DNA from: Agrococcus jejuensis
Lineage (GTDB): Bacteria; Actinomycetota; Actinomycetes; Actinomycetales; Microbacteriaceae
Length of the DNA: 64,000 nucleotides
NCBI RefSeq assembly: GCF_900099705.1
Contig: NZ_LT629695.1
Coordinates: 1,922,001 to 1,986,000 of the forward strand
Direction of reading: 5' to 3'
Shown here piece by piece: positions 1 through 64,000 of the stretch. A program made the translations under genes and the position numbers. The notes beneath the pieces were generated by a model. That model was not told the origin of the DNA. It saw nothing but the letters and a program-made list of their open reading frames with translations, and searched no databases. Each line of letters starts with the position of its first letter. Within the stretch, counting starts at the first letter, position 1.

Positions 1-1
1 C

Positions 2-3000
2 GTCACGCAGACCACGACGCCAGGCAGCACCACGCCCACGACGGACTACGCCGCGACATGGCAATGCATCGACACGGCATACGGCGACGCGCTCGTCTCC
101 TCCGGCTTCGGGCACCAGGCATCGTTCACGATGCCGACCAAGCCGGCCATCGGCTCGAACGTCATCTGCACGTTCACGAACGAGGAGGCCGTCAGCAGCA
201 TCACGCTCGACAAGACGGCCGTGACGACGACGGCGAACGCCATCGGCGACACCCTCAGCTACACGTTCACGATCACGAACACGGGCAACGTGCCCGCGTC
301 GAACGTGACGCTCAGCGATCCGTCGCTGTCGAACGTCTCGTGCACCTTCCCGGTCACGAGCGGCTTCCTCAACCCGGGTCAGGTCGCGAACTGCACCGGC
401 TCGCGAGCCGCGGTCCGCGCCGACTTCCAGGGCACCGGACCGATCTCGAACACGGCCACGGCATCCGCGACGACGCAGCAGACGCCCGCGGGCGGCCAGC
501 CCTTCACGTCGACGGACACCGCGACCATCACGCCGAACCGCGCCGCACCCACGCCGCAGGCCGACACGTCGTCGAACAACACGATCGGCTCGCCCGTCAC
601 GGTCAACGTCATCGGCAACGACGGCACCGTCGTCGCGGGCAGCGTGCGTCTCGTCGACGGCACGGGTGCGCTCGTCACGACGCTGCCGGTCACCGGCGGC
701 ACGTACACGGCGAACGCGAACGGCACGATCACGTTCACGCCGAACCAGGGGTTCACCGGCAACCCGCCGGCCGTGACCTACAGCGTCGAGGCCCCCAACG
801 GCATCGCTGCGCAGACGACCCTCACGATCACCTACGCCCCCGCCGCGCAGCCCGACGTCTCGAACGGCAACCCCCTCGGCCAGCCCGTCGTGGTGCCCGT
901 GCTCGCCAACGACTCGGGCACGGTCGCGCCCGGCACGCTGCAGCTCTTCGACCCGGCCGCCAACGGCGGCGCGGGCGGCTACACGAGCGGCCCCGTCGTG
1001 ATCCCCGGTCAGGGCACCTGGACGATCGAGACGCGCCCGGTCGGCGGCACGCCGACGACGGTCGTCGTGTTCACGCCGAACGCCGGCTACCTGGGCAACC
1101 CCACGCCCATCACGTACCAGGTCGGCTCCGGCCAGCCCGGCGACGCCCCCACGTCGACGACCGTCACCGTCCGGTACGCGCCCGAGGCGAACCCCGACGC
1201 GCAGGACGGCTACACGGCCGGCCAGCCCGCCACGATCAACCCGCTCGCGAACGACCGCGGCACGTTCGATCCGAACAGCTTCGCGTTCATCCCGCCGGGC
1301 AGCACCACGCCGCTCGCTCCGGGCGCCGCGCTCGTCGTGGAGGACGAGGGCACGTGGACGTACGACCCCGCCGCGGGCGTCGTCACCTTCACGCCGCTGC
1401 CTACCTTCTTCGGCGACCCGACGCCCGTCGGCTACCAGATCGTCGGCGCAGGCGGCTCGGCGCAGTCGACCATCACGCTCGAGGTGCTGCCCCTCGCACG
1501 CCCCGACGAGAACCTCGGCAACACGATCGGCGACACCGTCACCGTGCAGCCGCTCGCGAACGACTCCGGCACCTTCGACCCGACGAACGCGTTCGCGTTC
1601 CTCACGGGCGAGGGCGGCACGTCGCTCGGCACCACCTACTCGGCACCCGGCGAGGGCACCTGGGAGTACGCGGTCGTCGGCGGCGTCGGCACCGTGACCT
1701 TCACGCCCAACGCGGGCTTCCTCGTCGACCCGACGCCCATCTGGTACCGCGTGACCGACGACGACGGCGACACCGCCGAGTCGACCATCACCATCACGTA
1801 CGTGCCCGAGGCCGTCGACGACCTCGGTGACATCACCGACTTCGGCGACGTCGCCACGGTCGACGTGCTCGACAACGACACGGGCGACTTCGACCAGTCG
1901 ACGCTCGCGTTCATCCCGTCGGGCTCGACGACGCCGATCGCCCCGCTCGCACCGCTGACGGTGACCGGCGAGGGCGTGTGGGCCTGGGTCGAGACGGCTC
2001 CGGGCTCCGGCGAGTACGTCGTGACGTTCACGCCCGACGGCGGCTTCGAGGGCGACCCCACGCCCATCGGCTACCAGGTGACCGACGTCACGGGTGACAC
2101 GGTGGACGCGCTCATCACGATCCCGTACCAGGTCATCGCCGTCGACGACACGATCGCCGACCAGACGATCGGTCAGCCCGTCGCGGTGCCCGTGCTCGCG
2201 AACGACCGCGGCACGATCGACCCCGGCAGCATCCAGCTGTTCGACCCGGCCGCCAACGGTGGCGCGGGCGGCTACGTCGCTCCGGGCACGCCGGTGACGA
2301 TCCCCGGCCAGGGCGTCTGGACCGTCGAGACGCGCGACCTCGGTGCGGGCCCCGTGCCCGTCGTGGTCTTCACGCCGTTCCCGCTCTACCAGGGCGACCC
2401 CGACCCGATGCAGTACCAGGTCACGAGCCCCAATGGCGCCACCGACCAGGGCCTCATCACCATCACGGTCATCCCCGTCGCGCAGCCCGACTCGGTGCTG
2501 CTCGCCCCGCTCACCGATCCCGGCACGCCGGTCACGGTGCCGAACATCCTCGGCAACGACGCGGGCGTGCTCGACCCCGAGTCGGTCGAGGTCTACGACG
2601 TCGCCAACGACGTCTGGGTCGGCGTCGGCGGCACCGTCACGGTGCCCGGCCAGGGCACCTGGCAGATCGTGCTCGTGCCCGGCACGGGCGGAGCTCCCGC
2701 CACGGTCGACGTGATCTTCACCGCGGAGCCCGGCTTCTTCGGCGACCCGACCCCGGTGCAGTACCGCGCCGAGGACGGCTCGGGCGACCTCACGGCGCCC
2801 GTGCTCATCACGGTCACCTTCCAGCCGGTCGCGAACCCGGACTCCGACGGCGCGTTCGTCATCGGCCAGCCGGCGACGATCCAGCCTCTGCTCAACGACC
2901 TCGGCGACCTCGTGCCCGCGACGTTCACCTTCATCGACGCCGCAGGCAACCCGCTCGGCACGACGCTGACGGTGCCCGGTCAGGGCGTCTGGACGTACGA

Positions 3001-6000
3001 CCCGGCCACGGCCACCGTCACCTTCACGCCCGAGTCGGGCTACGAGGGCGACCCGTCGTTCGTGCGCTACCAGATCTCGGACACGAAGGGCGCGACCGCG
3101 CAGTCGACCATCCGCGTCGACTACGACTCGGTCGGCGCCGACGACATCTCGGACAACAACCCCGTCGGCACGACGGTGACGCTCGTCAACGTCCTCGCGG
3201 ACGACGGCGGCATCTTCGACCCGGCGACGTTCACGTTCAACCCGATCCCCGGATCGACGCTGAACCCCGACGGCTCGCTCACCGTGCCCGGCGAGGGCAC
3301 GTGGACGTTCGTGCTGACGCCCGGAGGCGACGTGAACGTCACGTTCACGCCCCTGCCGACGTTCCAGTCCGACCCGTCGATCGTCACCTACACGGCCGGC
3401 CCCGGCCCGGGCCAGACGGGCTCGACGACGGCACAGCTGATCATCGACTACGTGCAGCTCGGCACGCCGGATGCGGTGCTGCTCGCGCCGCTGACGGAGC
3501 CCGGCACGCCCGTGCTCGTGGCCGACGTGCTCGGCAACGACCTCGGCGCCATCGACCCCGCCACGTTCGCGCTCGTGCCGCCGGCTGGCGTGACGCCGGG
3601 CGCCGACGGCTCGATCACGGTCCCGGGCGAGGGCACGTGGACGTTCGTGATCGTGCCCGGCGAGGGTGACGAGCTCGGCACGGTCGACGTGACGTTCACG
3701 GCGGCCCCCGGCTTCCAGGGCGACCCGACGCCGATCGGCTACACCGCGAACGACGTCGCGGGCGACCCGATCGACTCGACCATCAGGGTCACGTTCCAGC
3801 CGGTCGCGAACCCGGACGCACAGGGCGACTTCGTGCTGAACGAGAACGCGACGATCGCGCCGCTCGCGAACGACCTCGGTGACTTCGTCGCCGCGTCGTT
3901 CACGTTCCTCGACGCCGACGGCAACCCCGTGGCCGGCCCGGTGACGGTGCCCGGTCAGGGCGTGTGGTCCTTCGTGGTCGACGGCGACGTCGTCACGGTG
4001 ACGTTCGACCCGGCCGACGGCTTCCTCGGCGACCCCGACCCCATCGGCTACGCGATCACCGACCAGAAGGGCGTGACGGTCGAGTCGACCATCACGTTCG
4101 ACTACGACCCGGTCGCGGCGTCCGACTCGGTGTCGGGCATCGAGCCCGGCACGCCGGCCACGGTGCCGAACGTGCTCGGCAACGACTCGGGCGTCTTCGA
4201 CGAGACGACGTTCGCGTTCGTGCCCGCCGAGGGCCTCGAGCTCGAGGCCGACGGCTCGTACGTCGTGCCCGGCGAGGGCACCTGGTCGTTCGTGATCACC
4301 CCGGGTGAGGATGGCGCACCGGCGACCGTCGACGTGATCTTCACGCCCGAGGAGGGCTTCCTCTCCGACCCGACCCCCGTCGACTACGTCGTCGAGGACC
4401 TCTCGGGCACCGAGACCGGCGCGACCATCACGGTCGACTACCTGCAGACGGCCGCACCCGACCAGGTGCTGCTCGCTCCGCTCACGGAGCCCGGCACGCC
4501 CGTCGACGTCGAGGACGTCCTCGGCAACGACGTCGGCGACTTCGACCTCGGCACCTTCGCGCTCATCCACCCCGAGACCGGTGCGCTGTTCGGCGCCGGC
4601 GAGCCGATGCTCGTCGACGGCGAGGGCACGTGGACGTTCGAGATCGTGCCGGGCGAGGGCGACGCACCCGACACCGTCACGGTCACGTTCACGGCGCTCC
4701 CGGGCTACGAGGGCGACCCGACCGAGATCGGCTACCAGGTGGCGGACATCGGCGGCGACGTCGTCGACTCCACGATCCTCGTCACGTTCCAGCCCGTCGC
4801 GAACGACGACTCCGAGTCCGGCTTCGCGATCGGCACGAACGCGCAGGTCAGCCCGCTCACGAACGACCTCGGCGAGTTCGACGTGACGACGTTCACGTTC
4901 GTGCCGCCGGCCGGTCTCGAGCTGAACGAGGATGGTTCGCTGACCATCCCCGGCGAGGGCACGTGGTCGTACGTCATCGACATCGCCGCGGGCACCGTGC
5001 TCGTCGTCTTCGACCCCGAGGACGGCTTCGAGGGCGACCCGTCGCCCGTCGACTACGAGATCACCTCCGAGAGCGACATCACCGTCGGCGCGACCATCAC
5101 GGTCGACTACCAGCCGCTCGCGGTCGACGACACGGTGGCGGGCCTCGAGCCCGGCACGGTGGCGACGCTCGACGACGTGCTGGCGAACGACGCCGGCGAC
5201 CTCGACCCGACGACGTTCGCGTTCGTGCCGGGCGCCGAGGGCGGCGTGCTCGACGGCGGCGACCTCGTGGTCGACGGTCAGGGCACCTGGTCGTTCACGA
5301 TCGACGTGGAGACCGGCGTCGTGACGGTCACGTTCACGCCGGAGGAGGGCTTCCTCTCCGACCCCACGCCCGTGTCGTACACGGTCGAGGACCGGTCGGG
5401 CTCCGAGACGGGTGCGCTGCTCACGGTCGACTACCTGCAGGCAGCCGCAGACGACGCGAACCTCGACCAGCCCATCACGGAGCCGGTCACGGTCGCCGAC
5501 ATCCTGGCGAACGACGCGGGCGACTTCCTGCCCGAGTCGGTGCAGCTCTTCGACCCCGCGACCGAGTCGTGGCTCGAGCCGGGCGCCGAGCTCGTCGTGC
5601 CCGGCGAGGGCGTGTGGACGATCGTCGTGAACGACGACGGCACGGTCGACGTGGTGTTCACGCCCGAGGAGGGCTACCTCGGCGACCCGACGCCGGTGCA
5701 GTACCAGGCGGCGGACGCCGGTGGCGACCTCGCCCAGGCGACGATCACCGTGTCGTACCTGCCGGTCGCGAACGACGACGAGGACCTCGCCAACGAGTAC
5801 GGCGTGCCCGTGCCGGTCGACGTGCTCGCCAACGACGTAGGCGACTTCGACCCGGCGACGGTGTCGCTGTACGACCCGGCTGCGAACGGCGGCGAGGGTG
5901 CATGGCTCGAGGCCGGCGAGTCGCTGGTCGTCGCAGGCCAGGGCACCTGGTCGATCGACCCCGCGACGGGCATCGTGACGTTCACGCCCGAGGCCGGCTA

Positions 6001-6832
6001 CGGCGGCGACCCCGACGTCGTCACGTACCGCGTCACCGACTCCACCGGCGACACCGTCGAGGCGACCATCACGGTCACCTACGGTCCGACGGCGGTCGAC
6101 GACGAGTCGCTGCGCAACGCGCAGGGCATGGCCGTCACGGTCGACGTGCTCGCGAACGACCTCGGTCAGTTCGACCCGACCTCCGTGCGCATCGTCGACG
6201 GCGAGGAGCTCGTGACCGAGCTCGTCGTCGCAGGCGAGGGCACCTGGCGGGTCGACCCCGAGACCGGCGCGATCACCTTCACGCCCGCATCCGGCTTCAC
6301 GGGCAACCCGACGCCGATCGCCTACCAGGTGACCGACGTGACGGGCGACGTGGACCAGGCGACCGTGACGATCACGTACCTGCCGCAGGCCTTCGACGAC
6401 CGCTCCGAGGGCAACGCCCCCGGCACGGCCGTCACGGTCGACCCGCTCGCGAACGACGCAGGCGACCTCGACCCGACGACGGTCGAGATCCGCGACCCGC
6501 AGACCGGCGACTGGGGCAAGACGGTCGTCGTGCCCGGCGAGGGCACGTGGACGGTGGACCCGGTGACGGGCGCCATCACGTTCACGCCCGAGCGCGGCTT
6601 CACCGGCGACCCGACGCCCATCACGTACCGCGTGACGGACGTCAACGGCGAGTCGACGCAGGCGACGGTCACGATCGACTACCGCCAGGCGCCCATCCCG
6701 GGTCTGCCCGACCTGCCGCGCACCGGTGCGGAGATCACGCTGTGGTCGCTCATCGCCGGCTTCGGCCTGCTGCTGGCAGGTGCGGCCGTGTGGCTCATCC
6801 GCCGCCGTCGCCAGGACGTGACCGACGCCTGA
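2..6832 (+). CDS. CshA-type repeat surface adhesin, LPRTG-anchored (5' end outside window)
   Basis: The frame is open at the left edge, so the start and signal peptide are missing; 2,276 codons remain. The first stretch resembles the segment just before the repeats in the next gene (a W-Q-C motif, then a DUF11-like Ig module to about 535). From about 536 to 6690 I count 19 tandem repeats of roughly 98-117 residues. Each carries V-L-A-N-D-x-G, G-E/Q-G-T-W, V-T-F-T-P and G-D-P-T-P-x-x-Y, the signature of CshA-type fibril repeats known from streptococcal adhesins. The end has LPRTG (6713-6727), a hydrophobic helix and RRRR: a sortase anchor. It should form a long wall-bound fibril for attachment (inference). 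No sortase gene is in view. Repeats 7-9, 10-12 and 13-15 form a higher-order period of about 980-990 bp. Confidence 0.93.
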   Translation, partial: VTQTTTPGSTTPTTDYAATWQCIDTAYGDALVSSGFGHQASFTMPTKPAIGSNVICTFTNEEAVSSITLDKTAVTTTANAIGDTLSYTFTITNTGNVPASNVTLSDPSLSNVSCTFPVTSGFLNPGQVANCTGSRAAVRADFQGTGPISNTATASATTQQTPAGGQPFTSTDTATITPNRAAPTPQADTSSNNTIGSPVTVNVIGNDGTVVAGSVRLVDGTGALVTTLPVTGGTYTANANGTITFTPNQGFTGNPPAVTYSVEAPNGIAAQTTLTITYAPAAQPDVSNGNPLGQPVVVPVLANDSGTVAPGTLQLFDPAANGGAGGYTSGPVVIPGQGTWTIETRPVGGTPTTVVVFTPNAGYLGNPTPITYQVGSGQPGDAPTSTTVTVRYAPEANPDAQDGYTAGQPATINPLANDRGTFDPNSFAFIPPGSTTPLAPGAALVVEDEGTWTYDPAAGVVTFTPLPTFFGDPTPVGYQIVGAGGSAQSTITLEVLPLARPDENLGNTIGDTVTVQPLANDSGTFDPTNAFAFLTGEGGTSLGTTYSAPGEGTWEYAVVGGVGTVTFTPNAGFLVDPTPIWYRVTDDDGDTAESTITITYVPEAVDDLGDITDFGDVATVDVLDNDTGDFDQSTLAFIPSGSTTPIAPLAPLTVTGEGVWAWVETAPGSGEYVVTFTPDGGFEGDPTPIGYQVTDVTGDTVDALITIPYQVIAVDDTIADQTIGQPVAVPVLANDRGTIDPGSIQLFDPAANGGAGGYVAPGTPVTIPGQGVWTVETRDLGAGPVPVVVFTPFPLYQGDPDPMQYQVTSPNGATDQGLITITVIPVAQPDSVLLAPLTDPGTPVTVPNILGNDAGVLDPESVEVYDVANDVWVGVGGTVTVPGQGTWQIVLVPGTGGAPATVDVIFTAEPGFFGDPTPVQYRAEDGSGDLTAPVLITVTFQPVANPDSDGAFVIGQPATIQPLLNDLGDLVPATFTFIDAAGNPLGTTLTVPGQGVWTYDPATATVTFTPESGYEGDPSFVRYQISDTKGATAQSTIRVDYDSVGADDISDNNPVGTTVTLVNVLADDGGIFDPATFTFNPIPGSTLNPDGSLTVPGEGTWTFVLTPGGDVNVTFTPLPTFQSDPSIVTYTAGPGPGQTGSTTAQLIIDYVQLGTPDAVLLAPLTEPGTPVLVADVLGNDLGAIDPATFALVPPAGVTPGADGSITVPGEGTWTFVIVPGEGDELGTVDVTFTAAPGFQGDPTPIGYTANDVAGDPIDSTIRVTFQPVANPDAQGDFVLNENATIAPLANDLGDFVAASFTFLDADGNPVAGPVTVPGQGVWSFVVDGDVVTVTFDPADGFLGDPDPIGYAITDQKGVTVESTITFDYDPVAASDSVSGIEPGTPATVPNVLGNDSGVFDETTFAFVPAEGLELEADGSYVVPGEGTWSFVITPGEDGAPATVDVIFTPEEGFLSDPTPVDYVVEDLSGTETGATITVDYLQTAAPDQVLLAPLTEPGTPVDVEDVLGNDVGDFDLGTFALIHPETGALFGAGEPMLVDGEGTWTFEIVPGEGDAPDTVTVTFTALPGYEGDPTEIGYQVADIGGDVVDSTILVTFQPVANDDSESGFAIGTNAQVSPLTNDLGEFDVTTFTFVPPAGLELNEDGSLTIPGEGTWSYVIDIAAGTVLVVFDPEDGFEGDPSPVDYEITSESDITVGATITVDYQPLAVDDTVAGLEPGTVATLDDVLANDAGDLDPTTFAFVPGAEGGVLDGGDLVVDGQGTWSFTIDVETGVVTVTFTPEEGFLSDPTPVSYTVEDRSGSETGALLTVDYLQAAADDANLDQPITEPVTVADILANDAGDFLPESVQLFDPATESWLEPGAELVVPGEGVWTIVVNDDGTVDVVFTPEEGYLGDPTPVQYQAADAGGDLAQATITVSYLPVANDDEDLANEYGVPVPVDVLANDVGDFDPATVSLYDPAANGGEGAWLEAGESLVVAGQGTWSIDPATGIVTFTPEAGYGGDPDVVTYRVTDSTGDTVEATITVTYGPTAVDDESLRNAQGMAVTVDVLANDLGQFDPTSVRIVDGEELVTELVVAGEGTWRVDPETGAITFTPASGFTGNPTPIAYQVTDVTGDVDQATVTITYLPQAFDDRSEGNAPGTAVTVDPLANDAGDLDPTTVEIRDPQTGDWGKTVVVPGEGTWTVDPVTGAITFTPERGFTGDPTPITYRVTDVNGESTQATVTIDYRQAPIPGLPDLPRTGAEITLWSLIAGFGLLLAGAAVWLIRRRRQDVTDA

Positions 6833-6860
6833 GTCGGTGACGGCCTGACGGCCTGACGCA

Positions 6861-6894
6861 CGACGGCCCCGGAGCTTCGGCTCCGGGGCCGTCG
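6861..6894 (+). terminator. Strong hairpin terminator after the first adhesin
   Basis: A perfect 15-bp stem (arms 6861-6875 and 6880-6894) closes on a TTCG tetraloop, 28 bp after the stop codon. The following T-run is weak, as is common in actinobacteria. Nearly the same hairpin follows the second adhesin at 13117-13150. Confidence 0.85.
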
Positions 6895-7121
6895 TCGTTC
6901 GTCGATCGAGCGGTCTCGGGGAGCGCGGCCGACGATCGGGGTACAAAGAAGACGCGACGCGCCGATGCAACGCGCGTTGATCGAGGATTCCTCGTGCGAA
7001 TCCCTGCGTAGCGCGCAATGTCCCCCTAGGGTTCATGAGGGATCCTCCGCACCCCTCGCGCTCGCGCGGGGCGGAAGGGGATCCATCACCCTCGTCCTCC
7101 CCCGAGAGACCCGGAGCCAGC
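6895..7121 (+). promoter_or_regulatory. Upstream region of the second adhesin
   Basis: This non-coding stretch must hold the promoter of the second adhesin, but no clear -35/-10 pair stands out. It contains an inverted repeat GGATTC-N7-GAATCC (6985-7003) and a possible -10 box TAGGGT (7027-7032). A ribosome site GGAG (7112-7115) lies 6 bp before the GTG start at 7122. Confidence 0.3.
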
Positions 7122-10100
7122 GTGCGCCCCAACGACGTGCCGACCCCCTCGAGCACCATGCCCCAGCGACTGCGGCGCACCCTCGCCGGTGCCCTGTCGA
7201 CGATGCTCGTCGCCGGAGGGCTCACGGCCGTCGCGATCGGCGCGCCCATCGTGGCAGCGCCTGCGGCGAACGCCGCGGACCCGTTCACGTGCTCGGCGAA
7301 CACGATCTACGCGACGTCGACCGGCGACCCCGCGCCGCAGGCGCAGCGCAGCACGATCGGCCGATTCACGGTCGACGGCACGGGCAGCATCGCCGCCACG
7401 CAGGCGTACGACTCCGGGATCACCGCGGGCAACCTCAACCAGCTCGCGATCGGCCCTGACGGCACGGACATCTTCTTCACGCAGATCAATGGCGGCGTCG
7501 CCCAGGTCTTCCACTACGAGCCGCAGCGCACGGGGACGGCGGCCGACCCCAACCCGACGGTCGTCGCGCTCCCGACGACGGGCGTCGGGTCCGTCACCGG
7601 TACGACGATGGGTGGCTTCGACCCCCTCAGCGGTCGCTACGTCTTCGGCGGCTTCAACAGCGACCAGTCCCGAGTGGTGCTGAGCACCTTCGACCCGGAC
7701 ACGAACGCGGTCCGCACGGACGTGGCGCGGGTGACCCTGCCCAACACGCCCGGCAACAATGGCGACCTCGCCTTCGACACCGCCGGCGTCATGTACATCG
7801 TGTCGGGCGGCAATGCGAGCGCCGGGGGCCAGATCTACCGCATCACGCAGCCGATCCCCGAGACCGGTGACGTCGTGGAGCTCACCGGCACGAACCTCGG
7901 GCAGCGCATCGGCGCCGGCGAGACGACGCGCCCCGGTGCCATCAACTCGATCGCATTCGCGTCCGACGGCTACCTGTACCTCTATGCGACCTCTGGGACC
8001 GCAGGCGTCGTCCGCGTCAACCCGTCCAGCGGCGCAGTCACGGGCACCGGCCGTACGCTGACGGGCGATCTCGTCCGCGCCTCCGACTTCGGCACCTGCG
8101 CGACCCCGTCGACGGCATCCGGATCGATCACGGTCCCCGCGCCGGTCAAGCCGACCGACTCGTTCGACGTCGTCGTCACCGGCCCCGATACGCCCGCGTC
8201 CGAGACCGGCAACCAGGGCTCGACCGGCCCGATCGAAGAGGGCCCAGGTGAGGCCGAGGCCGGCCCGATCCTCGTGCTCCCCGGCCAGCCCGTCGAGGTC
8301 GAGCTCACGCCGACGCCCGAGACCGGCACGAACATCGACGACTACGACCCGTCGTGGCAGTGCGTCGACCCGTCGCGCCCCGCTGACGAGCAGGTCGTGA
8401 ACTCCGGATGGGGCACGACCGCGAGCTACATCCAGCCGACGAACCCCGCCGAGGGCTCGACGATCACCTGCACCTTCCAGACCTCGGGTGCGCTGACCTT
8501 CCTCAAGACGGCCGACGTCACCACGGTCGACGCCATCGGCGACGTCATCACGTACACGTTCACGGCGACGAACCGCGGTCTCGCGCCGATCGAGGACGTC
8601 GAGATCGCCGACGGGATGGAGGGCCTCTCGGCGCTCGAGTGCGACCCCGCGCAGGGCTCCGACCTCGCACCGGGTGCCTCGATCACCTGCACCGCGACCC
8701 GCACGGCCACCGCTGACGACTTCGCGGCCGGTGCTCCGAGCACCATCACGAACACGGCGACCGCCGAGGGCACGAAGTCGCAGCGCGACGCCAACGGCGA
8801 CGTGACCACCTCGACGCGTCCCTCGATCACGAGCACGGCCGTCGTGACGCCCAACCGCAACGCCATCGAGGTCGCGCCCGAGGAGAGCACGGGCGACGAG
8901 CCCGGCGCCATCGTCACGGTGCCCGTCGCCCAGGGCGACGACGTCGTGCCGGGCACGATCCGGATCGTGGGTGGCACGCAGGGCGGCAAGGAGCTCATCG
9001 TCGACCAGGGCCGTTGGACCGTCGACGACGAGGCCGGCACCATCGTGTTCACGCCGAACGGCCCGAACAGCGGCGACCCGGCACCCATCCAGTACACGGC
9101 GCAGGGCCCCAACGGCGTGACGAGCGCCCCGGCATCCGTCACCGTGACGTACGCGGGCACCGTCGACGACCAGCGCTCCGACGACAACGTCATCGGCACG
9201 ACCGTCACGATCGACCCGCTCGCGGGTGCCGAGGGCTCGATCGAGCCCGGCTCGGTGCGCCTCGTCGGCCCCGTGTCGGGCCTGCCCGTCACGTCGATCA
9301 CGCTGCCGAACGGTGCGACGTGGACGGTCGTCGACGACGAGCTCGTCTATGCGCCGAACGGCGTGACGACCGACCCGGTGCCCGTGCAGTTCCAGGCGAC
9401 GACGACCGACGGCAGCCTCGTCGGCCCCGCCACGGCCGCGATCACCTACACGCCAGAGGCCGTCGACGACGTCGCCGCACCCTCGCAGCCGCGCGCGACC
9501 GCCACGGTGCAGCCCCTTGCGAACGACCGCGGCACGATCGACCCGTCGACGTTCGTCTTCCTCGACGAGGACGGCCAGCCCATCCTCGACGCCGAGACCG
9601 GCCTGCCCCTCGCGACCGTGCCGGTCGACGGCGAGGGCACATGGCGATTCGAGCTCGTCGACGGCGTCGTCACCGTGACGTTCACGCCGGAGGAGGACTT
9701 CCTCACCGACCCGACGTCGATCGACTATCGGGTGGCCGGCCCCGGCGAGGACCGCGTCACGACGCGTGCCACGATCTCGGCGCCGTACCTGCCGCTCGCG
9801 CAGCCCGACCGCAACGACCCGCAGGCGAGCATCGGCACCGACGTCGTGATCGACGCGCTCGCGAACGACACGGGCACGGGTCTCGACCCCGAGTCGGTCG
9901 TGCTGCTCGACCCCGAGACGGGCGAGTGGGTGAAGACGGTCACGACCGACGACGGCACCTACACGGTCGACCCCGAGACGGGCGTCGTCACGTTCGTGCC
10001 CGCATCCGGCCTCGTGGGCGACGCGGAGCCGATCACGTACCGCGTCGAGGACGTTCGCGGCGCACAGGTGACGTCGGAGATCGTGATCGCCTACGTGCCC

Positions 10101-13088
10101 ACCGTGACGCCCGACTCGAGCCTCGGCAACGAGCCCGACTCGACCGTCGTCGTCGACGTGCTCGCCACCGACCGCGGCGACTTCGTGCCCGAGTCGCTGG
10201 CGATCGTGACGCCCACCGGCTCGCAGTCGTCGTACGACGTGCCCGAGCAGGGCACCTGGCGAATCGTGCCCGGCGTCGACGGCGGCCTGCCGCGCGTCGA
10301 GTTCGAGCCGCTGCCGACGTTCCACGGCAATCCGACGCCCGTCGAGTACGTCGTGACCGACGTGGATGGCGACACGGACTCCGCGCTCGTGACCATCACG
10401 TACCAGCCCGTCGCGATCCTGGACGTCGTGCGCGGCTTCGCGATCGACGGCGAGGCCGTGGTCGACCCGCTCGCGAACGACCGCGGTCCCCTCGACCCGT
10501 CGACGCTGCAGGTCTTCGACCCCGAGCTCGGCGAGGACGGCGAGTGGGCCGACTCCGTCGAGGTCGCAGGCCAGGGCGTCTGGACGGTCGAGACCCGCAC
10601 GATCGACGGCGTCGAGCGCCAGGTCGTCGTCTTCACGCCCGCCGAGAGCTACGAGGGCGACCCCGACCCGATCCGCTATCGGGTGTCGAGCCCGAGCGCG
10701 ACGGAGGAGCCGGTCGAGTCGACCGTGCAGGTCTTCTACGTGCCGACGGCACAGTCGCACGAGCTGCTGCTGCAGACGATCACCGAGGACGTCACGTTCC
10801 CGAACGTGCTCGACGGTGCCAAGGGCGAGCTCGACCGCGACACCTTCACGCTCGTCGACCGCAGCACGGGCCGCACCGTCACCGAGCCCGGCACGCCCCT
10901 GGTCGTCGATGGCGAGGGCACCTGGACGTTCGCGATCGACGAGGACGGCGCCGTGTCGGTGACGTTCTCGCCGCTCACGACGTTCGTCGGCGACCCGCGC
11001 GTCATCGACTACACGATCGAGAACCTCTCCGAGGTCGAGGTGGGCGGCACGCTCACCATCACCTACCAGCCGGAGGCCGAGCCCGACGTCGTGGGCCCCA
11101 TGGCGCTCGACGCGCCGGCGGTCATCCGCCCGCTGGCGAACGACACCGGCGTCTTCGACCTCGAGACGTTCCGCCTCTTCGACCCGACGACCGGCCAGTG
11201 GCTCGAGCCGCTGCAGTCGCTCGACGTCGCTGACGAGGGCGTCTGGTCGGTCGAGATCGTCGACGGCGAGGTCGTCGTGACGTTCACGCCCGACGAGGGC
11301 TACGAGGGCGACCCGGCCCTCGTGCGCTACCAGGTGGGCGACGCGCAGAAGCCCGAGGTGCTCGTGGAGTCGACCATCACGGTCGACTACCAGCCCGAGG
11401 CTGCGAACGACGGCGTCGAGGGCGTCGAGCCTCGCACCGACGCGACCGTCGAGGACATCCTCGGCAACGACCGTGGCGAGCTCGTGCCCGGCACCGTGGC
11501 ATTCGTGCCCGCCGGCGCATCCGACGCCGACGCGCTCGCGCCCGGCGAGGCGCTCGTCGTCGAGGGCGAGGGCGTCTGGACGATCGTCGTCGACGACGAG
11601 ACCGGCCTCGTGTCGGTCGTCTTCAGCCCCGAGCGGGACTTCCTCAGCGACCCCACCCCGGTGCGATACGTCGTCGAGGACGGCAACGGCTCGGTGACGG
11701 GTGCGCTCGTCACGGTCGACTACCTGCAGTCCGCCGCCGACGACGAGATGCTCGACCAGCCCATCACGCAGCCCGTGACGGTCGACATCCTGCCGAACGA
11801 CGTCGGCACGTTCGACGAGTCGACGCTCGCGTTCTACGACGCCGCGAACGGCGTGTGGCTCGAGGACCGCGCACCGCTCACGGTGCTCGGCGAGGGCACG
11901 TGGACGTTCGTCGACGACGAGGAGCTCGGCCGCACCGTGGTCGTCTTCACGCCCGACGAGGGCTACCTCGGCGACCCCGAGACGGTGCGCTACCGCGTCG
12001 CCGACGTGGGCGGCGACGTCGTCGAGGCGAACGTCACCGTGTCGTTCGTGCCGCTCGCGGTCGACGACGAGTCGCTCGGCAACGTCGTGGGCACGACCGT
12101 CTCGGTCGACGTGCTCGGCAACGACACGGGCGACTTCGTGCCCGCATCCGTGCGCATCGTCGCCGGCGAGGAGCGCGTCACGTCGCTCGTCGTCGCGGGC
12201 GAGGGCGAGTGGATCGTCGACGCCGAGACCGGCGCGATCGCGTTCGTGCCCGAGGCGGGCTTCGACGGCGACCCGACGCCGATCGAGTACGAGGTCACCG
12301 ACACCACCGGCGACACCGTCTCGGCGACCGTCACGATCACGTACGGCATCACCGCCGTCGACGACGCCTCGCGCGGCAACGCGTTCGGCACCGCCGTCAC
12401 GGTCGACGTCGTCGCGAACGACGCCGGCGGCGCCGTGCCCGGCACCGTGCGCATCGTCTCGGGCGACGAGCTCGTGCTCGAGCTCGTCGTGCGCGGCGAG
12501 GGCACGTGGACGGTCGACCCCGAGACGGGCGCGATCACCTTCACGCCCGAGGCAGGCTTCACGCGCAACCCGACGCCCATCACGTACGTCGTGGAGGACG
12601 CGGACGGCTTCGCCGACGAGGCCCAGGTCGTCGTGACCTACCTGCCGGTCGCGCACCCCGACGTCGTCGAGGACGCCGCCCCCGGCCAGCCGGTGACGGT
12701 CGACCCGCTCGCGAACGACACGGGCGACCTCGACCCGACGACGGTCGAGATCCGCGACCCGCAGACGGGCGAGTGGGGCAAGGACGTCACCGTGCCCGGC
12801 GAGGGCACGTGGACGGTCGACCCCGTGACCGGTGCGATCACGTTCACGCCGGCGCCCGGCTTCACGGGCTCGCCGACGCCGATCGACTACCGCGTCACCG
12901 ACGGCGAGGGCAACGTGACGCAGTCGACGCTGACGATCGGCTACGCCGCCGTCGCGCCGGCGCCGGGCCTGCCCCGCACGGGTGCGGAGCTCGCGCTGTG
13001 GACGCTCGTCGCGGGCCTCGGCCTGCTGCTGGCGGGTGCGGCCGTGTGGCTCGTTCGCCGCCGCCGCGCGGGTGCGATCGACGCCTGA
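7122..13088 (+). CDS. CshA-type repeat surface adhesin, LPRTG-anchored (complete paralog)
   Basis: 1,988 residues from the GTG at 7122, chosen because GGAG sits 6 bp upstream and a signal peptide follows (R-L-R-R at residues 16-19, hydrophobic to about 48, cleavage after A-N-A near 51). An ATG at 7158 is the alternative. Residues about 52-340 look like a beta-propeller-like head of the kind on other actinobacterial surface proteins (DUF6923-like, from memory). Then come a W-Q-C segment, a DUF11-like module and 13 CshA-type repeats (about residues 578-1944). LPRTG at 1950-1954, a membrane helix and R-R-R-R end it. This is a paralog of the preceding gene: the C-termini and 3' hairpins are almost identical. 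Predicted exported, sortase-anchored adhesin fibril with an N-terminal binding head (role inferred). Confidence 0.93.
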   Translation: MRPNDVPTPSSTMPQRLRRTLAGALSTMLVAGGLTAVAIGAPIVAAPAANAADPFTCSANTIYATSTGDPAPQAQRSTIGRFTVDGTGSIAATQAYDSGITAGNLNQLAIGPDGTDIFFTQINGGVAQVFHYEPQRTGTAADPNPTVVALPTTGVGSVTGTTMGGFDPLSGRYVFGGFNSDQSRVVLSTFDPDTNAVRTDVARVTLPNTPGNNGDLAFDTAGVMYIVSGGNASAGGQIYRITQPIPETGDVVELTGTNLGQRIGAGETTRPGAINSIAFASDGYLYLYATSGTAGVVRVNPSSGAVTGTGRTLTGDLVRASDFGTCATPSTASGSITVPAPVKPTDSFDVVVTGPDTPASETGNQGSTGPIEEGPGEAEAGPILVLPGQPVEVELTPTPETGTNIDDYDPSWQCVDPSRPADEQVVNSGWGTTASYIQPTNPAEGSTITCTFQTSGALTFLKTADVTTVDAIGDVITYTFTATNRGLAPIEDVEIADGMEGLSALECDPAQGSDLAPGASITCTATRTATADDFAAGAPSTITNTATAEGTKSQRDANGDVTTSTRPSITSTAVVTPNRNAIEVAPEESTGDEPGAIVTVPVAQGDDVVPGTIRIVGGTQGGKELIVDQGRWTVDDEAGTIVFTPNGPNSGDPAPIQYTAQGPNGVTSAPASVTVTYAGTVDDQRSDDNVIGTTVTIDPLAGAEGSIEPGSVRLVGPVSGLPVTSITLPNGATWTVVDDELVYAPNGVTTDPVPVQFQATTTDGSLVGPATAAITYTPEAVDDVAAPSQPRATATVQPLANDRGTIDPSTFVFLDEDGQPILDAETGLPLATVPVDGEGTWRFELVDGVVTVTFTPEEDFLTDPTSIDYRVAGPGEDRVTTRATISAPYLPLAQPDRNDPQASIGTDVVIDALANDTGTGLDPESVVLLDPETGEWVKTVTTDDGTYTVDPETGVVTFVPASGLVGDAEPITYRVEDVRGAQVTSEIVIAYVPTVTPDSSLGNEPDSTVVVDVLATDRGDFVPESLAIVTPTGSQSSYDVPEQGTWRIVPGVDGGLPRVEFEPLPTFHGNPTPVEYVVTDVDGDTDSALVTITYQPVAILDVVRGFAIDGEAVVDPLANDRGPLDPSTLQVFDPELGEDGEWADSVEVAGQGVWTVETRTIDGVERQVVVFTPAESYEGDPDPIRYRVSSPSATEEPVESTVQVFYVPTAQSHELLLQTITEDVTFPNVLDGAKGELDRDTFTLVDRSTGRTVTEPGTPLVVDGEGTWTFAIDEDGAVSVTFSPLTTFVGDPRVIDYTIENLSEVEVGGTLTITYQPEAEPDVVGPMALDAPAVIRPLANDTGVFDLETFRLFDPTTGQWLEPLQSLDVADEGVWSVEIVDGEVVVTFTPDEGYEGDPALVRYQVGDAQKPEVLVESTITVDYQPEAANDGVEGVEPRTDATVEDILGNDRGELVPGTVAFVPAGASDADALAPGEALVVEGEGVWTIVVDDETGLVSVVFSPERDFLSDPTPVRYVVEDGNGSVTGALVTVDYLQSAADDEMLDQPITQPVTVDILPNDVGTFDESTLAFYDAANGVWLEDRAPLTVLGEGTWTFVDDEELGRTVVVFTPDEGYLGDPETVRYRVADVGGDVVEANVTVSFVPLAVDDESLGNVVGTTVSVDVLGNDTGDFVPASVRIVAGEERVTSLVVAGEGEWIVDAETGAIAFVPEAGFDGDPTPIEYEVTDTTGDTVSATVTITYGITAVDDASRGNAFGTAVTVDVVANDAGGAVPGTVRIVSGDELVLELVVRGEGTWTVDPETGAITFTPEAGFTRNPTPITYVVEDADGFADEAQVVVTYLPVAHPDVVEDAAPGQPVTVDPLANDTGDLDPTTVEIRDPQTGEWGKDVTVPGEGTWTVDPVTGAITFTPAPGFTGSPTPIDYRVTDGEGNVTQSTLTIGYAAVAPAPGLPRTGAELALWTLVAGLGLLLAGAAVWLVRRRRAGAIDA

Positions 13089-13116
13089 GTCGATGACGGC
13101 CTGACGGCCCGACGCA

Positions 13117-13150
13117 CGACGGCCCCGGAGCTGCGGCTCCGGGGCCGTCG
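13117..13150 (+). terminator. Hairpin terminator after the second adhesin
   Basis: A perfect 15-bp stem (13117-13131 with 13136-13150) around a TGCG loop. Arms are identical to those of the hairpin at 6861-6894 and the bases between stop and stem are also nearly identical, so the gene duplication included the 3' flank or gene conversion maintains it. Confidence 0.85.
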
Positions 13151-13165
13151 CCGTGTGCAGGCGGG

Positions 13166-13242
13166 GACTGGTCAGAGATGCACGCATGACTGGTCGCAGT
13201 TGCACCGAAACTGTGACCAGTCCGGTGCAACTGTGACCAGTC
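13166..13242. repeat. Family A modular palindrome, copy A1
   Basis: Opens with GACTGGTC and closes with GACCAGTC, with further GACTGGTC/GACCAGTC words inside, separated by GCAGTTGCACC-type and AACTGTG-type linkers. It lies between convergent genes. Related copies are at 14403, 16141, 26379 and 58017. Confidence 0.85.
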
Positions 13243-13275
13243 GCGATTCCGGAGGGGCGGGACCGCTCGACCCGC

Positions 13276-14337
13276 TCAGACGAGCGTCGCCGTCGCGCCG
13301 TGCGCGGCGCCGTACGCGCGCACCGCGCGGCGCAGCGCCGGCTCGCGACGGCCGGGGATCGGCACCCACGCATCCGTCTCGACCTCGATGCCCGCCGCGC
13401 GCGCCGTGCGGCGCCACGTGCCCGAGACGGCGCCGTCGACGACGATCGCCGGCAGGAACATGCCGTTCGAGCCGGGCACGATGCGGTCGAGCGGCTCGCC
13501 GCGCAGCGTGACCTCGCGGTCGCGATAGCCGAGCACGAGCTCGTCGAACGGGGCGATGAGGTGCACGCCCTCGGCGGGCTCGAGCCCCGACGCGTGCAGG
13601 TGCTCGACGCCGTCGACGGCGAATGCGGCGAGCTCGCCGCGCACGGCGTCGACGCCGCGACGCGCGTCGGCGATCGTGAGCCCCGTCCACCAGGCGAGGT
13701 CGTGGATCGTCGCCGGCCCGTGGCTCACGAGGTAGCGGCGCGCGACCTCGGCGAGCGCCTCGTCGCCGTCGAGCGCGCGCGGCTCCGTGACCCAGACGTC
13801 GTGCAGCGCGTAGTCGGTGCGGCTCACCATGACGACGTGGGCGTGCCTGGCGAGGTGGCCGAGGATGTGCGGGCCGCGCTGCGCATGCACGGGCTGCCCC
13901 GCGGCGACGAGCGCGTCGAGCAGCGTCTGGCGCGAGGCGGGGCCGTCGGCGAGGGTCGCCTCGACGACCGAGCGCGACCGGGCGAGCGCGCCGTCGTCGA
14001 GCTCGAGCTGCCGCATCCGGCCGGCGTCGCGTCGGTCGATGCGGTCGGCCGTGAGCAGCGCGAGCCAGCGGATGTCCTCCGCACGCGTCCAGTGCAGCGT
14101 GCCGCGCATGGGCCACGAGCGCACGATCTCCCCGCGCGCCTGCGCCGCCTCGACGTCGGCGGCCGACGCATCCGCCCGCTGCGCGACGGCCCACAGCGAG
14201 CCGAACCAGTCCTGCGCCTGCATCGACAGCATCCGCTCGACCGCGTCGGCCACGCACGCGGCGGGCTCGGCGAGCAGCTGCGCGCGCACGCGCATGCCCA
14301 GCAGTCGCCGCTCGTCGGCCGTCAGCCTGCGCACCAT
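13276..14337 (-). CDS. Winged-helix DNA-binding domain protein (HTH_42 type)
   Basis: 353 residues from the ATG at 14337. The N-terminal half has the S-M-Q-A-Q-D segment and the R-G-T-L-H-W motif typical of the winged-helix HTH_42 family (the wide family that includes YcaQ/AlkX-like proteins). The C-terminal half has the usual I-A-P-F-D and P-G-S-N-G blocks. Most actinobacterial members are uncharacterised; some relatives are DNA glycosylases, so a repair role is possible but not shown. The ATG is preceded 6 nt upstream by CATGCT, a possible leaderless -10 box, and by GAGGG. An in-frame extension to 14466 runs through a family A repeat and is rejected. Convergent with the adhesin. Confidence 0.85.
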   Translation of the reverse strand: MVRRLTADERRLLGMRVRAQLLAEPAACVADAVERMLSMQAQDWFGSLWAVAQRADASAADVEAAQARGEIVRSWPMRGTLHWTRAEDIRWLALLTADRIDRRDAGRMRQLELDDGALARSRSVVEATLADGPASRQTLLDALVAAGQPVHAQRGPHILGHLARHAHVVMVSRTDYALHDVWVTEPRALDGDEALAEVARRYLVSHGPATIHDLAWWTGLTIADARRGVDAVRGELAAFAVDGVEHLHASGLEPAEGVHLIAPFDELVLGYRDREVTLRGEPLDRIVPGSNGMFLPAIVVDGAVSGTWRRTARAAGIEVETDAWVPIPGRREPALRRAVRAYGAAHGATATLV

Positions 14338-14402
14338 GCCCTCAGCATGCCGTGCGCCACCGACGTCGTGCGATCGCGAGACGGGCTCGATGCCGTCTGC
14401 GT

Positions 14403-14499
14403 GACTGGTCGCTCGTGGGGGTCGACTGGTCACTGGTGGTGGGGATCGGTCACTCGTTGCAACCACGAGTGACCACCGTCGCGCGACGAGTGACCAGTC
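14403..14499. repeat. Family A modular palindrome, copy A2
   Basis: Begins GACTGGTC and ends GACCAGTC. The middle uses GGTCACT/AGTGACC words, which links families A and B. It sits between two minus-strand genes, upstream of the winged-helix gene and downstream of the MFS gene. Confidence 0.8.
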
Positions 14500-14506
14500 G
14501 CTGCGC

Positions 14507-15718
14507 TCACACCTGCGCGGGCACCCGCATCCGCCACGTGACCGTCGCGAGCGCGAGGCCCAGCGCCGCGATGCCCGCGAGCACGAGCGCCGTCGTCGGC
14601 AGCCCGATGGCCGCGCCGAGCACGCCCGCCAGCGGGTAGGTCACGAGGTAGCAGGCGTGCGACAGCGAGAACTGCGCCGCGAACGCCGCCGGGCGCTCGT
14701 CGAGCGACGCCGCGCGGCGGATGAGGCGCGGCCCGGCCGTGAGGATGCCGGCGTTGCCCGCGCCCAGCACGACCCACACGGCCACGAGCGTCGGCCAGGC
14801 GACCGCATCCGGCAGCGTCTGCGCGGCAGCCGCGGCCACGAGCCCGAGCGCGACGACCGCGGCTCCGGCGAGCATGACGGGCCGGTCGGGGATGCGGTCG
14901 AGCACGCGGGGGACGGCGAGCGCGACGAGCATCGAGCCTGCGCCGTAGGTGGCGAGCAGCAGCGCGACGTCGGTCTGCGCGCGGCCGAGGTCGCCCTGCA
15001 CGAGCACGACGGTGTTCACGATGACCATCGCGGTCGGCGCTGCGACCGCGAGGTCGAGGGCGAGGAGGGCGCGCAGCTCGCGTTCGCGCCAGAACACGCG
15101 CACGCCGCGCGTCAGCCGGTCGACGAACGACGACGGGGCGGCCGCCACGCGTGCGGGCAGCGCCGTGGCGAGCACGAGCAGCGCGGAGGCGACGAAGCCC
15201 ACGACGGTGCCGACGAACAGCTCGTGGAACGTCACGACGGTCAGCAGCGCCGCGGCGAGCGCCGGGCTCACGAGCGCCTCGAGGTCGTACGCGAGGCGCG
15301 AGAGCGACAGGGCTCGCGTGTACTGCCGCTCGTCGGGCAGCACCTCGGGGATGATCGCCTGGAACGCGGGCGTGAACGTGGCCGACGCCGACTGCAGCAC
15401 GAACACGAGCGCGTAGACCTGCCACACCTCGGTCACGAACGGCAGGCTCAGCGCCACGAGCGCGCGCACGACGTCGGCCGTCACGAGCAGCGCCTTGCGC
15501 GGCACGCGGCTCGTGAGCGCCGAGACGACGGGCGCGACGCCGACGTACGCGACCATCTTGATCGTGAGCGCGATGCCCAGCACGACGCCCGCATCCGCCC
15601 CGGCGACGTCGTAGGCGAGGAGGCCGAGGGCGACGGTGAGCAGCCCCGTGCCGACGAGCGCGACGACCTGCGCCGAGAAGAGCTGCGCGTAGGCGCGGTT
15701 CGCGAGCACCTCACGCAT
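14507..15718 (-). CDS. MFS transporter, EntS-like
   Basis: 403 residues with about 12 hydrophobic segments. The N-terminal start F-S-A-Q-V-V-A-L-V-G-T-G-L and the block F-x-P-A-F-Q-A-I-I-P-E are typical of MFS_3/EntS-like exporters. The ATG at 15718 overlaps the end of the ArsR gene by 8 bp, so the two are translationally coupled. The repressor probably controls this pump in response to a metal or small toxic compound; the substrate cannot be read from the sequence. No promoter of its own is seen. Confidence 0.92.
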   Translation of the reverse strand: MREVLANRAYAQLFSAQVVALVGTGLLTVALGLLAYDVAGADAGVVLGIALTIKMVAYVGVAPVVSALTSRVPRKALLVTADVVRALVALSLPFVTEVWQVYALVFVLQSASATFTPAFQAIIPEVLPDERQYTRALSLSRLAYDLEALVSPALAAALLTVVTFHELFVGTVVGFVASALLVLATALPARVAAAPSSFVDRLTRGVRVFWRERELRALLALDLAVAAPTAMVIVNTVVLVQGDLGRAQTDVALLLATYGAGSMLVALAVPRVLDRIPDRPVMLAGAAVVALGLVAAAAAQTLPDAVAWPTLVAVWVVLGAGNAGILTAGPRLIRRAASLDERPAAFAAQFSLSHACYLVTYPLAGVLGAAIGLPTTALVLAGIAALGLALATVTWRMRVPAQV

Positions 15719-16070
15719 CGGTCGGCTCCTCGGCGGTCTCGGCGTGCTGCGGCGCGATGCCGAGCGTGTGCTCGGCCTGGTGCACGGCGTCGGCGACGAG
15801 CTGGCTCGCGTGGTCGTCGGCCAGTCGGTAGAAGACCTTCGTGCCCTCGTGGCGCGTGAGCACCATCCGCGCGAGGCGCAGCTTCGCGAGGTGCTGGGAT
15901 GCGGCCGCGGGCGTCTTGCCGACGCGCTCGGCGATCTCGCCCACCGGCAGCTCGCCGCCGCGCAGCGCGACGATGATGCGCACGCGCGTGGCGTCGGCGA
16001 GCATCCCGAACACCTCGGCGGCGAGGTCGTACCGCTGGCACACGCCCCGAGCATCGTTATCTGCATGCAT
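15711..16070 (-). CDS. ArsR/SmtB-family transcriptional repressor
   Basis: 119 residues from the ATG at 16070. The winged helix covers about residues 15-85, with the block L-A-D-A-T-R-V-R-I-I-V-A-L and the recognition helix T-P-A-A-A-S-Q-H-L-A-K-L, clear for ArsR family. One Cys lies near the N-terminus (G-V-C-Q) and His residues cluster at the C-terminus, so metal sensing is possible. A longer frame to 16163 would run into a family A repeat; it was rejected. A 7-bp inverted repeat overlaps the start codon and is the likely auto-operator. First gene of a two-gene operon with the MFS exporter. Confidence 0.93.
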   Translation of the reverse strand: MHADNDARGVCQRYDLAAEVFGMLADATRVRIIVALRGGELPVGEIAERVGKTPAAASQHLAKLRLARMVLTRHEGTKVFYRLADDHASQLVADAVHQAEHTLGIAPQHAETAEEPTDA

Positions 16071-16079
16071 ACGCAGATA
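16058..16079. promoter_or_regulatory. Candidate ArsR operator overlapping the arsR-type start codon
   Basis: Perfect inverted repeat TATCTGC-N8-GCAGATA. Its centre covers the ATG at 16068-16070. Spacing and AT-rich ends fit ArsR-family 12-2-12 operators. Binding here would block both transcription and initiation of the repressor/MFS operon. Protein binding is inferred from position and symmetry. Confidence 0.65.
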
Positions 16080-16140
16080 GTTGCACGCTCGCGACCTCGG
16101 CGTCGCTCCAGTCCGCCGATCGGTCACCGCATCCGATCGG

Positions 16141-16237
16141 GACTGGTCGCAGTTGCACCACACTGGTCGCAGTTTCGGTGCAAGTGCGACCAGTCATGCG
16201 TGCAACTGCGACCAGTCGCGTGCACCAGTGACCAGTC
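16141..16237. repeat. Family A modular palindrome, copy A3
   Basis: Starts GACTGGTC (16141-16148) and ends GACCAGTC (16230-16237), with internal copies and the linkers GCAGTTGCACC and GCAGTTTCGGTGCA. It lies between divergent starts (ArsR gene and hemB), so it cannot be a simple terminator. Confidence 0.85.
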
Positions 16238-16267
16238 ACCGACGCGGGCGCCGCACCCGCCCGCGCG

Positions 16268-16273
16268 TAGGCT
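16268..16273 (+). promoter_or_regulatory. -10 box TAGGCT, leaderless hemB promoter
   Basis: TAGGCT ends 6 nt before the GTG of hemB, so transcription would start at or next to the start codon. No ribosome site is present. Confidence 0.5.
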
Positions 16274-16279
16274 GGATGG

Positions 16280-17257
16280 GTGAGTCCCACGATCCGTCCG
16301 CGCAGGCTCCGACGCACTCCCGCCCTGCGAAGGCTGGTGGCCGAGACGCGCATCCACCCGAGCCAGCTCATCCTGCCGATGTTCGTCGCCGATGGGCTGA
16401 CCGAGCCGCGACCCATCGGCAGCATGCCGGGCGTCGTGCAGCACACGATCGACTCCGCGAGCCGCGCCGTCGAGCAGGCGATCGAGGCGGGCGTCGGCGG
16501 CGTCATGCTGTTCGGCGTGCCGAAGGACGAGGACAAGGATGCGGCGGGCTCGGCCGGCATCGACCCCGACGGCATCCTCAACCGTGCGACGGCGGCGCTC
16601 GACGACCGCTTCGGCGACGACACCGTCATCCAGACCGACCTGTGCCTCGACGAGTTCACCGACCACGGCCACTGCGGCGTGCTCGACGAGTGGGGCGGCA
16701 TCGACAACGACGCGACGCTCGAGCGGTACGCCGAGATGGCGATCGCGCAGGTCGACGCCGGCTCGGCGATGGTCGGCCTCAGCGGCATGATGGACGGCCA
16801 GGTCGCGTTCGTGCGCGACGCGCTCGACGACGCCGGCTACGAGGATGCGGCGATCCTCGCCTACGCCGCGAAGTACGCCTCCGCGCTCTACGGGCCCTTC
16901 CGCGAGGCCGTCGGCTCGAGCCTGCAGGGCGACCGTCGCACGTACCAGCAGGACCCGGCGAACGCGCGCGAGGGTCTGCGCGAGGCGACGCTCGACGAGG
17001 CCGAGGGCGCCGACGTGCTCATGGTGAAGCCCGCATCGTTCTACCTCGACGTGCTGCGCGACGTCGCCGACGAGGCGCAGGTGCCCGTGTGGGCGTACCA
17101 GGTGTCGGGAGAGTACGCGATGGTCGAGGCCGCCGCGGCGAACGGCTGGATCGACCGCGACCGCGCGATCGCGGAGTCGGTGACGTCGATCGTGCGCGCG
17201 GGCGCGGATGCCGTGCTCACCTACTGGGCGGTCGAGCTGGCCGAGTCGCTGCGCTGA
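16280..17257 (+). CDS. hemB: Delta-aminolevulinic acid dehydratase (porphobilinogen synthase)
   Basis: 325 residues, normal length. It condenses two 5-aminolevulinate molecules to porphobilinogen in heme synthesis. Both active-site lysines are seen: [14 protein letters not shown] and V-L-M-V-K-P-A. The metal-site block reads [13 protein letters not shown]: zinc enzymes such as E. coli HemB have C-x-C-x7-C, and here the middle Cys is Asp, so the metal dependence may differ. The GTG start is fixed by a TAGGCT box 6 nt upstream. hemL follows, supporting a heme gene pair, although a family D hairpin separates them. Confidence 0.97.
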
Positions 17258-17278
17258 CCCGCCCCATCCACCTCGGTT

Positions 17279-17351
17279 CGCGTTTTGCAGGCGATCCGGG
17301 GTGGCGGAGGGAAGATACCCCTCTGACCCCCGTGATCACCTGCAAAACGCA
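17279..17351. repeat. Family D 75-bp hairpin, copy D1
   Basis: Outer arms CGTTTTGCAGG and CCTGCAAAACG enclose the core GGAGGGAAGATACCCCTCTG. The element folds as one long interrupted hairpin with a GAAGATA-type tip. It lies between hemB and hemL. Confidence 0.85.
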
Positions 17352-17384
17352 ATCCACGACGACGCAGACGCACGAGGACCGAGC

Positions 17385-18704
17385 ATGACCGAGACGACGA
17401 CCACCACCAACGACGCCCTCTTCGACCGCGCCCGCCGCTCGATCCCGGGCGGCGTCAACTCGCCCGTGCGCGCGTTCGGCTCGGTCGGTGGCACGCCGCG
17501 CTTCATCCGCAGCGCGCGGGGTCCGTACGTCACCGACGTCGAGGGCGTCGAGCGCGTCGACCTCGTGGCGTCGTGGGGTCCGGCGCTGCTGGGGCACGCG
17601 CATCCGGCGATCGTGGATGCCGTGCAGCAGGCCGCCGCGCGCGGCCTGTCGTTCGGCGCTCCGACGGGCGCGGAGGTCGAGCTCGCCGAGGAGATCACGC
17701 GCCGCGTGCCCATCGCCGAGCGCGTGCGCCTCGTGTCGACGGGCACGGAGGCGACGATGACCGCCATCCGCCTCGCGCGCGGCGCGACGGGTCGCGACCT
17801 GCTCGTGAAGTTCGACGGGCACTACCACGGGCACTCGGATGCGCTGCTGGTCGCGGCAGGGTCGGGGCTCGCGACGCTCGCGATGCCCGGCTCGTCGGGC
17901 ATCCCCGACGCCGTCGCCGCGACGACGATCGTGCTGCCGTACGACGACGAGGCGGCCGTCGAGGCGGCGTTCGCCGAGCACGGCGATCGCATCGCGGCGA
18001 TCATCACCGAGGCCGCGCCTGCCAACATCGGCCTCATCGCGCCGCGCCCCGGCTTCCACGCGTTCCTCGCCCGCACGGCGCACGCGCACGGCGCGCTGCT
18101 CATCAGCGACGAGGTGCTCACGGGCTTCCGCGTGCACGCATCCGGCATGTGGGGCATCGAGGGCACGACGGGCGACGAGGCCCCCGACATCCTCACGTTC
18201 GGCAAGGTCGTCGGCGGCGGCATGCCGCTCGCGGCGCTCGGCGGCAGGCGCGAGGTCATGGACCTGCTCGCCCCGCTCGGCCCCGTCTACCAGGCGGGCA
18301 CGCTGTCGGGGAACCCGCTCGCCGTCGCCGCGGGCCTCACGCAGCTGCGCCTCGCCGACGACGCCGTCTACGCGCGCCTCGATGCGGTGGCGGATGCCAT
18401 CACGGCAGGGCTGACGGATGCGCTCGCCGCCGAGGGCGTCGAGCACACGATCGCGCGGGTCGGCAGCCTGTTCTCGCTCGCCTTCGCCGCGTCCGCGCCC
18501 CGCACGTACGACGACGCGAAGGCGCAGGCGGTCTTCCGGCACGCCCCGTTCTTCCACGCGATGCTCGACGGTGGGGTCGCGCTGCCGCCGAGCCTGTTCG
18601 AGTCGTGGTTCGTCACGGCTGCGCACGACGACGCGGCGATCGAGCGCGTGCTCGCGGCGCTGCCGGCCGCGGCGCGCGCGGCGGCCGCAGCCCAGCCCGC
18701 CTGA
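17385..18704 (+). CDS. hemL: Glutamate-1-semialdehyde 2,1-aminomutase
   Basis: 439 residues from the ATG at 17385, which has GAGGA about 7 bp upstream; in-frame codons back to 17208 overlap hemB and a repeat and were rejected. The protein makes 5-aminolevulinate from glutamate-1-semialdehyde, the substrate of HemB. Start [12 protein letters not shown] is diagnostic. Fold-type I aminotransferase features are present: [16 protein letters not shown], and the PLP lysine in [11 protein letters not shown]. Its presence implies the C5 route through glutamyl-tRNA. Confidence 0.97.
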
Positions 18705-18723
18705 CGCGCCCCGCCGCGGTGCA

Positions 18724-18784
18724 ATGTGCGCGAATCCGGGCCCTCGCGGCGCTGAGCGTCGCGAGGCCTCGGATTCGCGCACAT
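18724..18784. repeat. Single long palindrome (family F)
   Basis: A 61-bp near-perfect inverted repeat: ATGTGCGCGAATCC at one end pairs with GGATTCGCGCACAT at the other, with CCTCGCG/CGCGAGG inside. It starts 20 bp after hemL and may serve as its terminator. No second copy was found in this window. Confidence 0.75.
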
Positions 18785-18840
18785 CTCGCCGCGCGCCCAG
18801 GCCCGGAGTCAAGCCCCGCGTTGCCCCGAGGATGCGGGCG

Positions 18841-18846
18841 TAGCGT
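18841..18846 (+). promoter_or_regulatory. -10 box TAGCGT before the small ORF
   Basis: TAGCGT ends 7 nt before the ATG at 18854, the same arrangement as other leaderless genes here. It is the main support for that small gene. Confidence 0.45.
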
Positions 18847-18853
18847 GCGATCC

Positions 18854-19060
18854 ATGAGTGCCGACGACGCCACGCAGACCACCACCGCCATGACCGAGGG
18901 CGCTCGCCCGCCGTTCGACGACCACGACTTCGGCGGCGACGTCGAGCATCACGAGACGCCCGACCACGTCGCGCCCTACGCCTCGCGGGAGGATGCGGTG
19001 CCGACCACGTCGCCGGTCTCGATCCCGGACCACGTGGCGCCGTACTCGTCGCGCGACTGA
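18854..19060 (+). CDS. Small hypothetical protein with duplicated PDHVAPY motif
   Basis: 68 residues, not recognised. It is acidic and polar with no membrane segment or signal peptide. The C-terminal half contains P-D-H-V-A-P-Y-A-S-R-E and, 20 residues later, P-D-H-V-A-P-Y-S-S-R-D, a clear internal duplication that argues for real coding. The central part is His/Asp-rich (D-D-H-D-F-G-G-D-V-E-H-H), which could bind metal, but this is only a guess. A TAGCGT box lies 7 nt upstream of the ATG, and no ribosome site is seen. Flanked by repeats on both sides. Confidence 0.6.
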   Translation: MSADDATQTTTAMTEGARPPFDDHDFGGDVEHHETPDHVAPYASREDAVPTTSPVSIPDHVAPYSSRD

Positions 19061-19079
19061 GGCGCTGCGCTCGGGTTGC

Positions 19080-19154
19080 TTGCGTTTCGCAGGCGATCAA
19101 CAGGGGCAGAGGGAAGATACCCCTCTGCCACCCCTGATCGCCTGCAAAACGCAA
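19080..19154. repeat. Family D hairpin, copy D2
   Basis: Arms TTGCGTTTCGCAGGCGAT and ATCGCCTGCAAAACGCAA with an inner stem of GGGGCAGAGGG and CCCCTCTGCC around AAGATA. First of two adjacent copies in the gap between the small gene and the convergent nucS. Confidence 0.88.
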
Positions 19155-19170
19155 CCACCCCATCCGGAGC

Positions 19171-19245
19171 ATTGCGTTTCGCAGGCGATTCCGCCTCTCG
19201 AGGGAAGATTCCCCTCAAGACCCGGAATCGCCTGCAATACGCAAT
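19171..19245. repeat. Family D hairpin, copy D3
   Basis: Arms ATTGCGTTTCGCAGGCGATT and AATCGCCTGCAATACGCAAT with core GAGGGAAGATTCCCCTC. It lies 16 bp after D2 and 20 bp from the nucS stop, so it could act as a bidirectional terminator. Confidence 0.88.
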
Positions 19246-19265
19246 CGACCCGGGCGCAGGGCGCG

Positions 19266-19961
19266 TCAGAACAGCGTCGGGCGCTTGCTCTCGATGCCCT
19301 TCATCTGGTCGTAGTCGAGCACGAGGCAGCGGATGCCGCGATCCTCGGCCAGCGTGCGCGCCTGGGGCGCGATCTCCTGCGCGGCGAAGACGCCCGAGAC
19401 GGGGGCGATGCGCGGGTCGCGGTTCATGAGCTCGAGGTAGCGGGTCAGCTGCTCGACGCCGTCGATGCCGCCGCGGCGCTTGATCTCGACCGCGACCGTC
19501 GCGCCCGCCGCGTCGCGCGCGAGGATGTCGACGGGGCCGATGGGCGTCATGTACTCGCGGCGCCACAGCTCGTGGCCGTCGCCGAGCAGCTCGATCTGGT
19601 CGGCGAGCAGCGCCTGCAGGTGCGACTCGACGCCGTCCTTCGTGAGGCCCGGGTCGATGCCGAGCTCGTGCGACGTGTCCGAGTGCACCTCGTGGAGGCG
19701 CACGACGAGCGCGTCGCCGGTCTTCTGGTGCGTGACGGTCCACAGCGCGGTCACGCCGGCCGACGCCTGGTCCTCGGTCGGCTCCGACGTCTCGACGACG
19801 CATGGCGGCGACATCCAGTTGAGCGGCTTGTACGAGCCGCCGTCGGAGTGCACGAGCAGCGAGCCGTCGGCCTTCAGCATGAGCACGCGCGTGGCGAGCG
19901 GGAGGTGGGCGGTGAGCCGCCCGGTGTAGTCGACGGAGCAGTTCGCGATGACGAGACGCAC
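19266..19961 (-). CDS. nucS: Endonuclease NucS (mismatch-specific, EndoMS)
   Basis: 231 residues, usual length. NucS cuts both strands at mismatches and is the core of non-canonical mismatch repair in actinobacteria that lack MutS/MutL. The N-terminal domain starts [11 protein letters not shown]. The nuclease core is visible: G-P-V-D-I-L-A-R-D, then V-A-V-E-I-K-R-R-G, then Q-L-T-R-Y-L-E. The last residues, S-K-R-P-T-L-F, fit the C-terminal beta-clamp-binding tail described for mycobacterial and corynebacterial NucS. The GTG start at 19961 has TACCGT 6 nt upstream: a leaderless gene. Confidence 0.97.
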
Positions 19962-19967
19962 CCGACC

Positions 19968-19973
19968 ACGGTA
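19968..19973 (-). promoter_or_regulatory. -10 box TACCGT, leaderless nucS promoter
   Basis: On the minus strand TACCGT lies 6 nt before the GTG of nucS. Confidence 0.5.
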
Positions 19974-20007
19974 CCCGCGTGCGAGCGCTCGCCGAGCCGC
20001 GAGAGCC

Positions 20008-21204
20008 CTACGGCCGCGCCTCGACCGCGGGGTCGGGCGCGCCGGATGCGGTGCCGCGCTCGCGCGCGACGGCGGAGGTGAGCAGCGACAGCACGACGAA
20101 GGCGAGCACGACCCACATGGCGTCGCGCAGGCCGAGGTGCTCGCCGAGGAAGCCGAGCAGGGGAGGGCCGGCGAGGAAGGCGACGTAGCCGATCGTCGCG
20201 ACCGCGCCGACGCGGGCCGTGGCCATGCGGGCGTCGTCGGCGGCGGCCGACATGCCGATGGGGAAGCCGAGCGAGGCGCCGAGGCCCCACATCGCGGTGC
20301 CGATAAGCGCGACGACCTGATGGTCGACGACGATCACCAGCACGAGGCCGACGGCGGCGAGGGATGCGGTCGCACGCAGCATCGCGACCCGGCCGAAGCG
20401 CTCGATGAGCGGCACGCCTGCGAGGCGTCCGGCGGTCATGGCCGTGAGGAACAGCGCGAACGCGAGCGCGGCACCGACCTCGTCGAAGTCGTGCCCGTCG
20501 ACCATGAGCAGCGTGAGCCAGTCGTTCGCCGACCCCTCGGTGAGCGCCATGCCCAGCACGAGGCCGCCGATGAGCCACGTGCGCGCATCCGTCCAGACCG
20601 ACAGGCGCTCCTTGAAGCCCACGTGGTCCTCGGGCTGGATGGGCTGCTGCACGAGGTGCGGACGCACGACCGCGGCGAGCCCCACGACGAGGACGAGGTA
20701 GATCGTCATCTGCGGCCCGATGCCGATGCCGGTCGCCTCGCCGAGCGCGCCGTAGCCGGCGCCGGCGACGGTGCCGAACGAGAAGAACGCGTGGAAGACG
20801 GGCATGATGGCGCGGCCGATGGCGCGCTCGTTCGCGGCGCCCGAGAGGTTCATGGCGACGTCGGTGATGCCCGTCGACAGGCCCGTCACGAGCAGGCCGC
20901 CGATGAGGATCGGCATGCTGCGCGCCTCGACGCCCCAACCGGCGACGCACAGGCCGACGCCGATGATCGACGCGCCCGTCACCATGACGACGCGCGTGCC
21001 CAGCCGCGCGATGACGTGGCTCGCGGTCGCGAGTCCCGTGATCGAGCCGACCGAGATGCCCAGGAGGGCGAGGCCCAGCTGGTCGACGGAGATGTCGAGC
21101 ATGTCGCGCGCCGTCGGGAACCGGGCGGCGAGCGACGCGAAGCCGAAGCCCATCGCGAAGAACACCGCGAACACCGCGTTCCGCCACCGCACCGTCTCGC
21201 GCAT
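20008..21204 (-). CDS. MFS transporter, YbjJ-like
   Basis: 398 residues, about 12 membrane segments. The segment [16 protein letters not shown] near the N-terminus and the layout match the YbjJ/FucP-like branch of the major facilitator superfamily. Substrate unknown. The ATG at 21204 is preceded on the minus strand by AAGGA and GGTGGG, so this gene has a normal leader. It is divergent from the L7/L12-like gene at 21244, with only 39 bp between start codons. Confidence 0.9.
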
Positions 21205-21230
21205 CCCACCATCCTTCCACCGGGCACCCC

Positions 21231-21236
21231 TACGGT
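21231..21236 (+). promoter_or_regulatory. -10 box TACGGT, leaderless promoter
   Basis: TACGGT ends 7 nt before the ATG at 21244. Confidence 0.5.
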
Positions 21237-21243
21237 GGGCGGC

Positions 21244-21546
21244 ATGACGGATGAGGTGGATGCGGCGGTCGCACGCGCGGTGGTGCCGCTGCGGGAGCGC
21301 ATCGCGCAGCTCGAGCAGCAGATCGACTGGCTGTTCGTGCAGCAGGGCTATCAGGCGCCGAACGGCACGGCGACGGCGCCGGCCCAGCAGGCGTGGCCGT
21401 ACCCGGTGTCGCCGGCGGTCGTCGACCTCATCCGCGACGGTCGGCACATCGAGGCGATCAAGCAGGTGCGCGTCGAGCTGGGGCTCAGCCTCGCCGAGGC
21501 GAAGCGGCTCGCAGACGAGGTGCGCGAGCAGCTCGTGCACGGCTGA
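21244..21546 (+). CDS. Ribosomal L7/L12 C-terminal-domain-like small protein
   Basis: 100 residues. The N-terminal third is a predicted coiled coil (L-R-E-R-I-A-Q-L-E-Q-Q-I-D-W-L), followed by a Pro/Ala linker. Residues about 60-98 read I-R-D-G-R-H-I-E-A-I-K-Q-V-R then G-L-S-L-A-E-A-K, which is the helix pair of the bL12 C-terminal domain. Such short proteins are common in actinobacteria and have no known function; the bL12 domain normally recruits GTPases, so binding to a protein partner is a reasonable but unproven guess. Start fixed by the TACGGT box. Confidence 0.88.
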   Translation: MTDEVDAAVARAVVPLRERIAQLEQQIDWLFVQQGYQAPNGTATAPAQQAWPYPVSPAVVDLIRDGRHIEAIKQVRVELGLSLAEAKRLADEVREQLVHG

Positions 21547-21590
21547 CGACATCCCGCCGGGGAGGCCCTTGCGCGCCGCCGGCGCGGGCG

Positions 21591-21596
21591 TAGCAT
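21591..21596 (+). promoter_or_regulatory. -35 TTGCGC / -10 TAGCAT, leaderless ABC exporter promoter
   Basis: TAGCAT ends 7 nt before the ATG at 21604. A -35-like TTGCGC (21569-21574) stands 16 bp upstream, the best full promoter among the leaderless genes here. Confidence 0.6.
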
Positions 21597-21603
21597 CGCG
21601 CTC

Positions 21604-22644
21604 ATGAGCGTCATCGCGACGAAGGCTCTCGAGAAGCGGTTCGGCCGCTCGGTCGCGCTCGACGGCGTCGACCTCACGGTCGAGCAGGGCGAGATCCACG
21701 GATTCCTCGGCCCGAACGGGGCCGGCAAGTCGACGACGATCCGCATCCTGCTGGGGCTGTTGCGCGCCTCCGGCGGCGAGGCGAGCGTGCTCGGCATGCA
21801 TCCGTGGCGGGATGCGACGCGCATCCACGAGCGCCTCGCGTCGGTGCCGGGCGACGTCACGCTGTGGCCGAGCCTCACGGGTGGCGAGGCGATCGACGTG
21901 CTCACGCGCATGCGCGGACAGCGGCCGCCCGCACGCGACCGGGCGCGCCTGCTCGACGCGTTCGACCTCGACCCGACGAAGAAGGGCACGGCGTACTCGA
22001 AGGGCAACCGCCAGAAGGTCGCGCTCGTCGCCGCGTTCGCGACGCCCGCCGACCTGTACGTGCTCGACGAGCCCACGAGCGGCCTCGACCCGCTCATGGA
22101 GGAGGTGTTCCGCGCCGAGGTGCGCCGCGTCGCCGACGAGGGCGCGACGGTGCTGCTGTCGAGCCACATCCTCTCGGAGGTCGAGCAGCTGTGCTCGCGC
22201 GTCTCGATCATCCGCGCCGGCCGCATCGTCGAGGCCGGCTCACTCGCCGACCTGCGGCACCTGTCGCACACGCAGGTGTCGTGGGAGGGGTCGGATGCGG
22301 ATGCCGACGCGCCGGGGCTCGCGGACGTCGCGACGCGCGGCGGTCGCGTGGTCGGGTCGCTCGCGCCCGAGGCGGTGCCCGCCTTCCTCGCGTGGGCGGC
22401 GCAGCGCACGCTGCCGGGCCTCACGATGCAGCCGCCGAGCCTCGAGCAGCTGTTCCTGCGGCACTACGGCCCTGTCGCCGAGTCGGGCGGCTCATCCTCG
22501 TCCGACTCGCCCTCGGCGGGGCCGCTCCCAGAACCGCTCCTTGAGGTGCGAGCGGAGCGAGCCTCGAAAGGTGCCCCCGCAGAGCCGTCCGACGCCGACC
22601 ACCCCCACGGCCGCCACGCCCGCATCGACGCACCCGAGCCCTGA
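21604..22644 (+). CDS. ABC exporter ATP-binding protein
   Basis: 346 residues. Walker A G-P-N-G-A-G-K-S-T-T near residue 39, a signature loop that reads Y-S-K-G-N-R-Q-K instead of the usual L-S-G-G-Q, Walker B L-Y-V-L-D-E-P and the switch His in L-S-S-H-I-L. Length and partner fit drug or polyketide exporters of the TnrB type. After about residue 290 the protein has a low-complexity tail, and part of that tail (L-L-E-V-R-A-E-R-A-S-K) is the translation of a family E intergenic repeat. The stop is 1 bp before the permease ATG, so the pair is one operon. Confidence 0.93.
   Translation: MSVIATKALEKRFGRSVALDGVDLTVEQGEIHGFLGPNGAGKSTTIRILLGLLRASGGEASVLGMHPWRDATRIHERLASVPGDVTLWPSLTGGEAIDVLTRMRGQRPPARDRARLLDAFDLDPTKKGTAYSKGNRQKVALVAAFATPADLYVLDEPTSGLDPLMEEVFRAEVRRVADEGATVLLSSHILSEVEQLCSRVSIIRAGRIVEAGSLADLRHLSHTQVSWEGSDADADAPGLADVATRGGRVVGSLAPEAVPAFLAWAAQRTLPGLTMQPPSLEQLFLRHYGPVAESGGSSSSDSPSAGPLPEPLLEVRAERASKGAPAEPSDADHPHGRHARIDAPEP
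22539..22571. repeat. Family E palindrome inside a coding sequence, copy E1
   Basis: A 33-bp hairpin, CCTTGAGGTGCGAGC pairing with GCTCGCTC..CTTTCGAGG-like arms, located within the last 106 bp of the ABC ATPase gene. Copies E2 (37646) and E3 (52963) are intergenic, so this one seems to have been added to the 3' end of the gene in frame. Confidence 0.8.
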
Positions 22645-22645
22645 C

Positions 22646-24280
22646 ATGCTCCGCGGCACCGGCCTCCTCGTCGCCGCCCACCTGCGGCGCGACCGCCTCA
22701 CGCTCGTCCTCTGGACGGTGCTCTTCGCCGGCCTCTGGGCGTCGGTCGGCGCGGGCCTCGGCTCGTCGTTCGACGCGCAGGCCCGCTCCGAGCTCGTCGC
22801 CCTCATCGCCGCCGATCCGAGCCTGCGCATGCTGCGCGGCGCGCCCGCCGGCACGAGCCTCGGCGCGGTCATGGTGGTGTCGACCCTCGCGTACCTCGGC
22901 GTCGCGATCGCCCTCATGGCGACGTTCCTCGCCGTGCGGCACACGCGCGGCGACGAGGATGCGGGCCGCGCCGAGCTCGTGCGCTCGACGCCGACCGGTC
23001 GGCTCGCGCCGCTCGTCGCGACGGCGATCACGGGTGCGATCGAGGTCGCGATCGTGTCGGCGGGGCTGCTCGCCGGATCCCTCGCGATCGGCCTCCCCGC
23101 CGAGGGGTCGGCGCTCGTCGCGCTCGGCGTGCTGCTCGCCGGCGTCGCGTTCGTGCTCGTGGGGCTGCTCGCCGCGCAGGTCATGCCGTCGTCGCGCGGC
23201 GCCAACGGGCTCGCGGCGGCGATCGCCGGCGCCGCCTTCGTCGTGCGCGGCGTGGGGGATGCGCTCGCCGACGCGGGCGACGACCTCGCGCACGTCGCCT
23301 CGGCGTGGCCGTCGTGGCTGTCGCCGATCGGCTGGATCACGCAGACGCATCCGTTCGCCGACCCGTCCGACAGCGCTGGCTGGGCGCCGTCGTGGACGCC
23401 GCTCGCGCTCTTCGCACCGCTGCTCCTGGCGCTCGGCGCCGTCGTCGTGGCGCTCGAGTCGCGCCGCGAGCTCGGCGACTCGCTCGTGCGCGAGCGGGGC
23501 GGCCGTGCCACGGCGCACGCGCTGCTCGGCACCTCGCTCGGCCTCGCCGTGCGGCTGCATCGCGGCGCAGCGATCGGCTGGATCGCCGCCGCGGTCGTCG
23601 TGGGACTCTTCATCGGCCGCGTCGCGCCCGTCGCCGCCGACGCCTTCGAGGCGAACCCGACGCTGCTCGCGCTCGTGCAGGCGCTCGGCGGCACCGCCGA
23701 CGACACGATCGACACCTTCGTGCACGCCCTCACGGGCATCGTCGCCCTCGTGGCGTGCGCCGCCGTGCTGCAGGGCGCGACGCGCATGCGCACGGAGGAG
23801 CTCGCGCACGGCGAGCAGGTGCTCGCCACCCGCACGTCGCGGCTCGGCTGGTTCGGCGCGACGCTCGCCGTCGCGCTCGTCGCGGGCGTGCTCGTGATGA
23901 CGGCGTTCGCCGCCGCCGCATCCGTCTCGCTCGCGTCGTCGGATGCCGCGCGCACCGGCACGGTCGTGGCGATCGCGGCGTCGATGCTGCCGGCGTTGGG
24001 GCTCTACCTCGCGGTCGGTGCGCTGCTCGTGGCGGTGCTGCCGGGCGTCGGCGCCTGGCTCGGCTGGCTGCTGCTCGTCGTGCCGATGCTCGTCGGCGAG
24101 CTCGCGCCGCTCTTCGGCGACGACTGGGACTGGCTGCAGGACGTCAGTCCCTTCCACCATCTCGCGAACCCGCTCGCGACCGACCCCGACTGGACGGCGT
24201 CGTGGTGGATGCTCGGCGGCGCGGCGGTGGCGCTCGGCGTCGCGCTCGCGGCGTTCCGCCGACGCGACGCGGCGGTCTGA
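22646..24280 (+). CDS. ABC exporter permease (polyketide-antibiotic exporter type)
   Basis: 544 residues with about 12 predicted membrane helices in two similar halves, as in actinobacterial exporters annotated as polyketide antibiotic exporters (COG3559-like). Each half begins with a basic juxtamembrane stretch (R-R-D-R near the start, R-L-H-R-G near residue 300). No ATPase motif is present; the partner is the gene just upstream. Probable role: efflux of a hydrophobic drug or lipid-like compound; the actual substrate is unknown. Confidence 0.9.
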   Translation: MLRGTGLLVAAHLRRDRLTLVLWTVLFAGLWASVGAGLGSSFDAQARSELVALIAADPSLRMLRGAPAGTSLGAVMVVSTLAYLGVAIALMATFLAVRHTRGDEDAGRAELVRSTPTGRLAPLVATAITGAIEVAIVSAGLLAGSLAIGLPAEGSALVALGVLLAGVAFVLVGLLAAQVMPSSRGANGLAAAIAGAAFVVRGVGDALADAGDDLAHVASAWPSWLSPIGWITQTHPFADPSDSAGWAPSWTPLALFAPLLLALGAVVVALESRRELGDSLVRERGGRATAHALLGTSLGLAVRLHRGAAIGWIAAAVVVGLFIGRVAPVAADAFEANPTLLALVQALGGTADDTIDTFVHALTGIVALVACAAVLQGATRMRTEELAHGEQVLATRTSRLGWFGATLAVALVAGVLVMTAFAAAASVSLASSDAARTGTVVAIAASMLPALGLYLAVGALLVAVLPGVGAWLGWLLLVVPMLVGELAPLFGDDWDWLQDVSPFHHLANPLATDPDWTASWWMLGGAAVALGVALAAFRRRDAAV

Positions 24281-24281
24281 C

Positions 24282-24956
24282 TCAGGTGTAGAGCCAGGGG
24301 TTGAACCGGTTGCCCGGCACGTACGTGAGCCGGAAGATCGTCTGCGCCAGCCACGTGCGGCTCACGATCGCACCGATGTCGACGACGAGCCGGTGCCGGT
24401 CGACCATCGGCAGGATCGCGGGCAGGGATCCGGTCGGGTGCAGCAGCGCGAAGAGCAGCACGACGTCGTCGTCGGCCTGCGCAGGTGCGTCGATCGCGCG
24501 CAGCATCCGCATCCGCAGGCGCTGCTCGACGTCGGCGCGCGGCCCGGCCACCCAGTCGCTGCGCACGGGGATGCCGAGCACGCGCACCTGCTCCTTCGAC
24601 AGCATCCCCGCTGCTGCCAGGGTCTCGAGCCGCGCCTCGACGAGCTCGTCGACGAGGCCGCGCATGCCGGGCAGGAACCCGTCGTGCCCCTTCGTCGCCG
24701 CGGGCAGGTCACGCCCGTCGGCGTCTGCGAGCAGGCGGGCGAGCAACGGATCGGCAGCTGGCCGACCCGTCGCGCGCACGATCGGCGGACCCTGCGGATG
24801 CGCGGGCTCGAGCCGCGCGGCGCCGCCGACGACGAGCTCGACGATCGCCACGGCCATGAGGAACCGCTCCCACACCCGATCCGAGACGAGTCGCGCGCCG
24901 GTGTCGTCGTCGTGCACGAGCAGCAGCACGGCGTCGAGCAGGCGCAGCGGGGGCAT
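24282..24956 (-). CDS. GPP34 (GOLPH3-like) family protein
   Basis: 224 residues. The N-terminal L-L-D-A-V-L-L-L-V-H-D-D-D-T-G-A and A-I-V-E-L-V-V-G-G-A-A-R-L, and the later G-I-P-V-R-S, match the GPP34 family. In eukaryotes GOLPH3 binds phosphatidylinositol 4-phosphate at the Golgi; bacterial members are frequent in actinobacteria and have unknown roles. The ATG at 24956 has TAGCGT 6 nt upstream. The gene ends 2 bp from the convergent permease gene, leaving no room for a terminator. Confidence 0.85.
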   Translation of the reverse strand: MPPLRLLDAVLLLVHDDDTGARLVSDRVWERFLMAVAIVELVVGGAARLEPAHPQGPPIVRATGRPAADPLLARLLADADGRDLPAATKGHDGFLPGMRGLVDELVEARLETLAAAGMLSKEQVRVLGIPVRSDWVAGPRADVEQRLRMRMLRAIDAPAQADDDVVLLFALLHPTGSLPAILPMVDRHRLVVDIGAIVSRTWLAQTIFRLTYVPGNRFNPWLYT

Positions 24957-24962
24957 GCGGGC

Positions 24963-24968
24963 ACGCTA
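24963..24968 (-). promoter_or_regulatory. -10 box TAGCGT, leaderless GPP34 promoter
   Basis: Minus-strand TAGCGT lies 6 nt before the ATG at 24956. Confidence 0.5.
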
Positions 24969-24994
24969 CGCGGCGCGGCTGACGATGCGCCGGT

Positions 24995-26344
24995 CTAGCG
25001 CGTCGCGCCCAGCACCATCCACGCATCCGACCGTGCGCGCAGCCCGAGCGTGAGGGCGCGGGCGCCGAGGTAGCCGACCGAGAACGCGAGCCACAGCACG
25101 GCGAGGGCCGCGGATCCGTGCGGCACGGCCGGCAGCAGCGCGAGCAGCAGCAGCGGGAGGTAGAGCGCGAGGTTCACGAGGCCCGTGAACGCGAGGTAGC
25201 GCACGTCGCCGGCGCCGATGAGCACGCCGTCGAGCACGAACACGAAGCCCGCGATCGGCTGCGCGACCGCGAGCGGCACGAGCGCCCACGGCAGCATGCC
25301 GACGACGGCAGGATCCGACGAGAACGCTCCGCCGACGACCCACGCGAGCGCGAGCAGGATGGCGCCGAGGGCCGCGCCGCCCACGAGCCCCCACCGCACG
25401 AGCCTGCGCGTGATGCGCCGCACGAGCGCCGCGTCGCCCGCGCCGAGCGCCTTGCCGACCAGCGCCTGCCCCGCGATGGCGAGGGCATCCAACGCGAACG
25501 CGAGCGTCGAGAACAGCGCGAACGCCACCTGCGTCGCCGCGAGCACGTCGGTGCCGAGTCGCGTCGCGACGGCCGTCGTCGCGATGAGCGCGACGCGCAG
25601 CGACAGCGTGCGCACGAGCAGCCACACGCCCACGCCCGCGACGCGGCCGACGGCGGCGAGGGAGGGGCGCAGCGACACGTGCTCGCGCCGCGCCTCGCGC
25701 ACCGAGAACGCGAGGAAGAACGCCGCCATGCCCCACTGCGCGATCACGGTGCCGATCGCCGAGCCGGCGACGCCCAGGCCGAGCCCGTAGATGAGCACGG
25801 CGTTGAGGATCGCGTTCGCCGTGAACCCCGCGCCCGCGACGATGAGCGGCGTGCGCGTGTCCTGCAGACCGCGCATGAGGCCCGTCGCGGCGAGCACGAC
25901 GAGCATCGCCGGCAGTCCGAGGATCGAGATGCCGAGGTACGTCGCCGCATGCTCGGTGACGTCGCCCGCGGCGCCGAAGAGCGCGACGAGCGGATGCGCG
26001 AGCGGGATCGCCGCGAGCAGCGCGAGGCCCACGACGATCGCGAGCCAGATGCCGTCGACGCCTGCGCGGATCGCGCCCGGCCGGTCGCCGGCGCCGAGCA
26101 GTCGCGCGACGGCGGGCGTCGTGCCGTAGGCGAGGAAGATGAGCAGGCCGACGGCGGTGTGCAGCACGGCGCCGCCCACGCCGACGCCCGCGAGCTGCGC
26201 GGCGCCGAGGTGGCCGACGAGCGCGGTGTCGACGAGCAGGAACGCCGGCTCGGCGACGAGCGCGCCGAGCGCCGGCAGCGCGAGGGCGACGATGTCGCGG
26301 TCGAGCCTGCGCCGCTCGTCGCGGGATGCGGTGGCCTGGCTCAC
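24995..26344 (-). CDS. MATE family efflux transporter (DinF-like)
   Basis: 449 residues, about 12 helices. Typical MATE blocks: L-A-L-P-A-L-G-A-L-V-A-E-P at the N-terminus, D-T-A-L-V-G-H-L-G, and G-L-M-R-G-L-Q-D-T-R-T-P. It should export cationic drugs or metabolites in exchange for H+ or Na+; DinF relatives protect against oxidative and bile stress in other bacteria. The GTG start at 26344 is placed by a TAGCCT box 6 nt upstream. Confidence 0.93.
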   Translation of the reverse strand: MSQATASRDERRRLDRDIVALALPALGALVAEPAFLLVDTALVGHLGAAQLAGVGVGGAVLHTAVGLLIFLAYGTTPAVARLLGAGDRPGAIRAGVDGIWLAIVVGLALLAAIPLAHPLVALFGAAGDVTEHAATYLGISILGLPAMLVVLAATGLMRGLQDTRTPLIVAGAGFTANAILNAVLIYGLGLGVAGSAIGTVIAQWGMAAFFLAFSVREARREHVSLRPSLAAVGRVAGVGVWLLVRTLSLRVALIATTAVATRLGTDVLAATQVAFALFSTLAFALDALAIAGQALVGKALGAGDAALVRRITRRLVRWGLVGGAALGAILLALAWVVGGAFSSDPAVVGMLPWALVPLAVAQPIAGFVFVLDGVLIGAGDVRYLAFTGLVNLALYLPLLLLALLPAVPHGSAALAVLWLAFSVGYLGARALTLGLRARSDAWMVLGATR

Positions 26345-26350
26345 CCGTCG

Positions 26351-26356
26351 AGGCTA
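26351..26356 (-). promoter_or_regulatory. -10 box TAGCCT, leaderless MATE promoter
   Basis: Minus-strand TAGCCT lies 6 nt before the GTG at 26344. Confidence 0.5.
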
Positions 26357-26378
26357 TGCCCGGGTGCCCGCGCCTGAT

Positions 26379-26454
26379 GACTGGTCACCGTTGCACCACA
26401 CTGGTCGCAGTTTCGGTGCAACTGTGACCAGTCGGACGGGAACTATGACCAGTC
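26379..26454. repeat. Family A modular palindrome, copy A4
   Basis: GACTGGTC at 26379-26386 to GACCAGTC at 26447-26454, with linkers ACCGTTGCACCA and GCAGTTTCGGTGCA. It ends 5 bp from the stop of the downstream minus-strand oxidoreductase gene. Confidence 0.85.
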
Positions 26455-26458
26455 AGGG

Positions 26459-27679
26459 TCAGAACGCCGTCGGGCCCACCGTCTCGTAGCGGTGCCAGAC
26501 GCCCAGGGGGCCCGTGCCGGAGACCTCCCACGCGCCGATCGTGCGCGCCTTGAAGTTCGCGGGGTTGTGGGAGGCGACGGTGCGGGCGTTGCGCCAGTGG
26601 CGGTCGAGCGCGCGCGTGCGCTCCGTCGCCGACGCTCCGCCGATCTCGAACAGCCGCGTCGCGGCATCCGGCACCGCATCCGTGGCGAGCACCTGCGCCT
26701 GGTAGACGGCGATCTCCGCCTCCTCCAGCAGCCGCGCGTCGAGCGCAGCGCCCGGCGCAGCCGACGCCGCCGCGACGTCGAGCGCCCTCGCCGCCTCGAG
26801 CACCGCCGCCCGCACCGCGAAGGCCGTCGTCGACAGCCGCCCCACGACCTCGAGCACCTGCGGGTCGTCGGCGGGCCGCGCCGTGTTCGCGTGCACGTAC
26901 GACCGCGACCGCGGCCGCACGAAGTCGCCGGCGTCGCGCACGACGGCCTCGGCGATGCCCGCGAGCACCGCCACGAGGTGCAGCTGGTAGAACGCCTGGA
27001 TGTGCGTGAGCGGCCCGGCGCCGTACGTCGCGAACGCGTCGGGGTCCACGGGCACGCCGTCGAACACCGTCGTGCCCGAGGCCGTCGCGCGCTGGCCGAA
27101 GCCGTCCCAGTCGTCGCGGATCTCGACGCCGGGCGCATCCGTCGGCACCGCGAACGTCACGCGCGCGTCGCCGTCGGCGGCCGCGAGGTAGACCCAGTCG
27201 GAGTAGAGGGTGCCGGTGGAGTAGAACTTGCGCCCGTCGAGCCGCCATGCGCCGTCAGCACCGACCGACACCCGCGTCGAGATGTCGGCCAACGTGGTGC
27301 CGGTGAGCTCGCTCGTCGCGTTGCCCACGAGTGCACCGCCCGCGATGCGCGACACCCACGCATCCCGCTCCGCCCCGGGCCCGCGCCGCAGCACGAGCTC
27401 CACGAATCCGGCGTGCGAGCGCAGCAGGTGGCCGACGTTCGCATCGGCCGCCGACAGCGCGATCGTGAGCGCGACCGACTCGGCGATGGATGCTCCGAGT
27501 CCGCCATCGGCGACGGGCAGGCGCACCCGCCCGACGCCCGCATCCGCGAGCCTGCGCACGAGGTCGATCGGCAGCTCGCGGTCGAGCTCGCGCTGCACGG
27601 CTCCGGCGCGCACCTCCTCGATGAGCGGCGCGAAGCGGTCGACGATCGAGTCGGCCACGAGCCCGCCGACGACGGTCAC
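26459..27679 (-). CDS. Acyl-CoA dehydrogenase-fold flavin monooxygenase (DszC/SfnB-like)
   Basis: 406 residues from a GTG at 27679 that overlaps the stop of the upstream monooxygenase gene (GTGA). It has an acyl-CoA dehydrogenase fold with R-L-P-V-A-D-G-G-L-G-A-S near residue 55, S-E-L-T-G-T at about 120 and G-R-K-F-Y-S-T-G-T-L-Y-S-D at about 150. This last block is typical of the DszC/SfnB/TdsC subgroup, which uses reduced flavin and oxygen on sulfur compounds rather than acyl-CoA. Coupling to the DszA/NtaA-like gene supports a two-component desulfurisation or C-S cleavage pathway; the substrate is unknown. Confidence 0.88.
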   Translation of the reverse strand: MTVVGGLVADSIVDRFAPLIEEVRAGAVQRELDRELPIDLVRRLADAGVGRVRLPVADGGLGASIAESVALTIALSAADANVGHLLRSHAGFVELVLRRGPGAERDAWVSRIAGGALVGNATSELTGTTLADISTRVSVGADGAWRLDGRKFYSTGTLYSDWVYLAAADGDARVTFAVPTDAPGVEIRDDWDGFGQRATASGTTVFDGVPVDPDAFATYGAGPLTHIQAFYQLHLVAVLAGIAEAVVRDAGDFVRPRSRSYVHANTARPADDPQVLEVVGRLSTTAFAVRAAVLEAARALDVAAASAAPGAALDARLLEEAEIAVYQAQVLATDAVPDAATRLFEIGGASATERTRALDRHWRNARTVASHNPANFKARTIGAWEVSGTGPLGVWHRYETVGPTAF

Positions 27680-29046
27680 GAGAACGCTCCGCGCCACTGC
27701 CGCGCCGGGTGCGACGCGGGCAGCTGGTCGTGGCCGAAGATGCGCGACCGCAGGGTGCCGGGCGTCTCGGGGTGCGCCTCGGCGAGGCCCCGCTCGCGCA
27801 GCACGGGCATGACGTGGTCGACGAACTCCTCGAACGAGCCGGGGATCGTCCAGTTGATCACGTTGATGCCGTCGACGCCGGCGTCCTGCCACGTCGCGAG
27901 CTGGTCGGCGATCTGCTCGGGCGTGCCGACGACGCGCGAGCGGATGCGGGCGGACAGCGCCGCGAGGTCGCGGATCGTGGGCTCGCGGTCGCCCGCGGCC
28001 TCCTGCAGCCACTGCAGGTGCGACTGGTTCGTCTGCGTCCTCACCTGCGACAGCGGGGTGTCGGGGTCGAGCTGCGCGCCGGTCTCGGGGTCGAAGCCGA
28101 GGTTCGAGTGCACGAGGAAGCCGTCGGGCGAGAGGTGCTCGTCGATCTCGGCCGACTTCCGCTGCGCCTCCTCCTCCGTCGACCCGATCACGAAGGCGAG
28201 GCCCAGGAAGAAGCGGATGTCGTCGCGGGCGCGGCCCACGGCCTCCACCTGGTCGCGGGTCGACGCGATGAGCTCGGCGGTCTTCTCGGGCGTCGACGAC
28301 AGGATGAACTGGGCCTCGGCGTTGCGCGCCGCGAACGCGCGGCCGGCGACCGACGACCCGGCCTGGAACAGCACGGGCGTGCGCTGCGGCGACGGCCGCG
28401 ACAGGTGCGGTCCGGCGACCGAGTAGCGCGTGCCGACGTGGTCGATGCGGTGGATGCCGGCCGCGTCCGACACGACGCCGGCGGCCTTGTCGGCGCGCCA
28501 CGCGTCGTCGTCCCACGACCCCTCCCACAGCTTCGTTACGACGTCGACGTACTCCTGCGCCCACACGTAGCGCTCGTCGTGCTCCTCGAGCCGGTCGCTG
28601 CCGAAGTTGCGGGCGGCGCCGTCGAGGGCGCTCGTCACGACGTTCCAGCCGACGCGACCCTTCGTGAGGTGGTCGAGCGTCGAGACGCGGCGTGCGAACT
28701 CGAACGGGTGCGCCTGCAGCACCGACGACGTGAAGGCGAAGCCCAGGTGCTCGGTCGCGGCGGCGAGCGCCGAGATGAGCACCGACGGGTCGCCGTTGGG
28801 GATCTGCAGGCCCTCGCGCGCGTTGAGCGTGTAGTCGCCGCCCGCCGGGCCGTACAGGCCCACGACGTCGGCGAAGAACATGGCGTCGAAGCCGCCGCGC
28901 TCGAGCGTCCTCGCGAGGTCGACCCACAGGTCGAGCTCGTCGAACCGGTGCTGCTGCGCGTCGGGATGCCGCCACAGGCCGTGCTGGATGTGCGAGACGG
29001 TGTCCATGACGAACGCTGCGTACCGCAGCGGCGGGCGATCGGGCAC
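27676..29046 (-). CDS. FMN-dependent monooxygenase, NtaA/SnaA/DszA family
   Basis: 456 residues, usual length. The bacterial luciferase-like fold is shown by the N-terminal H-G-L-W-R-H-P, F-D-A-M-F-F-A-D-V-V-G-L-Y, the block K-G-R-V-G-W-N-V-V-T-S, and Y-V-W-A-Q-E-Y. These belong to the NtaA/SnaA/DszA group, which oxygenates aromatic or sulfur-containing substrates using FMNH2 from a separate reductase. The GTG start at 29046 has an excellent GGAGGAGG ribosome site. First gene of a two-gene operon divergent from an MHS transporter. No flavin reductase gene is in the window. Confidence 0.94.
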   Translation of the reverse strand: MPDRPPLRYAAFVMDTVSHIQHGLWRHPDAQQHRFDELDLWVDLARTLERGGFDAMFFADVVGLYGPAGGDYTLNAREGLQIPNGDPSVLISALAAATEHLGFAFTSSVLQAHPFEFARRVSTLDHLTKGRVGWNVVTSALDGAARNFGSDRLEEHDERYVWAQEYVDVVTKLWEGSWDDDAWRADKAAGVVSDAAGIHRIDHVGTRYSVAGPHLSRPSPQRTPVLFQAGSSVAGRAFAARNAEAQFILSSTPEKTAELIASTRDQVEAVGRARDDIRFFLGLAFVIGSTEEEAQRKSAEIDEHLSPDGFLVHSNLGFDPETGAQLDPDTPLSQVRTQTNQSHLQWLQEAAGDREPTIRDLAALSARIRSRVVGTPEQIADQLATWQDAGVDGINVINWTIPGSFEEFVDHVMPVLRERGLAEAHPETPGTLRSRIFGHDQLPASHPARQWRGAFS

Positions 29047-29108
29047 GACTCCTCCTCCTCGCGCGGCGCTCGCGCGACCCGCCCAGCCTGCCGAAGGCCC
29101 GAGCCCGC

Positions 29109-29123
29109 GTCACGTCGCGTGAC
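29109..29123. promoter_or_regulatory. Candidate operator between divergent monooxygenase and MHS genes
   Basis: Perfect palindrome GTCACG-TCG-CGTGAC, followed by an imperfect one GTGT..ACAC (29127-29145) and TGCGTCACGCGTTGCA further on. It lies in the 164-bp gap between the divergent starts. A regulator site is likely but no regulator is linked. Confidence 0.4.
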
Positions 29124-29210
29124 GGCGTGTGACGTCGTGCGACACGACCGCGTTGCGTCACGCGTTGCATCAGGGTTCGGTGGCCTGCGACCCGACCGCA
29201 GGAGCCCCCC

Positions 29211-30590
29211 ATGTCCCAGACGACCAGCGCGACGCCCGAGCGCACGACGCAGCAGCGCCGCCGCCGTGTGCTCGCCGCATCCCTCGTCGGCACCACGATC
29301 GAGTGGTACGACTTCTACCTCTACGCGCAGGCCGCCGCCCTCGTGTTCGGCGCGACGTTCTTCCCCGAGACGACGCCCGCCGTCGCCCTCATCGCGTCGT
29401 TCGCGACGTACGGCGTCGGCTTCCTCGCCCGCCCGCTCGGCGGCATCATCGCCGGCCACCTCGGCGACCGCATCGGCCGCAAGCAGCTGCTCGTCGGCTC
29501 GCTGCTGCTCATGGGCATCGCGACCCTGCTCATCGGCCTGCTGCCCACGTACGCGCAGATCGGCATCTGGGCCGTCGTCGCCCTCGTGGTGCTGCGTCTC
29601 GCGCAGGGCCTGTCGGCCGGCGCGGAGTGGGGCGGATCGGCGCTGCTGTCGGTCGAGCACGCTCCGGCCGGGCGCCGCGGATTCTTCGGCTCCTTCACGC
29701 AGATGGGCTCGGCGGGCGGCCTGCTGCTCGCGACCGCGTCGATCTGGGGCGTGCAGGGCATCCTCGGCACCCAGGCGTTCCAGGAGTGGGCGTGGCGCAT
29801 CCCGTTCCTCTTCTCGGCGGTGCTCGTCGTGATCGGCCTCGTCATCCGCCTCGGCGTCGAGGACGCTGCGGAGTTCCGCCAGATCAAGCAGGCGGGCGCG
29901 GTGCGCCGCTACCCGGTGCTCGAGGTGCTCAAGCGGCACCCGCGCGGCGTGCTCGTGACGATCGGCCTGCGCCTCGTGCAGCCGGCGTGGTTCTCGATCC
30001 TCACCGTGTACTCGCTCACGTACCTCACGAACGCGCGGGGAGACTCGGCGATCGGCATCCAGTCGCTGCTCATCGTGGGCGCGATCAGCCTCATCTCGAC
30101 GCCGCTGTGGGGCTGGCTGAGCGACCGGATCGGCCGCCGTCGCATCGCGATCGGCGCCGCGATCGGCATCGGCGTGGCCGTCTGGCCGTTCTTCGCCTTC
30201 CTCGACCACGGCCCGCTCGCGCTCGTGTGGCTCGTGTTCCTCGTCGGCATGAACGTGCTGCACGACGCGATCTACGGCCCGCAGGCGGCGTGGTTCGCCG
30301 AGCAGTTCCCGACCGACCTGCGCTACTCGGGCGTCTCGCTCGGCTACCAGGTGGGCTCGATCTTCTCGAACGGCCTCACGCCGCTGCTCGCGGTCGTGTT
30401 CGTGGAGCTCGGCGGCGGCAGCCCCTGGATCCTCTGCGTCTTCATCGGCGTCTACGCCGTGCTCACGTCGATCGCGGCGGTGTTCGCGAAGGACGGCGGC
30501 TCCGACGACGTCGAGCTCGCCGCCTCCGACGACGTCGAGGCCGAGCTGGATGCGCTCGTCGAGGGGGAGGGCGCCGCGCAGCGCGCGTAG
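29211..30590 (+). CDS. MHS-family MFS transporter (metabolite:H+ symporter)
   Basis: 459 residues, about 12 helices. The start G-T-T-I-E-W-Y-D-F-Y-L-Y-A and the loop G-H-L-G-D-R-I-G-R-K are diagnostic of the metabolite:H+ symporter family (ShiA, KgtP, ProP relatives). F-G-S-F-T-Q-M-G-S-A-G and P-F-L-F-S-A follow as usual. The acidic C-terminal tail (S-D-D-V-E-L, D-D-V-E-A-E-L) is longer than typical. It is divergent from the flavin monooxygenase operon and could import its substrate; this is inference from position. Confidence 0.93.
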   Translation: MSQTTSATPERTTQQRRRRVLAASLVGTTIEWYDFYLYAQAAALVFGATFFPETTPAVALIASFATYGVGFLARPLGGIIAGHLGDRIGRKQLLVGSLLLMGIATLLIGLLPTYAQIGIWAVVALVVLRLAQGLSAGAEWGGSALLSVEHAPAGRRGFFGSFTQMGSAGGLLLATASIWGVQGILGTQAFQEWAWRIPFLFSAVLVVIGLVIRLGVEDAAEFRQIKQAGAVRRYPVLEVLKRHPRGVLVTIGLRLVQPAWFSILTVYSLTYLTNARGDSAIGIQSLLIVGAISLISTPLWGWLSDRIGRRRIAIGAAIGIGVAVWPFFAFLDHGPLALVWLVFLVGMNVLHDAIYGPQAAWFAEQFPTDLRYSGVSLGYQVGSIFSNGLTPLLAVVFVELGGGSPWILCVFIGVYAVLTSIAAVFAKDGGSDDVELAASDDVEAELDALVEGEGAAQRA

Positions 30591-30593
30591 CCC

Positions 30594-30762
30594 CCCACCA
30601 GCTGGTCGAGGAGCGCGCGAGCCGCCAGGCGAGCACGCGTCACGAGACCACGCGAGCGCCGCTCCTGGCCAGCCATGCGCATGGTCGCGTCGAGCGGGCA
30701 GGTCGCGTGGTCTCGTGACGGCTGCAGCCTTCGGCTGCGGCCTCCTCGACCAGCTGGCTGGG
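30594..30762. repeat. Family G: two inverted copies of a hairpin module
   Basis: Two modules face each other. Module 1 (30600-30655) begins GCTGGTCGAGGAG and ends CGTCACGAGACCACGCGA. Module 2 (30703-30757) is the reverse complement with the same ends but a different centre (GCTGCAG-CCTTCGG-CTGCGGC). An ATGCGCAT palindrome (30675-30682) is between them. Ends of this kind are widespread in Microbacteriaceae intergenic DNA, from memory. Confidence 0.8.
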
Positions 30763-30889
30763 GAGCCGGATCCGTGGGGCGCGGCGTCGCGCACGGGTCG
30801 AGCGCGTTACGAATCGGTCACAGCCATTGCCAAGCATCGCTGTACCCCGCAGGGTGAAGATGATTCGTCACCAGTCTCGGAGCGTGCGC

Positions 30890-33040
30890 ATGAGCGATGC
30901 CCTGTCCACCACGTCCGAGCCGGTCGCGCAGCGCCGCCGACGCGGGCTCTCGCTCGGCACGCAGGCCAAGCTGCTCGTGATGCTGCTGGTCGTGAGCCTC
31001 GTGTCGGCGATCGCGATCGGCGTCATCGGCGTGACGAACGGCCGGGCGTCGCTGCAGGCCGCCGCCTACGACCAGCTGACGACGATCCGCGAGCTGCGCG
31101 GCGAGGCGCTCGAGAGCGAGTTCGCGGCGATCCAGACCGCCGTCGAGGTCGACTCGCGCAACGCGCAGACCCTCGCGGCGCTGCAGGCGTTCGACGCCGG
31201 CTTCGACGCCCTGCGCGATCAGCCCCTCGATGCCGCGGACGACGCCGCGCTCACCGCGTTCTACGAGGAGCGGTACATCCCGGCGCTCGAGGAGCGCACG
31301 GGCGAGACGTACTCGGCCGACGCGTTCCTGCCCGCGACGAACGCCGGCAGGTACATCCAGTCGCAGTACACGGCGACGCGCGGGCTCGAGGACTTCGACG
31401 CGGCGCTGCAGGACCACGACGCGGGCGACGGCAGCGACTGGTCGGCAGCGAACGCGCAGTACGGCCCGTACCTCACGGGCCTCGTCGACACCCTCGGCTA
31501 CGAGGACCTGCTGCTGCTCAACCTCGACGCCGAGGTCGTGTACTCCGCGTACCAGAGCGTCGACATGGGGCTCTCGATGCGCGGCACCGTCTTCGGCGGC
31601 TCCGCGCTCACGCAGGCGTTCGACGAGGTGCTGTCGTCGGGATCGCTCGACGCCCTCGCGACGACCGACTTCGAGGCGTACCTGCCGTCGCTCGGCGCGT
31701 CGACGTCGTGGATCGTCTCGCCCGTCGGCGACGGCACGAACCTCGTCGGCGCGCTCGCCGTGCAGGTGCCGAGCGCGCAGATCGATGCGGTGCTCACGGG
31801 CAACGAGGGATGGGCGGACCAGGGGCTCGGCGAGACGGGCGAGGTCTACGTCGCCGGCGCCGACGGCCTCATGCGCAGCGCCTCGCGTCTGCTGGTCGAG
31901 GACCCGGAGGGCTACGTCGACCAGGTGGTGTCGCAGGGCACGCCCACGCGCGTCGCCGAGCAGGTCGTCGCCGACGAGTCGACCGTGCTGCTGCAGCCGG
32001 TCGACGACGACGGCGTCGAGGCGGCGCTGCGCGGCGAGGACGGCGTCGCCGAGATGGCCGACTACCGCGATGGCGCGAGCCTCGTCGCCTACGCGCCCAT
32101 CGAGCTGCAGGGCCTCGACTGGGTCATCGTCGCGCGCATCGACGCCGACGAGGCGTTCGCGCCCGTCGCCGACTTCACGCGCACCGTCGTGCTGTCGATC
32201 CTCGGCCTCCTGCTGCTCGTCAGCATCGTGTCGCTGCTGCTCGCGCAGGTCTTCACGCGTCCGATCAACAAGCTCGTGACCGCCGTGCATCAGGTCGCGG
32301 GCGGCGACTACACGGTGCAGGTGCCCGTGCGCTCGCGCGACGAGTTCGGCGACCTCGGCACGGCGTTCAACGAGATGGCGACGAGCCTCAGGCTCAAGCA
32401 GGACCTCATCGACCAGCAGCAGGACGAGAACGCACGCCTCATGCGCACGCTCATGCCCGACTCCGTCGCCGAGCGGCTCAAGGACGGCGGCGACGAGGCG
32501 ATCGCCGAGCGGCACGAGAACGTGTCGGTGCTGTTCGCCGAGCTCGTCGGCTGGGAGGACCACGCGCGCGGCCTCGGGCTCGAGGAGGAGATGGGGCAGC
32601 TCAACTTCCTCACCCGTGGATTCGACGAGGCGGCGACGAAGGCGGGCGTCGAGCAGGTGCGCACGCTGCGCGGTGGCTACCTCGCGAGCGTCGGGCTGCA
32701 GGTGCCGCGCGTCGACAATGCGCGCCGTGCCGTCGACTTCGGCATCGAGATGCGCGCCGTCGTCGAGCGCTTCAACGCGCAGCACGGCACGAAGGTCGCG
32801 CTGCGTGCCGGCGTCGACACCGGCACCGTCACGAGCGGCCTCGTCGCGCGCACGAACCTCGCCTACGACCTGTGGGGCGACGCCGTGAGCCTCGCGTACA
32901 AGGTGCGCACCGTCACGGGCGAGCCCGGCGTCTACGTGAGCGACGCCGTGCACGACCGCCTGCGCGACACCGTCGAGTTCACGAACGTCGGCAGCGTCGA
33001 CGTCGCGGGCACGGCCAAGGCCGTCTGGAGGGTCGGATGA
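30890..33040 (+). CDS. Membrane sensor with degenerate class III nucleotide-cyclase domain
   Basis: 716 residues. The ATG at 30890 has GGAG 7 bp upstream; ATGs at 30827 and 30860 are alternatives. Layout: TM1 about 28-48, a large extracellular domain of about 380 residues (dCache-like by size and pattern), TM2 about 432-455, HAMP about 456-510, a short coiled linker, then a class III cyclase homology domain about 545-715. By eye alignment to Rv1625c-type cyclases, the first metal Asp is Glu551 (V-L-F-A-E-L-V-G-W), the second is Gly595 (T-L-R-G-G-Y), the Asn is Ser667 and the transition-state Arg is Lys671 (W-G-D-A-V-S-L-A-Y-K). Catalysis is therefore doubtful. Its stop overlaps the MscS-type channel gene by 4 bp, so the two work together. 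Confidence 0.9.
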   Translation: MSDALSTTSEPVAQRRRRGLSLGTQAKLLVMLLVVSLVSAIAIGVIGVTNGRASLQAAAYDQLTTIRELRGEALESEFAAIQTAVEVDSRNAQTLAALQAFDAGFDALRDQPLDAADDAALTAFYEERYIPALEERTGETYSADAFLPATNAGRYIQSQYTATRGLEDFDAALQDHDAGDGSDWSAANAQYGPYLTGLVDTLGYEDLLLLNLDAEVVYSAYQSVDMGLSMRGTVFGGSALTQAFDEVLSSGSLDALATTDFEAYLPSLGASTSWIVSPVGDGTNLVGALAVQVPSAQIDAVLTGNEGWADQGLGETGEVYVAGADGLMRSASRLLVEDPEGYVDQVVSQGTPTRVAEQVVADESTVLLQPVDDDGVEAALRGEDGVAEMADYRDGASLVAYAPIELQGLDWVIVARIDADEAFAPVADFTRTVVLSILGLLLLVSIVSLLLAQVFTRPINKLVTAVHQVAGGDYTVQVPVRSRDEFGDLGTAFNEMATSLRLKQDLIDQQQDENARLMRTLMPDSVAERLKDGGDEAIAERHENVSVLFAELVGWEDHARGLGLEEEMGQLNFLTRGFDEAATKAGVEQVRTLRGGYLASVGLQVPRVDNARRAVDFGIEMRAVVERFNAQHGTKVALRAGVDTGTVTSGLVARTNLAYDLWGDAVSLAYKVRTVTGEPGVYVSDAVHDRLRDTVEFTNVGSVDVAGTAKAVWRVG

Positions 33041-34464
33041 TCGACGACGTGCTCGCGGCCGACTGGTTCGGCTGGGCGGTCGCGCTCGCGATCGGCGTGC
33101 CCATCGTGCTCGTGGTGCTCACGGAGGTCGTGAACCACCTGCAGCGGCGCGGGCACGCGGCGGCGAAGCCGCTGCGCTTCCTGCGCAACTGGGTCGTGCC
33201 GGTCGCGGCGCTGCTCGCGCTGCTCGCGTTCGCGTTCCAGTCGCCCGCCGACCAGGTGTGGGTGCGCATCGTCGCGACGGTGCTCGGCTTCCTCGTCATC
33301 CTGCTCGTGCTGTCGGCGTTCAACGTCGCGCTCTTCTCGCACGCCGAGGAGGGGTCGTGGCGGCAGCGCATCCCGACGATCTTCATCGAGATCGCCAGGC
33401 TCGTGCTCGTCGTCGTGGGCCTCGGCCTGCTGTTCCAGTGGGTGTGGGGCGCCGACGTCGGCGGCCTCATCACGGCGCTCGGCGTCACGTCGATCGTCAT
33501 CGGCCTCGCGCTGCAGAACGCCGTCGGCGGCGTCATCTCGGGCCTGCTGCTGCTGTTCGAGCAGCCGTTCCAGATCGGCGACCACCTCGATGCGGCAGGA
33601 GTCTCGGGCCGCGTGGTCGAGGTGAACTGGCGCGCGAGCCACATCGACACGGGCTCGGGCATCCAGATCGTGCCGAACTCGACGCTCGCGGGGGCGTCGT
33701 TCACGAACCGCTCGCGGCCAGCGGGGCCGCATCACGCAGCCGTCGACGTCGCGTTCTCGACCGACGATCCGCCGCACGAGGTCGTCGCGCTGCTCGTGCA
33801 CGTGGCGTCGAGCCTGCCGATGCTCGTGCCTGGCGAGACGCCCACGGCGTCGTACTCGGGCAAGGGCGGCTTCTCGGTGTCGCTGCCCGTGCAGGGCCCG
33901 GGCCTCGTCGGCGCCGCGACGAGCACCTTCCTCGGCTGGCTCTGGTACGCGGCCCGTCGCCGTGGCTTCGCCCTCGACGGGGATGCGACCGACCCGATCG
34001 CCGAGCCGGGCGTGCTCGAGCGCGCCATCGCCGACGTCGCACCGTCGCTGTTCGCCGACGAGGGGGGCAGGGCGCTGCTCGCCGAGCACGCGCGCCTCGA
34101 GCGCTGGGGCGTCGGCGAGACGGTGCAGCCGTCGGGCGTCGTGCCCGACACCGTGCGCTTCGTCGTCGACGGCCGCGCGCAGGTCGTCGCCGCCAACGGC
34201 GCGGCGCTGCTCGAGATCGGCACCGCCGAGCGCGGCGCCGCCATCGGGCAGACGGCGCTCACGCGCGAGCCGGCCATCGCCTCGACGGTCGTGCAGTCGG
34301 TCATGACGACCCTGTCGGTGCCGCTGCCGACCCTCGACCGGCTCGTCGCATCCGCACCCCGCCTCGCGCAGGAGATGGGCCGCTCGATCGACGCGACGAA
34401 GCAGGCGATGCGCGAGGCCGTCGCCGTCTCGGGAGGCACGGCACTGCCAGGGAGCCGCTCCTAG
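33037..34464 (+). CDS. MscS-type channel with C-terminal CNB-like domain
   Basis: 475 residues; the ATG at 33037 overlaps the sensor stop (ATGA). About five membrane helices: 12-32, 48-68, 73-98, 108-135 and the pore-lining stretch 137-175 (I-G-L-A-L-Q-N-A-V-G-G-V-I-S-G). The MscS beta-domain follows (I-G-D-H-L-D, V-P-N-S-T-L). Residues about 345-465 resemble a cyclic-nucleotide-binding fold (F-V-V-D-G-R-A-Q-V-V, then G-A-A-I-G-Q-T-A-L). This architecture is that of bacterial cyclic-nucleotide-gated (bCNG) channels. But the phosphate-binding cassette is altered: G-E is Gly404-Gln405 and the P-R-x-A-T Arg is Ala413. The ligand may be non-nucleotide, or gating may be by the partner sensor. Confidence 0.88.
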   Translation: MIDDVLAADWFGWAVALAIGVPIVLVVLTEVVNHLQRRGHAAAKPLRFLRNWVVPVAALLALLAFAFQSPADQVWVRIVATVLGFLVILLVLSAFNVALFSHAEEGSWRQRIPTIFIEIARLVLVVVGLGLLFQWVWGADVGGLITALGVTSIVIGLALQNAVGGVISGLLLLFEQPFQIGDHLDAAGVSGRVVEVNWRASHIDTGSGIQIVPNSTLAGASFTNRSRPAGPHHAAVDVAFSTDDPPHEVVALLVHVASSLPMLVPGETPTASYSGKGGFSVSLPVQGPGLVGAATSTFLGWLWYAARRRGFALDGDATDPIAEPGVLERAIADVAPSLFADEGGRALLAEHARLERWGVGETVQPSGVVPDTVRFVVDGRAQVVAANGAALLEIGTAERGAAIGQTALTREPAIASTVVQSVMTTLSVPLPTLDRLVASAPRLAQEMGRSIDATKQAMREAVAVSGGTALPGSRS

Positions 34465-34467
34465 ACT
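34462..34467 (+). promoter_or_regulatory. -10 box TAGACT made from the channel gene's stop codon
   Basis: TAGACT lies 6 nt before the peptidase ATG at 34474. Its first three bases are the TAG stop of the MscS-type gene. Confidence 0.5.
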
Positions 34468-34473
34468 CGGCGC

Positions 34474-36414
34474 ATGACTGCTGCCCGATCCGGCATCGAC
34501 ATCGCCGAGCTCAGCCCGGAGATCCGCCCCCAGGACGACCTGTTCCAGCACGTGCACGCCAAGTGGCTCGCGCGCACCGACATCCCCTCCGACAAGGCGC
34601 GCTGGGGATCGTTCGCCGTGCTCGCCGAGGAGGCGGAGCAGGCGGTGCGCACGATCATCGAGGAGTCGACCGACGCCGAGCCCGGCACCGAGCAGCGCAA
34701 GGTCGGCGACCTGTTCGCGTCGTTCATGGACGAGGCGGCGATCGACGCGCGCGGCATCGACCCCATCCGCCACCTGCTCGCGCAGGTCGACGGCATCGAG
34801 ACGACCGACGACCTGCTGCGCGTCGTCGCGAGCATGGAGCGCATCGGCGGTCCCGGCCTCTTCGGCCAGTACGTCGACAACGACCCGGGCGACCCCGAGC
34901 GCTACGTCGTCAACGTCGTGCAGGGCGGCCTGGGCCTGCCCGACGAGTCGTACTACCGCGAGGAGTCGTTCGCCGAGACGCGCGCGAAGTACCTCGCGCA
35001 CCTGCAGACGATGCTCGGGCACGTCGAGCGCCCGGATGCGGCGGCCGAGGCCTCCGCGATCCTCGCGCTCGAGACCGACGTCGCCACGCACCACTGGGAC
35101 CGCGTGACGTCGCGCGACAGCGTCAAGACGTACAACCTGCAGCCGTTCGTCGACACGTACGAGTGGCTCGCGCCGTGGTTCGAGGCCGTCGAGTCGCCCG
35201 CCGACGCGTACCGCGAGGTCGTCGTGCACCAGCCGTCGTACCTCGAGGGCGTCGCGACGCTGCTCGTGCCCGAGCGCCTCGACGCGTGGCGCTCGTGGCT
35301 GCGCGCCGGCATCGTGCGCGCGTGGGCGCCGTACCTCACGACGACGATCTCGAAGGACGCGTTCGCGTTCTACGGCACCGCGCTCACGGGCGCGCTCGAG
35401 CAGCGCGCGCGCTGGAAGCGCGGCGTCGCGCTCGTCGAGGGCGCCCTGGGCGACATCGTCGGCAAGGTCTACGTCGAGCGGCACTTCCCGCCGCACGCGC
35501 GCACGGCGATGGACGAGCTCATCGCGAACCTCGTCGCCGCGTACCGCGCCTCCATCGAGACCCTCGAGTGGATGAGCCCGGAGACGCGCGAGGCGGCGCT
35601 CGAGAAGCTCGAGCGGTTCACGCCGAAGATCGGCTTCCCCGTGCGCTGGCGCACGTACGAGGCGCTCGAGGTCGGCGACGACCTCGTGGCGAACGTGCAG
35701 GCCGCCGCGTCGCACGAGCACGACCGCGAGCTGGGCAAGATCGGCCGCCCCATCGACCGCGACGAGTGGTTCATGGGTCCGCAGACCGTCAACGCGTACT
35801 ACAACCCCGGCTTCAACGAGATCGTCTTCCCCGCCGCGATCCTGCAGCCGCCGTTCTTCGACCACACGGCGGACCCGGCCGCGAACTACGGCGCGATCGG
35901 CGCGGTCATCGGACACGAGATCGGCCACGGCTTCGACGACCAGGGCTCGCGCTACGACGGCGACGGCCGCCTGCGCGACTGGTGGACCGAGGACGATCGC
36001 GCGCGCTTCGAGGAGCGCACGAGCGTGCTCATCGCCCAGTACGACGCGCTGTCGCCCGCAGCCGCGCCCGACCACAACGTCAACGGCGCCCTCACGATCG
36101 GCGAGAACATCGGCGACCTCGGCGGCCTCGGCATCGCGTGGAAGGCGTACCTGCGGCACCTCGACGGTGCCGAGGCGCCCATCATCGACGGGCTCGACGG
36201 CGCGCAGCGCTTCTTCCTGTCGTGGGCGCAGGCGTGGCAGCTGAAGATCCGCACCGAGGAGGCCATCCGCCTCGTGTCGATCGACCCGCACTCGCCGAAC
36301 GAGCACCGCACGAACCAGATCGTGCGCAACATGGATGCGTTCTACGACGCGTTCGCGGTGCGCGAGGGCGATGCGCTGTGGCTGTCGCCCGAGGCGCGCG
36401 TCACCATCTGGTAG
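34474..36414 (+). CDS. M13 family zinc metallopeptidase (neprilysin/PepO-like)
   Basis: 646 residues, normal length. Zinc motif H-E-I-G-H with the following G-F-D-D-Q-G-S, the third ligand in G-E-N-I-G-D-L-G-G, and substrate-binding N-A-Y-Y-N-P are all present. The last residues have the conserved C-terminal block (Y-D-A-F-A-V-R-E-G-D), although the usual R-V-W-[end] reads V-T-I-W. No signal peptide, so it is probably cytosolic, like PepO, degrading small peptides. It begins 9 bp after the channel gene and has its own leaderless promoter. Confidence 0.95.
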   Translation: MTAARSGIDIAELSPEIRPQDDLFQHVHAKWLARTDIPSDKARWGSFAVLAEEAEQAVRTIIEESTDAEPGTEQRKVGDLFASFMDEAAIDARGIDPIRHLLAQVDGIETTDDLLRVVASMERIGGPGLFGQYVDNDPGDPERYVVNVVQGGLGLPDESYYREESFAETRAKYLAHLQTMLGHVERPDAAAEASAILALETDVATHHWDRVTSRDSVKTYNLQPFVDTYEWLAPWFEAVESPADAYREVVVHQPSYLEGVATLLVPERLDAWRSWLRAGIVRAWAPYLTTTISKDAFAFYGTALTGALEQRARWKRGVALVEGALGDIVGKVYVERHFPPHARTAMDELIANLVAAYRASIETLEWMSPETREAALEKLERFTPKIGFPVRWRTYEALEVGDDLVANVQAAASHEHDRELGKIGRPIDRDEWFMGPQTVNAYYNPGFNEIVFPAAILQPPFFDHTADPAANYGAIGAVIGHEIGHGFDDQGSRYDGDGRLRDWWTEDDRARFEERTSVLIAQYDALSPAAAPDHNVNGALTIGENIGDLGGLGIAWKAYLRHLDGAEAPIIDGLDGAQRFFLSWAQAWQLKIRTEEAIRLVSIDPHSPNEHRTNQIVRNMDAFYDAFAVREGDALWLSPEARVTIW

Positions 36415-36440
36415 GCGTGGCCCAGGCTGCGCACGGCTGC

Positions 36441-36474
36441 GACGGCGTCCTCCCCGATCGGGGCGGGCGCCGTC
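36441..36474 (+). terminator. Hairpin downstream of the M13 peptidase gene
   Basis: Outer arms GACGGCG/CGCCGTC and inner CCCC-GATC-GGGG form a two-part hairpin 27 bp after the stop. No T-run. The rest of the 280-bp gap to 36694 shows no convincing gene. Confidence 0.5.
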
Positions 36475-36694
36475 GGCGTCTGGGGCTCGCGCGCGTCGTC
36501 CATGCGACGAGGATGGCTCATCCGTCTGGGAGTCCGCATCCGCCCTGCGACGGATCCTCGCGTGCGCATGCCCGCTGCGGCACGCGAGGTCAAGGGGTGG
36601 GGAATGCCCAGTCCGCACGAGGCTCGCGGTCGCTAGGGTTGGACGGTCGGGGGATGCTCCAACGCCCTCGACTCCGAAGACGACAGGAGACGTG

Positions 36695-36943
36695 ATGCGC
36701 GGCAGGATCCTCTTCGTGGTGGGCCTCGGCGTCGGCTACGTGCTGGGCGCGAAGGCCGGCAGGCAGCGGTACGAGCAGATCGCCTCCACGGCCGACAAGC
36801 TGTGGAACTCCAAGGCGGTCGCGAAGCCGCGTGCCGAGGTGCAGCACTTCGTCGAGACGCAGACGCCCAAGGTCGTCGACGCCGCGACCGACGCTGCGAC
36901 GAAGGCCATCCGCAAGGCGACGCGTCGCCCGAAGGAGTCGTGA
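36695..36943 (+). CDS. YtxH-like small membrane protein
   Basis: 82 residues from the ATG at 36695 with AGGAG 5 bp upstream. One N-terminal membrane segment (F-V-V-G-L-G-V-G-Y-V-L-G-A-K-A-G) followed by R-Q-R-Y-E-Q-I, the classic YtxH-type glycine helix and basic amphipathic tail. Such proteins are linked to envelope stress; no enzyme activity is expected. Its stop overlaps the next start (TGATG), opening a three-gene operon. Confidence 0.88.
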   Translation: MRGRILFVVGLGVGYVLGAKAGRQRYEQIASTADKLWNSKAVAKPRAEVQHFVETQTPKVVDAATDAATKAIRKATRRPKES

Positions 36944-37398
36944 TGGCCGAGCGCCGGTCGCTCCCCGAGCTGCTCGCGGAGGTGCCGACGCTCGTCGTGA
37001 ACCTGTTCCGCGCCGAGCTCGAGAACCTGCAGTCGGAGGTCAAGGGCAAGGTCGCGAAGCTCGGCATCGGCGGCGCGCTCCTCGCGGTCGCGGGCGTCAT
37101 GGCGATCTTCATGCTCGGCTGGCTCCTCGCGGCCGTCAACGGCCTGTGGCAGCTGCTGTTCGCCGAATGGGCGGCCGCGCTGCTCACCGCCGCGTGCCTG
37201 CTCGTGGTCATCGGCATCCTCGTGCTGATCGGCATCCCGCTGCTCAAGCGCGGCGCCGCCTTCAAGGAGATGGACTCGCTCGACTCCATCAAGGACGACG
37301 TGAACATGGTGCGCGGCCTCGGCCACGCCGCCGACGGCACCTCGCCGCTCGACGACCTGCCCACGCGCACCACCCGCACGGACGGAGACCTGCGATGA
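36943..37398 (+). CDS. Phage-holin-like membrane protein (actinobacterial holin-X family)
   Basis: 151 residues. N-terminal amphipathic helix (S-L-P-E-L-L-A-E-V-P-T-L-V) then two membrane segments (about 40-65 and 75-100), matching the family named putative actinobacterial holin-X. Despite the name it is a widespread chromosomal envelope protein, not a prophage mark. Overlaps the upstream YtxH gene and the downstream DUF3618 gene (ATGA), the usual order of this cluster in actinobacteria. Confidence 0.88.
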   Translation: MAERRSLPELLAEVPTLVVNLFRAELENLQSEVKGKVAKLGIGGALLAVAGVMAIFMLGWLLAAVNGLWQLLFAEWAAALLTAACLLVVIGILVLIGIPLLKRGAAFKEMDSLDSIKDDVNMVRGLGHAADGTSPLDDLPTRTTRTDGDLR

Positions 37399-37601
37399 CC
37401 GATCAGCGTGACGTCGACCGCCAGCGCGACGAGCTGCGCCGCGCCCTCGAGGAGATCGAGGATCGCGTGAACCCGGCGAAGGTCGCCGAGCGCACGCGCC
37501 GCCGCATCGACGAGAACCCGACGCCGTTCCTCGCCGCCGCGGGCGGCGTCGTGCTCGCCGTCGCGGGCGTCGCGGCGCTGCTCATCTTCCGCCGCCGCTA
37601 A
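37395..37601 (+). CDS. DUF3618 membrane protein
   Basis: 68 residues. Short charged N-terminus with R-D-E-L-R-R-A-L-E-E-I-E-D-R-V-N-P, typical for DUF3618, and one C-terminal membrane helix ending R-R-R. Function unknown; probably a peripheral partner of the two preceding envelope proteins. Starts inside the previous gene's stop codon. Confidence 0.88.
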   Translation: MTDQRDVDRQRDELRRALEEIEDRVNPAKVAERTRRRIDENPTPFLAAAGGVVLAVAGVAALLIFRRR

Positions 37602-37645
37602 GCGCGCGTCCGGCGTCGATCCCAGCGAGGACGCATCGGTCGTGA

Positions 37646-37678
37646 CCCTTCGAGGCTCACTTCGTTCGCACCTCAGGG
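37646..37678. repeat. Family E palindrome, copy E2
   Basis: 33-bp hairpin, CCCTTCGAGGC at one end, GCACCTCAGGG at the other and CTTCGTTCG in the middle. In reverse orientation relative to E1 and E3. It is in the gap between the convergent DUF3618 and acetyltransferase genes and may end both transcripts. Confidence 0.8.
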
Positions 37679-37691
37679 AGCGGACGAGAGG

Positions 37692-38168
37692 TCAGGCGTC
37701 GTCGCGGCCCGGCAGGTGCACGGCGAGCGCGAAGTCGGCGGGCGCATCCGCCGCATCCGACTCGAGCCCGAGGGTGCGGTAGAAGTCGACCGCGACCTCG
37801 CTCGACTGCCACTGCAGCATGCCGATGCGCGCCTCGCGCTCGGCCCACACGCGCACGGCCTCGAAGAGCGCCGTGCCGGCGCCGCGGCCGCGCGCCGCGG
37901 GCGAGACCCACAGGTCGTGCATGCGCGCGATCGACCGCTCCTGGCGCAGCGCGGGGCCATAGTCCTGCGCTGCGGCGTACCCGACGACCTCGCCGTCGGC
38001 GACCGCGACCAGCACGTGGTGCGTGGGGTTGTCGAGGTTCCACGCGAGCCGCTCGCGGTACCGCACGACCTTCTCGTCGGGCTCGTCGTCGGAGCCCCAG
38101 CGCTGCAGCAGCGCCACGAGCGCGTCGACGTCGTCGCGCGTCGCCGCTCGCACCTCGACCCCTGCCAT
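37692..38168 (-). CDS. GNAT family N-acetyltransferase
   Basis: 158 residues from the ATG at 38168, fixed by a TATCCT box 6 nt upstream. GNAT fold with the acetyl-CoA loop as V-S-P-A-A-R-G-R-G-A-G-T-A-L and the following F-Y-R-T-L-G-L block. Length and order are usual. Substrate unknown. Upstream in-frame codons to 38300 were rejected. Confidence 0.92.
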   Translation of the reverse strand: MAGVEVRAATRDDVDALVALLQRWGSDDEPDEKVVRYRERLAWNLDNPTHHVLVAVADGEVVGYAAAQDYGPALRQERSIARMHDLWVSPAARGRGAGTALFEAVRVWAEREARIGMLQWQSSEVAVDFYRTLGLESDAADAPADFALAVHLPGRDDA

Positions 38169-38174
38169 GAGCCC

Positions 38175-38180
38175 AGGATA
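38175..38180 (-). promoter_or_regulatory. -10 box TATCCT, leaderless acetyltransferase promoter
   Basis: Minus-strand TATCCT lies 6 nt before the ATG at 38168. Confidence 0.5.
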
Positions 38181-38290
38181 GGGCGCGCCGCTGGACGCGT
38201 CGGGGAAGCCGAGCGATGGGCTCGGCGTTGGCATGAGCGACGCGACGCCGCCCACCCGACGCGGCGACGCAGCCGAGGAGAGGGAGACCC

Positions 38291-38722
38291 GTGTCCGCAC
38301 TCACCATGCCGCTCGCCGATCGCTGGCGGTTCCTGTCGGAGGCGACCGTGGCGGTCGTGTCCGCGAGCCACGACGGCGAGAGCGTCGCGGTGCCGATCTG
38401 GATCGAGGCGCGCGACCGCAGCGTGCTCATGGTCACGCCGCGCGCGTCCGAGAAGGCCCGCGTCATGCTCGGCGCCGGCCGCGCCTGGGTCACGGCGCTC
38501 ACGAACGACGCGCCCTACCGCTTCGTCGCGGGAGAGGGCCCGGTGGAGCTCGACGAGTCGGTCGACCTGCCCGCGCTCGTGCGGTCGATGTCGCGCCGCA
38601 GCCTCGGCGAGGCGAAGGGCGCCGAGTTCGCCGAGGGCTGGCTCGAGGGCGATCCGAGCATCGTCGTGCTGCGCGTCACGCCCGACCGGTGGCGCTCGAT
38701 GGACGAGTCGCGCGGCGAGTAG
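38291..38722 (+). CDS. PPOX-fold (pyridoxamine 5'-phosphate oxidase-like) protein
   Basis: 143 residues from a GTG at 38291 with AGGGAGA 5 bp upstream. Split-barrel flavin fold: A-T-V-A-V-V-S-A then V-A-V-P-I-W-I-E, V-L-M-V-T-P-R-A-S-E-K-A-R and Y-R-F-V-A-G-E-G-P. It may bind FMN, heme or F420; the subgroup is not clear. Divergent from the acetyltransferase gene. Confidence 0.82.
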   Translation: MSALTMPLADRWRFLSEATVAVVSASHDGESVAVPIWIEARDRSVLMVTPRASEKARVMLGAGRAWVTALTNDAPYRFVAGEGPVELDESVDLPALVRSMSRRSLGEAKGAEFAEGWLEGDPSIVVLRVTPDRWRSMDESRGE

Positions 38723-38820
38723 CGAGCGCCGACAAGGCGCGCACCCGCCGGAGGCGCCGCGCCTGTGCCCGACCGGCAGCGACTGGCACCGTCCAGCCGC
38801 CGCCCGCGAGGATGGGAGCC

Positions 38821-39375
38821 ATGCACATGCTCCTGCGGTTCCTGCTCGCCATGCTCGTCCGCGGCAACCGCGCGCCGCGCCTCGCGATCGACGAGGTCAG
38901 CCGCATCGACTACCGCGTGCACCTCGTCGACATCGACCTGCTCGGCCACATGAACAACGGTCGGTACCTGTCGTTCATGGACCTCGGCCGCATCGACCTC
39001 ACGAAGCGCACCGGCATCGCCGCGCGCCTGTCGAAGGCGGGCATCCACGCCGTCGTCGGCCAGCAGTCGATCGCCTACCGCCGCTCGATCGGCTTCCTGC
39101 ACGCCTTCACGCTCGAGTCGCGACTCGTGGGCGCGGATGAGCGCAGCTGCTACATCGAGCAGCGGTTCGTGGCGAAGGGCCAGGTGATGGCGCGCGCCGT
39201 CGTGCGCGGCCGCTTCGTGCAGCGCGGCGTCGGCGCCGTGCGCATGGACGTCGTGAGCGCCGCCTGCGACTACGACTTCGAGGCGAACCACCCCGTGCCC
39301 GACGAGATCCGCACGTGGGCCGACTGGTCGGCGCTGCCCGGCGCGAAGGCCGACCACCCGAGCGTCTGGGCCTGA
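38821..39375 (+). CDS. Acyl-CoA thioesterase (hotdog fold, 4HBT type)
   Basis: 184 residues from the ATG at 38821; 38812 and 38827 are alternative ATGs in frame. D-I-D-L-L-G-H-M-N-N-G-R-Y-L-S at about residue 40 is the catalytic block of 4HBT thioesterases (THEM6-like subgroup). A hydrophobic N-terminus (L-L-R-F-L-L-A-M-L-V) may attach it to the membrane. It should release free acids from thioesters; no specific substrate is known. Confidence 0.88.
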   Translation: MHMLLRFLLAMLVRGNRAPRLAIDEVSRIDYRVHLVDIDLLGHMNNGRYLSFMDLGRIDLTKRTGIAARLSKAGIHAVVGQQSIAYRRSIGFLHAFTLESRLVGADERSCYIEQRFVAKGQVMARAVVRGRFVQRGVGAVRMDVVSAACDYDFEANHPVPDEIRTWADWSALPGAKADHPSVWA

Positions 39376-39401
39376 CGCCCAGCGCCCGCGGGGCGCGTCA
39401 G
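39372..39401. terminator. Shared bidirectional terminator
   Basis: CTGACGC (39372-39378) pairs with GCGTCAG (39395-39401). The stem overlaps the stop codons of both convergent genes, the thioesterase and the immunity-like gene. Confidence 0.5.
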
Positions 39402-40564
39402 CGCAGCGACGGCCCGCCGTCGACGTCGTGGCCGTGGACGTACTTGCGACCGGCCACCCACGGCAGCGCGTCGAGCGCATCCGCCCAGCCCACGACGGCT
39501 GCGAGGTCGTCGTCGGTCAGCACGACGTCCTTGAGGTAGGGGCCGGGGATGCCGCTCCACAGCGAGAGGTCGGGCGCGAGGAACCACGTCGCCGAGCGCG
39601 AGCCCGACGCGTGCGCCTTGATCGCGCCCGCCCGCATCCGCTCGATCGCGGGCCGCGGCGACCACGGCTGCCCGCTGAGCAGGTACGTCGCCGACTCGTC
39701 CTGCAGCGTGCGATGCGCCGACTTCGCGAGGCTCACGAGCGTCGGCTCCTCGCGGCGCTCGTCGTCGCTGCGGTCGACGAGCATGAGCAGGCTCGGGATG
39801 ATGCTGCGGCGCACGTCCTGATCGCGCCAGTGGCCGCGGCCCACGCGCACGAGCACGTCGATCGCCGACCGGGCCTGCATGCGGCGGCCGAGGCCGGCGA
39901 CGTCGTGCAGCAGCTCCTCGGGCGCGTCGTCGAGGTACCGGAACGTCGTGGGATCGGCGAAGTCCTCGTCGCGCGCGAGCACCACGAGCAGCCGCTGGGC
40001 CTGCAGCCGCGTCTCGAGCAGGATGTCGTCGCTCGCGTCGTGGAGCAGGTCGACGAGCGCCTCGCGACCGGAGAGGTCGCCGGCACGCGCTGCCGCGGCG
40101 ACGGCGGCGACGCGCGCGTCGAGCGGGGCGAGCTCGCGGAGGTGCGGGGTCGCGACGATCGGCAGGTCGACGCCCGGCTCGGGGCCGAACCAGGTGCCGG
40201 CGGGCGGCTCGGACGCGCGGATGGCGTCGGCAGCGTCGGTGCGCGGAGCCGCGGGGGCCCGCGCGGGGCGCGGCGGCAGGGGCGTGCCCGCGGGCGGGGG
40301 AGCGATGGGCGTGCCGCGCCGCCAGCCCTGCTCGCCCAGCAGCAGCGAGTCGTGCTCGCGGGCACGGCACTCGTCGGCGAAGTCGCCGGCCGCATCCTCG
40401 TCGGCGAGGAACCGCTCGAGCTGCTCGGGCGTGAGCGCGTAGCGCTCGTGCGTGTCGATCGCGCCGATGCTCACGGGGATCGCCAGGAAGCCGCGGCCCG
40501 TCTCGTCGTCGATGCCGAGCGTGAAGAGCCGCGCTCGCGACACGAAGGGCGTCCGGATGCTCAT
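39398..40564 (-). CDS. Putative immunity protein of the toxin operon
   Basis: 388 residues, not assigned to a named family. The N-terminal part (L-F-T-L-G-I-D-D-E-T-G-R-G-F, then C-R-A-R-E-H-D) resembles proteins that follow T7SS-type toxins in actinobacteria, from memory. A Pro/Ala linker (about 85-110) leads to a helical, HEAT-like region (about 125-300) and a C-terminal domain with G-P-Y-L-K-D-V-V-L-T-D-D-D-L. No signal or membrane segment: cytosolic. Starts 4 bp after the toxin-like gene, the usual order of toxin then immunity. Confidence 0.75.
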   Translation of the reverse strand: MSIRTPFVSRARLFTLGIDDETGRGFLAIPVSIGAIDTHERYALTPEQLERFLADEDAAGDFADECRAREHDSLLLGEQGWRRGTPIAPPPAGTPLPPRPARAPAAPRTDAADAIRASEPPAGTWFGPEPGVDLPIVATPHLRELAPLDARVAAVAAAARAGDLSGREALVDLLHDASDDILLETRLQAQRLLVVLARDEDFADPTTFRYLDDAPEELLHDVAGLGRRMQARSAIDVLVRVGRGHWRDQDVRRSIIPSLLMLVDRSDDERREEPTLVSLAKSAHRTLQDESATYLLSGQPWSPRPAIERMRAGAIKAHASGSRSATWFLAPDLSLWSGIPGPYLKDVVLTDDDLAAVVGWADALDALPWVAGRKYVHGHDVDGGPSLR

Positions 40565-40568
40565 GGCG

Positions 40569-41210
40569 TCAGCCTCCAGGGGGGAAGTCGTCGACGGTGA
40601 AGTCGGTGCCCTCGACCATACCTCCGGCGTCGATGACGCCCTCGGAGATGTTGCTGGGCGTCAGGCCGCCCGGCAGCCACTGCGGGTTCGCGCCCGACTC
40701 GTTGCCGCTGGGCATGCGGATGCCGTGGTCGCCCGGCCTCGGCACGTCCACGCGCACGAGGTCGCCGTCGAGGGTGCCGGGGGTGAGGCCCAGCGCCTGC
40801 TCCATGAGGGCCGGATCGCCGCCGGTCTGCGCGATCATGTCGTCGACCTCGCTCGCCGACATGATGAAGCTCGTCGAGTCGCGATGCGTGATGCCGTACT
40901 CGTCGTAGTCGGAGCGCGGCATGAAGCGGGTGCCGCCGTGCTCGAAGCGCGACACGTGATCGTCGAGATCGTCCTGCGAGAAGTACGTGCTCGGGTGCGG
41001 GCGGTTGCCGTTGCCCGCCGCGTGCACGTCGCGCAGCGAGTCGGGCAGGTGGTCGAACCGGTCGAGGTCGCGGATCGCCTCGGCGTCGTCGTGCATCTTG
41101 CGGGCGCGGTCGCGGGCGCGCTTGCGGTGCAGCCTCGCGATGCGCTCGAACGTCTCGCGCAGCTGGTCCTTGACGGTGTCCGCGGCGCCGTCGAGCTTGC
41201 TCCTGGCCAT
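40569..41210 (-). CDS. Putative toxin tip of a split polymorphic toxin
   Basis: 213 residues. N-terminal basic helix (residues 15-40), then a compact domain with S-T-S-F-I-M (112-117), S-x-x-S-E-V-D (about 118-123), R-V-D-V-P (153-157), R-M-P-S-G-N-E-x-G-A-N-x-x-W-L-P-G-G (165-182) and E190. This last motif recalls C-terminal tips of polymorphic toxins in Firmicutes and actinobacteria; I cannot name the family. It lacks a signal peptide. It lies between a WXG100-like gene and an immunity-like gene. Toxicity and chemistry are inferred. Confidence 0.7.
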   Translation of the reverse strand: MARSKLDGAADTVKDQLRETFERIARLHRKRARDRARKMHDDAEAIRDLDRFDHLPDSLRDVHAAGNGNRPHPSTYFSQDDLDDHVSRFEHGGTRFMPRSDYDEYGITHRDSTSFIMSASEVDDMIAQTGGDPALMEQALGLTPGTLDGDLVRVDVPRPGDHGIRMPSGNESGANPQWLPGGLTPSNISEGVIDAGGMVEGTDFTVDDFPPGG

Positions 41211-41229
41211 CAGGTGGTCACCGTTCCCA

Positions 41230-41946
41230 TCAGGCGGTCGAGAACTGGAGGGACATGATCTGCGCCACGAACTCCTGGCCGAGGCTGTCGACGTCGTCGC
41301 CCGTCGCCTCCATGCCCGAGGATGCGCGATCGAGGGCCTGCAGGTCGAGGATGAGCGCCTCGGCCTCGCCGACGGCGCCCTGCACGACGGGCAGGTCCAT
41401 CGTCGCCTCGATGAGCGGCTCGGCGATCGACAGCAGCGGATCCATCACCAGCTCGAGGATCTGGCCGACGGCGGCGTCGATCATGAGGTCGGTCACGATG
41501 TCGATCGCCTTCTTGCGGGCGACGAGGATGACGGCCTGCACGGCGGCACCGGCTCCGAAGGTGACGACGGCCGAGGCGATCGCGACGGCGATCTGCGCTG
41601 CCGTGATGACGAGCTCGGCGATGACCTTGAGCTTGAGGGCGACGACGGCGTCGGCGAACAGGTCGACGCCCGTCGCGGCGGGGCCGATGAGGTCGGAGAG
41701 CTGGCGCATGCTGCCCGAGCGCTCCTCGTCCCACGCGTCGGCGTGCGCCTTCGCGAACGATCCCGTGACCGAGGCGTACGCGTCCTGCACGTTGGCGTCG
41801 GCGGCGTCGATCGCGCTGTTGAGGTCGTCCTCGAACTGGCGCATGATGTGCGCCGCCTGGTTGATGGCGTCCTCGTCGAGCTGCGGCCATTCGAAGCCGA
41901 GCAGGTCGAGCACCCAGACGAGCTCGCCGGGCAGGGTCATGGCCAT
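41230..41946 (-). CDS. WXG100-like (CpnT N-terminal-type) secreted helical protein
   Basis: 238 residues from the ATG at 41946, with AGGAG 8 bp upstream. It starts F-E-W-P-Q-L-D-E-D-A-I, has a second Trp in H-A-D-A-W-D-E-E (Trp72) and a hydrophobic Ala/Val-rich stretch at about 107-142. This is the pattern of the WXG100-like N-terminal domain of CpnT and other actinobacterial T7SS toxins, which usually precede the toxic domain in the same chain. Here it is a separate protein, followed 19 bp later by the toxin-like gene. No ESX secretion gene is in the window. Confidence 0.8.
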   Translation of the reverse strand: MAMTLPGELVWVLDLLGFEWPQLDEDAINQAAHIMRQFEDDLNSAIDAADANVQDAYASVTGSFAKAHADAWDEERSGSMRQLSDLIGPAATGVDLFADAVVALKLKVIAELVITAAQIAVAIASAVVTFGAGAAVQAVILVARKKAIDIVTDLMIDAAVGQILELVMDPLLSIAEPLIEATMDLPVVQGAVGEAEALILDLQALDRASSGMEATGDDVDSLGQEFVAQIMSLQFSTA

Positions 41947-42071
41947 GCTTCAGGCTCCTCGGTGCTTCATGGGGACGACGGATCGGCCGTCAGCACGCCA
42001 GGGGCTTGGGCTCGATCCCGAACCTATCCGCGGCTGGCTGGACGCGCGGTGGGGAGAACTGCCCGCCGGCG

Positions 42072-43643
42072 TCAGATGCCGAGCAGCTCCAGCGCCGCGT
42101 GGGCGGCGTTGTGGCCGCCGACGCCCGACACGGCGCCGCCCCGACGTGCGCCGGAGCCGGCCATGAGGATGCGGTCGTGCGCGGTCTCGACGCCCCACGC
42201 CTCGGCGACCGAGCCGGGCGTCTCGTCGAGCCACGGCCACGACAGCGCGCCGTGGAAGATGTCGCCGCCTGGCATCGCGAGCGCATCCTCGATGTCCCTC
42301 GTCGTCTTCGTCTCGATGCACGGCCGACCGTCGGCGTCGGGCAGCAGCAGCGGCGCGATGGGCTCGGCGAGCACGGCGTCGAGCGACCGCAGCACCGCAT
42401 CCTGCAGCCGGTCGCGCAGCGCGTCGTGCGCGGGCGTGCCCGGGCGGGCGTCGCCCAGGATGCGGTCGGGCGTCTGCAGCCCGAAGACCGTGAGTGTGTG
42501 GGCGCCGGATGCGGCGAGCTCGGGCGACAGGATCGACGGGTCGGAGAGCGTGTGGCAGTAGATCTCGCACGGCAGCGGGTCGGGGATGCCGCCGGCGGCG
42601 GCCACGCGCTGCGCCGCGTCGAGCTGCGACCACGACTCGTGCACGTGGAACGTGCCGCCGAACGCCGCCTCGGGCGCGATGCCGCCGCGCAGCCTCGGCA
42701 GGCGCGACAGCACCATGTTCACCTTCACCTGCGCGCCCTCGGGCTGCGTCGCATCCTCGCCGAGCAGGCGCGCGAGCACGGCGGGGGCGACGCCCGAGAG
42801 CACGAGGTCGTAGCCCTCCCGGTGCTCCTCGTCGCGCTCGACCCACGTGACGTCGCCGTCGGGCGTGATGGCCGTGACGGTCGCGCCGGTGCGGATGCGG
42901 GCGCCGGCCGCGCGGGCGGCGTCGGCGAGGCCGCCCGAGACGCGGCCCATGCCGCCGATCGGCACGTCCCAGTCGCCGGTGCCGCCGCCGACGACGTGGT
43001 AGAGCATGCAGCGGTTGCCGGCGTACCCGGTGCGGAGGTCGTCGAACGTGCCGATGAGCGCGTCGGTCGCGACGACGCCGCGCACGACGTCGTGCGACAC
43101 CGCGGCCTCGATCGCGTGCGCGATGGGCGCATCCACGAGCTCCGCCCACGCTGAGGCGGCGCCGGCGCGCGCCTGCACGTCGGCGCGCAGCGGCAGTCGC
43201 TCGGTCATGGTCGGGAACACCGCCTGGGCCACGAGCGCCGTGCGGCGGTAGAGGTCGGCGAACCGGTCGGCGTCGTCGGCTGCCCCGATCGCCGCGAACG
43301 ACGCGCGGGTGGCGTCGGCGTCCTGCTCGTCGACGAGCAGCCCGGCGTCGCTGCCGGGCACGGGCGTGTACGACGAGTAGCGGCGGCGGGCGAGCGGCAC
43401 GGCGAGCCCCAGGTCGTCGATGATCTGCTGCGGCAGCAGGCTCACGAGGTACGAGTAGCGCGACAGGCGGGCGTCGACGCCCGCGAACGCCTGGGCCGAC
43501 ACCGCGGCGCCGCCCACGTGCTCGAGCCGTTCGAGCACCGTGACGTCGACGCCCGCGCGGCCGAGGTACGCGGCGGCGGCGAGGGCGTTGTGGCCGCCGC
43601 CGACGATGGCGACGCGGGGGCTGCGGGCGGCGGCGGTGCTCAT
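42072..43643 (-). CDS. FAD-dependent oxidoreductase, phytoene desaturase/PYROXD2-like
   Basis: 523 residues. Rossmann FAD motif V-A-I-V-G-G-G-H-N-A-L-A-A-A at the N-terminus; the H-N variant is typical of PYROXD2-like proteins. C-terminal FAD block G-V-S-G-V-G-G-H-N-A type (G-G-A-V-S-G-V-G-G-H-N). No carotenoid genes are nearby, so a carotenoid role is not supported. The ATG at 43643 has TAGCGT 6 nt upstream, leaderless and divergent from putA. Confidence 0.92.
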   Translation of the reverse strand: MSTAAARSPRVAIVGGGHNALAAAAYLGRAGVDVTVLERLEHVGGAAVSAQAFAGVDARLSRYSYLVSLLPQQIIDDLGLAVPLARRRYSSYTPVPGSDAGLLVDEQDADATRASFAAIGAADDADRFADLYRRTALVAQAVFPTMTERLPLRADVQARAGAASAWAELVDAPIAHAIEAAVSHDVVRGVVATDALIGTFDDLRTGYAGNRCMLYHVVGGGTGDWDVPIGGMGRVSGGLADAARAAGARIRTGATVTAITPDGDVTWVERDEEHREGYDLVLSGVAPAVLARLLGEDATQPEGAQVKVNMVLSRLPRLRGGIAPEAAFGGTFHVHESWSQLDAAQRVAAAGGIPDPLPCEIYCHTLSDPSILSPELAASGAHTLTVFGLQTPDRILGDARPGTPAHDALRDRLQDAVLRSLDAVLAEPIAPLLLPDADGRPCIETKTTRDIEDALAMPGGDIFHGALSWPWLDETPGSVAEAWGVETAHDRILMAGSGARRGGAVSGVGGHNAAHAALELLGI

Positions 43644-43649
43644 GCGGCG

Positions 43650-43655
43650 ACGCTA
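43650..43655 (-). promoter_or_regulatory. -10 box TAGCGT, leaderless oxidoreductase promoter
   Basis: Minus-strand TAGCGT lies 6 nt before the ATG at 43643. Confidence 0.5.
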
Positions 43656-43809
43656 GCGGGTGGGGTGCGCGCTCGCGCTCGTCGCATCCGCACGGCAGCG
43701 GGGTCTGCGGTGCGAGAGACGTCTCGGGTCGCTGTGCCGTGCGGAACCGACGCGCGTCGAGGGGACGGCACGCCGCCGTCCACCCCCGAGGAGGCAGGGC
43801 CGCGCTGCG

Positions 43810-43815
43810 TACGAT
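43810..43815 (+). promoter_or_regulatory. -10 box TACGAT, leaderless putA promoter
   Basis: TACGAT lies 6 nt before the ATG at 43822. It supports the long N-terminal form of PutA. Confidence 0.55.
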
Positions 43816-43821
43816 GGGCGC

Positions 43822-46800
43822 ATGACGGATGCCCCGCGCGGCGACTCGGCCGACTTCGACGACATCCTCCGGGCGGGCGCGGCCGAGGCCGACGCGTACG
43901 CCGAGGTCGAGGCGGGGCACGCGCACGTCGACGGGCAGCCCGACGGCGACGCGGAGGCCGAGCCCAGCGGCTCCGCCGACGAGCAGGGCCTCGACGACCT
44001 CGACGCGATCTTCGGCGACGACGTCGAGGTGCTCGACGAGCAGCACGCGCCGCGCACCGGCGAGACGGGCGTCGTCGACGTCGACGCACCCGTGGCGCCC
44101 ACGTCGGCGCCCACCGTCGTCGCGCCCATCCCGCCCTCGCCGCCGTTCGCGGCCACTGCATCCGCACCCCACGCCGCGCCCGCCGAGGAGCCCTTCTGGG
44201 TCACCGACGATGCGGCGCAGGCCGATCCGCCGACGCAGGTGCTGCCGACGGTGCAGCCCCCCGCCCAGCCGGTGGATGCGCCGCCGAGCGATCCGTGGAC
44301 GGTCGCGGCCGAGGCCGCGCGCGCGTCGGCACCCGAGGTCGAGCACGACTGGCAGGTCGTCGCCGACGAGGCGCCCGCCGAGCCGATCGTCGTGGAGCCG
44401 ACCGTCGTGGAGCCGACCGTCATCGAGCCCGAGGCGCTCGAGGCGGAGCCCGCCGCCGCCGCCGGCCCGGAGCCCGAGCGCGAGGGCTGGATGCTGTCGC
44501 AGGAGCAGCCGACGATCCCGCCGGCCGAGCCGACGCCGACGCGCGAGCCGCGCGGCTGGATGCTGTCGGCCTCCGACCACGCGCACGGCTCGGCGCCCGG
44601 CTGGGACGCCATCGCTCGCACGCAGCAGGTGCCGCCGCTCGAGGTCGACCCGATCCTGCAGGTCGATACGGGCAATCCGTTCCAGGTCGTCGATGCCTCG
44701 GCCGGTGCCGAGCCGGCCGCCGAGGCGCCTGCCGCCGCGCTGGCGCCCGAGCCCGCGGTCGCTCCGGCCGCTGCCGAGCCCGCCGCTGCTCCCGCCGCTC
44801 CTCGTGCCGACGACGCCGCCGAGCGCGCCGCCCAGTGGTCGGCCGTCGAGGAGGCCGCGATCGGTCAGCCCGTCACGGGCCACGCGCCCGGCGTCGTGCC
44901 CCCGTTCGCCGGCACCGCCCCGCTGCCGCCGCTGCCGCCCGACGTCGTCGAGCTCGGCACCGTCGCGACGGGTGCCGCGGCCGGCGCTGCCGCGGCCGCG
45001 CCTCCCGCCGCATCCGCACCCGCCGCCCCGAACCCCCTCGTGCCCGGCCCCACCGGCACGATCGCGGGCGGCTCCATCCCCGAGCCGGGCCCGGCTCCCG
45101 TGTCGCCCGCCCCGCTCGACCCGAAGGCCGCGGCGCGCGCCGCGATCCTGCGCCCCACCGAGCCCGACACCGACGACGAGCTCGCGCAGGCCGCCATCAC
45201 GCGCGTGCGCGGCTGGCTCGCCCGCGAGGGCGACCAGCCGAGGCGGCGCGACCGCTCGGCCGAGCGCCTCGCCGGGCTGCTCGCCGACGAGCGCGGCCTC
45301 GACTTCGCGATCGGCTTCGTCGACCGCGTCGTGCGGCCAGAGGACCCCGCGGTCAGCGCCCGCGCGTTCGACCGGCTCAGCCGCGAGCTGCCCGACTTCC
45401 TCGACTGGTACCTCAAGCTCGGCGTCACGATGGGCGGCGGCTTCGGCGTGCTCGCGCCGGGCGCCATCATCCCCATCGCCAAGCGCGCCATGCGCTCGCT
45501 CGTGTCGCACCTCGTGCTCGACGCGACGCCCGATCGCCTCGCGAAGTCGTTCGCGCGCCTGCGCGCCGACGGCACGCGCCTCAACGTCAACCTGCTCGGC
45601 GAGGCTGTGCTCGGCGAGCAGGAGGCCGAGCAGCGCCTGCGCGGCACCATCGAGCTGCTGCAGCGCGACGACGTCGACTACGTCTCGATCAAGGTGTCGA
45701 GCATGGCGCCGCAGCTGCAGCCGTGGGCGTTCGACGAGACCGTCGCCTCGGTCGTCGAGCGGCTGCTGCCGCTGTACCGCGTGGCCGCCACGAAGCAGGG
45801 CCCGAACGGACCGGCGCCGGCGTTCATCAACCTCGACATGGAGGAGTACCGCGACCTCGACCTCACGATCGCGGTCTTCCAGCGCCTCCTCGAGCAGCCC
45901 GAGCTCGGCCACCTGCACGCGGGCGTCGTGCTGCAGGCGTACCTGCCCGATGCGCTCGGCGCGCTCGACCGGCTCACGGCGTGGGCGCAGGCGCGCGTGG
46001 ATGCGGGCGGCGCCCCCATCAAGGTGCGCGTCGTGAAGGGCGCGAACCTCGCGATGGAGCGCGTCGACGCCGCCGTGCACGGCTGGCCGCTCACGGTGCT
46101 GCCGTCGAAGGCCGACACCGACGCGAACTACAAGCGCGTGCTGCTCGCCGCACTCACGCCCGAGCGCACGCGCGCCGTGCGCGTCGGCGTCGCGGGCCAC
46201 AACCTCTTCGACCTCGCGTTCGCCGTCGAGGTCGCGTACCGCACCGGCACCATCCAGTCGATCGACGTCGAGATGCTGCTCGGCATGGCCGCCGAGCACA
46301 TCGACGCCATCCGCGCCGACGTGCCGGCCGTGCTGCTCTACACGCCCGTCGTGCGGCCCAAGGAGTTCGACGCCGCCGTCGCCTACCTCGTGCGCAGGCT
46401 CGAGGAGAACGGCTCGGGCGACAACTTCATGTCGAGCATGTACTCGCTCGGCACCGACCTCGACGCGTTCACGCGTGAGCGCGACCGCTTCCTCGCATCC
46501 ATCGACATCCTGCAGGAGCAGGGGATGGATGCGCCCGCCCCGAACCGCGTGCAGGATCGCGGCGGCGACCTCGCCGTCGCCGTCGGGCCCGTGCAGGAGG
46601 AGGGCTTCGCGAACGAGCCCGACACCGACGCGTCGCTGCCCGCGAACCGCGCGTGGGGGCGGCAGGTGCTCGAGCGCGCCGCGCAGTCGACGCTCGGCAT
46701 CCGCACGCTCGAGCTCAACCGCATCGAGGACGTGCCGACGCTCGACCGGCGCATCGGCAAGGCCGTCGAGGCGGCGGCCGGGTGGGCGGCGCTCGGAGCC

Positions 46801-48723
46801 GAGGGCCGTGCGCGCGTCCTGCGCGACGCCGCCGTGACCCTCGGCGCCTACCGCGGCCGCCTGCTCGAGGTCATGGCCGCCGAGACCGGCAAGACGCTCG
46901 CCGAGGGCGACCCCGAGGTGTCGGAGGCGATCGACTTCGCCCGCTACTACGCCGACCAGGCCATCCGCCTCGAGCAGACGCACGACGCGAGGCCCGTGCC
47001 CGTGCCGCTCACGGTCGTCGTGCCGCCGTGGAACTTCCCCGTCGCGATCCCCGCCGGCGGCATCACGGCGGCGCTCGCGACCGGCTCCGCCGTCATCGTG
47101 AAGCCCGCACCGCAGTCGCGCCGCTCGGCAGCCGTGCTGCTCGAGGCGCTGTGGGAGGCGGGCGTGCCCCGCGACGTGCTCGTGCTGTGCGACATGGAGG
47201 AGGGCGAGGTCTCGCAGCACCTCGTCGCGCATCCGTCGGTCGGCCGGCTCATCCTCACGGGCTCGTCGGCCACTGCCGCGCTCTTCTCGTCGTGGCGCGC
47301 CGACCTGCCGCTGCTCGCCGAGACGAGCGGCAAGAACGGCATCGTCGTGACGCCGTCGGCCGACCTCGACCTCGCCGTCGCCGACCTCGTGCGGAGCGCG
47401 TTCGGGCACGCGGGGCAGAAGTGCTCGGCGGCGTCGCTCGGCATCCTCGTGGGCTCCGTCGGCACCTCGGAGCGCTTCCGCCGGCAGCTCGTCGATGCGG
47501 TGCAGACGCTGCGCGTCGGCTCGCCGCTCGACCCGCGCACGCACGTCGGCCCGATCATCGAGCCCGCGTCGGGCGCGCTGCTGCAGGCGCTCACGACGCT
47601 CGGCGAGGGGGAGTCGTGGCTCGTCGAGCCGCGGCAGCTCGACGCCGAGGGCCGCGTGTGGAGCCCTGGCGTGCGCGTGGGCGTGCAGCCCGGCTCGTTC
47701 ACGCACACGACCGAGCTCTTCGGCCCGCACCTGTCGCTCATCGCGGTGCGCACGCTCGACGAGGCCATCGCCGTGCAGAACGCGACCGACTTCGGCCTGA
47801 CCGCCGGCATCCACTCGCTCGACGTCGACGAGGTGCACGAGTGGATGCAGCGCGTGCAGGCGGGCAACCTGTACGTGAACCGCGGCATCACGGGCGCGAT
47901 CGTGCGTCGGCAGCCGTTCGGCGGCTGGCGGCTGTCGCAGGTCGGGCCGGGCGCGAAGGCCGGCGGCCCGTCGTACCTCGCGACGCTCGTCGACTGGGAG
48001 CCGGTGTTCCAGCCGCCGCGCGCCAACGTGAAGCTCGCGGGCCTCCACCAGCGGGTGTCGAACCTCATCGAGTCGGCGACGCCGCAGCTCGACTTCCTCG
48101 AGTTCGACCGCATCCGTGCCGGCGCGAACAGCGACCAGCGCGCGTGGGAGGCCGAGCTGGGGCTCTCGCTCGACGTCTCGTCGCTCGGCGTCGAGCGCAA
48201 CGTGCTGCGCCACCGCCCCACGCAGACGCTCGTGCGCCTCGCCGACGACGGCACGATGGGGCAGCTCGTGCGCGTGCTCGCCGCCGCCGCCCGCGCTCGC
48301 GCGACCGTGCGCATCTCGACGTCGCAGCCGCTGCCGCCCGGCCTCGAGCGCCTCGTCACCGCCCACGGACCCGTGCTGCGCGTCGAGGAGATCGTCGTCG
48401 AGCGCGACGACGCCTTCCACGACCGCCTGCGCTCGGGTGCCGCCGTGCTGCCGGTCGGCCCGGCGGCGCTCGACGACCGCGGCGCCGAGGTGCACGACGG
48501 CCTCGTGCGCTCGGGCGAGCCGACCCGGCGCATCCGCCTGTGCGGCACGGATGCGGGGCTGCGCGAGCTGCTGGCCGGCAACCCGACGATCGCCGTCTAC
48601 GACGCGCCGATCACGGTCGAGGGTCGGCTCGAGCTCATGCCGTTCCTGCGCGAGCAGGCCGTCTCGATCACGGCCCACCGCTTCGGCAACCCCGACGAGG
48701 CGTTCGCGACCCTCGAGGTGTGA
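43822..48723 (+). CDS. putA: Bifunctional proline dehydrogenase / P5C dehydrogenase with long N-terminal extension
   Basis: 1,633 residues. It oxidises proline to glutamate in two steps. Residues about 437-770 are proline dehydrogenase (D-Y-V-S-I-K-V-S-S, L-D-M-E-E-Y-R-D, L-Q-A-Y-L-P-D, V-R-V-V-K-G-A-N). The aldehyde dehydrogenase part has V-P-P-W-N-F-P, catalytic Glu1167 (A-E-T-S-G-K-N) and Cys1201 (G-Q-K-C-S-A-A-S). A C-terminal domain as in other actinobacterial PutA proteins follows. The odd part is residues 1-435: acidic, Pro/Ala/Val-rich and predicted disordered, with G-W-M-L-S twice (222-226 and 245-249). Most actinobacterial PutA proteins are about 1,150-1,200 long. The start rests on the TACGAT box; a later start cannot be excluded. 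Confidence 0.95.
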   Translation: MTDAPRGDSADFDDILRAGAAEADAYAEVEAGHAHVDGQPDGDAEAEPSGSADEQGLDDLDAIFGDDVEVLDEQHAPRTGETGVVDVDAPVAPTSAPTVVAPIPPSPPFAATASAPHAAPAEEPFWVTDDAAQADPPTQVLPTVQPPAQPVDAPPSDPWTVAAEAARASAPEVEHDWQVVADEAPAEPIVVEPTVVEPTVIEPEALEAEPAAAAGPEPEREGWMLSQEQPTIPPAEPTPTREPRGWMLSASDHAHGSAPGWDAIARTQQVPPLEVDPILQVDTGNPFQVVDASAGAEPAAEAPAAALAPEPAVAPAAAEPAAAPAAPRADDAAERAAQWSAVEEAAIGQPVTGHAPGVVPPFAGTAPLPPLPPDVVELGTVATGAAAGAAAAAPPAASAPAAPNPLVPGPTGTIAGGSIPEPGPAPVSPAPLDPKAAARAAILRPTEPDTDDELAQAAITRVRGWLAREGDQPRRRDRSAERLAGLLADERGLDFAIGFVDRVVRPEDPAVSARAFDRLSRELPDFLDWYLKLGVTMGGGFGVLAPGAIIPIAKRAMRSLVSHLVLDATPDRLAKSFARLRADGTRLNVNLLGEAVLGEQEAEQRLRGTIELLQRDDVDYVSIKVSSMAPQLQPWAFDETVASVVERLLPLYRVAATKQGPNGPAPAFINLDMEEYRDLDLTIAVFQRLLEQPELGHLHAGVVLQAYLPDALGALDRLTAWAQARVDAGGAPIKVRVVKGANLAMERVDAAVHGWPLTVLPSKADTDANYKRVLLAALTPERTRAVRVGVAGHNLFDLAFAVEVAYRTGTIQSIDVEMLLGMAAEHIDAIRADVPAVLLYTPVVRPKEFDAAVAYLVRRLEENGSGDNFMSSMYSLGTDLDAFTRERDRFLASIDILQEQGMDAPAPNRVQDRGGDLAVAVGPVQEEGFANEPDTDASLPANRAWGRQVLERAAQSTLGIRTLELNRIEDVPTLDRRIGKAVEAAAGWAALGAEGRARVLRDAAVTLGAYRGRLLEVMAAETGKTLAEGDPEVSEAIDFARYYADQAIRLEQTHDARPVPVPLTVVVPPWNFPVAIPAGGITAALATGSAVIVKPAPQSRRSAAVLLEALWEAGVPRDVLVLCDMEEGEVSQHLVAHPSVGRLILTGSSATAALFSSWRADLPLLAETSGKNGIVVTPSADLDLAVADLVRSAFGHAGQKCSAASLGILVGSVGTSERFRRQLVDAVQTLRVGSPLDPRTHVGPIIEPASGALLQALTTLGEGESWLVEPRQLDAEGRVWSPGVRVGVQPGSFTHTTELFGPHLSLIAVRTLDEAIAVQNATDFGLTAGIHSLDVDEVHEWMQRVQAGNLYVNRGITGAIVRRQPFGGWRLSQVGPGAKAGGPSYLATLVDWEPVFQPPRANVKLAGLHQRVSNLIESATPQLDFLEFDRIRAGANSDQRAWEAELGLSLDVSSLGVERNVLRHRPTQTLVRLADDGTMGQLVRVLAAAARARATVRISTSQPLPPGLERLVTAHGPVLRVEEIVVERDDAFHDRLRSGAAVLPVGPAALDDRGAEVHDGLVRSGEPTRRIRLCGTDAGLRELLAGNPTIAVYDAPITVEGRLELMPFLREQAVSITAHRFGNPDEAFATLEV

Positions 48724-48740
48724 CGAGCGCTGAGTTGGTC

Positions 48741-48811
48741 TGCGTTTTGCAGGCGATTCCGGCCTTCAAGGGAGCATTCCCCTCAGGACCCGGAATCGCC
48801 TGCAATACGCA
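48741..48811. repeat. Family D hairpin, copy D4
   Basis: Arms TGCGTTTTGCAGGCGATTCC and GGAATCGCCTGCAATACGCA with core AAGGGAGCATTCCCCT. It begins 17 bp after the putA stop and may terminate it. Confidence 0.88.
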
Positions 48812-48833
48812 CGGGACACGGACGGGAGTGCGG

Positions 48834-49295
48834 ATGGGCGTCGACGTGCGGGTGCTCGTCGAGCACGAGGTCGCGGTCCTCGCCGCGCTCGAGCCGACGG
48901 GCCGGGACTTCGCGATCGGGATGTGGGCGGCGCAGCAGCGCGGGGAATCGGTGCTGCTCGTGGCGTGGGTGGACGACGTGCCTGTCGGTCACGGTCAACT
49001 GACGACCGGCGTCGATCCCGAGCTCCGCAACCTCCACGTCGCCGCGGTCGCGCGCGGTCACGGTGTCGGCACCGCGATCGTCCACGCCGCCGAGGGGCAT
49101 GCGCGAGCGGCAGGCGCAGCCTCGCTGGCGGTCGGCGTCGCCGACGACAACCCGCGCGCCCGCGCGCTCTACGAACGCCTCGGCTACGTCGGCACCGGCA
49201 TTCGCTCGACGACGACGTACGACTACGTCGACGACGCGGGCGCGCGCCGCACGGCGACGGAGACCGACGAGACGCTGCGGCGCGCGCTCGGCTGA
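48834..49295 (+). CDS. GNAT family N-acetyltransferase
   Basis: 153 residues from the ATG at 48834, with GGGAG upstream. The acetyl-CoA loop reads V-A-A-V-A-R-G-H-G-V-G-T-A-I, followed by N-P-R-A-R-A-L-Y-E-R-L-G-Y. The C-terminus has Y-D-Y-V-D-D-A-G. Substrate unknown. It is isolated by a family D hairpin from putA. Confidence 0.92.
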   Translation: MGVDVRVLVEHEVAVLAALEPTGRDFAIGMWAAQQRGESVLLVAWVDDVPVGHGQLTTGVDPELRNLHVAAVARGHGVGTAIVHAAEGHARAAGAASLAVGVADDNPRARALYERLGYVGTGIRSTTTYDYVDDAGARRTATETDETLRRALG

Positions 49296-49380
49296 CGCCG
49301 AGGCATCCGACGGCTCCAACCACTACGACGGCCGGGTCCTCGCGCCGCACGACGAGCTCGTGCTCGTCGGCGTCAGAGAC

Positions 49381-49464
49381 ATGATGGCGATGGGCTGGGA
49401 CGACGACCAGGTCGCCCGCATCCAGGAGCAGATCGCCGCGCTCGACGCCGCGGTCGGCGACTAG
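49381..49464 (+). CDS. Possible 27-residue protein or lost C-terminal segment
   Basis: In the frame +1 to the acetyltransferase, codons are open from 49063 to 49464, and after 49296 they read like coding sequence (H-D-E-L-V-L-V-G-V-R-D, then W-D-D-D-Q-V-A-R-I-Q-E-Q-I-A-A-L). ATG at 49381 would give 27 residues; a GTG is about 20 nt upstream. It may be a small protein or a remnant. No ribosome site is clear. Confidence 0.25.
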   Translation: MMAMGWDDDQVARIQEQIAALDAAVGD

Positions 49465-49544
49465 CGGGGCTGGTCGATGCCGTCGTCCAGCCGTGCGCCA
49501 GCGCGATGGGCGACGATGGGCGGAGGATCGAGGGGAGTCGCGCC

Positions 49545-50246
49545 ATGCGCCGAGGATTCGCGTGCGCGATCGCCGCGGCGGTCGCGGTCGGGCTGACCGG
49601 ATGCGGCGGCGCGACCGTGCCCGACCCGTCGCCGACGCCCGATCCGGTCGGCGTGTACGACGGCGTCGACCTCGCGCCGCTGCTCGTCGAGCGGCCGTTC
49701 GTGGGCTTCGCGGACCGAGGCTTCGAGATCGGCCCGTGGCGCGTCGAGGAGGATCGACGCCTCATCAGCGAGCTCGATCCGGCAGCCTTCGCGGGCGAGC
49801 CCGAATGCGAGGCCGCGCTCGAGCGTGTGCAGCCCGTCGACGTCGAGGTGCTGGTCGGTGGCTACGACCTGCAGGATCGGTTCCAGCCTCGCGTGAGCGT
49901 CGCCCGACTCGCGAGCGCGGAGGATGCGACGGCCTACCTCGCTGCGCTCGACGCTGCGACGGAGGCGTGCGTGGGAGTGCAGGGCGAGTTGTCGACGTGG
50001 GACGCCGAGCTCATCCTCGATTCCCCGGTCGAGACGCCGCTCGCGGACGCCGCCGGCTTCGAGACCTTCACGCTCGACTACTCCGGCGAGCCGCGCGGGC
50101 CGAGGATGAACCTCGTCGCTGCGGTGGAGGAGCTCGTCGTGGTGCTGCCGTTGGGATTCGGCTCGATGGTGAGGCCGTTCGAGGACGCGGACCTCATCGC
50201 ACGCATGCAGACGCAGGTCGACGCGATCGACGCCGCTCGGCCCTAG
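49545..50246 (+). CDS. Secreted lipoprotein of unknown function
   Basis: 233 residues from the ATG at 49545 with AGGGGAG 7 bp upstream. Signal R-R-G-F-A-C-A-I-A-A-A-V-A-V-G and lipobox L-T-G-C, so it is lipid-anchored on the outer face of the membrane. A Pro/Asp linker (V-P-D-P-S-P-T-P-D-P) follows. The mature part has three Cys, likely with disulfide pairing, and no recognised domain. Its stop overlaps the stop of the convergent DUF368 gene in the shared CTAG. Confidence 0.85.
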   Translation: MRRGFACAIAAAVAVGLTGCGGATVPDPSPTPDPVGVYDGVDLAPLLVERPFVGFADRGFEIGPWRVEEDRRLISELDPAAFAGEPECEAALERVQPVDVEVLVGGYDLQDRFQPRVSVARLASAEDATAYLAALDAATEACVGVQGELSTWDAELILDSPVETPLADAAGFETFTLDYSGEPRGPRMNLVAAVEELVVVLPLGFGSMVRPFEDADLIARMQTQVDAIDAARP

Positions 50247-51178
50247 TCGCGGCGGGCGGCGTCGTCGGCGCTCGACGCCGTCCTCGCGCGACGCCGCACG
50301 ACCGCGAGCTCGACCGCGAGCACTGCACCCACCAGCACGACGCCCGCGACGAACCACAGCGCCACGATCCCGACGTCGCCCGACGGCGCCAGCAGGTCGC
50401 GATCGTCGGACTGCCACGGCCACAGCGCGCGCAGCGAGCCCGCCATGAGGCCCGTCATGATCGCGAGCGTCACGCGCCGGTGCGACGCGAGCAGCCACCG
50501 CAGCACGTGCACGAACACCGCGAGGCCCAGCACGCCGCCGGCCATGAACAGCGCGATCGTGGGCACGTCGCCGCCGTTGAGCGCCGCGAGTGCCGGCTGG
50601 TACATGCCCGTCGTCACGAGCACGAACGAGCCCGAGACGCCGGGCAGCACGAGCGCGCAGACCGCGAGCGCCGCCGAGCCGAGGATCGCGAGCGGCGACG
50701 GATCCTCGACGGTCGCCGACGGCAGCCCCGTGAGCAGGAATCCCGCCGCCGCTGCGGCGACGGCCAGCGCGACGTCGCGCACGCGCCAGCGCGCCCCGAG
50801 CATCCGCGCCGGCACGACGAGCGAGGCGACGATGAGTCCGGCGAAGAGCGCGCGCGACGTCACGGGATGCTCGTCGAGCAGCGGCTCGACCACGCGTGCG
50901 GCCGTCACGAGCGCGAGCACCATGCCGATGCCGATCGGGAGCACGAGCCGCCACTCGACCTGGGCCAGGTGCGTGCGTGCACCGGCGAGGCCACGGCCGC
51001 GCAACGGATCGACGACGGCGCGCACCACACCCCGTACGAGCGCCGACGCCGACGTGAGCAGACGCTCGTAGACGCCGATGAGCAGCGCGACGGTGCCGCC
51101 GCTCACGCCGGGGATCACCTCCACGACGCCGATGATGGCGCCGCGCAGCAGGTCGACGAGGGTGCGGACGGCAGGCAC
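50243..51178 (-). CDS. DUF368 polyprenyl-phosphate transporter (PopT-like)
   Basis: 311 residues, about 8-10 membrane segments. Two inverted-repeat motifs P-G-V-S-G-G-T (residues about 23-29) and P-G-V-S-G-S-F (about 178-184) are the DUF368 signature. This family recycles undecaprenyl phosphate to the inner membrane face for cell-wall synthesis. GTG start at 51178, AGGAGGG about 6 bp upstream. Its stop shares the CTAG with the lipoprotein gene. Confidence 0.92.
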   Translation of the reverse strand: MPAVRTLVDLLRGAIIGVVEVIPGVSGGTVALLIGVYERLLTSASALVRGVVRAVVDPLRGRGLAGARTHLAQVEWRLVLPIGIGMVLALVTAARVVEPLLDEHPVTSRALFAGLIVASLVVPARMLGARWRVRDVALAVAAAAAGFLLTGLPSATVEDPSPLAILGSAALAVCALVLPGVSGSFVLVTTGMYQPALAALNGGDVPTIALFMAGGVLGLAVFVHVLRWLLASHRRVTLAIMTGLMAGSLRALWPWQSDDRDLLAPSGDVGIVALWFVAGVVLVGAVLAVELAVVRRRARTASSADDAARRD

Positions 51179-51292
51179 GATGGCCCTCCTGGGAGGTCGG
51201 GAGCGGTCGAGGGTGCTGGCCGCCGCGCAGCGCCGGGCGCGCGCGAGCGACCCCTCCAGCCTGCCAGGTGCAGGCGGGTGTCGCGCACGAGA

Positions 51293-51418
51293 TGAGCTTC
51301 AGCGGAGGCTCAGGCGGAATGCGCCCTCGCGAGGCCGCTCACGCGCATCCGGCGCGGATGCGCCGTCAGCGGCCGCTCACGTGGAATGCGCGATCGAGCG
51401 CCCGCTCGATGCGCATTG
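51293..51418. repeat. Family H: two tandem palindromic units
   Basis: Two units of about 55 bp share TCAGCGG..GCTCA..G-GGAATGCGC..GCGCAT. The inner GCGCATCC/GGATGCGC and GATCGAGC/GCTCGAT pairs form hairpins. It sits in the 247-bp gap between DUF368 and UMF1-type genes. No gene is visible in this gap. Confidence 0.65.
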
Positions 51419-51425
51419 GCGTGCG

Positions 51426-52886
51426 TCAGCGCTGCGGGTCGTCGCCGCGCAGCGGCGGCGTCGGCAGGCCGGCGCCCGCATCCACCGCATCCGCGTCGTC
51501 GATCGTGACGGGCTTCGCCGTCACCGGGATGAGCAGCGCGAGACCCGCGAGCAGCACGATGACGATGCCGATGATGCCGAAGCGCGTGTCGGCGAAGATC
51601 GTCACGAAGATGCCGAAGAGCGTCGGCGCGAGGAACGACACCGCGCGGCCCGTCGTCGCGTAGAGGCCGAACATCTCGCCCTCGCGGCCGGGCGGGGTGA
51701 TGCGCGCCATGAACGAGCGCGCCGACGCCTGCACGGGTCCGACGAAGATCGTGAGGATGAGGCCGACGACCCAGAACGCCGCCTTGCCCTGGATGAAGAT
51801 CGCCGAGATGCCCGCCGTCGACAGCACGATGAGCGACGTCATGATGACGGCCTTCGGGCCGAAGCGGTCGTCGGCCCAGCCGCCCACGAACGTGCCGGCA
51901 CCGGCCGTGACGTTCGCGGCGATCGCGAAGAGCAGCACCTCGGTCGACGAGAAGCCGAAGACCGTGGAGGCGATGATCGCGCCGAACGTGAAGATGGCGG
52001 AGAGACCGTCGCGGAAGATGGCGCTCGACACGAGGAACAGCAGCGTCTTCGGGTCGCGGCGGCCGATGCGCGCGATCGTGCGGAACAGACGGCGGTACGA
52101 CTCGACGACGCTCACGCGCTCGCCGCGCTCCCGCGCGGGCAGCTCGGGCACGGCGACGAGCACCGGGATGGCGAAGATCGCGAACCACACCGCCGACACC
52201 ACGATCGCGAGCCGCACGTCGAGCGCCGCCCCCTCGTTGCCGGTCGGAATCGCCAGCAGGCCGTTCGCCGACGGGTCGCCGAACGGGAAGAGGAACAGCA
52301 CGAGCAGGATCGCCAGCAGCACGATGCCGCCGACGTAGCCCATGCCCCAGCCGAAGCCCGAGACGCGGCCCATCGTCTCCTTCGTCGACACCTGGTGCAG
52401 CATCGCGTTGTAGTTCACGGAGGCGAACTCGAAGAAGAGGTTGCCGACGCCGAGCAGCGCGGCGCCGAGCCAGATGTACTCGGGCACGGGCGTCACGAAG
52501 AACATGCCGAGCATCGCGAGGATCGTGAGGCCCGTGTTGATGCCGAGCCACAGCTTGCGCTTGCCGGAGCCATCCGACCGCTGGCCGAGGATGGGCGCGA
52601 GCAGCGCCACGAGGCCGCCCGCGATCGCGACGGCCCACGCGACGACGGCGGCATTCTCGGCGAGCGCGGCCGTGAGCGCGCGGATGCCGTCGGCGCTCGG
52701 GGTGAACGTCTCGGTCTCGGTGCCGGCGTCGACGATCGCCGGGTCGACGAAGAGGTCGGAGGCGATGTAGCGGCTGAAGACGAACGTCGTGACGACGGCG
52801 TTGAACGAGGCGGAGCCCCAGTCCCACAGCGCCCACGCGCGGGCGCGGCGGCGGAGGGTGCGGTCGTCGACGGTCGCGGTGCTCAC
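51426..52886 (-). CDS. MFS transporter, UMF1/Atg22-like
   Basis: 486 residues from a GTG at 52886, chosen because a TATGCT box lies 7 nt upstream; the ATG at 52898 gives 4 more residues. N-terminal W-A-L-W-D-W-G-S-A-S-F-N and F-E-F-A-S-V-N-Y-N-A-M-L and G-F-G-W-G-M-G-Y-V-G-G are diagnostic of the UMF1 family, related to the yeast vacuolar amino-acid exporter Atg22. About 12 helices. Substrate unknown. Confidence 0.93.
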   Translation of the reverse strand: MSTATVDDRTLRRRARAWALWDWGSASFNAVVTTFVFSRYIASDLFVDPAIVDAGTETETFTPSADGIRALTAALAENAAVVAWAVAIAGGLVALLAPILGQRSDGSGKRKLWLGINTGLTILAMLGMFFVTPVPEYIWLGAALLGVGNLFFEFASVNYNAMLHQVSTKETMGRVSGFGWGMGYVGGIVLLAILLVLFLFPFGDPSANGLLAIPTGNEGAALDVRLAIVVSAVWFAIFAIPVLVAVPELPARERGERVSVVESYRRLFRTIARIGRRDPKTLLFLVSSAIFRDGLSAIFTFGAIIASTVFGFSSTEVLLFAIAANVTAGAGTFVGGWADDRFGPKAVIMTSLIVLSTAGISAIFIQGKAAFWVVGLILTIFVGPVQASARSFMARITPPGREGEMFGLYATTGRAVSFLAPTLFGIFVTIFADTRFGIIGIVIVLLAGLALLIPVTAKPVTIDDADAVDAGAGLPTPPLRGDDPQR

Positions 52887-52893
52887 GATGCTG

Positions 52894-52899
52894 AGCATA
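52894..52899 (-). promoter_or_regulatory. -10 box TATGCT, leaderless UMF1-type promoter
   Basis: Minus-strand TATGCT lies 7 nt before the GTG at 52886. It argues against the ATG at 52898, which falls within the box. Confidence 0.5.
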
Positions 52900-52962
52900 G
52901 GTCGGGTGCGTGCACGCGCCCCGGGTCGACGCGGCGGCGTTCACCTGCCGTTCGGAGACCGG

Positions 52963-52997
52963 CCCTTGAGGTGCGAGCGAAGCGAGCCTCGAAGGGG
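52963..52997. repeat. Family E palindrome, copy E3
   Basis: CCCTTGAGGTGCGAGC pairs with GCTCGC..CCTTCGAGG-type arm around GAAGC. Located 19 bp before D5 in the 288-bp gap between the divergent UMF1-type and KhtT-like genes. Confidence 0.8.
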
Positions 52998-53015
52998 TCC
53001 CGCCCTCGACCCCAT

Positions 53016-53088
53016 TGCGTACTGCAGGCGATCAGGGGTGGCAGAGGGGTATCTTCCCTCCGCACCCCCGAATCGCCTGCACAACGCA
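53016..53088. repeat. Family D hairpin, copy D5 (inverted)
   Basis: Arms TGCGTACTGCAGGCGAT and ATCGCCTGCACAACGCA. The core reads as the reverse complement of the one in D1-D2 (CAGAGGGGTATCTTCCCTCC), so this copy is inserted in the other orientation. Confidence 0.88.
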
Positions 53089-53174
53089 CACCCGCAGCTG
53101 GGCGAGGTCGCCCGCATCCGCGCGTCGCGCATCCCGCGTGCACCGACGCGCCCGGATGGTGGCATGATCCACCC

Positions 53175-53654
53175 GTGGACATCACGCAGACGCTCCTCCC
53201 CGGTGTGGGAGTGCGCTACGACATGACGACGCGCAAGGGCGTGCCCGTCAGCGTCGTCGTGCATCGCGAGGGCCCTGCCGACCTCTGCGTCTCCAGCAAG
53301 CACGACCCCGACGACGTGCGCCTCGCCCTCCACCTCGACGAGGAGGAGATCGACGCGCTCACCGACGTGCTCGGCGCGCACCGCATCACGCAGTCGATGG
53401 TCGACGTGACCCGCCCCATCCCGGGCCTCGACACGGCGCGACTGCTCGTGGATGCCGGCTCGCCGTTCGCGGGCCGCACCCTCGGAGACACGAAGGCCCG
53501 CACCCTCACCGGCTGCTCGATCGTCGCCATCGTGCGCGACGACGACGTCATCGCCGCCCCCACGCCCGCCGAGCAGCTGCTCGCGGGCGACTCGCTCGTC
53601 GCCATCGGTTCCAAGGAAGGGCTCGACCAGCTGCGCACCCGCCTGAGCGGGTAG
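53175..53654 (+). CDS. Cation antiporter regulatory subunit, KhtT-like (RCK_C domain)
   Basis: 159 residues from a GTG at 53175, with a CATGAT box 6 nt upstream. N-terminal segment L-L-P-G-V-G-V-R-Y-D is typical of KhtT-like regulators. Residues about 95-155 form an RCK_C/TrkA-C domain (F-A-G-R-T-L-G-D, S-I-V-A-I-V-R, L-L-A-G-D-S-L-V-A-I-G). Such subunits gate the partner antiporter in response to nucleotide and pH. The stop is 4 bp from the start of the antiporter gene. Confidence 0.93.
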   Translation: MDITQTLLPGVGVRYDMTTRKGVPVSVVVHREGPADLCVSSKHDPDDVRLALHLDEEEIDALTDVLGAHRITQSMVDVTRPIPGLDTARLLVDAGSPFAGRTLGDTKARTLTGCSIVAIVRDDDVIAAPTPAEQLLAGDSLVAIGSKEGLDQLRTRLSG

Positions 53655-53658
53655 GGCC

Positions 53659-54816
53659 GTGCACGACATCTCCGCATTGCTCCTCGAGCTCGGGGCTGTC
53701 GTGCTCGGCGTGTCCGTGCTGGGTCTCATCGCTCACCGCGTCGGCATCTCGCCCATCCCGCTCATGCTGCTCGCGGGGCTCATGCTCGGCTCGGGCTCCT
53801 TCATCGACCTCGGTGCCGCCGAGCCGTTCATCGAGCCGGCCGCCGAGATCGGCGTGCTGCTGCTCCTGCTCATGCTGGGCCTGGAGTTCACGGCCGGCGA
53901 GCTGGGGCAGTCGCTCAAGCGGCACTCGACGTCGGGCGCGATCGACTTCGCGCTCAACGCATCCGCTGGGTTCCTCGTCGGCATCGTGCTCGGGATGCCG
54001 TGGCAGGCCGCGCTCGCGCTCGCGGGCATCACGTGGGTGTCGTCGTCGGGCATCATCGCCCGCCTGCTCGACGACCTCGGCCGCGTCGCCAACCGCGAGA
54101 CGCCCGCGGTGCTGTCGATCCTCGTGATCGAGGACATCGCGATGGCGATCTTCCTGCCGATCCTCATCGCGGTGCTCACGGGTGCCGCGTGGTGGCAGGC
54201 GCTCGGCGCGGTGGCGCTCGCGGTCGCGGCGGTGACGATCATCCTCGTCGCGTCGCAGCGGGCGTCGGGCGGCATCCGCTGGCTGCTGAGCCACCCGAGC
54301 GACGAGCAGGTGCTGCTGCGCCTCTTCGGCATCACCCTCGTCGTCGCCGGGCTCACGCAGCTGCTCGGCGCGTCCGCCGCCGTCGGCGCGTTCCTCGTGG
54401 GCATCGCGGTGCCGCCGTCGATCGCCGAGCGGGCGCGCGCGATCCTCGGGCCGCTGCGCGACCTGTTCGCGGCGATCTTCTTCCTGTCGTTCGGACTGCC
54501 GATCGTGCCCGCCGACCTGCTGCCGGTGCTGCCGGCGGCGCTGCTGCTCGCGATCGTCACCGCCGGCACGAAGATGGCGACCGGATGGCTCGCCGCGAAG
54601 CGCGACGGCGTGCAGGTGAAGGGGCGTCTGCGCGCGGGCGCGACGCTCATCGCGCGCGGCGAGTTCTCGATCATCATCGCCGCGCTCGCCGTCGGGGCCG
54701 GCTTCACCGAGCTCGGCCCGCTCGCGGCCTGCTACGTGCTCATCCTCGCGATCGCCGGCCCGATCGCGGCCCGCTTCATCGTGCGGGCCCCGCGCCGCGA
54801 CGAGGCGCTGGCGTAG
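53659..54816 (+). CDS. CPA2-type cation:proton antiporter, KhtU-like
   Basis: 385 residues, about 12-13 helices. Blocks G-L-E-F near residue 75 (L-M-L-G-L-E-F), S-S-S-G-I-I-A-R-L-L-D and I-L-V-I-E-D-I-A-M-A are typical of CPA2 exchangers. With the upstream regulator it should export K+ or NH4+ in exchange for H+ under alkaline or methylglyoxal stress, as in Bacillus KhtTU (inference). It lacks a C-terminal RCK domain of its own, consistent with a separate regulatory subunit. Confidence 0.94.
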   Translation: MHDISALLLELGAVVLGVSVLGLIAHRVGISPIPLMLLAGLMLGSGSFIDLGAAEPFIEPAAEIGVLLLLLMLGLEFTAGELGQSLKRHSTSGAIDFALNASAGFLVGIVLGMPWQAALALAGITWVSSSGIIARLLDDLGRVANRETPAVLSILVIEDIAMAIFLPILIAVLTGAAWWQALGAVALAVAAVTIILVASQRASGGIRWLLSHPSDEQVLLRLFGITLVVAGLTQLLGASAAVGAFLVGIAVPPSIAERARAILGPLRDLFAAIFFLSFGLPIVPADLLPVLPAALLLAIVTAGTKMATGWLAAKRDGVQVKGRLRAGATLIARGEFSIIIAALAVGAGFTELGPLAACYVLILAIAGPIAARFIVRAPRRDEALA

Positions 54817-54829
54817 CGTCTCGCCACTG

Positions 54830-54943
54830 ATGGGTCACTTCCGTGCGGGGAGGGGTCACTTCCTGCCGCCGAGTGGTCACTTGCGTGCGATGAGGGGTCA
54901 GCCGATGCCGCGACACGCCGCGCGAAGCGGCAGGAGGTGACCC
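54830..54943. repeat. Family B modular palindrome, copy B1
   Basis: Three to four direct units of about 21-22 bp with the form GGGTCACTTCCxTGCxxxGAG, closed by GCGGCAGGAGGTGACCC, which pairs with GGGTCACTTCCTGCCGC (54853-54869). It occupies the gap between the antiporter and cupin genes. Confidence 0.8.
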
Positions 54944-55017
54944 CTCCTCGCGACCGCGGGCCACGGAGGTGCGGATGGTCCGGCTGACGAGCCCGCCCGC
55001 ATCCGCATGATGAGGGG

Positions 55018-55389
55018 ATGAGCGACACCCAGCGCGACGTGCGCAGCATCCCCGCCGCCTTCGACGTCGTCACCGAGCCGTGGCAGCCGCATCGGCTCGC
55101 GACCGTCAACGACGCCGACGTCAAGGTCGTGCGCCTGCTCGGCGAGTTCGTGTGGCACACGCATCCCGACACCGACGAGCTGTTCCTCGTGCGCTCGGGC
55201 ACGCTCGTCATCCAGCTGCGCGACGGCGACGTGACGCTCGGCCCCGGCGACGTCTACGTCATCCCGGCCGGCGTCGAGCACTGCCCGATCGCGCGCGAGG
55301 AGGTCGAGGCGGTGCTCATCGAGCGCGTCGGCACCCTGAACACGGGCGACGCCGGCGGCGACCGCACGTTCGAGGCGCGCGAGCTCTGA
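55018..55389 (+). CDS. Cupin-domain protein
   Basis: 123 residues. Single cupin barrel: W-H-T-H-P-D-T-D-E-L-F-L-V (metal-binding His, His, Glu) and P-G-D-V-Y-V-I-P-A-G-V-E-H (third His). Metal ligands complete. Function of this small subgroup unknown. ATG at 55018 has both GAGGGG and a CATGAT box 6 nt upstream. Confidence 0.9.
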   Translation: MSDTQRDVRSIPAAFDVVTEPWQPHRLATVNDADVKVVRLLGEFVWHTHPDTDELFLVRSGTLVIQLRDGDVTLGPGDVYVIPAGVEHCPIAREEVEAVLIERVGTLNTGDAGGDRTFEAREL

Positions 55390-55393
55390 CGCA

Positions 55394-55470
55394 TGACTGG
55401 GCACTTGATGTCGTGATTCGGCCGGTTTCACGACATCAAATGCCCACTCGCGCGCATCTACTGCCCACTC
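55394..55470. repeat. Family C palindrome
   Basis: ACTGGGCACTTGATGTCGTG pairs with CACGACATCAAATGCCCACT (two mismatches), followed by a third half site CTACTGCCCACTC. It follows the cupin gene by 4 bp. Only one copy here, but the word style is that of families A and B. Confidence 0.75.
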
Positions 55471-55518
55471 CGGAGTCCAGACGTTGCCGGGCGGATGCGC
55501 TCGCAGCAGGATGAGCGC

Positions 55519-56313
55519 ATGACGGAGCCGTCGATGCAGCACCTGCCCGAGGTCGTCGATCGCGAGACGTGGCGTGCAGCGAGGCTCGCGCTGCTCGAGC
55601 GCGAGAAGGCCATCACGCGCGAGCGCGACCGCGTGAACGCCGACCGGCGACGTCTGCCGATGGTGCGCGTCGAGCAGGAGTACGTCTTCGACGGCCTCGA
55701 CGGCGAGCGCACGCTGCTCGACCTGTTCGACGGCCGCGAGCAGCTCGTCGTGCACCACCTCATGTTCGGACCCGACTGGGATGCGGCCTGCAAGAGCTGC
55801 TCGTCGGCCGCCGACCAGATCCCGCGCCTGCGGCAGCTGCACGCGCGGCGCACGAGCCTCGTCGCCATCTCGCGCGCGCCGATCGCGAGGATCGCGCCGT
55901 ACCGCGACCGCATGGGCTGGGACTTCCCATGGCTGTCGTCGTTCCGCTCGTCGTTCAACTACGACTTCCACGCCACGCTCGACGACCGCGTCGCGCCGAT
56001 CGAGCTGCACCATCGCACCGCATCCGACCTCGAGGTGCACGGGACGCCGTGGACGGGCGGTCCGTGGGAGCCGAGCATGAACGGCGAGGAGGTGCCCGGC
56101 ATCAGCGTGTTCCTGCGCGTCGGCGACGACGTCTTCCACACGTACTCGACGTTCGGGCGCGGCATCGAGGAGTTCCACCACGGCTACCCGTGGCTCGACC
56201 TCACGCCGCTCGGCAGGCAGGAGGCGTGGGAGGAGCCGGCCGGTCGCGCCGAGCCGCTCGGCCGCCAGGTGGGAGGCCCGGGGCTGCGCTACCCCGACGA
56301 GTACGACGAGTGA
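55519..56313 (+). CDS. DUF899 thioredoxin-like protein
   Basis: 264 residues from the ATG at 55519. DUF899 blocks: E-K-A-I-T-R-E-R-D near residue 35, R-R-R-L-P-M-V, Y-V-F-D-G, and M-F-G-P-D-W-D-A-A-C-K-S-C-S with the C-x-x-C. The C-terminus has F-H-H-G-Y-P-W-L-D-L-T-P. A thioredoxin-fold protein of unknown role; Cys pair may be redox-active. The next region is a family B repeat. Confidence 0.92.
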   Translation: MTEPSMQHLPEVVDRETWRAARLALLEREKAITRERDRVNADRRRLPMVRVEQEYVFDGLDGERTLLDLFDGREQLVVHHLMFGPDWDAACKSCSSAADQIPRLRQLHARRTSLVAISRAPIARIAPYRDRMGWDFPWLSSFRSSFNYDFHATLDDRVAPIELHHRTASDLEVHGTPWTGGPWEPSMNGEEVPGISVFLRVGDDVFHTYSTFGRGIEEFHHGYPWLDLTPLGRQEAWEEPAGRAEPLGRQVGGPGLRYPDEYDE

Positions 56314-56410
56314 GTGGTCAGTCGTCGTCGTGCCGTACGGCGTGTCGTCGACCACGAGTGACCACTCATCGGTCGGAGGTGACCGATCAGCGGCAGGAAG
56401 TGACCCATCC
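56311..56410. repeat. Family B modular palindrome, copy B2
   Basis: GAGTGGTCA, ACGAGTGACCACTC, GGAGGTGACCGATC and GGCAGGAAGTGACCCATC follow one another. These words match B1 in reverse and part of A2 (ACGAGTGACCA). It lies between convergent genes. Confidence 0.75.
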
Positions 56411-56475
56411 GGGTCGGAGGTGGGGCGGATGCGGGTCGCGGCCACACGCGTGCGGATGCGAGCGCCGCAGCGCGC

Positions 56476-57165
56476 TCAGCCCGCGACCGCGATGAGCAGC
56501 GACGCGAAGACCGCGATGATCGCCGTCGAATAGGCGAACGCGACGACGGAATGCACCATCGCGAGCGAGCGGGCGTGGCCGCGCACGATCTGCACGTCGG
56601 ACGATGAGAACGTCGTCGACTGCTGCACCGACAGGTAGAGGAAGTCGCGGAAGGTGCGCTCCTCGTCGCCGGGGAACACGAGCGACTCGTGGTTCGCCCA
56701 GCTGCGCATGTACTCGATCGCGAACACGGCGACCATCAGCACCCACGTGCCCGCGACGCCGAGCACGCACACCGAGACGAGCCACGGGTTCGAGCGAGCC
56801 TCGCCCGTCGTCAGCAGCACCACGGAGTAGACGCCCGCCACGATCACGAGCATCGCCCACGACTTCGGCCCAGCGAGCATGAGCAGGCGCACGACGCGGC
56901 TGCGCTCGTCGGATCGCACGACGTGGGATCGCAGCATGGCGCCGCGAAGGTCGCGGAACGACAGCCATGTGAGCGCCAGGAAGATCGGCCCGTAGAGGCC
57001 GAAGGTGAGCGCGAGCACCACAGCCGAGATCGAGGAGGCCTCGGTGACGAGCAGCCCGAACCTGCCCGCGACGACGAACAGCGCGCCCATGACCGCGAAG
57101 GCGATCACGGTCGCGACGCTCGACCGCACGACCTCCCGGTGCATGATGCTCGTGCCGCGCGACAT
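56476..57165 (-). CDS. DUF1345 membrane protein, copy 1
   Basis: 229 residues, about five to six membrane segments. The late block F-L-Y-L-S-V-Q-Q-S-T-T-F-S-S-S-D-V followed by H-S-V-V-A-F-A-Y-S-T-A-I-I-A-V is the DUF1345 signature; its order (re-entrant T-T-F, then helix) recalls a potassium-channel pore, but no T-V-G-Y-G filter is present. ATG at 57165 with TAGCGT 6 nt upstream. Tandem paralog of the next gene. Confidence 0.88.
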   Translation of the reverse strand: MSRGTSIMHREVVRSSVATVIAFAVMGALFVVAGRFGLLVTEASSISAVVLALTFGLYGPIFLALTWLSFRDLRGAMLRSHVVRSDERSRVVRLLMLAGPKSWAMLVIVAGVYSVVLLTTGEARSNPWLVSVCVLGVAGTWVLMVAVFAIEYMRSWANHESLVFPGDEERTFRDFLYLSVQQSTTFSSSDVQIVRGHARSLAMVHSVVAFAYSTAIIAVFASLLIAVAG

Positions 57166-57171
57166 GCAGCC

Positions 57172-57177
57172 ACGCTA
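57172..57177 (-). promoter_or_regulatory. -10 box TAGCGT, leaderless DUF1345 copy 1 promoter
   Basis: Minus-strand TAGCGT lies 6 nt before the ATG at 57165. Confidence 0.5.
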
Positions 57178-57251
57178 GCCGCGGCGCGTGCGAGCCCGCC
57201 GAGCGCATCCCCAGGCCCGACCATCCTCCGAGCGTCGCGGCGCGGATGCGG

Positions 57252-57941
57252 TCAGCGCCCGCCCGCGATGAGCAGCGACGCGAACACCGCCACGATCACC
57301 GTCGAGTAGGCGAACGCGACGATGGAGTGCACCGTCGCGAGGCGGCGGGCGGAGGTGTCGACGAGGTCCACGTCGGACGACGCGAACGTCGTCGACAGCT
57401 GCACCGACAGGTAGACGAAGTCCTCGAAGCCCACGTCTCCGTCGCCGGGGAAGCGCAGCACGTCGCCACTCGCCCACGCGCGCATGTACTCGGCGGCGAA
57501 GACGCCGACGAGCAGCACCCACGTGCCGACCACGCACGCGACGCACGCGCCGACGAGCCAGATGCTGCTGCGCGCATCCCCCGTGGCGAGGATGATCACG
57601 GATGCGACGCCGACCGCTGCGATGAGCGCGGCCCAGGTCTTCGGCCCGCCGATGAAGAGCAGCTGCATGAGGCGGTTGCGTTCGGTGGTGCGCTGCAGCC
57701 GGGCGCGCAGCGCCGCGCCGCGGAGGCGTCCGAACGCGAGGTGCGTGAGCCACACGAAGATCGGACCGTATGCGGCGAAGACGAGCGTCATGCCCACGAG
57801 CAGCGAGTCCGCGAACGCGAACCGACCCTGCGTCACGAGTGCGATCGTGGCGGTGATGCCGACGATGAGGATCGTGGATGCGGCGATCGACAGCGCGTGC
57901 CGCACCGCCTCGCCGTGCAGCCTGCGTCGCACCCTGCTCAT
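57252..57941 (-). CDS. DUF1345 membrane protein, copy 2
   Basis: 229 residues, exactly the length of copy 1. Shares G-P-I-F, G-P-K-T-W-A, G-T-W-V-L, F-A-x-E-Y-M-R and Y-L-S-V-Q-x-S-T-T-F-x-S-S-D-V. A tandem duplication, each copy keeping its own TAGCGT box 6 nt before the ATG. Function unknown. Confidence 0.88.
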
Positions 57942-57947
57942 GGGGCC

Positions 57948-57953
57948 ACGCTA
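57948..57953 (-). promoter_or_regulatory. -10 box TAGCGT, leaderless DUF1345 copy 2 promoter
   Basis: Minus-strand TAGCGT lies 6 nt before the ATG at 57941. Confidence 0.5.
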
Positions 57954-58016
57954 GCCCGGCGGCCCGCGCATCCATCGCTGCGGCGCGAGGCTCCGGTGGG
58001 AGGTCGTCGGGATCGG

Positions 58017-58133
58017 GACTGGTCGCAGTTGCACCGAAACTGCGACCAGTCCGGTGCAATAGCGACCAGTCAGCCTGAAACTGCGACCAGTCGGGGTGCA
58101 ACTGTGACCAGTCGGCGCAACGAGTGACCGGTC
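58017..58133. repeat. Family A modular palindrome, copy A5
   Basis: Longest family A copy. GACTGGTC is followed by four GACCAGTC words at regular distances and by a final GACCGGTC variant. Linkers are GCAGTTGCACC, CGGTGCAATAGC and GGGGTGCAACTGT. It lies in the 445-bp divergent gap before dnaK, upstream of the heat-shock operators. Confidence 0.85.
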
Positions 58134-58190
58134 AGGGATCGGGGCCGGAGGCGCGGGAGCCCGATGCATAGGGAACCCTGGGCTGCAGAA

Positions 58191-58239
58191 CTTGACTGCA
58201 CCCGACTCAAGTGCCAATGTTGAGTCTGCACGGCTCAAG
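58191..58239 (+). promoter_or_regulatory. dnaK promoter with two HAIR (HspR) operators
   Basis: CTTGACT-N7-ACTCAAG (58191-58211) and GTTGAGT-N7-GCTCAAG (58219-58239) fit the HAIR consensus CTTGAGT-N7-ACTCAAG. The first overlaps a -35 TTGACT (58192-58197), with CAATGT (58215-58220) as a possible -10 at 17 bp. HspR, encoded by the fourth gene, should repress here until heat shock. The following 147 bp are an untranslated leader with AAGGAG before dnaK. Confidence 0.88.
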
Positions 58240-58386
58240 TCGGGATCGACGCCGTGCGATGGTTCCGGAGGACGAGCCTGCCGTCAGTCATGGGGGGTTG
58301 CCGGCAGGCTCCTCCGCCGGAATCAGGCAGATCCCACGGGCGCGAGCCCGCGCAGACATCAGACCCAGAACCAAGGAGCAGCCACC

Positions 58387-60252
58387 ATGGCACGAGCAGT
58401 CGGCATCGACCTCGGCACCACCAACTCCGTCGTCGCATTCCTCGACGCCGGTCAGCCCACCGTCATCGCCAACGCGGAGGGCTTCCGCACGACCCCCTCG
58501 GTCGTCGCCTTCGCGAAGGACGGCGAGACCCTCGTCGGCGAGCCGGCCAAGCGCCAGGCCGTCACGAACGTCGACCGCACCATCGCCTCCGTCAAGCGCC
58601 ACATCGGCACCGACTGGACGACGGCGATCGACGACAAGCGCTACACGCCGCAGGAGATCTCGGCGCGCATCCTCGGCAAGCTGAAGCGCGACGCCGAGAC
58701 GTACCTCGGCGAGCCCGTCACCGACGCCGTCATCACGGTGCCTGCCTACTTCAACGACGCCGAGCGCCAGGCCACGAAGGAGGCCGGCGAGGTCGCGGGC
58801 CTCAAGGTGCTGCGCATCATCAACGAGCCCACGGCCGCTGCCCTCGCGTACGGCCTCGACAAGGGCAAGGAGGACGAGCTCATCCTCGTCTTCGACCTCG
58901 GTGGCGGCACGTTCGACGTCTCGCTGCTCGAGGTGGGCAAGGACGACGACTTCTCGACGATCCAGGTGCGCTCGACCGCCGGCGACAACCGCCTCGGCGG
59001 CGACGACTGGGACGAGCGCGTCGTCGAGTGGCTGACGAAGAAGTTCAAGGAGTCGACGGGCGTCGACGTCTCGAGCGACAAGATCGCGAGGCAGCGCCTC
59101 AAGGAGGCCGCGGAGCAGGCGAAGAAGGAGCTCTCGTCGTCGACGTCGACGAGCATCCAGCTGCCCTACCTCTCGCTCACCGAGAACGGCCCCGCCAACC
59201 TCGACGAGACCCTCACGCGCGCGCAGTTCGAGCAGCTCACCTCCGACCTGCTCGAGCGCACCCGCAAGCCCTTCGAGGACGTCATCCGCGAGGCCGGCGT
59301 CTCGGTCGACGAGATCGCGCACGTCGTGCTCGTCGGCGGCTCGACCCGCATGCCCGCCGTCTCGGAGCTCGTGAAGAAGCTCACGGGTGGCAAGGAGCCC
59401 AACAAGGGCGTGAACCCGGATGAGGTCGTCGCCGTCGGCGCCGCCCTGCAGGCCGGCGTGCTGCGCGGCGAGCGCAAGGACGTGCTGCTCATCGACGTCA
59501 CGCCCCTGTCGCTCGGCATCGAGACCAAGGGCGGCATGATGACGAAGCTCATCGAGCGCAACACCGCCATCCCGACGAAGCGCTCGGAGACGTTCACGAC
59601 GGCCGAGGACAACCAGCCGTCCGTCGCGATCCAGGTGTTCCAGGGCGAGCGCGACTTCACGCGCGACAACAAGGCCCTCGGCACGTTCGAGCTCACGGGC
59701 ATCGCACCCGCGCCCCGCGGCATCCCGCAGGTCGAGGTCACGTTCGACATCGACGCGAACGGCATCGTGCACGTGTCCGCCAAGGACAAGGGCACGGGCA
59801 AGGAGCAGTCGATGACGATCACGGGCGGCTCGAGCCTCTCGAAGGACGACATCGAGCGCATGGTCAAGGACGCCGAGGAGAACGCCGCGGCCGACAAGGC
59901 CCGTCGCGATGCGGCCGAGACGCGCAACAACGCCGAGCAGCTCGTCTACTCGGTCGAGAAGCTGCTGACCGACAACGCCGAGCAGCTGCCCGACGACGTG
60001 AAGACCTCGGTGCAGGCCGACGTCGACGCGCTCAAGACGGCGCTCGCGGGCGACGACGACGAGGCGCTGAAGACGGCGTTCGACACGCTCAACGCGTCGC
60101 AGCAGAAGCTCGGCGAGGCGCTCTACCAGCAGCAGTCGCAGGCCGCCCCCGAGGGCGACGCCGGCGAGCAGCCGCAGGGCGAGCAGCCCGCGTCGAACGA
60201 CGACGACGTGGTCGACGCCGAGATCGTCGACGACGAGGACGAGAAGAAGTAA
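58387..60252 (+). CDS. dnaK: Hsp70 chaperone DnaK
   Basis: 621 residues. ATPase motifs G-I-D-L-G-T-T-N-S at the N-terminus, [11 protein letters not shown] and [10 protein letters not shown]; substrate domain starts after [11 protein letters not shown]-terminal tail [12 protein letters not shown] is typical. AAGGAG 8 bp upstream of the ATG at 58387. Folds proteins with GrpE and DnaJ; also corepressor of HspR in actinobacteria. First gene of the heat-shock operon. Confidence 0.99.
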
Positions 60253-60257
60253 GCGCG

Positions 60258-60944
60258 ATGACCGACGACACGCAGGACGAGGGCCCCGTCTTCCGCGACA
60301 AGCGGAGGATCGACCCCGAGACCGGCGAGGCGCGCCAGAGCCCCGCGGATGCGCAGGCAGCCGCCGAGCAGGCGGCGACCGAGCAGGCGTCGGAGCAGCA
60401 GGCGGCGGATGCGGGTGCCGAGGCACCCGCGCCCGCCCCCGCAGCCGACGACCTGAGTGCCGAGGACCGGGCGCTGCTCGAGGGCGAGGCCCAGCGCCTC
60501 GCCGACGAGGCGGCGGGCGTCGAGGCGGCCATCGCGGCCGCGAACGACGAGGTGCGCAGGCTGCAGGCCGAGTACGTCAACTACCGCAACCGCGTCGAGC
60601 GCGAGCGGGCCGCCGACAAGGTGGCGACGACGGCATCCGTGCTGTCGGCGCTGCTGCCGGCGCTCGACGACCTCGATCGCGCCGACCAGCACGGCGACCT
60701 CGAGGGCTCGCCGCTCGCGATCGTCGCGCAGAAGCTGCGCGCCGCGATCGCGGGCCTCGGCCTCGAGGCCGTGGGCGTCGCGGGCGAGCCGTTCGACACG
60801 GCCGTGCACGAGGCGATCGCGCAGCTGCCGAACCCGGAGGTGACCGAGATGGTCGTCGCCGACGTCGTGCAGCGCGGCTACCGCATCGGCGAGCGCCTCG
60901 TGCGCCCCGCCAAGGTCGCCGTGTTCGTGCCTGCGGGCGAGTAG
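60258..60944 (+). CDS. grpE: Nucleotide exchange factor GrpE
   Basis: 228 residues. Disordered Ala/Gln-rich N-terminus (about 1-70), long coiled coil including Q-A-E-Y-V-N-Y-R-N-R-V-E-R-E-R, then a beta-wing with H-E-A-I-A-Q and R-P-A-K-V-A-V-F. Speeds ADP release from DnaK. 5-bp gap after dnaK and 4 bp before dnaJ. Confidence 0.97.
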   Translation: MTDDTQDEGPVFRDKRRIDPETGEARQSPADAQAAAEQAATEQASEQQAADAGAEAPAPAPAADDLSAEDRALLEGEAQRLADEAAGVEAAIAAANDEVRRLQAEYVNYRNRVERERAADKVATTASVLSALLPALDDLDRADQHGDLEGSPLAIVAQKLRAAIAGLGLEAVGVAGEPFDTAVHEAIAQLPNPEVTEMVVADVVQRGYRIGERLVRPAKVAVFVPAGE

Positions 60945-60948
60945 TCGC

Positions 60949-61899
60949 ATGGCGAGCAACGACTGGTTCGACAAGGACTTCTACAAGGTGCTCGGCGTCC
61001 AGAAGGACGTCGAGGCTGCCGACCTGAAGAAGCAGTACCGCAAGCTCGCGCGGCAGTTCCACCCCGACTCGAACCCCGGCGACGCGAAGGCGGAGGCGCG
61101 GTTCAAGGAGATCTCCGAGGCGTTCTCGGTGCTGTCCGACCCGAAGCAGCGCGAGGAGTACGACTCGGTGCGCGCCATGGCGGGTGGGCGTCCGCGCTTC
61201 GCGCCCGGCGCGCAGGGTGGCTTCGAGGACGTCTTCGGCGGCATGTTCAACCAGGGCGGCGGCCCGCGGGTGCAGTACCAGCAGAGCGACTTCGAGGACA
61301 TCCTCGGCGGCATGTTCGGCAGCGGTGGCGGCTTCGGCACCCCGCGCGCACCGCAGAGGGGTCGCGACGTCACCGCGAACGCGCAGCTCGACTTCCTCTC
61401 GGCCGTGCAGGGCGACACGCTCAAGCTCACGGTCGGAGGACGCTCGATGACCGTGAAGATCCCTGCGGGCGTGCACGACGGCCAGAAGATCCGCATCGGC
61501 GGCAAGGGCCAGGCATCCATCACGAACGGCGCGCCCGGCGACCTCATCGTCACGGTGCAGGTGCGACCGCATCCGGTGTTCCGCATGGATGGGCGCGACA
61601 TCCGCCTCGACGTGCCCGTGACGTTCGCGGAGGCCGCGCTCGGCGCCACGATCGAGGTGCCGACCGTCGGCGGCGGCACCGTGCGCCTCAAGGTCGCGCC
61701 CGGCACGCCGTCGGGTCGCGTGCTGCGCGTCAAGGGCAAGGGCGTCGCCGCCAAGCAGGGCACGGGCGATCTGCTCGCGACCGTGCAGGTCGCGGTACCG
61801 TCGCACCTGAACGCCGCGCAGCGGGATGCGCTCGAGGCGTTCGCGGCGGCCTCGGGCGACGAGTCGCCGAGGGACGACCTGCTGTCGAAGGCGAGGTGA
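60949..61899 (+). CDS. dnaJ: DnaJ/CbpA-type co-chaperone without zinc finger
   Basis: 316 residues. J domain at about 9-75 with H38-P39-D40, a Gly/Phe-rich linker (about 85-145), then the two C-terminal beta domains (G-D-L-I-V-T-V-Q-V; L-D-V-P-V-T-F-A-E-A-A-L-G). The CxxCxGxG zinc repeats are absent, so this is a class B (CbpA-like) DnaJ. In many actinobacteria the operon dnaJ has the zinc finger. Overlaps hspR by 4 bp (GTGA). Confidence 0.95.
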   Translation: MASNDWFDKDFYKVLGVQKDVEAADLKKQYRKLARQFHPDSNPGDAKAEARFKEISEAFSVLSDPKQREEYDSVRAMAGGRPRFAPGAQGGFEDVFGGMFNQGGGPRVQYQQSDFEDILGGMFGSGGGFGTPRAPQRGRDVTANAQLDFLSAVQGDTLKLTVGGRSMTVKIPAGVHDGQKIRIGGKGQASITNGAPGDLIVTVQVRPHPVFRMDGRDIRLDVPVTFAEAALGATIEVPTVGGGTVRLKVAPGTPSGRVLRVKGKGVAAKQGTGDLLATVQVAVPSHLNAAQRDALEAFAAASGDESPRDDLLSKAR

Positions 61900-62333
61900 G
61901 CGTGGGACGCATGCCGGAGGATCTCGACGAGTCGAGCCCGATCTTCTCGATCGCGGCCGCTGCCGAGCTCGCGGGCATGCATCCCCAGACGCTGCGCCAG
62001 TACGACCGCATCGGGCTCGTGCAGCCGCAGCGCACCGCGGGCAACACGCGCCGCTACTCGATGCGCGACATCGGGCAGCTGCGCCAGGTGCAGCTGCTGT
62101 CGCAGGAGGGCGTGTCGCTCGAGGGCATCCGCCGCATCCTCGACCTGTCGAACGAGGTGCGCGGGCTCAAGGAGCGCGTGCGCGAGCTCGAGGCGACGCT
62201 CGCCGACCAGGTGATCGACCGCCGCGGGCGCGTGTTCGCGGCCGGGGTCGAGGGCGTGACGTCGATCCGCTCGGGCGCGCGCCCGGCGAAGCGCAACCAG
62301 GTCGTCGTGTGGCGGCCGCTGCATCGCGGCTGA
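61896..62333 (+). CDS. hspR: Heat-shock repressor HspR (MerR family)
   Basis: 145 residues. MerR winged helix: I-F-S-I-A-A-A-A-E-L-A-G-M-H-P-Q-T-L-R-Q-Y-D (about 16-37), then N-T-R-R-Y-S-M and a coiled coil with V-R-G-L-K-E-R-V-R-E-L-E. GTG at 61896 overlaps dnaJ; GTG 61902 and ATG 61911 are alternatives. Binds the HAIR sites before dnaK, closing the feedback loop. Confidence 0.96.
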   Translation: MSVGRMPEDLDESSPIFSIAAAAELAGMHPQTLRQYDRIGLVQPQRTAGNTRRYSMRDIGQLRQVQLLSQEGVSLEGIRRILDLSNEVRGLKERVRELEATLADQVIDRRGRVFAAGVEGVTSIRSGARPAKRNQVVVWRPLHRG

Positions 62334-62376
62334 CGCGCGAAGGCCCGACCGGGTCTGGCCGGTGCATGATGGTGCC

Positions 62377-63111
62377 GTGAGCGACACCACCGCGACCCCG
62401 CCGACCGAGCCGACCCGCCCGACGTCGCCGGTGCCGGACGCACGGACCGCGGTGACGCCGCCCTCGGCACCCGCGAAGACGGCGCCCGCGAAGGCCGCGC
62501 CTACGACGACGGAGGCGGCGAAGCAGCCTGCGAAGCCCCTCACGCCGGAGCGCAAGGCTCGCCGCGGCGCGATCATCGCCGGCGCCATCGCCCTGCCGCT
62601 CGTCACGGCCGGCTTCACGCTGCTGGCCGTGCCGCTCGCGATCTGGCAGCTCGCGACGATCGTGAAGACGGTCGTCGTCGTGATCGCCAACGCCGTCGCC
62701 GGCACGGGCGCCGCAGCCGACGCGAACTCCACGCTCGCATCCATCGACCCGAACGCGATGTCGGGCATCACGATCGCGTTCGCGATCGTCGGCGCCGTGC
62801 TGCTCGTGGGCGGCGCGGTCGTGAGCGTGCTCGTGCTGCGCGCGCACGGCGTGCGGCGCCCCGGCATGGTCACGACGGTCGCGGTGCCGATGGGCACGGT
62901 CGTCGCGACGATCGTCACCGGCACGGTCGGCGCGCTCGGCGGCCTGCTGTTCGGCACGAGCGACAGCGTGAGCCAGGTGCTCGGCAACGCCGCGATCGGC
63001 ATCGCGCTCACGGCCATCGGCTCGGGCATCGCGACGATCGTCGCGGGCGCGCTCGTGTGGCTGTGGATGGCCGGCATCTTCCACGAGCGCTCGGAGCCGG
63101 CGAAGCGCTGA
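62377..63111 (+). CDS. Multi-pass membrane protein of unknown function
   Basis: 244 residues from a GTG at 62377 with CATGAT 6 nt upstream. Disordered Pro/Thr/Ala-rich N-terminus (about 1-65), then four or five hydrophobic segments with repeated I-V-G-A/T-G-T-V-G-A-L-G-G patterns. No recognised domain. It follows hspR by 43 bp but probably has its own promoter. Confidence 0.85.
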   Translation: MSDTTATPPTEPTRPTSPVPDARTAVTPPSAPAKTAPAKAAPTTTEAAKQPAKPLTPERKARRGAIIAGAIALPLVTAGFTLLAVPLAIWQLATIVKTVVVVIANAVAGTGAAADANSTLASIDPNAMSGITIAFAIVGAVLLVGGAVVSVLVLRAHGVRRPGMVTTVAVPMGTVVATIVTGTVGALGGLLFGTSDSVSQVLGNAAIGIALTAIGSGIATIVAGALVWLWMAGIFHERSEPAKR

Positions 63112-63177
63112 CGCCGCTGCGCCGCGACGTGCGGGCGCCGCCGAGCCGCGGTGCACGATCGTCCCAGCGACGAGGGG

Positions 63178-63183
63178 TACCGT
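63178..63183 (+). promoter_or_regulatory. -10 box TACCGT, leaderless promoter at right edge
   Basis: TACCGT lies 7 nt before the GTG at 63191. Confidence 0.45.
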
Positions 63184-63190
63184 CGCGTGC

Positions 63191-64000
63191 GTGAGCGAGC
63201 TCGAGGCCCCGCCGCCGCCAGGCAGCGACACCCCCGTGCCCGCCGACGTCGTCGCGAAGCCGAAGCGGCGTCGCGCCGCCGAGTCCGCGCCCGACGGCCT
63301 GGTGCCGCAGACCGCGATGGCGCAGCGCGCCGAGCGCCGCGAGCGCGACCGCCGCACGCGCGCACTGCCACCGCCGCTCGCGAATCCCATGGCGGGCGCC
63401 GTGCCGCCCTCCGTCGCGGCGCGGATGGCGTGGGAGGCCCAGCAGCGCGGCATGCAGGGCATGCCCATGGCGCCGCAGGCGGGAGGCCCGAACCCGGCCG
63501 GCCCGTACCCGGCGCCCGCCGCCCCCGTGCCGCCGCAGCCGCCGCATCCCGCATCCGCCTCGGTCGCGCTCGCGCAACCGGCACCCGTCGGCTGGTCGCC
63601 GTACGGGCAGCCGATGCCGTACGGCCAGCCGCTCGCGTACGGCGCTCCGTACGGCCAGCCGATGCCGTACGGCTACCCGGCGCCCTACGGGCCGCCGAGC
63701 CCGTACGGCCAGCCGATGCCGTACGGCGCCTACGGCCCGCCGCCCATGCCCTTCCCGCCCGTGCTGCACGCGCCGCCGAAGCGGCGGCTGACGCGCAGGC
63801 AGACGGGCGCCGCGCTGCTCGGCTCGCTCGTCGGGCAGCTGCTGCTCGCGCTCGCGACCCACCTGTTCGTCACCGCCGCCATCGTGCTGCTGCTCTGGGG
63901 CTCCTTCTCCGAGGGCGGCACGAGCGGCCTCGACGCGCTCGAGGCCGACAGCCTCACCGACCTCGTGGCGTTCTGGGCCGATCCGGCGCGCATCCCGCTC
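63191..64000 (+). CDS. Proline-rich membrane protein with PYGQPM repeats (3' end outside window)
   Basis: 270 codons are open to the window edge, so the stop is not seen. Residues 1-65 are charged (P-K-R-R-R-A-A-E). From about 134 to 190 P-Y-G-Q-P-M and its variants (P-Y-G-Y-P, P-Y-G-P-P) recur at least six times, followed by K-R-R-L-T-R-R and a membrane helix (about 205-235). Such Pro/Tyr/Gly heads on membrane proteins are common in actinobacteria. Start supported by TACCGT 7 nt upstream. Function unknown. Confidence 0.8.
   Translation, partial: MSELEAPPPPGSDTPVPADVVAKPKRRRAAESAPDGLVPQTAMAQRAERRERDRRTRALPPPLANPMAGAVPPSVAARMAWEAQQRGMQGMPMAPQAGGPNPAGPYPAPAAPVPPQPPHPASASVALAQPAPVGWSPYGQPMPYGQPLAYGAPYGQPMPYGYPAPYGPPSPYGQPMPYGAYGPPPMPFPPVLHAPPKRRLTRRQTGAALLGSLVGQLLLALATHLFVTAAIVLLLWGSFSEGGTSGLDALEADSLTDLVAFWADPARIPL

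What the first reader, a model, noticed from the sequence alone, without database searches (positions are those of the whole stretch)
30890..34464. Sensor with a dead-looking cyclase domain coupled to a channel with a dead-looking cNMP-binding domain
The sensor (TM, large extracellular domain, TM, HAMP, class III cyclase homology domain) overlaps by 4 bp an MscS-type channel that ends in a cyclic-nucleotide-binding-like fold. By family knowledge this order suggests a cyclase feeding a bCNG channel. Yet by eye the cyclase has lost both metal Asp residues (now Glu551 and Gly595), the Asn (Ser667) and the Arg (Lys671), while the channel's phosphate cassette has lost its Glu (Gln405) and Arg (Ala413). 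Loss in both partners, with both genes otherwise intact, suggests that the pair signals by direct contact or uses another ligand. An extracellular cue could then gate an ion channel without a second messenger.
Basis: partly seen in the sequence, partly recalled or inferred. Interest (0 to 1): 0.85.

Follow-up and report, generated by a model that had tools for sequence, protein, structure and literature searches.

The report
Sensor–channel pair without second messenger
A bacterial outside-facing sensor with a disabled cyclase domain is inherited together with an ion channel whose messenger-binding pocket is also disabled, so the two probably signal to each other without a diffusible messenger.

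Summary
At 30890-33040 lies a TM-dCache-TM-HAMP-class III cyclase-homology protein (716 aa); it overlaps by 4 bp an MscS-type channel with a cyclic-nucleotide-binding fold (33037-34464, 475 aa). Glu551, Gly595, Ser667, Lys671, Gln405 and Ala413 are as stated. The degeneration is a family trait: 0 of 44 sensor domains keep both metal Asp plus Asn and Arg, against 25 of 25 stand-alone cyclases in the same tree; 0 of 121, 30 and 32 channels (overlapping sets) keep the phosphate-cassette Glu. Full-length sensor and tailed channel occur together in 22 of 296 genomes of the class and 10 of 247 of a second class, never apart at the thresholds used. In nine more distant loci two different pseudo-cyclase sensors flank one channel. 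In 27 of 30 verified Microbacteriaceae carriers, this one included, the sensor is the only class III cyclase domain found; this genome shows no other cyclic-nucleotide-binding protein and no GGDEF. The pseudo-cyclase is under purifying selection. Best reading: an extracellular ligand gates the channel by allostery through the two pseudo-domains, without a diffusible cyclic nucleotide. Contact is inferred, not shown. M. tuberculosis has a sensor of this family (probably Rv2435c).

The parts
30890..33040 (+). sensor gene, 716 aa: TM1, dCache ectodomain, TM2, HAMP, pseudo-cyclase
   Evidence: ATG start agrees with the 715-aa relatives P0003-P0005
30959..31036 (+). first transmembrane helix (about residues 24-49)
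   Evidence: helix 24-89 in the model and hydrophobicity by eye; boundary approximate
31037..32161 (+). extracellular dCache ligand-binding domain (about residues 50-424)
32162..32236 (+). second transmembrane helix (about residues 425-449)
   Evidence: helix 424-470 in the model; boundary approximate
32237..32392 (+). HAMP domain (residues 450-501)
   Evidence: Pfam PF00672 E 6.8e-17; D484 and E485 in 120 of 120 aligned sequences
32393..32503 (+). signalling helix / cyclase transducer stretch (residues 502-538)
   Evidence: L517, P523, G534 in 120 of 120; the name of the element is recalled
32504..33016 (+). pseudo-cyclase domain (residues 539-709)
   Evidence: PF00211 E 2.3e-27; dN/dS 0.089 against A. 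jejuensis; catalytic columns lost
32540..32542 (+). Glu551 in place of the first metal Asp
   Evidence: E in 118 of 120; D in 25 of 25 stand-alone cyclases
32672..32674 (+). Gly595 in place of the second metal Asp
   Evidence: G in 110 of 120; N in 112 of 120 mycobacterial relatives
32888..32890 (+). Ser667 in place of the catalytic Asn
   Evidence: S 81, N 37 of 120
32900..32902 (+). Lys671 in place of the catalytic Arg
   Evidence: R 108, K 4 of 120
33037..33040 (+). ATGA overlap of sensor stop and channel start
33037..34464 (+). MscS-type channel gene with cyclic-nucleotide-binding-like tail, 475 aa
33457..33717 (+). pore helix and MscS beta domain (about residues 141-227)
   Evidence: PF00924 E 3.1e-16; helix 141-174 in the model
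34000..34404 (+). pseudo cyclic-nucleotide-binding domain (about residues 322-456)
34246..34275 (+). degenerate phosphate cassette (residues 404-413, GQTALTREPA)
   Evidence: Glu at 405 in 0 of 121, 0 of 30, 0 of 32 channels; T409 and R410 in 120 of 120 database relatives

Best explanation
This is a self-contained sensor-channel module in which the class III cyclase domain and the cyclic-nucleotide-binding domain have both been kept as protein-protein or allosteric modules after losing their chemistry. A ligand binds the dCache ectodomain; the change passes through TM2, HAMP and the signalling helix into the pseudo-cyclase dimer; the pseudo-cyclase then acts on the pseudo cyclic-nucleotide-binding domain of the MscS-type channel and shifts its gate. 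No diffusible cyclic nucleotide is made or read. Shown by sequence and models: domain folds, loss of catalytic and cassette residues across the family, co-inheritance, purifying selection, absence of other messenger parts searched for in this genome. Inferred: dimerisation, direct contact, direction of signalling, and that the channel conducts ions.
For: (1) 22 of 296 genomes of the class carry the sensor and the same 22 carry the channel; 24 of 24 sensor places have the channel directly 3'. In a second class 10 of 247 genomes carry the tailed channel and the same 10 the full-length sensor. 32 of 32 Microbacteriaceae loci checked are paired. (2) Viewed from 5 of 20 compared loci, no gene other than the pair recurs in all; only local synteny among four relatives was seen. 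(3) 0 of 44 sensor domains keep D551, D595, N667 and R671, against 25 of 25 stand-alone cyclases; the 44 are one clade, SH-aLRT 99, quick method. (4) 0 of 30 tailed channels keep the cassette Glu; 12 of 14 other cyclic-nucleotide-binding domains from the same genomes do. (5) The pseudo-cyclase is conserved: dN/dS 0.089 against A. jejuensis, and 0.07-0.34 in the 14 nearest pairs; the ectodomain is higher than the pseudo-cyclase in 13 of those 14 non-independent pairs. (6) In the 25 Actinomycetes-type sensors new near-invariant residues appear that are rare in stand-alone cyclases, e.g. R613 and R627 in 25 of 25 against 3 of 25 each, and R410 in the channel cassette (120 of 120 relatives). (7) No other class III cyclase, cyclic-nucleotide-binding domain or GGDEF match in this genome; 27 of 30 verified carriers in the family have no other cyclase domain. 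(8) Sensor and channel distances agree, r 0.96 over 54 pairs, 0.88-0.91 within clades.
Against: No contact was shown: the pair was not co-folded, and inter-protein coevolution was not tested. Tree agreement and co-occurrence show co-inheritance, not contact. Three family sensors read DREDNR and one DRDDNA, so weak catalysis in some members is not excluded. Mycobacterial relatives keep D551 in 107 of 120, and the 7 carriers examined have 8-19 cyclase-domain matches each, own sensor included. Position 412 is R or K in 99 of 121 channels, so a shifted cassette Arg is possible in relatives. The new invariant residues are mostly not kept in the three-gene type (R576 in 2 of 18, R613 in 10 of 18), and R410 is missing in 3 of 32 family loci and in most of the 11 distant channels. 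The dN/dS of the binding domain reaches 0.71 in two pairs. A dimeric sensor and a heptameric channel (both recalled for the families) do not match in symmetry. Loss of cassette residues does not exclude another ligand.
Confidence: 0.55

Rival explanations
1. Messenger-free but ligand-assisted: the pseudo-cyclase and/or the pseudo cyclic-nucleotide-binding pocket still bind a small molecule (ATP, GTP, a nucleoside or an unrelated ligand) that serves as a co-signal, and the channel may be gated by that ligand rather than by touch.
For: Sensor1 of the three-gene type keeps the columns of the nucleotide-recognition Lys and Asp (K591, D660 in 9 of 9) while D551 and N667 are lost in 9 of 9; D660 is kept in 120 of 120 mycobacterial relatives. 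The channel cassette has its own conserved set (T409, R410, E/Q411), as a new ligand site would.
Against: Strict pairing and gene overlap are not needed for a freely available ligand. No ligand is known.
Confidence: 0.25
2. Ordinary cyclase feeding a bacterial cyclic-nucleotide-gated channel, with unusual but working sites: the sensor makes a little cNMP next to the channel and the channel reads a high local concentration.
For: Gene order is that of a cyclase feeding a bCNG channel; D551 with E595, N667 and R671 in 3 of 32 family loci (L203, L210, L215); the folds are intact where the models are confident; the cassette Arg may persist one residue earlier in many relatives.
Against: No complete site in 44 tree rows, 120 + 120 database sequences (window included; one with gaps) or 32 family loci; cassette Glu absent in every channel counted. 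In the window all four catalytic positions differ.
Confidence: 0.12
3. The sensor is one half of a heterodimeric cyclase whose other half supplies the missing residues.
For: Known for mammalian cyclases (recalled). In the three-gene type two different sensors flank one channel; sensor2 of L144 keeps both metal-Asp columns while its sensor1 keeps K591 and D660.
Against: 27 of 30 verified family carriers, this genome included, have no other cyclase domain. In the three-gene type the catalytic Asn is missing from all 9 sensor1 and all 9 sensor2 domains counted, so no combination is complete (sensor2 of L150 is cut off and was not counted).
Confidence: 0.04
4. Decaying pseudogenes on the way to loss.
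For: Patchy distribution: 0 cyclase matches in 4 of 4 other genomes of the same genus in the sample; one mycobacterial sensor (G267) has an internal stop.
Against: Both genes open in the window, purifying selection on both pseudo-domains, newly near-invariant residues.
Confidence: 0.02

Closest known systems
Rv2435c / Rv2434c of Mycobacterium tuberculosis
   Same: P0250 [Mycobacterium tuberculosis], 730 aa, is a family member (84% to the sensor of G070) with D551, N595, S667, Q671. Rv2435c was assigned a double Cache domain (PMC4822843, passage) and mammalian-type cyclase grouping (PMC3961136, passage). A PfkB-family kinase gene lies beside the pair in G070, as recalled for Rv2436.
   Different: That P0250 is Rv2435c and that Rv2434c is its channel rests on length, neighbours and recall, not on a record seen here. 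The passages seen call Rv2435c an adenylate cyclase.
bCNG channels (MscS superfamily with cyclic-nucleotide-binding tail; Caldwell 2010, Malcolm 2012, seen only as references in PMC4560390)
   Same: MscS pore and beta domain, C-terminal cyclic-nucleotide-binding fold.
   Different: Phosphate-cassette Glu and Arg missing; found beside a pseudo-cyclase sensor; here no cyclase to feed it.
mammalian-type class III cyclases (AC9 and related stand-alone bacterial cyclases)
   Same: Closest solved relatives by sequence (AC9, adenylate cyclase 4p2m) and nearest stand-alone relatives in the tree.
   Different: The stand-alone ones keep D, D, N, R (25 of 25); no sensor counted does.
KCNH/EAG-type channels with a cyclic-nucleotide-binding homology domain (recalled, no call)
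   Same: Channel tail with the fold but without cyclic-nucleotide gating.
   Different: Voltage-gated, no sensor cyclase partner.
Cache-bearing alpha2-delta subunit of voltage-dependent calcium channels (PMC4822843, passage)
   Same: An extracellular Cache module that belongs to a channel as a partner protein.
   Different: No HAMP or cyclase domain; animal.

Membership tests
class III nucleotide cyclase (enzyme) | class III cyclase fold | tested here: met
   PF00211 E 2.3e-27; family profile matches AC9, E 2.2e-60; alpha/beta fold in the model, stretches 525-541, 604-608 and 646-661 at low confidence
class III nucleotide cyclase (enzyme) | two metal-binding Asp | tested here: not met
   Glu551 and Gly595
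class III nucleotide cyclase (enzyme) | transition-state Asn and Arg | tested here: not met
   Ser667 and Lys671 in the window; Arg kept in 108 and Asn in 37 of 120 aligned sequences
class III nucleotide cyclase (enzyme) | makes cAMP or cGMP | not testable with these tools
   needs an assay
bCNG channel | MscS pore and beta domain | tested here: met
   PF00924 E 3.1e-16; phmmer to a YnaI/MscS chain E 4.8e-15
bCNG channel | cyclic-nucleotide-binding fold at the C-terminus | tested here: met
bCNG channel | phosphate-binding cassette with Glu and Arg | tested here: not met
   Gln405; Ala413, or Pro412 in the other register
bCNG channel | gating by cyclic nucleotides | not testable with these tools
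   needs electrophysiology
dCache sensor | double Cache ectodomain between two TM helices | tested here: met
Rv2435c/Rv2434c-type pair | sensor gene followed directly by tailed MscS channel | tested here: met
   24 of 24 places in the class; that genus g18 is Mycobacterium rests on names, the Rv numbers on recall

The most novel reading that the evidence does not exclude
An ancient, actinobacteria-wide class of ligand-gated channel in which the receptor and the pore are separate proteins that talk through two retired second-messenger domains: a former cyclase docks on a former cyclic-nucleotide-binding domain. In the distant form one channel is served by two different pseudo-cyclase receptors, so that it could integrate two outside signals, and the whole messenger step has been bypassed.
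Probability: 0.4. Interest if true: 0.92.

Novelty: new variant of a known kind. Interest (0 to 1): 0.76.

Why it matters
Proteins of this sensor family are annotated as adenylate/guanylate cyclases (names) and the channels may be taken for cyclic-nucleotide-gated ones; here neither name is likely to be right, including for a protein of M. tuberculosis. If the mechanism holds, it shows how a diffusible-messenger pathway can be short-circuited into an allosteric receptor-channel complex, and it gives a bacterial receptor-gated channel whose ligand and gating can be tested in environmental species, most of whose sampled carriers have no other class III cyclase.

Tried and rejected
Heterodimer rescue was tested on the three-gene loci and rejected because the catalytic Asn is missing in all 9 sensor1 and all 9 sensor2 domains counted. 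Pseudogene decay was rejected on dN/dS. A third conserved partner gene was sought and not found (ORF-based, viewed from 5 of 20 loci). A cyclic di-GMP route in this genome was tested and not supported: no GGDEF match. c-di-AMP synthesis and cyclase classes other than III were not tested; the abstract of PMC2447327 says only class III was found in the actinobacterial genomes of its time. The cNMP_binding search of this genome did not ring even on the channel's own tail, so other equally degenerate domains would be missed.

Led nowhere: the single genome-contig scan with one sequence gave only A. jejuensis as a full-length relative plus four partial matches. The body of PMC2447327 is not readable here, although the index counts Rv2435c 10, Rv2434c 3, 'inactive cyclase' 1, 'mechanosensitive' 0 and 'ion channel' 0 in it, so it may already note Rv2435c as inactive. 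Other phyla were not searched with the genome tool (one search failed). Foldseek's own list for the channel never ran; VIA-align was used instead. The sensor's VIA-align list is filled by the dCache domain and says nothing on the cyclase part. Inter-protein coevolution was judged too thin (tens of pairs) and not run. Database protein searches list only the best 120 of 847, 2401 and 1997 hits, so residue counts from them are of near relatives.

Dropped rows: of 15 reference cyclase loci 7 were used in the tree. Left out were L067 (a complete DKDDNR row), L076, L077, L079, L080 and L083 (other class III types; all keep both metal Asp, three have Gly in the Asn column) and L078 and L081 (did not align). 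L013/L166 (internal stop) was left out of the full-length alignments and of the tree; its open cyclase piece was counted. Of 30 loci with PF00027 matches, 19 were picked up by my profile; 5 of these are channels of this family (one, L099, aligned badly), leaving 14 controls, of which 2 lack Glu and 3 lack Arg. G938 (736-aa frame) is probably a carrier but was not checked. Sensor2 of L150 is cut off at the contig end and has no countable cyclase domain; L128 has a gap at position 551. In the phylum search two of 12 matches (G063, G451), and three of 13, are short MscS frames; those show no sensor in their flanks, those were not looked at.

Results against the reading: near-complete sites DREDNR (L203, L210, L215) and DRDDNA (L212); both metal-Asp columns kept in sensor2 of L144 and in 4 of 120 mycobacterial relatives, without Asn and Arg; D551 kept in 107 of 120 mycobacterial relatives. 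In the 11 channels of the second type the Glu is absent but an Arg lies near the cassette Arg position in several, where the alignment is ambiguous. In one mycobacterial pair (L169/L157) the ectodomain is more conserved than the pseudo-cyclase.
Full report

THE DEGENERATE SITES ARE A FAMILY TRAIT. In the window plus 119 database relatives, position 551 is E in 118 of 120 and 595 is G in 110; 667 is S in 81 and N in 37; 671 is R in 108 and K in 4. In 120 relatives of a mycobacterial sensor, 551 is D in 107, 595 is N in 112, 667 is S in 111, 671 is Q in 115; four have both Asp but lack Asn and Arg. In 32 Microbacteriaceae loci the nearest approaches to a full site are DREDNR (3) and DRDDNA (1), in the order 551, 591, 595, 660, 667, 671. 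None of these sets contains a sequence with D551, D595, N667 and R671 together (one of the 119 has gaps there). The sets differ between clades, so different residues were lost along different lines, while every line is incomplete.

CONTROL. In a tree of cyclase domains built without the six catalytic columns, 44 sensor domains form one clade (SH-aLRT 99, quick method) and 25 stand-alone cyclases, taken from the same genome searches, all keep D551, D595, D660, N667 and R671 (rows dropped before the count are listed under Tried and rejected). One sensor of the 44 keeps both metal-Asp columns and none the full set. So the loss goes with the sensor family, not with the alignment.

THE CHANNEL SIDE. 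The cassette Glu is absent from 121 of 121 database channels (Q 103, H 16, L 2; window included), 30 of 30 channels of mixed origin and 32 of 32 Microbacteriaceae loci; the sets overlap in part. The position aligned with the cassette Arg, 413, holds no Arg in 121 of 121 and 32 of 32; position 412 is R in 62 and K in 37 of 121, so a shifted register is possible in relatives, though not in the window, where it is Pro. Of 14 other cyclic-nucleotide-binding domains from the same genomes, 12 keep Glu and 11 keep Arg. In the cassette's place these channels keep their own pattern, L-T-R-[EQ]: T409 and R410 in 120 of 120 database relatives, R410 in 29 of 32 family loci, but not in the 11 distant channels.

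PAIRING. In 296 genomes of the class, the sensor (E <= 1e-40) is in 22 and the channel (E <= 1e-30) in the same 22; all 24 sensor places have the channel directly downstream, by estimate within about 12 bp of the stop, except one sensor with an internal stop where this could not be read. They fall in Microbacteriaceae (6 of the 14 genomes listed) and in one genus of another family (16 genomes); names of its relatives identify that genus as Mycobacterium. In 247 genomes of a second class, a tailed channel (E <= 4e-83) is in 10 and a full-length sensor (E <= 7e-83) in the same 10; three weaker channel hits (E about 1e-27 to 1e-29) are short MscS frames, and 23 further sensor-profile rows cover the cyclase part only. 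Sensor and channel distances correlate at r 0.96 over 54 pairs and 0.88-0.91 within clades, as expected for co-inheritance.

A THREE-GENE FORM. In 9 loci, 8 of that second class and one (G373) of another family found in the phylum search, the order is sensor1-channel-sensor2 on one strand (L126, L127, L144-L150). A tenth (L128) begins inside the channel at a contig end and has sensor2; an eleventh (L151) has sensor and channel only, near a contig end. Sensor1 and sensor2 are separate clades (SH-aLRT 100 each). Both are degenerate: all 9 sensor1 domains keep K591 and D660 but lost D551 and N667; all 9 sensor2 domains counted lost D660 and N667. The Asn is missing from every one counted, so a mixed dimer would not be complete. 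Two different receptors may thus serve one channel.

NO MESSENGER SYSTEM FOUND AROUND IT. This genome has one class III cyclase match (this one), no match to the cyclic-nucleotide-binding family at E <= 1e-3 (the channel's own degenerate tail included, so the search is not sensitive to such tails) and no GGDEF; the same searches ring in 5, 10 and 8 of 14 control genomes. Of 199 Microbacteriaceae genomes, 35 have any cyclase-domain match; 30 were verified as carriers of the pair and 27 of these have no other. Mycobacterial carriers differ: the 7 examined have 8-19 cyclase-domain matches each, own sensor included. Three MscS-type proteins are encoded in this genome, this one included, so the channel is not its only one.

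CONSTRAINT MOVED, NOT LOST. Between the window and A. jejuensis the pseudo-cyclase is 95% identical with dN/dS 0.089, the pore and MscS beta part 100%, the pseudo binding domain 86% with 0.18, but the ectodomain 69% with 0.53. Over the 14 nearest pairs the pseudo-cyclase lies at 0.07-0.34 and the binding domain at 0.08-0.71; the ectodomain is above the pseudo-cyclase in 13 of 14, the exception being a mycobacterial pair (a simple counting method, pairs not independent). Residues nearly invariant in the 25 Actinomycetes-type sensors but rare in stand-alone cyclases include R576, A581, R613, R627, S649, L668 and G680; most are not kept in the 18 three-gene-type domains. The outside of the sensor tends to change faster than the inside, as a ligand-binding part may.

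HOW IT MOST LIKELY WORKS. Ligand at dCache, HAMP and signalling helix, pseudo-cyclase dimer, contact with the pseudo-binding domain of the channel, gate. The folds, the losses, the pairing and the selection rest on the calls above; dimer, contact, direction and conduction are inferred. Confidence 0.55 for direct allostery and about 0.8 that no cyclic nucleotide is the carrier in this genome (the sum of the two messenger-free readings).

WHAT IS KNOWN. Paper searches turned up no description of a pseudo-cyclase acting on an MscS-type channel in titles, abstracts or the passages seen; only openly licensed papers are held, and the body of the most relevant one, Shenoy 2004 (PMC2447327; abstract and index counts seen), could not be read. 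It names Rv2435c and Rv2434c and uses 'inactive cyclase' once. PMC4822843 and PMC3961136 (passages) treat Rv2435c as an adenylate cyclase; PMC11205783 (passages) describes Rv2434c as a possible membrane protein of the cAMP pathway. The bCNG family was seen only as titles in the references of PMC4560390.

Noticed in passing
L126, L127, L144-L150: Three-gene form: two different pseudo-cyclase sensors flank one tailed MscS channel; sensor1 and sensor2 are separate clades.
   Followed up: partly
G828, G887, G931, G970 (same genus as the window's genome): None of the four other sampled genomes of the genus has a class III cyclase match, so the pair is patchy even within the genus.
   Followed up: no
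G267:C1:2466193-2468283 (L013, L166): A mycobacterial sensor gene has one internal TAG while its channel frame is open.
   Followed up: no
G158 and G259: Two copies of the pair in one genome. The in-frame TGA that the tool reports for one G259 channel is its ordinary end.
   Followed up: partly
G130:C1:3585357-3586466 (L130): One further frame with two partial cyclase matches in a Microbacteriaceae carrier of the pair.
   Followed up: no
L003, L004 (alphaproteobacteria): Proteins 26% identical to sensor residues 177-520 (Cache and HAMP) with no match to the channel in the locus.
   Followed up: no
window 34474-36414 and 29211-30590: Neighbours are an M13-family metallopeptidase and an MFS transporter; neither recurs beside the pair in the loci compared.
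   Followed up: partly
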